Virus record (IMG/VR): IMGVR_UViG_3300044974_000781
Location: 1 to 28,408 of that record
From: a virus
Length of the DNA: 28,408 bases
Strand: one strand, 5' to 3'
The notes under the pieces were generated by a model. That model had not been told where the DNA came from, searched no databases, and worked only from the letters and a program-made list of their open reading frames with translations. Position numbers and translations under genes: made by a program. Below are positions 1 to 28,408 of this stretch, piece after piece (within the stretch, counting starts at the first letter, position 1; each line of letters starts with the position of its first letter).

Positions 1-41
1 TATATGACATTAGTTTTGCTTCAATGAAACTCAGAAAGTAT

Positions 42-1022
42 TTATAAAAATTCTATAATTTCATCCTCAAAAGTTAAATCTTTCGCTTTAACTTTTCCAC
101 GAGTTTTAGTATAAAACTCGTGATTTTCTGTAACTTCAATTAAAATTCCATTATCAAATTTCAATTGAAGCATTTTTGAATTTGAGCTCTTTAATAAATT
201 TTTATGAACTTTTACAATTTCATCTTCTATAAATGTTCCGTCTTTATTCATTGAATAAACAATATCTCCAATTTTTAATTGGGATATTTCAATGTCGCCA
301 TTGGGAGTTTTTACTTTCTGTGAACCTGAAAAACATTCATCCCAGATTAGAGCTTGGAAATTATCAAGTAGTCTTGGTTGATATTGTAATGCTTGCCAGG
401 TAGCGACTACGTTTAAGTGGTCAATATCTTTATTGTCGCCAGAGTATACTCCAGTGTCCATACCAACACCACGATAGAATTCGACAGTCTGGTCAACTAA
501 GTCAGATGATGGTACTATTGTAACACAATTATACCCAGCAGATGAAAATGCATGAGAAATTCCTGCGGTCATCAACGTTTTACCAGCACCTGTGCCTGCA
601 ATAATAAACCCACAGCCATGTTCAATACAAAGATTGATTGATTGAGCTTGATATGGTCGAAGATAAACATTAGGTATTAAGTTCGATTCTTCTTCTTCAT
701 TGATTTCTTCATCAGTTATTAAGAATACTTCTTCGTTTATCAAAGGTGGTAAATCATAATAACTTCGCTTATCAACTAAGTCAATTTGATATTGCCATTT
801 TTCTATAAGAGGAATGATTTGAGTTAAGAGCTTAACATATGTCTTTCCAGTCTTTTCAAAAAACCTAACTCGTCCATCCCATCTTCCCATGACAAATAAT
901 GGCATATGTCTATACCCATCAACATATGGGCCAAATAATTCCCAGAGCATATCAACATGAAATTTGTCTAATCCTTGGATTGAACACCATACTTCATTTT
1001 GAATTGTGATTTTTACAATCAT
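42..1022 (-). CDS. uvsW: UvsW-type recombination/repair helicase, N-terminal part ending in a split-intein half
   Basis: Superfamily 2 helicase of the T4 UvsW family, which unwinds branched recombination and stalled-fork DNA. The N-terminal domain carries the UvsW-like DGYR...GRWDGRVR stretch. Motif I is GTGAGKT, and a Ia-like VPSSDLVDQT follows. At residue 229 the sequence reaches motif II (IWDE), where T4 UvsW has DECH. Instead of continuing, residues 230-326 are an intein N-terminal segment (starting CFSGSQKV) and the frame stops at TAA. Helicase motifs III-VI are absent, so the second half must be encoded elsewhere, presumably at lower coordinates outside the window. I place the start at ATG 1022, overlapping the uvsY stop as ATGA. 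An upstream in-frame start at 1079 would lie inside uvsY and adds 19 non-homologous residues. The family call is firm; how the product is completed is inference. Confidence 0.9.
   Translation of the reverse strand: MIVKITIQNEVWCSIQGLDKFHVDMLWELFGPYVDGYRHMPLFVMGRWDGRVRFFEKTGKTYVKLLTQIIPLIEKWQYQIDLVDKRSYYDLPPLINEEVFLITDEEINEEEESNLIPNVYLRPYQAQSINLCIEHGCGFIIAGTGAGKTLMTAGISHAFSSAGYNCVTIVPSSDLVDQTVEFYRGVGMDTGVYSGDNKDIDHLNVVATWQALQYQPRLLDNFQALIWDECFSGSQKVKTPNGDIEISQLKIGDIVYSMNKDGTFIEDEIVKVHKNLLKSSNSKMLQLKFDNGILIEVTENHEFYTKTRGKVKAKDLTFEDEIIEFL
45..335 (-). other. N-terminal half of a split intein
   Basis: These 97 residues look like a Hint/intein N-part. Cys1 directly follows the extein residues Asp-Glu. 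Block A reads like CFSGSQKVKTPNGDIEISQL followed by KIGDIVYS. A block B-like segment ends in VTENHEF, with the conserved Thr and His four positions apart (T-x-x-H pattern). The reading frame ends about 20 residues after block B, a length typical of naturally split intein N-fragments. No C-terminal blocks (F, G with His-Asn) follow before the stop. The insertion is at the helicase DECH box, so splicing would join DE to a C-extein beginning with Cys-His and rebuild motif II. Confidence 0.85.
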
Positions 1023-1477
1023 AATACGTATTCTTCTAGTGAAGCGACTGCCATTTTTGTAATGTGTCCCATTTGCCAATTCATAGTATCAAGAGCATCA
1101 ATAATTCCATTGATGCTATTACGGAGGTGAGTGATTTCTAATATAAGTTCAGACATTTCTACAAATTCAGGGTCGCCTTTGATATACTGTTTTATATCAG
1201 TTTGAGATAGCTGACGAGAATACCCCTCATTATAAGCTTTATGTCTAACTCCTTCTATTTTATCACGTCGGATTGATAATAGTTCTTCAATACTCTTTAG
1301 TTCAGCTGCATATATTTTGAATTCTGCAAGTTTCTTTGGAATATTTCTGCAAACTTCAACTAACTTCCTACCTTCTAATGTAAAGAATGGTTTTACTTCT
1401 TCAATTCTTGTTTCATATCTATCAATGTATTCAAGAACTAAATGTACATTATCCGCAATAGGAGATAGGAAAGTCAT
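1019..1477 (-). CDS. uvsY: UvsY-like recombination mediator
   Basis: Small mostly helical protein of 152 residues (T4 UvsY is 137). It lies directly between uvsX and uvsW, which is the expected partnership: UvsY loads UvsX onto gp32-coated single-stranded DNA. The central and C-terminal parts follow the UvsY pattern: a helix with ELKSIEELLSIRRDK, then a short charged stretch and YIKGDPEFVEMSELI, then a C-terminal helix containing NSINGIIDALDTM and HITKM. The gene starts 2 nt after the uvsX stop with GAAGAG just upstream, and its TGA overlaps the uvsW ATG, so the three are probably translationally coupled. The call rests on pattern and context rather than on catalytic residues. Confidence 0.8.
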   Translation of the reverse strand: MTFLSPIADNVHLVLEYIDRYETRIEEVKPFFTLEGRKLVEVCRNIPKKLAEFKIYAAELKSIEELLSIRRDKIEGVRHKAYNEGYSRQLSQTDIKQYIKGDPEFVEMSELILEITHLRNSINGIIDALDTMNWQMGHITKMAVASLEEYVL

Positions 1478-1479
1478 AA

Positions 1480-2583
1480 TTACTCTTCGCTATTGATAGT
1501 TATCAATTCATCCGCATCATTATCTTCTTCTGGGTCATAAGATAATGTTTCAGGTTCTTCCATTTTTGCATCAATCAAATGTTCCTGTTCAAGAACGATA
1601 GGATGCGAAAATAGTTTTTGTACAAGTTCTTCATTCAATTGTTTCTTTTGAAACTTGACTAATTCGTTAGGCAATTGACATGAATACCAAGCACCAGATT
1701 TTGTCACAACTTTATCTAGTTCCAATAAATCAAGTAACCCGGAATAAGGAGACATGCCAGTTGAATACGGAACTTCAAGTTCAACTTTAGAACCCAGTTT
1801 AGCAAAGCGGGTTTTGAATGCTTCAACTCGCATACGAACACCAATGACTTCGGATTCTTCTTTTAGTTTCAATCGAGTAACTAACCCAATCAAAGAAGGG
1901 AAGAATCTTGTACTATTAGTAATAGCCCATAAACCGTCACCTGCCATTGGGTCAGCAGGATAAACGTGGTCAGTTACTAATACCGTGATTGGAAGTTTAG
2001 TAATAGATGAAAGAATCATACGAAGCATCATCTTTGAACGTTTTGCACGTTGTCCTTGGTCACCTTTAGTAGTACCATCTTTTGCATAATTTTCAACTTC
2101 AGTAGAGGTTGATAACATTGCAATACTATCAAGTACCATTACAATTCGAGGTGCATCATAGTTGTTTCGGCCATATTCTTTTTCATAACCAGTAAAGAAA
2201 TCAGAACAAACACTATTAACATCTTCCATCATACCAACTTGAATGTAAGTTAGTTTTTCTTCAGAAATATCGATACCAATTTTTACTAAGAAATCAACAT
2301 CAAGTGCGTTTTCTGAATCAAGTATGACTAAGTGAGCACCTTCTTTTTGAGCTTGAGCTAATACATTTGAAGATAAGAAACTTTTACCCGCTCCAGATGG
2401 ACCAACAAAAGCCGTGATACGACCTTCAGGAATTGCACGGAAGTAAGAACCTGTTAAGATTTTGTTAAGAGCATAATTGCCAGATGAATACCACTTTTTA
2501 GGAGCACTGATTCCAACATTTACCGTCTTCAACTTTTCAATGTTCTTCTTAAAGTCTTTTAAGAATTTTAAGTCTGTTGCCAT
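1480..2583 (-). CDS. uvsX: UvsX RecA-like recombinase
   Basis: RecA/UvsX strand-exchange ATPase of 367 residues (T4 UvsX is 391). Walker A is GPSGAGKS at residues 61-68. The VILDSENALD stretch follows, then the Walker B-type MVLDSIAML segment and LPITVLVTDHVY. The C-terminus is acidic. It forms filaments on single-stranded DNA with UvsY and gp32 to start recombination-dependent replication. I chose ATG 2583 (MATDLKFL) because AAGGAAAA lies at good spacing upstream; in-frame starts at 2589 and 2607 are too close to or before this site. It is separated from gene 32 by an intrinsic terminator. Confidence 0.95.
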   Translation of the reverse strand: MATDLKFLKDFKKNIEKLKTVNVGISAPKKWYSSGNYALNKILTGSYFRAIPEGRITAFVGPSGAGKSFLSSNVLAQAQKEGAHLVILDSENALDVDFLVKIGIDISEEKLTYIQVGMMEDVNSVCSDFFTGYEKEYGRNNYDAPRIVMVLDSIAMLSTSTEVENYAKDGTTKGDQGQRAKRSKMMLRMILSSITKLPITVLVTDHVYPADPMAGDGLWAITNSTRFFPSLIGLVTRLKLKEESEVIGVRMRVEAFKTRFAKLGSKVELEVPYSTGMSPYSGLLDLLELDKVVTKSGAWYSCQLPNELVKFQKKQLNEELVQKLFSHPIVLEQEHLIDAKMEEPETLSYDPEEDNDADELITINSEE

Positions 2584-2604
2584 ATACATTTTCCTTTTAT
2601 AAGA

Positions 2605-2649
2605 CAAAAAAGGAAAGTTATACCCTTTATGATATGAGTATAACTTTCC
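2605..2649 (-). terminator. Intrinsic terminator between gene 32 and uvsX
   Basis: Perfect 12-bp inverted repeat (arms 2612-2623 and 2638-2649, 14-nt loop), followed on the minus strand by six T residues. It lies 16 nt after the gene 32 stop and just before the uvsX ribosome site. It would limit read-through from the highly expressed gp32 transcript into uvsX. Confidence 0.85.
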
Positions 2650-2665
2650 TGTTAGTTAGGAGTTA

Positions 2666-3577
2666 TTATTCAGCTGCAGCGCCATTTTCTTTAGCTGCTT
2701 TAGCACGAGCACGAAGAGCTGCTAATGCTGAAGAACCAGAAGTTGGTGCTGCCTCAGCAGCCGCCGGTGTCGCTTGGGCGGCGACAACAGTTTCAGTAGG
2801 AGCAACAGGTGTGGCAACAGGTGTTGATGTTGCTACTTCTGCAACTGACGGAGTTGCTGGCGCTTGAGCAGTAGTTGTTGTTGGAGCAACAGAAGCACCC
2901 GTGATATCAGCATGAAGTAATGCTTCAAGTTCAGCACGAGGAATATGTTTACGACGTTGTTCTTTCAAATCATAAAGCTCTAAACGATTGACGATATCAT
3001 CATCAACATTAGTTTGTTTTGGAGCAAAAGAACTTGTGCCATAATCTGCATATTGGCCAGATTTAGTTTTCTTAATACGGAAATTGTAACCGCCAACCAA
3101 TGAATATGGTTCAACTTCCAAATCACCTGATTGAAATGCGGCTTGAATCAATTTGAATATTTTTGGACCAAAATCAATTAGTTTGACTAATTGTTCTGCA
3201 TCATGCTCGATTGGACTTTCAATAACTAAAACTTGTCCAATATAAGACAATTTTCTGTAGTATTTTTTACCAAGTTCTTCGTTCTTTTCATCGTAGTATT
3301 TTCTGGACAAATCACAAATTGGGCATGATTCACCATACATTTTACCACAAGCAACAGTGGTTCTTTGACCATTGATATTAAGTTCATGAACATGATTTTC
3401 AACTAAGAAACCTAGTGGGTTATCTTCATCTAAATCTGGGAGGAAACGAACGATTGCGGTTTGGTCTTCATTCATTTTCCAGAATGGATAGAACTTTTTC
3501 CATGAATCATCAGAAGATGTTGAAGAAGAGGCTTTTGCAGCGAATGCGGCTTTTAATGCTTCGAGTTTATTTGTCAT
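2666..3577 (-). CDS. 32: gp32 single-stranded DNA-binding protein
   Basis: 303 residues, almost the same length as T4 gp32 (301). The N-terminal basic segment (MTNKLEALKAAF) fits the cooperative-binding region. The zinc site is visible: HVH at 62-64, then Cys77, Cys85 and Cys88 in CGKMYGESCPIC. The DNA-binding core continues to about residue 220. gp32 coats single-stranded DNA and organises the replication and recombination proteins. The C-terminal third (about 226-285) is an unusual Ala/Thr/Pro-rich linker ending in a basic ALRARAKAAKE stretch, not the Asp-rich tail known for T4. It has its own early-type and late-type promoters and a terminator, as expected for a strongly and separately controlled gene. 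Confidence 0.93.
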   Translation of the reverse strand: MTNKLEALKAAFAAKASSSTSSDDSWKKFYPFWKMNEDQTAIVRFLPDLDEDNPLGFLVENHVHELNINGQRTTVACGKMYGESCPICDLSRKYYDEKNEELGKKYYRKLSYIGQVLVIESPIEHDAEQLVKLIDFGPKIFKLIQAAFQSGDLEVEPYSLVGGYNFRIKKTKSGQYADYGTSSFAPKQTNVDDDIVNRLELYDLKEQRRKHIPRAELEALLHADITGASVAPTTTTAQAPATPSVAEVATSTPVATPVAPTETVVAAQATPAAAEAAPTSGSSALAALRARAKAAKENGAAAE

Positions 3578-3654
3578 AATTAAAATTCCTATAAAGTAAT
3601 TAAAGTGTATAAAGTAATAAAAACATGCAAAGACATTTATCCTTACATGTATTC

Positions 3655-3662
3655 TATTTATA
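3655..3662 (-). promoter_or_regulatory. T4-type late promoter for gene 32
   Basis: Exact TATAAATA on the minus strand, about 78 nt upstream of the gene 32 start. This is the T4 late promoter -10 consensus. Transcription would begin near 3645. Confidence 0.6.
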
Positions 3663-3683
3663 GATTTTGAAAATTAAAACTTG

Positions 3684-3710
3684 CAGCGGGGGATTTACTA
3701 CAGCGAGGGG
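3684..3710. repeat. G-rich direct repeat in the gene 32 leader
   Basis: Two near-copies of cagcg(a)gggg, at 3684-3692 and 3701-3710, lie in an otherwise AT-rich leader. On the gene 32 mRNA they read as C-rich tracts CCCCTCGCTG and CCCCCGCTG. They sit between the early and late promoters. T4 gp32 represses its own translation through its leader, so a regulatory role is possible but not shown. Confidence 0.4.
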
Positions 3711-3730
3711 TGGTGCAGATTTGAATGATT

Positions 3731-3759
3731 ATTATATCAAAGTAATCATCCAATGTAAA
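3731..3759 (-). promoter_or_regulatory. Early sigma70-type promoter for gene 32
   Basis: On the minus strand, TTTACA (3754-3759), 17-nt spacer, TATAAT (3731-3736). The 17 nt covering the -35 and upstream T/A tract are identical to those at 25542-25558. A 7-bp inverted repeat (3725-3731 and 3743-3749) surrounds the -10. Confidence 0.75.
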
Positions 3760-3768
3760 TGGTTATTT

Positions 3769-3984
3769 TTAGTCAACAAAGCGACAAAACTCTCCAGAGT
3801 CAAGAGCTGCTTGTGCTTCTTCAGGTGAAGCAAAGTATTGGCTATCACGAGTGCCAGGACCACTTTCATTGGCATTATCTGGGTCATGCCAAAGTGAGCC
3901 AATGTAATAGCCACGAGCCGATTCCAACACCATAAGATGGGAATAGTGTTTTCGTTCTTCGAAAGGAACTTGGTTTGACTTCAT
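3769..3984 (-). CDS. Small conserved-looking phage protein, function unknown
   Basis: 71 residues, starting in an ATGA overlap with the end of the HD-Pnk-like gene, so probably translated with it. No domain is recognised with confidence. The sequence has an ARGYYIGSLWHD core and ends in a segment resembling FASPEEAQAAL, a pattern I associate with small phage proteins of unknown function. There is no signal peptide or membrane segment. Its stop codon lies inside the upstream part of the early gene 32 promoter. Confidence 0.65.
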   Translation of the reverse strand: MKSNQVPFEERKHYSHLMVLESARGYYIGSLWHDPDNANESGPGTRDSQYFASPEEAQAALDSGEFCRFVD

Positions 3985-5147
3985 TTTACCTCTGAAAAAT
4001 CGTAAGAATAAACTGAACCTAAGGTATCAACTTCAGTTCCAACTAAAGGTGTAGAAATCCGAAAGTATTGGTCACGGATACTTGATGTTGGAATACTTTT
4101 GTCATTCCTAGTTGCTTGTCGTGCAACACATACGTCGAATGGTACATGGAACCGAACGGCATGGACCATGTAAGAGTGCTGACGTGCAAGAGTAATCCAT
4201 TTACGTCGAGCTTTTGCTGATACGTTTGAGATGTCAAGAAAAATGTTTCCTTTACGTTTGATAAGTACCATGAAAGCTTCCAAGCAATACTTGTCAAAAG
4301 CTTTCTCCACTTCTTTATCTTCTGAGCGATGGCAATAGTTCCATGCTTTATGATAATCAGGTTCATTACCTGTTTGACGGGAAACATAAAAACCGACACG
4401 ATGCTCATCCAAACTAAACAAGTATTCAGACGGACCATCTGCATCATCATATGAAAAGCGTTCATAAAATAAAGAAGATTTACCAGAACCAGATGCCCCT
4501 ATTGCAACAATCATATAAGGAGTGTCCAATTCTTTTGAAGTTTCCATTAGTGGTTGAGTCAAAGCAAATTTTGCAATCCATTCTTCAACACGAGCAAAAG
4601 TTCCACCAATATCATCACTTATTCGGCCATGTGCATCTGACCTAAGAACATCATAGTACATTTGAATAAGTTCTTCGCCACCTAAACACATCATATGAGT
4701 TTTCAGTGCAATCAATTTGTCTCTGCCAGTTTTGTCATAAGGCAAATGATGTTCAATCAAACAACGAACTTGGTTTAATTCATTATGAACCAATTCTACT
4801 TCTTTTTCAAAGAGTTGCCATTGTGACAATGCATAGTCTTCAAATAGATTAGCAGAAAAAAGTTCATGACCTGGATAACTGAAATAAACACCTCTTTCTT
4901 CTGAACGTTTTTCAGTACGAGCCATAGGCTTGCCAACATCATGGAACAATAGTGCAAGCTTTGTCAAAATACGTTGGGTAGGAGTTCTTGAACGAGCAAC
5001 ATTATCTTCATACCATTGCAAGCACATACGAGTGTGTTCTAACACATTTGCTTCTCGATGGTAAGGACTATCCTCACGAATTTGAAGCATATCTTGACCT
5101 AAAGAACTCTTCACTACTTGTTGATAAAGTTTATCGAATCCGCTCAT
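3981..5147 (-). CDS. HD phosphoesterase / polynucleotide kinase fusion (HD-Pnk-like end-healing enzyme)
   Basis: 388 residues with two domains. Residues about 20-195 are an HD domain: His38, His69-Asp70 in FHDVGKP, GHE at 93-95, His133-His134 and Asp171. Residues about 210-385 are a P-loop kinase with GASGSGKSS at 217-225, an SLDEHR stretch and an Arg-rich lid (RQATRND). This order matches the HD-Pnk family, in which the HD domain removes 2',3'-phosphates and the kinase phosphorylates 5'-OH ends, healing broken RNA or DNA before ligation. T4 does the same job with PseT, which has a different phosphatase. Substrate is inferred from family only. A strong early promoter lies upstream, so it is probably made early, when host tRNA-cutting defences act. 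Confidence 0.8.
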   Translation of the reverse strand: MSGFDKLYQQVVKSSLGQDMLQIREDSPYHREANVLEHTRMCLQWYEDNVARSRTPTQRILTKLALLFHDVGKPMARTEKRSEERGVYFSYPGHELFSANLFEDYALSQWQLFEKEVELVHNELNQVRCLIEHHLPYDKTGRDKLIALKTHMMCLGGEELIQMYYDVLRSDAHGRISDDIGGTFARVEEWIAKFALTQPLMETSKELDTPYMIVAIGASGSGKSSLFYERFSYDDADGPSEYLFSLDEHRVGFYVSRQTGNEPDYHKAWNYCHRSEDKEVEKAFDKYCLEAFMVLIKRKGNIFLDISNVSAKARRKWITLARQHSYMVHAVRFHVPFDVCVARQATRNDKSIPTSSIRDQYFRISTPLVGTEVDTLGSVYSYDFSEVK

Positions 5148-5185
5148 CTTATAAAACCTTTATGGTCGATTGATTGTATAAAGCT

Positions 5186-5214
5186 ATTATAACAAGGTTG
5201 AAAGCACATGTAAA
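5186..5214 (-). promoter_or_regulatory. Early sigma70-type promoter for the HD-Pnk-like gene
   Basis: Minus-strand TTTACA (5209-5214), 17-nt spacer, TATAAT (5186-5191), about 40 nt upstream of the gene start. It matches the other early promoters in this window. Confidence 0.75.
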
Positions 5215-5218
5215 TACG

Positions 5219-5250
5219 TTTTTGAAGAAATCATCATTTTTCTTCAAAAA
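5219..5250. repeat. 11-bp perfect inverted repeat
   Basis: Arms tttttgaagaa (5219-5229) and ttcttcaaaaa (5240-5250) with a 10-nt loop, just upstream of the early promoter for the HD-Pnk-like gene. It could be an AT-rich hairpin, an operator, or a weak terminator for plus-strand RNA. Confidence 0.5.
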
Positions 5251-5571
5251 TTGCCGAGTGATTAGTCATGGAAAATGATGCATTTGAAAAACTGTATATA
5301 AATCAATAAGTTACGAAGATAATGATAAATAAAAACAGTAATAAAATCAACTACTTAGAAAAAGACAAACTAAAAGTAAAAGACAAAATGATGACAGAGA
5401 GAATAAGATGACATCTACATAAAACATAAAGCTCATCTACATGGGAGAGAAATCTGCATATATATAATACCCTTAGTCTGTCAGTTTTTTCTTCCACATA
5501 AATGACATAAAAATGACATATTTTAGTATTTCCTCCACATAAAATCAATTAGCAAATTTATAAGCATTTCT

Positions 5572-5579
5572 TATAAATA
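5572..5579 (+). promoter_or_regulatory. T4-type late promoter for the HD-GYP-like gene
   Basis: Exact TATAAATA on the plus strand, about 50 nt upstream of the start at 5629. It predicts late expression, which fits a packaged virion protein. Confidence 0.65.
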
Positions 5580-5628
5580 GAAATAACAATCCATTCACAT
5601 AATAATACTATATCTCTTTCACATCTAA

Positions 5629-6423
5629 ATGCGATTCAAAGAATTCCTAATCCTAACAGAAGATTTGATGAACTTACTAGCAGAAGCAATAAGTCCTGAA
5701 GTCAGACGTAACCGTAAAAAGATGATAGAGTATTACTTGAAGCTTGACAACTATTCATATTGGAATGGAGGTCATGCAATGGAAGTTGCTAAGTTAGCAA
5801 GGGATTTTGGAAAGTATTTAGGATTAGATGCAAATAAGCTAGCTTATTCTGCATTGACACATGACTCAGGTAAAGTGCATGTTGATAAACGAGTATTGCA
5901 CAAACCTGACTTATTGGAACCTGATGAAAGAAAGCATATCAGCTCTCACGTTTCAGATGAAGAACATATCAAACATCTTAAGCATTTGACCGGAGAGCAT
6001 GGAGTATTTGCTAGACTTGCATTGATGTATCATCATACTCGTCCTGATGAAATAGACAAGAAAGTTCAAGCTGGAGAACTTGGTGATGATGAAGCAGAAA
6101 TTGTAAAGATTATTACAATATGTGATGTATTTGAAGCATTAGTATCTGAAAAGAGACCATACAAAAAACCTATTACTAAGTATGATGCTCTTTCGTTAAT
6201 GGAGACATTGGCAGTAATTGACAAAGAAACTTTTGCTAAATTTGTTAAGTGGCAATATCAAGAATTTGCTAACGAATATAGAAAAGATTATGTTGAAAAG
6301 AATAGAGCTAGATTAGAACAAGAGTATGAAGTCAATAAAGAAGTATATGCTAAGAAATATGCAGAATACTTAGCGACATCTAAAGCTAATCCGAGAAAGT
6401 TCAATCCGCAACAAGAAGATTAA
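5629..6423 (+). CDS. HD-GYP-like phosphohydrolase with a capsid-targeting N-terminus
   Basis: 264 residues. The start MRFKEFLILTE resembles the T4 capsid-targeting sequence (for example MKTYQEFIAE of internal proteins), with LTE a likely gp21 cleavage site. The rest is a metal-dependent HD domain: His49, His78-Asp79 in THDSGK, His135-His136, Asp166 in ICDVFEAL, then KRPYKK. The last block and the spacing resemble HD-GYP cyclic-dinucleotide phosphodiesterases, but the GYP motif itself is replaced (HHTRPD). A late promoter lies 50 nt upstream. No clear ribosome site precedes the ATG. Inference: packaged in the head and injected, perhaps to degrade a nucleotide signal. Substrate is unknown. Confidence 0.8.
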   Translation: MRFKEFLILTEDLMNLLAEAISPEVRRNRKKMIEYYLKLDNYSYWNGGHAMEVAKLARDFGKYLGLDANKLAYSALTHDSGKVHVDKRVLHKPDLLEPDERKHISSHVSDEEHIKHLKHLTGEHGVFARLALMYHHTRPDEIDKKVQAGELGDDEAEIVKIITICDVFEALVSEKRPYKKPITKYDALSLMETLAVIDKETFAKFVKWQYQEFANEYRKDYVEKNRARLEQEYEVNKEVYAKKYAEYLATSKANPRKFNPQQED

Positions 6424-7787
6424 TCGTTTTCCTGCTGAAATACGATTTCAAGATTATAACCCGTTTTATTCAAAATTTCTTGTTCAAATACTTTAGTATC
6501 AATTAGTTGATTACAAATAAAGCCATCATGTATCAAGAGAAACTGAGCATTCATTTCGGTTAGTAACGAGCTAACTACATCAATAGCTAATCGTTCAGCA
6601 CCAAAATACCAATGAGCTACTGCTTGCTTGGAATTCCAGCGATTCATCGTTTTAATCCCACCTGCTTGATTGACTAATTGAATAGAACCATTTTCTAATG
6701 TAGTTGCTTTTTCTCGTAATACATATGCTAAATGTTTGAATACTTTAGTTTGACATTCATTTACGATTGAAAGAAACAATTCATTAGATAATAACTTCTG
6801 AGCAATCTCTGGACCAAAAGTATTGATAACCGCAAAAGTAAATCTATCAACTTTATGACTATTCTTAGCAACATATTCAATATCCCAAAGAGCTTGTTTT
6901 TCCGATGGTACAGTTTGTCCAAAGAATAAACCTGTTAGAACTCTTTTCACCGTTTGTTCTTCTACATTGATTTGTTTTGCAATAGCTGCACGAATTTCTT
7001 TTCTATTTTCAATGAACATTTCAATTGCAGGCAACGAACCGTTTGGAACAAGTTTGAAGTATTCTTGAGATAGAATTGATGGAGCACATGCTTTGAAATC
7101 ATAACTATACCAATCAGTAAATAGTTTAGTTCGTGCTTCCTTTTTAAGGTTTTGTAGAGGATGATGTAATCGTCCAGTGTTAGCAACTGAATATGATATT
7201 GGTGTTCCATTCAATAGACTTGTTGCATATGCTTTGACTATCAAATAACTTGGAACATTTGATTTATCAATCTTTGATAAAACCGGTAATTGAATATAAC
7301 CACTTTCTATATTAGATTCTTTATATCCGCCAAAACCATGTTCGTCAATCAAAGTTTTGATAATTCGAGACCAATATGGATTTGCATCAAATCGAATATC
7401 AGTAATCAATCCAATAGAACGTTTGATAAAGTTTTCAGATGGAATCCATTCACGAGCTATATTTTTAGTATAACTATAAGTATGGTTTGTTGTGAGATAA
7501 GGTTCTAATTCAGCATATACATCAAATTGCCAACGATGAGAATTTAGAAGATTCTTACACCACCAAGAATTGTAAATAACTATTCCGTTACCATTCTTAT
7601 GTTTTGAATATGGTGAATGAACCCATAGACATAATTGAGAAAATGCACTAATGAACTTAGACCATTGCTTACGGTAAGTAACCTTGACAATGTCTGGGCG
7701 ATACAATTCCGGAAAGTGCTCAAACAGTAAAGCATTTGAGCACTCATTACTTGTCGCCGCCGTTAAGGTGTCATCATTGATATGCAT
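6420..7787 (-). CDS. Compact family-A polymerase-like protein
   Basis: 455 residues with no 3'-5' exonuclease domain visible. The second half carries a sequence order like DNA polymerase I: NTGRLHHPLQNL (residues 203-213, compare TGRLSS..PNLQN), a motif A candidate YSYDFKACAPSIL with Asp230, a motif B-like KRVLTGLFFG (281-290, compare K...YG), and a motif C-like IHDGF (419-423, compare VHDE). The first 190 residues are not recognised. It could be a divergent DNA polymerase, primer-synthesising enzyme, or single-subunit RNA polymerase relative. I chose ATG 7787 because a promoter lies at 7821-7850 and AGG precedes it; the longer frame to 7937 would cross that promoter. It meets the HD-GYP-like gene tail to tail, sharing 4 nt. 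Confidence 0.6.
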   Translation of the reverse strand: MHINDDTLTAATSNECSNALLFEHFPELYRPDIVKVTYRKQWSKFISAFSQLCLWVHSPYSKHKNGNGIVIYNSWWCKNLLNSHRWQFDVYAELEPYLTTNHTYSYTKNIAREWIPSENFIKRSIGLITDIRFDANPYWSRIIKTLIDEHGFGGYKESNIESGYIQLPVLSKIDKSNVPSYLIVKAYATSLLNGTPISYSVANTGRLHHPLQNLKKEARTKLFTDWYSYDFKACAPSILSQEYFKLVPNGSLPAIEMFIENRKEIRAAIAKQINVEEQTVKRVLTGLFFGQTVPSEKQALWDIEYVAKNSHKVDRFTFAVINTFGPEIAQKLLSNELFLSIVNECQTKVFKHLAYVLREKATTLENGSIQLVNQAGGIKTMNRWNSKQAVAHWYFGAERLAIDVVSSLLTEMNAQFLLIHDGFICNQLIDTKVFEQEILNKTGYNLEIVFQQEND

Positions 7788-7820
7788 ATTACCTAATCTA
7801 TAGATATAGTTATAAAGAAC

Positions 7821-7850
7821 ATTATAACACAAATCACAGGAGCTTGTTAA
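7821..7850 (-). promoter_or_regulatory. Probable early promoter for the polymerase-like gene
   Basis: Minus-strand TTAACA (7845-7850), 18-nt spacer, TATAAT (7821-7826). The -10 lies in a 7-bp inverted repeat (7809-7815 and 7822-7828). It overlaps the ribosome-site region of the divergent plus-strand gene. Confidence 0.5.
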
Positions 7851-7854
7851 GTTT

Positions 7855-8322
7855 ATGAGAGTCTTATCTGACGCAGCCGTACATCCAAATCGCATCGTCT
7901 TACCAGTAGTTGATAGCTTCCCTGATACACCTATCACTGGCGAACTTATCTACTTCAACCGCTCTCCACATCAAGCAATGATGCTTTACACTGGCGAAGG
8001 TTGGGTTCCTCTTTATAGCACTCGTAACAACATTTGGGAAAGACATATTGCAGAACCTCAGCAAAAAGTATTTGACTTAACTAATGAGTATGATACTGAT
8101 GGGAATAGTTTAGTTGTGTACAAGGATGGACGAAGATTACAACCTCATATGTATGCTGAAGTAGGAAGAAGCATCGTCACTTATAAAGAAATAGATGAAG
8201 AAACTGGTGAAGATATTGATCTTTATGGTGGTGAAGAATTTGAGTTTCAAATCTTCAATGTCAGAAAAACTGGAAGTTTCAATGTTAAGAGTTTCAATCG
8301 TCGTGTAGGAGTTGATGTCTAA
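7855..8322 (+). CDS. Probable virion structural protein
   Basis: 155 residues, no signal peptide and no catalytic motif. The pattern is beta-rich. The middle reads VFDLTNEYDTDGNSLVVYKD followed by GRRLQPHMYAE, a form I associate with phage fibre or appendage domains in which a Val-Tyr-x-Gly-x-x-Leu strand recurs. AGGAG lies 12 nt before the ATG. A TATAAAGA octamer upstream on the plus strand could be a weak late promoter. It overlaps the next minus-strand gene by 4 nt, tail to tail. The structural role is inference; no specific T4 gene is recognised. Confidence 0.6.
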   Translation: MRVLSDAAVHPNRIVLPVVDSFPDTPITGELIYFNRSPHQAMMLYTGEGWVPLYSTRNNIWERHIAEPQQKVFDLTNEYDTDGNSLVVYKDGRRLQPHMYAEVGRSIVTYKEIDEETGEDIDLYGGEEFEFQIFNVRKTGSFNVKSFNRRVGVDV

Positions 8323-9029
8323 AACTCTGCATACTCGTCTAAATCCTTTTCGATCAATTCTCGTTGACAGGCAATAGCGTCGTTATTGCCATTTTTTATA
8401 TATTCAAAAATTATTTTTTTTGCTTGCTTAAAATTTTCTACTTCATCTTTTTTAGTCAAAGAAGATAACACTATATCTTCCAAATTTTTAATTTTCAAGA
8501 AACTTAAGAAACCTTTATAATTGGGCGGAACTACTATATAACCATTGACCTGTTTGAATACTTTATCCATACGATTAGTAATTGGCATACTATGCCAAAC
8601 TACATTTCCTTTAATAATAGATGGACAACCTTCTAAAGTTAAATTTGGACAATATAAAACTTCAAGATTTCCTTCGATTTCATCTGGGAATCCGAGGAAA
8701 GAACTTAACTTTAAACTATTCAATATTAAACCATGTTGCCAATGTTTAATATTAGCAGGTAAATACCATTTACCATCATGTTCAACTAATAATTCATCCG
8801 CAATTCTGTGGCTATAGTAAGGTATAAGATACCCATTATTATCAAAGAAGCCGCCAAAATAACAATTATTAAAGTTATCCGGAAATCCTACGTAATCTTC
8901 CCCACCAACTCTCTGACTTTTGAACGAACGATAGCCAGGCAGTTCTAATAGCTCTTCATTAGATTTAGCTTGCCATGGATAATGAGTACTATTATCTTCT
9001 TTTAGTAAGTATTGTTTAAAACTCTGCAT
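8319..9029 (-). CDS. Capsid-targeted protein, downstream copy of a tandem paralogue pair
   Basis: 236 residues, clearly related to the neighbouring gene at 9016-9759. It starts MQSFKQYLLKED, a capsid-targeting-like sequence with a likely gp21 cut after LKE. Both copies then carry STHYPWQ, SNEELL and LPG, then a leucine-rich-like unit with FLGFPDEIEGNL and CPNLTLEGCPSI, then PITN, VPP and GFLSFLKI, and an almost identical end CQRELIEKDLDEYAEF. The start overlaps the upstream stop by 14 nt, so the two are translationally coupled. Function is unknown; a packaged head protein is inferred from the N-terminus. Confidence 0.75.
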   Translation of the reverse strand: MQSFKQYLLKEDNSTHYPWQAKSNEELLELPGYRSFKSQRVGGEDYVGFPDNFNNCYFGGFFDNNGYLIPYYSHRIADELLVEHDGKWYLPANIKHWQHGLILNSLKLSSFLGFPDEIEGNLEVLYCPNLTLEGCPSIIKGNVVWHSMPITNRMDKVFKQVNGYIVVPPNYKGFLSFLKIKNLEDIVLSSLTKKDEVENFKQAKKIIFEYIKNGNNDAIACQRELIEKDLDEYAEF

Positions 9030-9759
9030 ATTCGTCTAAGTCCTTTTCGATCAATTCACGTTGACATGTAATAGTATCTCTATCACCAATCAAATGGTCA
9101 TTTACAACTTCTTTAGCTTCGAAAGCTTCTTGTTTATATAATTTGCTATACTCATTTGCTATTGGCAAATATAATGATTTCAATTTATTAATCTTTAAGA
9201 AACTTAAAAAACCTCTATACGCAGGAGGAACTATAATAGTTCCTCCAATTTCCTTGAATACTTTATCAATGCGGTTGGTAATTGGCATTTGCCACCAAGC
9301 AACACTATGACCGATTATTGAAGGGCATTCTTCTAATGTTAGATTAGGACAATTAGTAACTGTCAATGAACCCTTGATTGTATCTGGGAATCCGATGAAT
9401 GAACTTATCTTCACATCATTAAGTGCTAGGTCATCACTACGTTGACTGTTTTTCCATTCTTTTATTCGAAACGGAATATACCACTTACCACCATGCTCAA
9501 CTAACATAGCATCAACAATAAATGCCCAATTATCATCCATTTCAAAATATTCGTTTTCATCTATTCTACCTGAAAAATATACTTCTCCTGTATTAGTATC
9601 ATGAAATACTACAACATCTCCACCAGGTTCGTCATAACGTTCTTCATCATATTTGACCCAACCAGGCAATTTTAAAAGCTCTTCATTCGAAGTAACTTGC
9701 CATGGATAATGAGTACTAGTATCTTCCTTGAGATATTGTCTAAAAGTCCGTTTATTCAT
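9016..9759 (-). CDS. Capsid-targeted protein, upstream copy of a tandem paralogue pair
   Basis: 247 residues, paralogue of 8319-9029 with the same architecture. It starts MNKRTFRQYLKED (likely gp21 cut after LKE). Residues follow the STHYPWQ, leucine-rich-like CPNLTLEECPSI and PITNRIDKVF blocks and end in CQRELIEKDLDEYAEF. It starts inside the end of the upstream small gene (8-nt overlap). The leucine-rich-like part has only about two units, too short for a full LRR solenoid. No catalytic motif is seen. Function is unknown. Confidence 0.75.
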   Translation of the reverse strand: MNKRTFRQYLKEDTSTHYPWQVTSNEELLKLPGWVKYDEERYDEPGGDVVVFHDTNTGEVYFSGRIDENEYFEMDDNWAFIVDAMLVEHGGKWYIPFRIKEWKNSQRSDDLALNDVKISSFIGFPDTIKGSLTVTNCPNLTLEECPSIIGHSVAWWQMPITNRIDKVFKEIGGTIIVPPAYRGFLSFLKINKLKSLYLPIANEYSKLYKQEAFEAKEVVNDHLIGDRDTITCQRELIEKDLDEYAEF

Positions 9760-10075
9760 ATTGGTTTTTCATTACCTTATGAAGTGCTGAAGAATAGTGG
9801 TGATGAATATCTGCGGACGGTTCAAACTCATGGACAACTTTTTGTCCATTATAGATTTTACCACAATGAGTAATCTTATAATGTTTGTTCTTATGCTTGA
9901 ACTTAAGAACACCTTTAGACAAGTCATCATCAGATGATTTGAGTTCAAAGTCTAATGTATTAAAGTGAGCACCTTCAATTACTTTTTTGATAGATGAAAT
10001 CAAATCATTCTCAGAATGCTTAGTCAAATCTTTTTCTTTTACTGTAGGTTTGTCAAATAAATCTTTTAGCTTCAT
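9752..10075 (-). CDS. Small charged protein of unknown function
   Basis: 107 residues, Lys- and Asp-rich, starting MKLKDLFDKP. The C-terminal half contains a beta-like LKFKHKNKHYKITHCGKIYN stretch and a His-rich DIHHHYSSALHKV segment. No family is recognised. It sits 6 nt after the stop of the metallopeptidase/VWA gene and overlaps the first paralogue, so it belongs to the same operon as the likely packaged proteins. It lacks a clear L-x-E cleavage site near its own N-terminus. Confidence 0.65.
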   Translation of the reverse strand: MKLKDLFDKPTVKEKDLTKHSENDLISSIKKVIEGAHFNTLDFELKSSDDDLSKGVLKFKHKNKHYKITHCGKIYNGQKVVHEFEPSADIHHHYSSALHKVMKNQYE

Positions 10076-10081
10076 AAGGTT

Positions 10082-11989
10082 TTACGCGTTTATAAATGAT
10101 ACGAAAAAATTTGTAAAGTTTCCCTTTTTTAAAAAATCTTCATAATTCTTCTTAGTGTCAAACAATACAAATACCCTGCCCTTTTTGGAGTTTAATAACG
10201 AAACTAATATATTATAATTTTCGCCGTGAATAATATCATCGTCAGAAACAATAAGTATATTGTAATTTTTTTCTAGTAATTTCTTAAGATCTTCTAATAT
10301 TTCGTCAGTGAAATTAGTAGCACCACCAGGATGATCTTTAAAAACTGCACTTAATTTAGAATCCCATTTAGATGGTTTATCTAAAATGTTAATTACATGC
10401 GCTGCTTTATCACCGTTGAATAAAATTTTATGTTTAGTATGATCATTACTAAACTTTATCAATGTCATTTCACAATTACGCAAACCATCATTAGTAGCTA
10501 ATAAATTATAAATGTTTGAATATATCTTTTGAACCGAACTTGTCATTGAACCAGAATTATCAATACAAAAACAAATCTTTGCTTCTATTAAATCTAATGG
10601 TATTTCACTTGGTGGTAATGCGCCAGCTCCAAGTTGAGCTGCTACGTGTAATCCTGAAATACCTCTTCGTGATGGTTTTAATCGAGATTCCTCAACTTTG
10701 TCAGAATTACTAGGAAGAAGTAATCTTAACAATGATCGCCAATCATGTTTCGGAGCAACTTTGGTATAATCCATTTCGGTAGAAGTACCCTTATTTGAAC
10801 CTCTTCCACCTTTTTTCGCGTCATTTGCTTGCTTTGCACGTTCTTCATCACGTTTTCGCAAATCGTCAGCCGCTTCTTTAGTATCTTTATCCTTAGCATC
10901 CTTCATCTGTCCTTCAGTTTTTTCATTCTGTTTATCAATTTTATCCCATGGATTTCCACTACCTCCAGTGCCTTCACCTTCCCCCTCTCCTTCCTGGCCC
11001 TCTCCTTCTCCTTTGCCTTTTTGACCTCCCTCTCCTCCTTCATCCATTTCTTTACCTTTTTCTTGACCGGGTTGGTGATCATCACCCATTTCATCTAAAG
11101 CTTTTTTCAATCGTTGTTGCTGTTCATTATTTAGTTTTTTGAATTCACTTTCAACAAGGTCATACATTTCTTTATATGAGCTTTGTCTATCATAATTGAT
11201 TTTATCGTTGAATAGTCCCATCGGAAGTTGTTCATATCCTGATTTGACTAACAAATAATTAGTTCTAAAATCTCCAACCCAATTGATTATATCTGGATCA
11301 GCATTAGGAATAATCTTTTGATAATGAAAATCATCATAAGTATAGTGCATAAATTCATGAATGATTGCAAATTCACAATAGCAATATTCATCTGGAAAAT
11401 TACCGCCATTACATTGATACTTTTTGCCTTTTGGCTTAACTTGCTTTAAGTGAGCTAATTCCATTAACCTTTGACAAAAAACAGCATTAAATGCAAATAT
11501 GCCATTAGGAGTAGCACATGCAGTAGGTATATCTGCAAACTCCGGATAATCCGGATTATCAGTAAAGATAGTTGCTGCATCATATAAACGTTTATGATTT
11601 AAGAATGAGCGGAGCGGATAAAACTGCTCATGGTCGGCTTTTACGCGCGTTACTAATTGTTGAAAAATATTTCTGTTGAACTTTGGACAAGTTGGCGAAG
11701 ATATACTATGTTCTTCCATCAACTTAAAAGATTCATCTTCAATAATGTTTTTTAGAATAGTTCCATATAAGATGGGGGCTTTAGCAGCAATATCAGAAAA
11801 ACTTGCAAGTTTTTTATTAAAATCATCTTCAATTTCTTTAACAGAACGATTTGTAATTCTAGCAGTTTCTGCTAGAATTTTTTGTATGTGCGGGTCTGTA
11901 AGTTTAGACTCGCTAAACTTAACCGTTCCTTCCTTCCACTTTCTTACTTCAAATCCTTCAATAATAAGTCGTTGATATTTAGTTTGCAT
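10082..11989 (-). CDS. Metallopeptidase-like protein with C-terminal VWA domain
   Basis: 635 residues. The N-terminus MQTKYQRLIIEGF resembles a capsid-targeting sequence with a cut after IIE. Residues about 100-290 carry a zinc-protease signature HEFMH (211-215), with Asp240 in NWVGDF as a possible third ligand. A long Gly/Glu/Lys-rich low-complexity linker spans about 300-400. Residues about 468-635 are a von Willebrand A-like domain with the MIDAS motif DNSGSM (477-482), GGATNFTD and VSDDD. This pairing matches bacterial DUF2201-type metallopeptidase/VWA proteins. TAGGA lies 9 nt before the ATG. If packaged, it could act on host proteins after injection; target unknown. Confidence 0.8.
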   Translation of the reverse strand: MQTKYQRLIIEGFEVRKWKEGTVKFSESKLTDPHIQKILAETARITNRSVKEIEDDFNKKLASFSDIAAKAPILYGTILKNIIEDESFKLMEEHSISSPTCPKFNRNIFQQLVTRVKADHEQFYPLRSFLNHKRLYDAATIFTDNPDYPEFADIPTACATPNGIFAFNAVFCQRLMELAHLKQVKPKGKKYQCNGGNFPDEYCYCEFAIIHEFMHYTYDDFHYQKIIPNADPDIINWVGDFRTNYLLVKSGYEQLPMGLFNDKINYDRQSSYKEMYDLVESEFKKLNNEQQQRLKKALDEMGDDHQPGQEKGKEMDEGGEGGQKGKGEGEGQEGEGEGEGTGGSGNPWDKIDKQNEKTEGQMKDAKDKDTKEAADDLRKRDEERAKQANDAKKGGRGSNKGTSTEMDYTKVAPKHDWRSLLRLLLPSNSDKVEESRLKPSRRGISGLHVAAQLGAGALPPSEIPLDLIEAKICFCIDNSGSMTSSVQKIYSNIYNLLATNDGLRNCEMTLIKFSNDHTKHKILFNGDKAAHVINILDKPSKWDSKLSAVFKDHPGGATNFTDEILEDLKKLLEKNYNILIVSDDDIIHGENYNILVSLLNSKKGRVFVLFDTKKNYEDFLKKGNFTNFFVSFINA

Positions 11990-12057
11990 TTGAATAAATC
12001 CTAATATTATTTCTTTACTTTATATTTAGGGTTTATAGCCCCTAACATCATATTCAT

Positions 12058-12714
12058 TTATAAAAAATCTTTAAACCAAGAACCGATAAAATCAGAACCA
12101 TTGGCTTGAAACTCTTTAGGTTGATACATCCACATTCCACCATTTTTATGGCTTAATGCAATATTCACTTTTATTTGATATAAATCACCAACTAAAATTG
12201 GACTTATACAATGAACAAAATGTGGATAAGCAGGAAAGATAATCAAAGAACCACGTTGTGGCACTAATGAAAAGTTATAAGTAGGAAACTCTGTCTTTCC
12301 ACCATATACTTCATAACGAGGGTCTAATGGAATGCTATCATGATATTCTTTTAGCCAAATAATCCCTGTCAAATCAACATCTTTTATCTTTAACCATTTA
12401 CGTTTGATATACTTTGAGTTTTCACATCCCGGTTGTTCAGCCGGAGCTTTTTCAAACTCTGGATAATGAGTAAGAACTAATGACTCGGTTCCGCGATACG
12501 TTGCATCATAATGCTGTTCAATTAGCGGAATGTGCTCACGTAACTTTTGCATGATTACAGTTTGACCTTTAGCAGGTTCCATTGTTTTTTCTAATTTAAC
12601 TGGGTCACCGGTTAAATTAGTATTAGGAGTCTTAACTTGGTATTGAGATACTAATTCTTCACACTGCTTTGGTGACAAAAAGTCTTGGACTACATAAAAC
12701 GGCGATTTTATCAT
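12058..12714 (-). CDS. 2OG-Fe(II) oxygenase-like (prolyl hydroxylase fold) protein
   Basis: 218 residues. The core follows the P4H-type double-stranded beta-helix: DLTGIIWLKEYHDS, YGGKTEFP (138-144), VPQRGSLIIFPAYPHF and a distal iron-ligand candidate His168 in FVHCISP, then YQIKVNI, where Lys182 could bind 2-oxoglutarate. The proximal HxD motif is not obvious: the expected place reads PGCENSKYI. The enzyme may use a different ligand or be inactive. Such oxygenases are common in T4-like phages, with unknown substrates. No ribosome site is visible upstream of ATG 12714. Confidence 0.7.
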   Translation of the reverse strand: MIKSPFYVVQDFLSPKQCEELVSQYQVKTPNTNLTGDPVKLEKTMEPAKGQTVIMQKLREHIPLIEQHYDATYRGTESLVLTHYPEFEKAPAEQPGCENSKYIKRKWLKIKDVDLTGIIWLKEYHDSIPLDPRYEVYGGKTEFPTYNFSLVPQRGSLIIFPAYPHFVHCISPILVGDLYQIKVNIALSHKNGGMWMYQPKEFQANGSDFIGSWFKDFL

Positions 12715-12755
12715 ATTAAGTTTATTTTATAAGTATAATGTTTATGTGAAAAAAT

Positions 12756-14750
12756 TTATTCTTCTTCTTTCTTTTGTTGACTATCTTTGTCTTCTTCTTC
12801 GTCGTTATTGCTTTCTTTTGCTGGCGTCGGTGCCGATTCTTCGCCATTGTCTAGAATACCTGCAGCAGGATTGACTAAAAATCCCCCAGCACTTAATGTC
12901 TTACGTCCCAAAAGTATATTATACTCCATATGTTCACGGTCAGTAACAGAAAGTTCAACATTTCGTAAAGTAATTCCGTCTATGACCATGTCAACACGAA
13001 TGACTGGTCTTTCGTCTTCGTCAGAAATACTTGATTGCTTAATGCTTGCTGAACGAACAAGGTGGAACTTGTAACGTGATTTGCCAAACGTAAATTTGAC
13101 AGACGAGTCGGTTACTTCAATATCCGTTCCATGAATAGAGCTTACATTTGCACCTGTATCAACTCGAGCTTCAATCGGCTCTTCATTGTTGAAATGTTTG
13201 ATAGTAACTTTAGTAAGTGAGCCAACAATCTTATCACCTTCAATGTCATGAATTGGAACCTCAATAACTTTGTCATCTGTAACTTCAGGAGTTGGTTCCT
13301 CTTCTTCTTTCTCTTCTGGCTTTTCCTCAACTGGAGGTTCTTCTTCTTCAGCAGGCTTTTCTTTCTCTTCATCACTACCACCATCTCCAACTTTTTCATT
13401 ACAGTAATCAATGATAGCATCTGCGATTGGTTTGTCAATAACCTTTTGCATTGCTTCAAATCCTGGAGAGCCGTTAACTTCAAGAAGTACAATATCATCA
13501 CCATCAATAATGTAATCAACTGCGGCCAAAGAAATACCTAAAGTTTCTGCCGCTTTGATACAGGCTTCAATTTCTTCTTCAGTTGGTTTATGTTCTTTAA
13601 GTTCAGCACCTTGATGTGCATTACTGCGGAAGTCACCGTCAGGAATACTTCTCATAACTGCAGCTAATACTTTTCCATCTAACAATAGAACACGAGCACT
13701 TTCAGAATGTTCAATGAACTCTTGTAACATAAACTGCTCACCTGATTTCAATAGCAATTGAATGATTGAAGTCAAACTTGCTTTACTATCTGCACGAACA
13801 ACACCAACGCCATGTGTTCCGAATAAAGTTTTGACAATGACTGGAAACTTATTACCTATTGCTTCTAATGCAGCATCAACTTGTTCTTCATTAGTGAATA
13901 CAGCAGTCTTTGGAGTTTTGAGACCAGCATCATTCAGTAAGATTTGAGTTTCAACTTTGTTACTAGCAATTCGCATTGACTTACCAGTGTTCAATACCTT
14001 AATGTCCATCTTTTCTAAATGATTGATAATCGCACACTTATAATCAAGGTTATCTTCCGAAAGACGAGGTATAACGATGTCAGCTCCAGAAAATCTTTTG
14101 CCTTCATGAGCAATGAATGGGTCTTGAGCTAGTGAGATAAAGCAAGTGTCTGGGTTGATAGTTTGAACAGTGAACCCTTTTTCTTGTGCAACTTTATCAA
14201 GTTCTTTAGGAACCCAGTTCTCAGGTTCGGTCGTCAATATGATGAGAGTTTTTGACATGTTGAATACTCTTTCTAGAACGTAGTTTTTTGGATGGTTAAT
14301 ACCCGCAAGCTCTAACATTCGCTGAGTTTGAGATTTTTGTTCAGTCTTATTTTCAACAACTGTTGCTAAAGCATTTAGCATTGCATCTTTACATTGGGCT
14401 TCACGAGCTAATGATTGTTTGCACAACTTGATACGTTTAGTTATTCTGCTATTCTTACCTGGACCATTGACTATAATGTCAATATCAACAAAGAAGTCGT
14501 TATTGATTGGAGCAGGTTCATTATTACCTGGTTCATAAGCCGATGTAGGAACATCATAGTTTGTTTGACGGGCTTCACCAACATAGAAGTAATATTGGGA
14601 AATGTCGATTTGTTCTGGTTCTACGGGTGCAGGGCCAATGGTTGGAACTTGTTCAATTCCAGTATCATCGCTAAATGGCGAAGTTGGAACACTATCAATA
14701 GGATTTGAAAAAGTTATTTCTGTAGGTTCTGGATTTAGATAAGGAAACAT
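12756..14750 (-). CDS. RimK-like ATP-grasp ligase fused to a retropepsin-like protease domain
   Basis: 664 residues. Residues 1-165 are a Pro/Asn-rich extension. Residues about 166-455 are an ATP-grasp ligase of the RimK type: NKVETQILLNDAGLKTPKT, PVIVKTLFGTHGVGV, QEFIEHSESARVLLL, and the metal site VLLEVNGSPGFE. After a Glu/Pro-rich linker (about 456-495), residues about 496-630 resemble the RimB/ATP-dependent zinc protease-like aspartic fold: ARVDTGANVSSIHG (DTGA at 531-534) and NILLGRKTL. RimK ligases add amino acids to protein C-termini, and the protease-like partner is often their neighbour; here they are one chain. The start is ATG 14750 with GGAG upstream; a TTG start at 14780 is less likely. 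MSKTLIILTT at residue 165 could be an internal start. Confidence 0.85.
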   Translation of the reverse strand: MFPYLNPEPTEITFSNPIDSVPTSPFSDDTGIEQVPTIGPAPVEPEQIDISQYYFYVGEARQTNYDVPTSAYEPGNNEPAPINNDFFVDIDIIVNGPGKNSRITKRIKLCKQSLAREAQCKDAMLNALATVVENKTEQKSQTQRMLELAGINHPKNYVLERVFNMSKTLIILTTEPENWVPKELDKVAQEKGFTVQTINPDTCFISLAQDPFIAHEGKRFSGADIVIPRLSEDNLDYKCAIINHLEKMDIKVLNTGKSMRIASNKVETQILLNDAGLKTPKTAVFTNEEQVDAALEAIGNKFPVIVKTLFGTHGVGVVRADSKASLTSIIQLLLKSGEQFMLQEFIEHSESARVLLLDGKVLAAVMRSIPDGDFRSNAHQGAELKEHKPTEEEIEACIKAAETLGISLAAVDYIIDGDDIVLLEVNGSPGFEAMQKVIDKPIADAIIDYCNEKVGDGGSDEEKEKPAEEEEPPVEEKPEEKEEEEPTPEVTDDKVIEVPIHDIEGDKIVGSLTKVTIKHFNNEEPIEARVDTGANVSSIHGTDIEVTDSSVKFTFGKSRYKFHLVRSASIKQSSISDEDERPVIRVDMVIDGITLRNVELSVTDREHMEYNILLGRKTLSAGGFLVNPAAGILDNGEESAPTPAKESNNDEEEDKDSQQKKEEE

Positions 14751-14798
14751 AGTATATGTAACTCCGCAAGTGTGAGGCAATTCGTTAAAAGATATACT

Positions 14799-15455
14799 CT
14801 ATTTAGCTAATTTAGAATAGAAGTGATCGACTCGTTCTATCAGAGTATTAAGTGAAGCTGATAATCTAAATGTAAATTCTTGTGGAAATCCGGTTTGAGA
14901 ACTCATTAGAATAACACCTTGGTCAATATCAGTCCCATACTTTTCATTCATTGCAACACCATAAAAGCAACATTGGAGTTTATAGTCAGCAATATCTTTT
15001 TCAGATTTTATTCTACAAGAAGTTTTAAAGTCAATAATCGATGGAATACCTTTATAAGTTCCAATACAATCAGTAGTTCCAGCTAATTCTAATAAGTCAG
15101 AATAAAGTGGTGCTTCTAATCCAATGACATCAGTAATACGATTTAGCTTTAGCTTTAGTGCATTGAATACATTGACATCTTCATATGAAAACTCAGAAGT
15201 ATTCAGTTCTTGTTTCAGGAGATAACGTTCAATCATAGTATGAACGTTAGTTCCTTTAGAAGCAGCAGCTTTAGTATAAGCATCAGCTTTAGAAACCCCT
15301 AATGAGTTTTGCCAGCTGGTTAGAATAGCTTTCTTTTCCTCACTTACAGTATGACCTAAGACGGTTGTGATGGAGGGATAGAAGTTTCCCTCCGGTGTTT
15401 CATATAATCGATACCCGCTTTCTTCAACGCGTTTCAACTTTGGAAAAGTATGCAT
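14799..15455 (-). CDS. PD-(D/E)XK exonuclease (RecB/MGME1-like)
   Basis: 218 residues. Motifs appear in order: GTNVHTMIE (68-76, with His72), Glu114, Asp129 in AGTTDCIGTY, the catalytic IIDFKTS (Asp142, Lys144) and KLQCCFYG with Gln161. This is the layout of Cas4/RecB/MGME1-type single-strand exonucleases. T4-like phages carry such nucleases for processing DNA ends in recombination or degrading host DNA. It sits 6 nt after the upstream gene stop, so it is cotranscribed. Confidence 0.85.
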   Translation of the reverse strand: MHTFPKLKRVEESGYRLYETPEGNFYPSITTVLGHTVSEEKKAILTSWQNSLGVSKADAYTKAAASKGTNVHTMIERYLLKQELNTSEFSYEDVNVFNALKLKLNRITDVIGLEAPLYSDLLELAGTTDCIGTYKGIPSIIDFKTSCRIKSEKDIADYKLQCCFYGVAMNEKYGTDIDQGVILMSSQTGFPQEFTFRLSASLNTLIERVDHFYSKLAK

Positions 15456-15461
15456 GAATGA

Positions 15462-17462
15462 TTACCATAGGTTCAAGAATGCTTCAACCGACTTTTTACC
15501 TAACTTGATACCATCTTTATGGAATTCATTATCTGAGTCAAGTGGTATAACAACATATTCAACACCGTGAGTAATTGGTTTGAAATTGAAGTGCTCATTA
15601 CCTGAACGAACAGTGGTTTCAAATCCATTGTCAATAGCATGATGCAAGTTCTTAGCTTCAGTTGAACTTAGCTTTATTTCAAGACTATCAATTGCAAGAC
15701 GAATTCGTTCGCCAGTTTTACCGATACTCCAAGCGCCAAGGTCTACTGCATTGTCTCGAAAATGACGAGATGCTTCTTCGTACATAAACTCCTCATTCAC
15801 ATTTGCATTTGCATTACTTGCTAAAGCTTTTGCTAATGCTGCAGCTCGAACTCTAACTGCAGGTAAGTTAAGTTGTTGTTTACGTTGACGTAATGATTGA
15901 ATAAGATTTGATCTTTTGTAGTTTAAGTTTTCATCAGGAATTCCAAGTGACGACGCTAAGGTTGAAACTAATGATAAGTAAGCATCATTACCAAGGTCAA
16001 TTGCTTCTTTTACTACTTCTTCATCTTCTTGTGATTCAGTATCACTATGATGTAACGGTTTGATACCCAATGCTTTAGATAATCCTGCAATGTAGTTACG
16101 TAGTTTACCATGTTTGATAAGATGCACAATAGTAGGTTTCAATGCTTGTCTTAGCATCGATTTACGAGTATGCAATAATTGATGCGGAACTCCCAATGCT
16201 TCAAGTAGCTGAAGAATGTGTTCAAACATAACATTAGTTCCTTGTCCAGCAGACTCATCAATCTTTTCTTTCTCATCGCTATCTTTCTTTTTAGCAAGTT
16301 CTTTCTCAGCTTTTTCAGCTTCACCTGTTCCTAAGATATCTTCTAACTCTTTCAATGCACGATGTAGAAAGATACGACCTTTTGGGTTATCCACCATTCC
16401 TAACGCAGCTTCTCGTACGCCATGACGAAGTAATGATTTACCTTGAGATAAACGCAATGCTGGCATTCCAAGAAGAATGATAAGACGAATAATCTTACGT
16501 TGCATTGCAGTTTTGAATAAGTCTTCTATCTTTTCTTCTGCTTTGTCTTCTTTTTTACTTTCTTCTGAAACTATTCCAAAGTCAGGTTCTTCTTTTAGAA
16601 ATGACGAGAATAACCATGAACTTGTTGAAGTTTGTTGAATACTATCAACCAATTTCTCATCACCTTTCTTTTTAGATGCGGCAACAGGTTTCTTTTTCTT
16701 TTTAGAAGTAGGTTTCTTTTTGCCATCTTTTTCTTCTTCATCATCAGGTGATGTCAATGCGTCTTCTTCATCGTCTTTTTCTTCATTATCGTCTTCTTTA
16801 TTACCGAAATCTAATCCACCAAATGCGTCATCCTCTTCTTTATCTTTATCATCATCAGGAGCGTCAAGATTATCTTCATCTTTGTCAGCATTAGCATCAT
16901 CTTTCTCGTCTTCTTCTTTCGATTGATTTAGGTCAAAACCAAGTTTAGTTTTCTTTTCTTTTTTATCTGCTAAGTCATCTATATTCCCGTCACCATCTTC
17001 ACCCGCCATTGCATCATCTGCTGCATCGCCTACATCAGATGATGAACCGCCATCGCCAGTCATGTCATCTTCTGGCCATTCAACTGACACAATGTCAAAC
17101 TCACCAGCTAAGTCATTGATAGCAGTTTCAATGTCATCTTCTTTGCCTAATAAGTCACTCATTGCTTTCTCAAATGCTTCAGCATCTTGAGTTGCGACAT
17201 ATACTTTAACAATTTCTCCATCATTCAATTCAAGTCCAAAAGCAATAGTATCTACTTCTTCTGCTTTATCTTGTGCTTGTTGGATAAGGTTAGCAGCATC
17301 ACGTTGTGTTAATTTGGAATTTGAGTCAAATGAAATACCTTTAGGTAATGTAAAATGGTCTTTAGGAGCAGCTTCAGTATTTTGGTCTTTAGGAGCGCTA
17401 AAAGTACTTCCCTTTTCAACTTCAGATAATATGTCATTTAGAAAATCTAGGTTATTCTTCAT
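15462..17462 (-). CDS. Acidic protein with three helical repeats, function unknown
   Basis: 666 residues. Residues about 45-130 are a small alpha/beta segment. Residues about 131-250 are extremely acidic low-complexity sequence, followed by a Lys-rich block (about 247-268). The second half contains three related helical units beginning LGMP (331), LGVP (423) and LGIP (506), each followed by (K/R)S, L(R/I) and a helix ending near AL, spaced 83-92 residues apart. Residues about 560-666 form a different C-terminal domain. The start ATG 17462 has GGAG 10 nt upstream. The acidic composition suggests a scaffold, virion or DNA-mimic role, but no family is recognised. Confidence 0.75.
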   Translation of the reverse strand: MKNNLDFLNDILSEVEKGSTFSAPKDQNTEAAPKDHFTLPKGISFDSNSKLTQRDAANLIQQAQDKAEEVDTIAFGLELNDGEIVKVYVATQDAEAFEKAMSDLLGKEDDIETAINDLAGEFDIVSVEWPEDDMTGDGGSSSDVGDAADDAMAGEDGDGNIDDLADKKEKKTKLGFDLNQSKEEDEKDDANADKDEDNLDAPDDDKDKEEDDAFGGLDFGNKEDDNEEKDDEEDALTSPDDEEEKDGKKKPTSKKKKKPVAASKKKGDEKLVDSIQQTSTSSWLFSSFLKEEPDFGIVSEESKKEDKAEEKIEDLFKTAMQRKIIRLIILLGMPALRLSQGKSLLRHGVREAALGMVDNPKGRIFLHRALKELEDILGTGEAEKAEKELAKKKDSDEKEKIDESAGQGTNVMFEHILQLLEALGVPHQLLHTRKSMLRQALKPTIVHLIKHGKLRNYIAGLSKALGIKPLHHSDTESQEDEEVVKEAIDLGNDAYLSLVSTLASSLGIPDENLNYKRSNLIQSLRQRKQQLNLPAVRVRAAALAKALASNANANVNEEFMYEEASRHFRDNAVDLGAWSIGKTGERIRLAIDSLEIKLSSTEAKNLHHAIDNGFETTVRSGNEHFNFKPITHGVEYVVIPLDSDNEFHKDGIKLGKKSVEAFLNLW

Positions 17463-17469
17463 TGATTGT

Positions 17470-18900
17470 TTACTCCCCAATCATTGGTGTGATTGCAGAA
17501 GCTATAAATGATGCATCTGCCTGATAGTCTTTAGATAAGAATGATGTTAAATGTTCTTTTGTTCCAATTAGTTTGACTGAAGGCCATTTTTGGTTACTAC
17601 CATCTTTTTCATTAGAAGGAGTAGTAATTATTGATGCAAGTAAATATCTTTCTTCTTTCAAGAATTTGAATCCTTCATCTGTCAAAGGATCGCCGGTAAA
17701 ATCTTCATCAGTCCATTCTACAATAGCATAAAATAAATCGCTGAACATTGCAGCAGGATTACTAACTTCACTTACTGCGGTAAGATGACTAAATCCTGGA
17801 ATTACTCGTTTCAAAATTCGTTTTTTCTTTTTAGAAGAAACACTTTTAGACACCGCAACCTGTCCTTTCTTTTTATCAGACGTGTCAAATAATCTTGAAG
17901 GAAATGTAGCAATTGCAGCTGAGCTAATATCACCTGCTTCGGCTCCACCTTCTTCTCCTTCTTCTCTAACGATTTGTTCTTCTGCATTGCGAGTAAATTT
18001 TGGCTTTTTAGTAAAGTCTCGCTTTCTTCTAACTATCGGTTTTCCATTCATAAATTTGACTAATAAGTGATTATTTGATAAGGATTTATTTCCAAGACTA
18101 GCTTTATTTTGTTTTGTCTGTCCGTCTGAAGATGGGTCAGTTGCTACACCAAAATCTGCCCAAGCAGCAACGTTAGCGCCATTACTAATCGCGGTTTGGG
18201 ATGCATTAGCTCCCATTTCAGTTTCATTTACTAAAGAAGATAATGATTGCATGAATGTAAGTGTCTCATCAATGTCTTGTAGTGAAGATTGTTTCTTCTT
18301 ATTTGTCGTCGTCGTCAAGTCAGTACCCTCTTTATTTTGTGTTTTGTTTGCATCAATAGCAGCATGGGTCAACGTGTTAGATGCTAACTGTCGTAAAGGT
18401 CCTAACAATGGAGAACCGTGAACATGCTGTTGTAAATAATAAAACACTTTCGCAATGACAGTATTTTTGTCGCTAAGTTCAATATCATCCCAGTGTCTTA
18501 TACCTGCAATTGCAGTATTTATTGATTGACTACGGGTTTCTAGACGCATAGTAATCAATTTAGCATTATCTTCTTGCAAATCCCAATCCTGGACAAAACT
18601 TCCTGATGATAATGTCTTATGGATTTTTTCTACTCGTTGCTTTGTTATTCGACCTGATAACTTTTTAAGTTCACTTGTTGTTTCGGCTGACATACTACCT
18701 TTCATTACTGCAATGTATGGGCTAAAAACCATTGTTCCCCAAAAGTTTAGTTGACTCATTGTTGCATCAGGTTTATGCTTTAGTGTTGCATGTTTCATAT
18801 CTTTGATTAGAGGAACTGCACCTTTAGTTTGAGTGCGAAGTAATAACATTGATGCAAGTAACGTAGCAGTATAAGCACTGCATATATCATGTCCATGCAT
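17470..18900 (-). CDS. Large unknown protein, in frame with the upstream gene across a TGA
   Basis: 476 residues from ATG 18900, but the frame stays open for 45 more codons up to the TGA ending the upstream gene, and those codons read like protein (ILALYGNAIYSLHGQRIAES). They contain no ATG, GTG or TTG. ATG 18900 has no good ribosome site. The protein may therefore be a continuation of the 19036-20364 product by UGA read-through, start at a rare codon, or start at 18900. The sequence has a helical N-terminal part, a Ser/Thr/Asn-rich middle (about 195-290) and a basic stretch (KKKKRILKRV). No family is recognised. Confidence 0.65.
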   Translation of the reverse strand: MHGHDICSAYTATLLASMLLLRTQTKGAVPLIKDMKHATLKHKPDATMSQLNFWGTMVFSPYIAVMKGSMSAETTSELKKLSGRITKQRVEKIHKTLSSGSFVQDWDLQEDNAKLITMRLETRSQSINTAIAGIRHWDDIELSDKNTVIAKVFYYLQQHVHGSPLLGPLRQLASNTLTHAAIDANKTQNKEGTDLTTTTNKKKQSSLQDIDETLTFMQSLSSLVNETEMGANASQTAISNGANVAAWADFGVATDPSSDGQTKQNKASLGNKSLSNNHLLVKFMNGKPIVRRKRDFTKKPKFTRNAEEQIVREEGEEGGAEAGDISSAAIATFPSRLFDTSDKKKGQVAVSKSVSSKKKKRILKRVIPGFSHLTAVSEVSNPAAMFSDLFYAIVEWTDEDFTGDPLTDEGFKFLKEERYLLASIITTPSNEKDGSNQKWPSVKLIGTKEHLTSFLSKDYQADASFIASAITPMIGE

Positions 18901-19035
18901 ATGCTTGATTTGGTCTAATGATACGTTTTGTAATTTACTACCTTCTATAATGATACTTTCTGCTATTCGCTGTCCATGTAATGAATATATTGCATTTCCA
19001 TATAAGGCTAAGATAATGTCCGTAAAGCTTTTACT

Positions 19036-20364
19036 TCATTTAATTTCAGACATTCTATCATCATACCCATTAATTGCTTGTGCATAGAATCCTAAGTTAT
19101 CTTTGATTTCATCTTGAGTATAAGTAATCTCTGACTCACCTGTAACTTGTTTGAAATCATTACTAGTATCTTTGAACTCTTGTAACTTTTTCTCTGCTTG
19201 TTCTTTTGAATACTTTAATACTGCTAAGATTTTAGTTTTAACACCGTTGAAGCTCATCTCTTTGAACTGTTGAGCAAAAGCTGCGGCAGTATCACGAGGG
19301 TTAGTACCTCTAAAAGATTTGAATACATTGCCAACCGATTGAGGACGTTGAAGTTCTGGGACTCCAAATAATTGAGCAATTCGTTGTTGGAATACACCTT
19401 CAATTCCACCTCTATCTTCAAGAGATGCTTTCTTGTCAGTAGTACGAATCATTCCACTTAGTTCGCGTTTAGGAATAGTATCAAATCGACCATCAGCTTT
19501 AAACTCGCTTGATGCAATCCAAGTGCTATCACTTCCTTTATGAATTAACGCTGCTTGAGAACCAACATTATCTTCAATTGACTTCAATAGTTCAGTCTTG
19601 ATAGGGAACTTGAATTGAGTAAGAATAACATTGTTTAGCTTCTCACGTTCGGTTTCAATCACATCACGATACTTCATTGGAACTTGTGTAAGATTAACAG
19701 CAGCAACTTCATAGTTAGACATTTCAAGACTGTGACGATGTGCTACCTCATTATCTTTGGCAAGGAATGCTTCTAACTTTGAAAGAATGCTTTTTAGTTT
19801 TCCAGACGAAAGCATTCCTCCACCTTTGACTGATTTAGTTTTGAACACTTTCCATGTAGTCAAGACTTCTTGTTCTTCTAAATCTTCGCCATTGATTGAT
19901 GACATTTGTTTGACTTTAACTTGGACCTTTTTATCTCCAATCGCGGTATAGAGTTGGTCAATTACTTTACTATCAGCAATAGTCGCTTCTCCAATAACAG
20001 GTCGTACCAAAACGATTTTGCTAAATGTATTGCCAAATTGAGTTTCTGCCTTAGCTTCTAATTGACACTCAATAACTTGTCCAGCTTCAAGGATATCTTT
20101 GATATCAGATTGAAACTGAGAAATTGCTTTATGTGCTGCTCTGAATTGATTGTTCTCAACTCTTAATTGATAGTCAGTAACTTTATATGAAAACTTAGTT
20201 CTTTTGTTTGGAGAATAGGCTGACGTATAAAACTGATTATCTGAATCAATACCAAAATAAAAAGTAAGTCCATCTGCTTGAGCTGAAATAGTATAAGAAC
20301 CCAACGATTTCAGTTGTGCTATAAACTTTTTTATTGGTAAGTCTTCGAATGTTGATGCAGTCAT
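19036..20364 (-). CDS. Large unknown protein, possible first part of a read-through product
   Basis: 442 residues ending in a TGA that is in frame with the next ORF. The N-terminus has YTISAQADGLTFYFGID, which loosely resembles the KxDG nucleotide-transfer motif of ATP-dependent ligases, but the Lys position is Gln29. VIECQLEAKAETQF downstream could match a later ligase strand. This is weak and might mark an inactive ligase-like fold. The C-terminal part is helical and Gln/Lys-rich. A late-type GATAAATA and a strong terminator lie just upstream, so it begins a separate transcription unit. No clear ribosome site precedes ATG 20364. Confidence 0.7.
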   Translation of the reverse strand: MTASTFEDLPIKKFIAQLKSLGSYTISAQADGLTFYFGIDSDNQFYTSAYSPNKRTKFSYKVTDYQLRVENNQFRAAHKAISQFQSDIKDILEAGQVIECQLEAKAETQFGNTFSKIVLVRPVIGEATIADSKVIDQLYTAIGDKKVQVKVKQMSSINGEDLEEQEVLTTWKVFKTKSVKGGGMLSSGKLKSILSKLEAFLAKDNEVAHRHSLEMSNYEVAAVNLTQVPMKYRDVIETEREKLNNVILTQFKFPIKTELLKSIEDNVGSQAALIHKGSDSTWIASSEFKADGRFDTIPKRELSGMIRTTDKKASLEDRGGIEGVFQQRIAQLFGVPELQRPQSVGNVFKSFRGTNPRDTAAAFAQQFKEMSFNGVKTKILAVLKYSKEQAEKKLQEFKDTSNDFKQVTGESEITYTQDEIKDNLGFYAQAINGYDDRMSEIK

Positions 20365-20400
20365 ATTTACAAGTTTATTTGAATAAGAATAGTATGTAAC

Positions 20401-20408
20401 TATTTATC
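20401..20408 (-). promoter_or_regulatory. Late-promoter-like octamer
   Basis: Minus-strand GATAAATA, one mismatch from the T4 late consensus TATAAATA. It lies just after the terminator at 20424-20455 and about 37 nt upstream of the 20364 start. Confidence 0.45.
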
Positions 20409-20423
20409 TACTTACTGATAAAC

Positions 20424-20455
20424 AAAAGGGCCGAATACTTTCATATTCGGCCCTT
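20424..20455 (-). terminator. Strong intrinsic terminator
   Basis: GC-rich 12-bp stem (arms 20426-20437 and 20444-20455, 6-nt loop) after the small gene at 20483-20746, with TTTT on the minus strand. It closes the unit containing gp61, gp41 and the small gene. Confidence 0.9.
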
Positions 20456-20482
20456 CTTCTTAGTTTCTAACTATTACAGCAT

Positions 20483-20746
20483 TTATACTGCTACGTCAGC
20501 TGCTGGAGCAACTTCTTGTTCAGGAGCAGCAGGCTCAAGTTCTGCTTTCAATTTAGCAAGCAATTCATTATTCAAATCGCGAACGGCAGCACGAGCACGA
20601 GCATATTCAAGCTCAGCTTCGATAACTTTTTGTTCCCAGATTTGGTGAATTTGAACTAAACGTTGTACTTCGGTTGAAAATTTTGCAAGTTCGTGTTGTA
20701 CACCGTCGATAGTGATAGTTTGAACTTGTTCGTTAGCTTCTGCCAT
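20483..20746 (-). CDS. Small conserved protein (DUF6447-like)
   Basis: 87 residues. It begins with a TITIDGVQHEL strand and continues as one long helix (about 25-70), ending in an Ala/Pro/Glu-rich tail. The TIDG-then-helix form resembles the DUF6447 family of small phage proteins of unknown function. It is the last gene before the terminator at 20424-20455, with AGAGGAAA upstream of the start. Confidence 0.7.
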   Translation of the reverse strand: MAEANEQVQTITIDGVQHELAKFSTEVQRLVQIHQIWEQKVIEAELEYARARAAVRDLNNELLAKLKAELEPAAPEQEVAPAADVAV

Positions 20747-20781
20747 TTGTATTTCCTCTTTTTTATGTTGTTGATAATAAA

Positions 20782-22173
20782 TTATTTTCTTCCAGATAAT
20801 TCTAAAAGATTAGGTTTTTTTCCAATAACGGAATCATTGATTTTTCCCTGATTCCCAAACATAGTTCCATTGGTATTCAAAATAGTATTTATAGTTTCAG
20901 TTTTGGGCTTCAAACGTAAGCTTTGATTTCCTTCCTCCATATTAGTAACTCGTAGAGCGATAGGGTCCCATTTCAAATAAGAAGTAGTACCTACCCCACT
21001 AGCGTTACGGGTTTTAGTATATTCAAATGCATATTCACCATTAGCTCTCATCAAATCTGATTGAATAATAGCAATCATTATATCACAAGTTTGAACTTTT
21101 GAATATCCACCTTGAATATGTTGCTGTCCGACTTTCTCAGCTTCTAAAGAACCTCTTCCTAACTGAGAAGCAGTAATAACTGCACAATCAAAATCTAATC
21201 CAATTGCTCGCAATTCTTCAGCTTTGTATTTGTCAGCTAACCAGATGTTCTCATTGCTAATACCTCTATTAGTCGCCATCAAATCAAGATAGTCAACTAT
21301 AATGAAGTCAGGAGTAAATCCGTGAGTTTGCTGAAACTCCTTTAGATATGCTCTTAAATCATTTGCAGTCGTGACACTTTCTGGATATCGCTTGACATAC
21401 AATTGAGCATTTGCACCTCGATGAAATGCATCTACTTTCGATTCAACTGCTTCAATACTTTTGAGAATATCTGCTTGACCAATACCTGTCACCATACTAT
21501 CAAATCGTTTACATACGATTCTATCTGCAAGTTCTAATGAAAAGTAGATTCCATTATACCCTTGCTTGACAAGATTGATACCAAGATTAGACATACAGAT
21601 ACTCTTACCAATACCTGATGCAGCAGTTAGTAGCAATAGTTCTTGTCTATTGATACCACCACCTATTGCTTCATCGACATCATCCCAACCTGTTGGAATA
21701 GTTGGAGAGTTATTCAATAGGTCTCGTAATCTATCTCCAACATTTTCAAAGTAATTGATACCTAAATCTCGATTTAGAGAAATAGCATCAGCTTCTTTGA
21801 TGAGTTGCCATATTGCACCATAATCCCCTTTATCATGGAGCTCAGGTGCTTTCATAACTGCATTCCAAACTGCAGAGTTTCTACAGAATGTTTCTATTAA
21901 CGTTGCAGTAAAATCTTGGTCAGCTTTAGTTAGAACTTCAGCAGTATCAAATGATACTCCAGTAGTAGCTTTGATAGTTTTTGAATTTGGAACAGTTCGA
22001 TATTCTTCGAAGTATTCACGAATAAACTTGACCGGTTTTATAAGCGATTGGTCAAAATACTCATGTGACAGTATTCTGTTGCATCGTGCGAATAGTTCAG
22101 GATTACTTAGTAAGTTTTCAACTAATAATTTCTGTACATCAACATCATATTCAATTTGTTCATTTCCTTTCAT
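20782..22173 (-). CDS. 41: gp41-type replicative helicase
   Basis: 463 residues (T4 gp41 is 475). DnaB-family hexameric helicase that unwinds the fork and works with gp61. The N-terminal domain covers about 1-150. The RecA-like domain begins PTGWDDVDEAIGGGINRQEL, with Walker A AASGIGKS (182-189) and Walker B FIIVDYLDLM (288-297). ITASQLGRG and a TRNASG stretch follow. Unlike some phages it carries no intein. It starts inside the end of gene 61 (14-nt overlap). Confidence 0.95.
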   Translation of the reverse strand: MKGNEQIEYDVDVQKLLVENLLSNPELFARCNRILSHEYFDQSLIKPVKFIREYFEEYRTVPNSKTIKATTGVSFDTAEVLTKADQDFTATLIETFCRNSAVWNAVMKAPELHDKGDYGAIWQLIKEADAISLNRDLGINYFENVGDRLRDLLNNSPTIPTGWDDVDEAIGGGINRQELLLLTAASGIGKSICMSNLGINLVKQGYNGIYFSLELADRIVCKRFDSMVTGIGQADILKSIEAVESKVDAFHRGANAQLYVKRYPESVTTANDLRAYLKEFQQTHGFTPDFIIVDYLDLMATNRGISNENIWLADKYKAEELRAIGLDFDCAVITASQLGRGSLEAEKVGQQHIQGGYSKVQTCDIMIAIIQSDLMRANGEYAFEYTKTRNASGVGTTSYLKWDPIALRVTNMEEGNQSLRLKPKTETINTILNTNGTMFGNQGKINDSVIGKKPNLLELSGRK

Positions 22174-23200
22174 TGAATCCTCTTGTTGTGTTTTTGGGTA
22201 AAAAGTTTATGTAGAGTTTTGCTTTCTTTTCATCGTAAATCCTATTTTGAAGGAGTTCATACATCGTCCAGATTTTGCCAGTTTCGACAATCCTAGATGA
22301 TATGTCAGCTTTTGATTTCGTTGTGGAAGGGTTTGTCACGAAAGTGATACTACCTAACTTCTCTTTCAACACATGAAATGCTAAGGATTGACCATTAGCA
22401 TCTTTATCAATCACAAACACGAGTTCGCGTCGTGATTTTCGGAGTAGCTCTATTTTGGATTCTGTGAGCTTACTACCTAAAAGACTGATACCATTCACGT
22501 GTATAGCATCAAAGACACCTTCACATATGAATAACGGTTTTTCTGAATAACGAAATAGTTCGTCATTATTGAAGATGACTGCTTCCTTTTTGACTTCGCA
22601 GTTTCGATAACGAAGACGTTCATCTGACAAAATAGTTCTTGCTTGCCAGTAGATGACTTTACTTTGTTTGTAAAAAGGTATTATAACACGATTTGGTAAT
22701 GTAGTGCTAACAAAAAATGGATAATCATGACATGTTAGTCTATACTTGTTCAACAAGAACTGACATTCATTGATATGAGATTCGTCTAATCGAACTGAAC
22801 CTTCAGGCAATGATACTTCAGGAGTATAAAGATTGACTTTATGTAATGTTTCAAGAGTGATAGTCTTGTCTTCTTGCCTAGGCGGTTGATTGAAGAATAG
22901 CTGGCTCTTGATTTCGTTGAGCTCATGAACAGGAACTCCAAAAGCTTTTAGGATTTGTTCGAAGTCTTTACGTATCTTTTCATCACCTAACTTCCAACCA
23001 CTTGCAATACCACAATTGAAACAGTGATACACTATTTCAGACGGTTCAATCTTCCAGCCACCACGAGGTGAATGGTCAGAACAGCAAGCACATCTTATCT
23101 GTTGAAAACCTGTAGCAGAAGTTTTGCCTGTTAGTGGAATGTGGGTGTGAATGAGGTTAGTAAGTTTTGATGCGAAATCATTTACTGCTGATGATGACAT
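22160..23200 (-). CDS. 61: gp61-type DNA primase
   Basis: 346 residues (T4 gp61 is 342). An N-terminal zinc-binding site has Cys37/Cys40 and Cys60/Cys63 in YHCFNCGIASGWK. The TOPRIM catalytic domain shows FICEGVFDAI (Glu227) and FVIDKDANGQS (Asp265, Asp267). It makes RNA primers for lagging-strand synthesis in complex with gp41, whose gene overlaps its end. A weak promoter lies in a hairpin loop just upstream. No clear Shine-Dalgarno precedes ATG 23200. Confidence 0.95.
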   Translation of the reverse strand: MSSSAVNDFASKLTNLIHTHIPLTGKTSATGFQQIRCACCSDHSPRGGWKIEPSEIVYHCFNCGIASGWKLGDEKIRKDFEQILKAFGVPVHELNEIKSQLFFNQPPRQEDKTITLETLHKVNLYTPEVSLPEGSVRLDESHINECQFLLNKYRLTCHDYPFFVSTTLPNRVIIPFYKQSKVIYWQARTILSDERLRYRNCEVKKEAVIFNNDELFRYSEKPLFICEGVFDAIHVNGISLLGSKLTESKIELLRKSRRELVFVIDKDANGQSLAFHVLKEKLGSITFVTNPSTTKSKADISSRIVETGKIWTMYELLQNRIYDEKKAKLYINFLPKNTTRGFNERK

Positions 23201-23210
23201 AGGTACTTAG

Positions 23211-23264
23211 AAAAAGTGACATGTGAATAGGTACATTATAACACCCATTCACATGTTCTGTCGT
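23211..23264 (-). promoter_or_regulatory. Promoter -10 inside a hairpin loop, upstream of gene 61
   Basis: A perfect 10-bp inverted repeat (23219-23228 and 23247-23256, 18-nt loop) is followed on the minus strand by CAC and TTTTT. The loop contains TATAAT (23235-23240); a weak -35 (ACGACA, 23259-23264) lies 18 nt upstream. It may end the endolysin transcript and start the gene 61 transcript. Confidence 0.5.
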
Positions 23265-23938
23265 TATAGATTTAATGTGTCAATATGTTTATTGACCATT
23301 CTAACATAATGAAGTTTTGATGGATTACGTAGCTTTTTAACGCCACCTTCACCCATGTTATAACTTGCAATCAATGCATCTCCTCGATACATTGTACTCA
23401 GATAAACAAGATACTTACTTGCCACTGCCACATTGAACTTGTCGTTATGTGCAAGAGCATTTGTTATCTGGCTATCTGGGATTCCAAACTTTTTCTTCAA
23501 TTCAGGAAATCTTTTTAGAACTGCTTTCGCTGTTCCTGTTTTGATTTGCCCTAAGCCAACAGTTTGGTCACAAGCCTTCTTATGTTTTGAGGTTCTAAAC
23601 TTAGCCGCCTCACCGGCTTTGCTTTCCTGGAAAATGATTCCAGCTAGAACTTCTGGTTGTCTAAGTCCATCTTCCTTTGCCGTATTATAAGCTAAAGTAA
23701 TGATGTTCTTTTGATTTACAGAAAGCGGTTCATTCTTATGCGATGACTTTCCACTTTCACCCCTTCCATGCCTTACTCTTACAACTTTTTCTGATACATT
23801 ATCAGTGTCATTAGAAAAGTTATTGTGATGATGACCTTTCTGGTGACGGTCGTAAACATGGTGCACTTTCGCAGAAACAGACGGAGATAGCAATGCCATC
23901 CCCAGTGTTGCCACTAAGGTTAGTGTGTTGAGTTTCAT
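23264..23938 (-). CDS. Secreted lytic transglycosylase-like endolysin
   Basis: 224 residues. An N-terminal signal peptide (MKLNTLTLVATLGMALLSP then VSA at residues 21-23) predicts export. After a His/Ser-rich linker, the C-terminal domain (about 72-224) matches the SLT/goose-lysozyme-like fold: catalytic Glu105 in IIFQESKAG, TVGLGQIKTGTA (126-137) and LIASYNMGEGGV (189-200). It would cut peptidoglycan at lysis; with a signal peptide it could work without a classical holin. GAGGGAG lies upstream. A structured leader of about 300 nt with late-type promoters precedes it. Confidence 0.85.
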   Translation of the reverse strand: MKLNTLTLVATLGMALLSPSVSAKVHHVYDRHQKGHHHNNFSNDTDNVSEKVVRVRHGRGESGKSSHKNEPLSVNQKNIITLAYNTAKEDGLRQPEVLAGIIFQESKAGEAAKFRTSKHKKACDQTVGLGQIKTGTAKAVLKRFPELKKKFGIPDSQITNALAHNDKFNVAVASKYLVYLSTMYRGDALIASYNMGEGGVKKLRNPSKLHYVRMVNKHIDTLNL

Positions 23939-24030
23939 TTACTCCCTCTCTATTTGTTTAGTTCGCATCAAGCACTCCATAAAGATTCTCATCAGATAAA
24001 TCAACGTGAATCTCATTCTCTATGTTGCCC

Positions 24031-24216
24031 AACGGGGTGCAAGCCTTCGGTTTTTTGGCTTTTCCGCACCGTTACCTTGAATCACATGAATATGGAACTG
24101 TAGAATGTTCCCGTGCTTCAAGGCCATTGAAAGACCACTCTATGCATAATACATTAGAGTAGATGGCTAATCAGGTAGCCGCCTTTGGTGGTCACACCAG
24201 CTTTTATGGAGCTGGT
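24031..24216 (-). ncRNA. Candidate structured RNA leader of the endolysin gene
   Basis: On the minus strand: a 7-bp hairpin (24196-24202/24210-24216); a 6-bp closing helix (24133-24138/24188-24193) enclosing two hairpins (24165-24169/24176-24180 and 24138-24142/24155-24159), a three-way junction; a hairpin (24094-24098/24107-24111); and a long stem (24031-24040/24066-24073, inner 24041-24045/24057-24061). No coding frame accounts for it. It lies between Thg1 and the endolysin start, downstream of late-like promoters, so it may be a regulatory 5' leader or a stable RNA. No known RNA family is recognised. Confidence 0.5.
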
Positions 24217-24220
24217 CTAT

Positions 24221-24243
24221 TATTTATCGCTTCTTAATTTATA
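24221..24243 (-). promoter_or_regulatory. Two late-promoter-like octamers upstream of the structured leader
   Basis: Minus-strand TATAAATT (24236-24243) and GATAAATA (24221-24228), each one mismatch from the T4 late consensus. They would drive late transcription of the structured leader and endolysin. Confidence 0.45.
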
Positions 24244-24247
24244 GCTT

Positions 24248-25057
24248 TCATTCAATTCCTATTACATCTCTAAATTGTGGTTCTTCGGCTCTAAATATCA
24301 TCCCAACTGCATTTGATACTTGAACTAACCGTGGAAAGTTCATTCTTACCACTCTACTCCGAGATATTGCTCCAGCAGGTCTGTGTTGTGCCGGAATTCT
24401 TTCGCATTCTTCTTCAGTCAAGAACTCCATGAACGTCTTACGTTGCCAGTAAGAACCGCGTTTGAAGTTATCAGCCAATCCGTTCCAATCGAACCCTACT
24501 TCGTATAGCATTTGAACCCGACGTTTAGTTGGAACCCCTTTAAGTTGGACATTCGTAAACTTTGTATGAGCACACATGCTTACACTGTTCTTAGAAGCAT
24601 CCCATTCCCGCCATGTCAAATTATCAACCGCAGAACTTAATGATGGAACATGCCATACACGACAATCAAATGTTGGAACAATGCCACGTGGAATTGGAAA
24701 CCGATATTGGTCCATTTCTTTTGCAAAAATTACCGATGCATATGACGCAAGAGTTGAACATATCTTTTGGATTCGACCATCAAACATATCCAAACTTTCC
24801 CAGACCAAAGTTATCTCATCGCTTTGAGTATAACCAACATCTGGTTGAAAAGCTTCAACCAATGTTTTAGCAGTATGCTCCATTGAACCAACAATACGAC
24901 AGTCAAACGGCTTATTCGCATCTTTAGTCAGAGTATGAAAAGCTCGCCCGTCAAGACGAGCAATCACTGGCACTCCAGAAACTAATCGAGCTCCAGCTGA
25001 AATCAACTCTAACTTCTTCTGTTCGTCACCCAATGATTGGAAATCTATACTTGCCAT
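24248..25057 (-). CDS. thg1: Thg1-like 3'-5' RNA polymerase (tRNA-His guanylyltransferase family)
   Basis: 269 residues, the usual Thg1 length. The palm-like catalytic core shows RLDGRAFH (Asp36) and GYTQSDEITLVW (Asp80-Glu81), the metal-binding residues of the family. Thg1 and its bacterial TLP relatives add nucleotides to the 5' end of tRNAs in the reverse (3'-5') direction, and TLPs repair truncated tRNAs. In a phage this suggests tRNA repair, which pairs with the HD-Pnk-like enzyme in this window. It starts 4 nt after the 69-aa gene, with AGAGG upstream. Confidence 0.93.
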   Translation of the reverse strand: MASIDFQSLGDEQKKLELISAGARLVSGVPVIARLDGRAFHTLTKDANKPFDCRIVGSMEHTAKTLVEAFQPDVGYTQSDEITLVWESLDMFDGRIQKICSTLASYASVIFAKEMDQYRFPIPRGIVPTFDCRVWHVPSLSSAVDNLTWREWDASKNSVSMCAHTKFTNVQLKGVPTKRRVQMLYEVGFDWNGLADNFKRGSYWQRKTFMEFLTEEECERIPAQHRPAGAISRSRVVRMNFPRLVQVSNAVGMIFRAEEPQFRDVIGIE

Positions 25058-25061
25058 CGTC

Positions 25062-25271
25062 TTATGCCTCTTTCAAAATTTGTGCAAGTTCTGATAAATC
25101 TCCAGACCATTGTGATATATCAACCACTCTTGGTCCTTTATCATCAGCCTTTAGAAAATAATAAGAAGCAATTTTTTGGCCCCACATAAATGTTACAACA
25201 GACGAAGCATCATAAAAAAGCTGAGTGTTACCAGTTCTTTTGTGTATTACATAATAGGTCGTGTCAGCCAT
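25062..25271 (-). CDS. Small unknown protein, tandem paralogue (second copy)
   Basis: 69 residues, closely related to the gene immediately upstream (25276-25485). Both begin MADTTYYVIH and have RTG, a hydrophobic middle, KADDKGPRVVDIS here and an ending LAQILKEA. The copies share the same AGAGGCATAAGA start region. No domain is recognised. It lies between its paralogue and the Thg1-like gene, in an early operon. Confidence 0.75.
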   Translation of the reverse strand: MADTTYYVIHKRTGNTQLFYDASSVVTFMWGQKIASYYFLKADDKGPRVVDISQWSGDLSELAQILKEA

Positions 25272-25275
25272 TTTC

Positions 25276-25485
25276 TTATGCCTCTTCTAAAATTTGTTCA
25301 AGTTCTGACGTTTTATCAGAACATTTTGATACATCAACTATTCGTTCGCCTTTTTCATCAACTTTTACAAATAATCCTGATGATAATCTTCGCACCAACA
25401 TAAAAGATGAAACTAAAGAAGCATTATGAAAAATCTCAGTATGTCCAGTTCTTCTATGTATTACATAATAGGTCGTATCAGCCAT
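25276..25485 (-). CDS. Small unknown protein, tandem paralogue (first copy)
   Basis: 69 residues, the first of two tandem copies, starting MADTTYYVIHRRTGHTEIF and ending ELEQILEEA. A third, more distant relative may be the gene at 25571-25795, which shares a VI(K/H)...(D)(E/H)(K/R)G(E/H)RI layout. A good early promoter (25520-25547) and GTGGAG precede it, so it begins an early operon that includes the Thg1-like gene. Function unknown. Confidence 0.75.
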   Translation of the reverse strand: MADTTYYVIHRRTGHTEIFHNASLVSSFMLVRRLSSGLFVKVDEKGERIVDVSKCSDKTSELEQILEEA

Positions 25486-25519
25486 CGTAGTTCTCCACTC
25501 TTCTTTATAATATGAGTCT

Positions 25520-25547
25520 ATTATAAACGGTTTTCTAGATTTGTAAA
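25520..25547 (-). promoter_or_regulatory. Early promoter for the tandem-paralogue/Thg1 operon
   Basis: Minus-strand TTTACA (25542-25547), 16-nt spacer, TATAAT (25520-25525). The -35 and upstream T/A tract (25542-25558) match 3754-3770 exactly over 17 nt. An 8-bp inverted repeat (25504-25511/25520-25527) includes the -10. Confidence 0.75.
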
Positions 25548-25570
25548 TGGTTATTTTTGATAACTGGTTA

Positions 25571-25795
25571 TCACATTATGCTTTCTAATAAGCACATTTC
25601 AAGAGCATCATATGACATAGTACAACCATCAAGCTTGATGATACGATGTCCACGATGGTCCGATTTTATAACAAGAATGGTATCCTCTTCATCACTTTGC
25701 AAAAGATAACAGATAAGTTCATTCAGATTATCAGTGACATAAAGCGAATTGATTGATGTCTTGATAACTCTAAAGGTTGGTAACGTGTTGTTCAT
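25571..25795 (-). CDS. Small unknown protein
   Basis: 74 residues, starting in an ATGA overlap with the 128-residue gene upstream. Its layout (FRVIKTS, then LVIKSDHRGHRIIKLDG, then LEMCLLES) resembles the tandem 69-residue proteins downstream, so it may be a distant third copy. No catalytic motif or membrane segment is seen. Confidence 0.65.
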   Translation of the reverse strand: MNNTLPTFRVIKTSINSLYVTDNLNELICYLLQSDEEDTILVIKSDHRGHRIIKLDGCTMSYDALEMCLLESIM

Positions 25796-26178
25796 TTATT
25801 GACACTCTCTTGTGGTTCTACAGGTAAAGATTTGAAAGACCGAGCATCATCGCAAAGAGCTTCACCTGGTGCCATCCAATCCAGCTTGGAACGTAAGTGC
25901 ATATCGTCTTTCATACTAATATGATTGCCTTCTTCGTCAATCATCCACATCAATTCAATTGCGACTTTATCTAACATATAGTTAGGAATGAGTGGGTTCA
26001 TTGTATGAAAAACATTTATAGAAATATTCAATGTTTTCATTGCATGTATCAATTCATCAACTGCTTTGTCAATCAAATAGTCATGTTTTTCCATAAAGCC
26101 TATGAAAAAATCATCAATTTTCATTGAATTTTCAGGTTTGCGACCAAAATACAACCGAACGTTTTTTTCATCAGACAT
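25792..26178 (-). CDS. Unknown early protein expressed from a hairpin-loop promoter
   Basis: 128 residues. No family is recognised. It is helical by appearance (DDFFIGFMEKHDYLIDKAVD and IELMWMIDEEGNH) and ends in a flexible tail. The ATG directly follows a TTTTT tract of the hairpin at 26183-26234, and its only ribosome-site candidate, AGGG, lies inside the 3' arm of that hairpin. Its own promoter sits in the hairpin loop. Confidence 0.65.
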   Translation of the reverse strand: MSDEKNVRLYFGRKPENSMKIDDFFIGFMEKHDYLIDKAVDELIHAMKTLNISINVFHTMNPLIPNYMLDKVAIELMWMIDEEGNHISMKDDMHLRSKLDWMAPGEALCDDARSFKSLPVEPQESVNK

Positions 26179-26245
26179 AAAAATGGACCCTGTGTAGTAG
26201 TATAAATGTTAGTTTATTATACCACAGGGTCCATCTAAATGTAAA
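26179..26245 (-). promoter_or_regulatory. Combined terminator hairpin and loop promoter
   Basis: A perfect 12-bp inverted repeat (arms 26183-26194 and 26223-26234, 28-nt loop) is followed on the minus strand by TTTTT, a typical terminator for the gene at 26258-26734. The loop carries TATAAT (26216-26221); TTTACA (26240-26245) lies 18 nt upstream. RNA started near 26209 lacks the 5' arm, so the AGGG in the 3' arm would be free to start translation at 26178. Confidence 0.65.
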
Positions 26246-26257
26246 CGGTTTTCTTTT

Positions 26258-26734
26258 TTATGCGAACGTTTTTGTGTTCTGGTCTAACATTGCTTCTGCA
26301 GGATTGACAAAGTCTGCGCCAATCATGTGGTCAGCATCTTTGAAAATACTAGTTGAAAGGATGCTGTTAGATGTCATAGACGCACCTTTTGGTCTTTTGA
26401 TTTTCACAAAGTTAGTGTGAATGTAATCAAGTGCGTTAAGACCGTTACTGAACTTAGCTTGTGACAAAAGTTCAAACAATGGATATTTGTCAGCATGAAT
26501 GCTAGTTACAACTTTTTTCAATCTTGCTTTATCAATTGGATGAAGTGTATCAATTTGAACATAAGCAATTGAACCATCTTCAAAAAGTTTTACGACGGCA
26601 CACTCGCGATACATACCAGAATCATCGATGTCAATCATGAAGATATGAGGAATGTTTGTAGCTTTCATCTCAATTTTGCCGGAAGAGACTGGTCCAGTTG
26701 ATGCGGTATTGACTGATTTTGGTGCAGTTGCCAT
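26258..26734 (-). CDS. Unknown protein, 158 residues
   Basis: Starts MATAPKSVNT with a Ser/Thr-rich N-terminus, then a compact domain (HIFMIDIDDSGMYRECAVVK, ARLKKVVTSIHADKYPLFEL), and an Asp/Asn-rich end. AGGAG lies at good spacing before ATG 26734. The gene stands alone between a terminator-like hairpin after RNase H and the combined terminator/promoter at 26179-26245. No family is recognised. Confidence 0.7.
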   Translation of the reverse strand: MATAPKSVNTASTGPVSSGKIEMKATNIPHIFMIDIDDSGMYRECAVVKLFEDGSIAYVQIDTLHPIDKARLKKVVTSIHADKYPLFELLSQAKFSNGLNALDYIHTNFVKIKRPKGASMTSNSILSTSIFKDADHMIGADFVNPAEAMLDQNTKTFA

Positions 26735-26814
26735 TTAGATTTCTCCTATTATATGGAAATAGAATAACGACTATAAACCTATCATTATTCTTTTATAAGA
26801 TTATAAGTATTTTT

Positions 26815-26845
26815 ACTAAAACAAACATAAATGTCAGTTTATGTT
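26815..26845 (-). terminator. Probable intrinsic terminator after RNase H
   Basis: 8-bp AT-rich stem (arms 26824-26831 and 26838-26845, 6-nt loop) followed on the minus strand by TTGTTTT, about 36 nt after the RNase H stop. Confidence 0.5.
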
Positions 26846-26880
26846 CTAATCTTATTTATTAGTAGGAAAAATCATCATAT

Positions 26881-27852
26881 TTAGAATGTTAGAATACCAC
26901 GTTTACCAGATGTTGATATTGTAGATTGAGTTGAAGAAGTTGGTCTGCAGCTTAACAGATTGACAAACTTTTGAGAGTTATCGCCTATTTGTTTTAGACC
27001 ATGCTGACCTAAAAACTTTGTAAATGCAAATAGCGAAAACTTACCATGAGTATTAAAACCATGTTCAATTGTTTCATCAATAATTTGACGAATTTCAGAT
27101 GGTTGTTTTTCCAAGTTCATTAGCAAGTTGTTTTCTTCAAATAACTCACGTACGATAAACTCTTTAGGTTCTTGTGTTACTGGGTCAATACCTTGAAAAG
27201 TTTCATTCATTAGAAGTGTCATTTCATACGGGTCTTTGAATGCTTTTTCCAATCTTGTCACTCTTACTCGTGGGAAAGCAGACCTTACATTATCACCAGT
27301 ATCACCACGAATTGCTTTTTCAAACATAAAGAATTCCGGGTCATCACACTGACGAGGTTTTCCGTCATCAGGATTGATAAGTGATACTTTTGAATGTTTT
27401 AGGAGTTGTTTGAAGTCCTTATCACCTGACAAAATAACCACTTCATCACCGTTAGTAGAATACTTTTGAACCACTCCAGCAATCAAATCATCGCCTTCTA
27501 ATTCAGGTGCAGAAAGGCAAACGATAGAAGTATGTTCTCGTGCTAATTTTTCAAAGTCGTTGATGACTTCATACAAGTGTTCCATACTTGGGTCTTTAAC
27601 ACGATTCCCCTTATATAGAACTTTAGATTTGCAATCATTGCTAGCAGTATAGCTTTTTCGCCAGTTTTTATTGCCTTCAAACACTACAGCTAATTGGTCT
27701 GGCTTTATAGTGTTATACCACTTGTTCATACCAATCAAACAAGAATGTAATGCCAATCCAGCTTTATCTTCAGCTGTTCCACCATACTTGTTGGAATGAG
27801 CTGACACTGTACGATAGAATAAGTTTGGAACGTCAATGATTAGTAATTTCAT
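26881..27852 (-). CDS. rnh: RNase H / 5'-3' exonuclease (FEN family)
   Basis: 323 residues (T4 RNase H is 305). FEN/PIN-type nuclease that removes RNA primers and flaps. Acidic active-site residues appear in order: Asp7 in LLIIDVPN, a VVFEGNKNWRK helix region, ELEGDDLIAG (Glu119, Asp121, Asp122), LSGDKDF (Asp144, Asp146) and RGDTGDNV near residue 190. Its start forms an ATGA overlap with the upstream small gene. Confidence 0.93.
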   Translation of the reverse strand: MKLLIIDVPNLFYRTVSAHSNKYGGTAEDKAGLALHSCLIGMNKWYNTIKPDQLAVVFEGNKNWRKSYTASNDCKSKVLYKGNRVKDPSMEHLYEVINDFEKLAREHTSIVCLSAPELEGDDLIAGVVQKYSTNGDEVVILSGDKDFKQLLKHSKVSLINPDDGKPRQCDDPEFFMFEKAIRGDTGDNVRSAFPRVRVTRLEKAFKDPYEMTLLMNETFQGIDPVTQEPKEFIVRELFEENNLLMNLEKQPSEIRQIIDETIEHGFNTHGKFSLFAFTKFLGQHGLKQIGDNSQKFVNLLSCRPTSSTQSTISTSGKRGILTF

Positions 27853-28175
27853 ATGTTATCAGATAATCCACGTAGAAGAGATTTGACTTTATATTCTTTG
27901 AACTTTATGCTAAAACGATAATGTGCTTCATCTAAAAGGGGTTGCCAATATTGTAATCTATTTCGGAGTACAAATGTAGTTCGCAAGTACCCAATGGTCA
28001 CTAAGACTGGCTGAGCATGTACAAAGAACTTTGCAATTTTCAATGTAATGTCTAGCTTTTGAATGGTTGCTTCTACAAGAGCTTCATCGGAATCCGGATT
28101 ATGAATCACCGAAATCATTTCAAAAAGCTCTTTAAGAAAGTCTTTATATTGAACGTCATTCACCGTACGCAACAT
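27849..28175 (-). CDS. Unknown small protein upstream of RNase H
   Basis: 108 residues, mostly helical (NDVQYKDFLKELFEMISVIH at the start; a C-terminal Arg/Lys-rich helix). No family is recognised. In T4 small transcription and replication factors lie near rnh, but this sequence does not match any I can recall. It is packed between a partial gene (3-nt gap) and rnh (ATGA overlap). Confidence 0.65.
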   Translation of the reverse strand: MLRTVNDVQYKDFLKELFEMISVIHNPDSDEALVEATIQKLDITLKIAKFFVHAQPVLVTIGYLRTTFVLRNRLQYWQPLLDEAHYRFSIKFKEYKVKSLLRGLSDNI

Positions 28176-28178
28176 TCG

Positions 28179-28408
28179 TTATTTTCCTTTAGATGTAGAA
28201 GCTATACCAGCCGCTAATGGGGATTTTGCATTACCATCTCTAAATCTAAAACCTTTCATTGCGTCAGAAGCTTCACTTGATAAGTTAGGATGCGAGTTCG
28301 ATTCAACTGAGGATTCTTCGTACAAACCATCAAGTTCATCAAATATCGATTTAGGAGCCATGAATGTACCAAACAAAAAGTTTTGAACAGTCTCTTCATC
28401 ATTAGCAC
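28179..28408 (-). CDS. Partial gene, C-terminal end only
   Basis: The frame is open to the window edge and reads like protein throughout (ANDEETVQNFLFGTFMAPKS, then SIFDELDGLY, ending AGIASTSKGK). A TTG at 28376 is not a convincing start, so this is the C-terminal end of a gene that begins outside the window. The tail is Ser/Asn-rich and probably flexible. No family is recognised from this fragment. Confidence 0.6.
   Translation of the reverse strand, partial: ANDEETVQNFLFGTFMAPKSIFDELDGLYEESSVESNSHPNLSSEASDAMKGFRFRDGNAKSPLAAGIASTSKGK

What the first reader, a model, noticed from the sequence alone, without database searches (positions are those of the whole stretch)
42..338. Split intein interrupting UvsW at the DECH helicase box
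The uvsW frame reaches motif II (IWDE) and then becomes a 97-residue intein N-part (Cys1, block A, TxxH block B) that ends at a stop. No C-terminal splicing blocks follow. The site is exact: a C-extein starting Cys-His would restore DECH. So the helicase probably exists as two genes joined by protein trans-splicing. In known fractured phage genes a homing endonuclease often lies between the halves; here the region after the stop (minus strand, below 42) includes an ATG at 8-10 that might begin such a gene. I am not aware of a described split intein in UvsW.
Basis: partly seen in the sequence, partly recalled or inferred. Interest (0 to 1): 0.9.

Follow-up and report, generated by a model that had tools for sequence, protein, structure and literature searches.

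The report
Split intein in phage UvsW helicase
A phage DNA-repair helicase gene has been cut in two by a mobile element made of the two halves of a self-splicing protein (a split intein) with a DNA-cutting enzyme gene between them, and close relatives of this element interrupt at least five other types of phage ATPase gene at the same three-amino-acid site.

Summary
The window is a whole 28,408-base IMG/VR fragment that stops 41 bases after the N-intein. Four near-identical contigs run further and show the missing parts: a 325-codon nuclease ORF (its ATG is the one at window 8-10), then a C-intein fused to UvsW motifs III-VI, joined exactly at WDE|CH. Relatives with an uninterrupted uvsW give the empty site to the base (Proteus phage Pm5461 against filled PM2). 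The same arrangement sits, unannotated as an intein, in Salmonella phage S16-type phages, PM2 and Lak megaphages. The nuclease is not a well-known intein type: NUMOD3 plus a TnsA-like PD-(D/E)XK domain. About 45 related contigs carry IntN-nuclease-IntC cassettes, every one read at DE|C (GAYGAR|TGY) of Walker B, in UvsW, another helicase, clamp loader, terminase, PhoH and a CobS-like ATPase. In two contig pairs the cassette is 92-100% identical while flanking helicase sequence is saturated at synonymous sites, so it moves horizontally as a unit. Splicing and cutting are inferred, not shown; the window's intein has Ala where His is usual. Verdict: new variant of the fractured-gene kind.

The parts
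336..1022 (-). UvsW N-extein (229 aa), motif I GTGAGKT at 576-596, ends in motif II IWDE
   Evidence: Pfam ResIII/DEAD/UvsW_N; PHROG 16259 and 16
45..335 (-). IntN, 97-residue N-terminal split-intein fragment; Cys1 codon 333-335, block B TENH 120-131
   Evidence: Pfam Hint, PDB profile and fold matches to split inteins, 51% identity to S16/PM2 IntN
42..44 (-). stop codon that ends the N-precursor
1..10 (-). first codons (ATG TCA TAT A) of the inter-half nuclease gene, cut by the end of the record; complete in L008:9013-9990 (325 aa, NUMOD3 + TnsA-like PD-(D/E)XK)

Best explanation
A mobile 'fractured gene' cassette (IntN - free-standing homing endonuclease - IntC) is inserted in phage uvsW exactly between Glu and Cys of the DECH box. 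The two ORFs are translated as UvsW(1-229)-IntN and IntC-UvsW(230-478). The intein halves associate and ligate the exteins by trans-splicing (Cys1, then Cys+1, then Asn cyclisation) to restore an intact DECH helicase, without which motif II is broken and the helicase cannot work. The NUMOD3/PD-(D/E)XK nuclease between them cuts uninterrupted uvsW alleles (and, in relatives, other ATPase genes) at the Walker B codons of co-infecting phages; repair from the cassette-bearing copy then spreads all three parts together. Shown: anatomy, exact empty and filled sites, horizontal transfer as a unit, purifying selection. Inferred: splicing, cleavage, homing.
For: C-half and nuclease found in near-identical contigs, cassette 100% identical in the four that span it. 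Clean empty site in the 76%-identical relatives L011-L013 and in Pm5461 against PM2, exact at GATGAG|TGC with 670/687 bases of the N-extein identical. Intein more alike than its host gene: window against S16 IntN 52.1% but N-extein 24.1%; IntC 58.8% but C-extein 25.6%. Two pairs with extein dS 1.7 to saturated but cassette dS 0-0.11, with sharp identity steps at both junctions. dN/dS mostly 0.05-0.25 in intein and nuclease. Nuclease: Pfam TnsA-like and NUMOD3, E206/D237/E248/K250 invariant in 26 relatives, best PDB fold match TnsA, prob 0.97.
Against: No experiment. Penultimate intein residue is Ala, not His; Ser is the rule in the UvsW group, so a non-His residue is tolerated in evolution, but it could slow or condition splicing. 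The TnsA fold match has E 0.1 and the N-terminal half of the nuclease model is partly low confidence. The window's genome is incomplete, so a second intact uvsW cannot be excluded. The window nuclease sits on a long branch, so its own recent history is unclear.
Confidence: 0.87

Rival explanations
1. The halves do not splice: UvsW works as two non-covalently associated polypeptides (genes in pieces, as reported for Aeh1 NrdA after mobE insertion), with dead intein remnants.
For: Penultimate His is lost. Split phage enzymes that work without splicing are reported (PMC2988022).
Against: Intein codons are under purifying selection (dN/dS 0.05-0.33). Cys1, TxxH, Asn and Cys+1 are kept in the alignment of 26 cassettes, apart from block B in the CobS-like row. 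A 100-residue insertion within motif II would disrupt ATP hydrolysis.
Confidence: 0.07
2. Splicing is conditional: the Ala-Asn C-terminus makes Asn cyclisation slow, so the intein times UvsW activity in infection.
For: Ala or Ser replaces His in nearly the whole UvsW group. Lack of the penultimate His is said to affect splicing (PMC5874633).
Against: No regulatory evidence; S16 and PM2 have His at the same site. Some inteins without this His are known to splice (own knowledge).
Confidence: 0.12
3. The record is an assembly artefact or a decaying fragment.
For: The window ends 41 bases after IntN.
Against: Independent contigs from different metagenomes continue through the same junctions with intact ORFs. 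Isolate genomes show the same arrangement.
Confidence: 0.01

Closest known systems
Fractured genes with split inteins (Dassa et al. 2009, doi 10.1093/nar/gkp095; not held here, known from memory and citations)
   Same: Phage DNA-metabolism enzyme split by IntN and IntC with a free-standing endonuclease gene between; closest solved relative of this IntN is NrdJ-1, which I recall comes from that set
   Different: Host gene UvsW; nuclease is NUMOD3 + TnsA-like PD-(D/E)XK rather than the Vsr-like EDxHD type I recall from that work; one site, DE|C, shared across unrelated ATPase genes
uvsW_1 / hypothetical protein / uvsW_2 of Salmonella phages S16 and STP4-a and of Proteus phage PM2 (PHROGs 16259, 22417, 9690)
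   Same: Same cassette, same site; IntN 51-52% identical
   Different: Their IntC ends His-Asn; annotated as separate helicase genes and a hypothetical protein, not as an intein
Atypically split TerL inteins (AceL-TerL, VidaL; from memory) and T4-like gene 17 split by an endonuclease (HY03, PspYZU05, Thanatos-2, JK32)
   Same: Same nuclease family between halves, insertion at DE|C of Walker B
   Different: IntN only 33-43 aa with most of the Hint domain on the C-half; nuclease fused to IntN in JK32 and Thanatos-2
SegE of T4
   Same: Homing endonuclease that targets uvsW (PMC2988022)
   Different: GIY-YIG, sits between inh and uvsW, no intein; another homing endonuclease gene sits at that place in S16
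T4 gp4-type head completion nuclease (PHROG 218)
   Same: Same nuclease domain by profile and fold
   Different: Structural gene, not between intein halves

Membership tests
Split intein (class 1) | N-fragment with Cys/Ser1 and block B TxxH, Hint half-fold | tested here: met
   Cys1, TENH, Hint Pfam hit, fold match to NpuDnaE IntN
Split intein (class 1) | C-fragment with block F, terminal Asn and Cys/Ser/Thr+1 | tested here: met
   L008:9941-10045 ...YNLHVKNNHNYIVHGAVVAN|C
Split intein (class 1) | penultimate His (usual, not strict) | tested here: not met
   Ala in the window's phage; Ser in most UvsW relatives; His in S16 and PM2
Split intein (class 1) | protein trans-splicing | not testable with these tools
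   needs expression of both halves
Fractured gene arrangement | free-standing endonuclease ORF between IntN and IntC ORFs in a conserved enzyme gene | tested here: met
Fractured gene arrangement | uninterrupted alleles in relatives with exact site | tested here: met
EDxHD (Vsr-like) homing endonucleases | EDxHD active-site motif (recalled from memory) | tested here: not met
   invariant E206, D237, E248-x-K250 in 26 relatives, no HD at the last position; I-Bth0305I only a weak fold match, rank 9, prob 0.47
TnsA-like PD-(D/E)XK nucleases | core fold and E...D...(E/Q)xK residues | tested here: met
   Pfam PF08722 2.5e-6 above cut-off; TnsA best PDB fold, prob 0.97 but E 0.1; residues invariant
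Homing endonuclease | cuts the empty allele and drives its own copying | not testable with these tools
   indirect: cassette dS 0-0.11 against extein dS 1.7 to saturated in two pairs
UvsW helicase | UvsW N-domain and SF2 motifs on both halves, next to uvsX/uvsY | tested here: met
   Pfam and PHROG hits on both halves; UvsY-like and UvsX-like genes adjacent in the window

The most novel reading that the evidence does not exclude
A lineage of phage split-intein cassettes is a specialist of the Walker B / DExx box: its PD-(D/E)XK homing nuclease reads the codons for Asp-Glu-Cys and so can hop between non-orthologous P-loop ATPase genes (UvsW, a second helicase, clamp loader, terminase, PhoH, CobS-like AAA), with nucleases also swapped between resident inteins.
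Probability: 0.5. Interest if true: 0.8.

Novelty: new variant of a known kind. Interest (0 to 1): 0.68.

Why it matters
It gives a split-intein family with a homing nuclease unlike the type I recall for fractured genes, and one site motif shared by six ATPase families. That bears on a long-standing question: how inteins choose active sites and cross between unrelated genes. Isolates with filled and empty alleles exist (PM2 and Pm5461), so splicing, cutting and homing can be tested directly. It also offers many natural split inteins whose penultimate residue is Ser or Ala, useful for protein-ligation chemistry, and it corrects annotations in well-used phages such as S16.

Tried and rejected
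Looked for a second uvsW in the window and in the longer contigs: none. Looked for the nuclease in bacterial and archaeal genomes: no confirmed relative (only two patterns, so weak evidence). A 26-row nuclease alignment was too divergent for a pattern scan. Assembly artefact rejected by independent spanning contigs. EDxHD membership rejected on active-site residues. Asked whether clamp-loader nucleases form one clade as their inteins do: rejected, p-AU 0.008, which points to nuclease exchange between inteins. Loci L073-L076 and L078-L080 were hits to head-completion genes or other ORFs, not cassettes, and were left out. Dassa 2009 is not held, so the comparison with it rests on memory. No held paper has uvsW together with 'split intein'.

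Full report
Observation. The minus-strand ORF that starts at ATG 1022 encodes the N-half of a UvsW-type SF2 helicase (229 aa, motif I GTGAGKT, motif II begun as IWDE). It then runs into a 97-residue intein N-fragment and stops at 42-44. Pfam Hint matches above its cut-off. A profile of four such fragments finds NrdJ-1 and gp41-1 inteins in the PDB, and a model of the fragment superposes on NpuDnaE IntN with TM 0.79. The coordinates are right apart from one host codon.

The missing half. The window is a complete IMG/VR record that ends 41 bases after the stop. Scans for the extein and IntN found near-identical contigs. In L008 the order is uvsW-N-IntN (8001-8981), a 325-aa ORF (9013-9990), and IntC-uvsW-C (9941-10795); L005 shows the same, and L006 and L009 run into the C-half before they end. 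The 325-aa ORF starts with the ATG that lies at window 10..8. The C-part is MKLLSKIEIDKPEIVYNLHVKNNHNYIVHGAVVAN followed by CHGAK, so splicing would restore WDECHGAK. The cassette is identical in the contigs that span it, while flanks differ at up to a few percent of sites.

Empty sites. Relatives L011-L013 (76% identical) have an uninterrupted 470-aa uvsW reading IWDECHGC. Proteus phage Pm5461 has an uninterrupted 501-aa uvsW, while PM2, of the same genus, carries the cassette. Their N-exteins agree at 670 of 687 bases, and the insertion lies between GATGAG and TGC with nothing gained or lost.

Isolate relatives. The IntN query finds 51%-identical sequences in Salmonella phages of the S16/STP4-a group and in Proteus PM2, always in uvsW, followed by an 876-bp ORF and the uvsW C-half. 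Prevotella phage Lak-B2 (TAG read as Gln) has the same arrangement. In the S16, PM2 and SEA1 records these are annotated as helicase genes and a hypothetical protein. No held paper mentions uvsW with 'split intein'.

The nuclease. The middle ORF matches NUMOD3 and TnsA-like endonuclease models and PHROGs 22417 and 15427. Twenty-six relatives keep E206, D237, E248 and K250, as expected of PD-(D/E)XK. The model is confident over most of residues 191-320, and TnsA is the best PDB fold match (prob 0.97, E 0.1). In the viral library the best named matches include the PM2, CP20 and PspYZU05 ORFs, and head completion nucleases also appear. Profile hits link it to T4 gp4-type head completion proteins. 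It does not have the EDxHD residues that I recall for the Vsr-like family of fractured genes.

A wider family. Relatives of this nuclease lie between gene halves in terminase large subunit (HY03, PspYZU05, Thanatos-2, JK32) and phoH (CP20). A profile scan gave 55 viral contigs; about 45 have IntN upstream and/or IntC downstream. Host genes by Pfam and PHROG are UvsW-type helicase (most), a second helicase (phrog_2488), clamp loader (phrog_168), terminase, and a CobS-like AAA ATPase (phrog_249). In 29 of 29 loci read at base level the site is GAYGAR|TGY, the codons of Asp-Glu|Cys in Walker B, with free variation at synonymous positions. The penultimate residue is Ser in most UvsW cassettes, Ala in the window's phage and L045, and His in S16, PM2 and three clamp-loader cassettes.

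Mobility. Inteins are far more alike than their host genes: window against S16, IntN 52% and N-extein 24%; S16 against PM2, IntN 89% and N-extein 61%. L042 against L043 and L049 against L050 have extein dS of 1.7 to saturated but cassette dS 0-0.11 for IntN, nuclease and IntC alike, with identity stepping from 60-88% to 92-100% at both junctions. So the three parts move together and recently. dN/dS of 0.05-0.33 shows purifying selection. In the intein tree the clamp-loader inteins form one clade (97/98) and the phrog_2488 intein lies inside the UvsW inteins. In the nuclease tree clamp-loader nucleases fall in two places (one clade rejected, p-AU 0.008). This fits hopping of cassettes between genes and exchange of nucleases between inteins. 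Many deep branches are unsupported, and the window nuclease itself sits on a long branch.

Mechanism. Steps shown: anatomy, exact site, transfer as a unit, constraint. Steps inferred: trans-splicing restores the DECH helicase; the nuclease cuts empty alleles; repair copies the cassette. The Ala-Asn ending means Asn cyclisation must proceed without the usual His; loss of that His is reported to affect splicing (PMC5874633), so speed or control of splicing is an open question.

Known and new. Split inteins with a free-standing nuclease are known (Dassa et al. 2009), inteins at P-loop sites are known (PMC5874633), and TerL inteins concentrate near ATPase motifs (PMC5050341). What differs here is UvsW as host, the PD-(D/E)XK/NUMOD3 nuclease, and one shared DE|C site over six ATPase families. 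I rate it a new variant of a known kind.

Noticed in passing
L008:11977-15417: A second fractured gene just downstream: nrdA split by another split intein with a GIY-YIG nuclease between the halves (Pfam). The relative L011 has the same nrdA IntN although its uvsW is uninterrupted.
   Followed up: partly
L021:467-2212 and L024:1660-3411: In Thanatos-2 and JK32 terminase the short IntN is fused in frame to the nuclease, a possible intermediate between nested and free-standing nuclease.
   Followed up: partly
L079:3932-4372: The cassette nuclease domain is related to T4 gp4-type head completion proteins (PHROG 218), hinting that one arose from the other.
   Followed up: partly
window 24251-25057 (-): Thg1 family protein (tRNA-His guanylyltransferase, Pfam 6e-28) in a phage.
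   Followed up: no
window 12759-14780 (-): Fusion of RimK-like ATP-grasp ligase and Zn_protease-type (retropepsin-like) domain in one 674-aa ORF.
   Followed up: no
window 3984-5147 (-): HD domain fused to an AAA_33 kinase-like domain, perhaps an RNA or DNA end-repair enzyme.
   Followed up: no
window 8322-9759 (-): Two adjacent similar ORFs (236 and 247 aa, both ending RELIEKDLDEYAEF) with no Pfam match: a tandem duplication.
   Followed up: no
window 6423-7937 (-): 505-aa ORF without Pfam or PHROG match.
   Followed up: no
L003:8043-8753: PM2 has a second endonuclease-like ORF (236 aa) directly after the uvsW C-half, before the uvsW.1-like gene.
   Followed up: no
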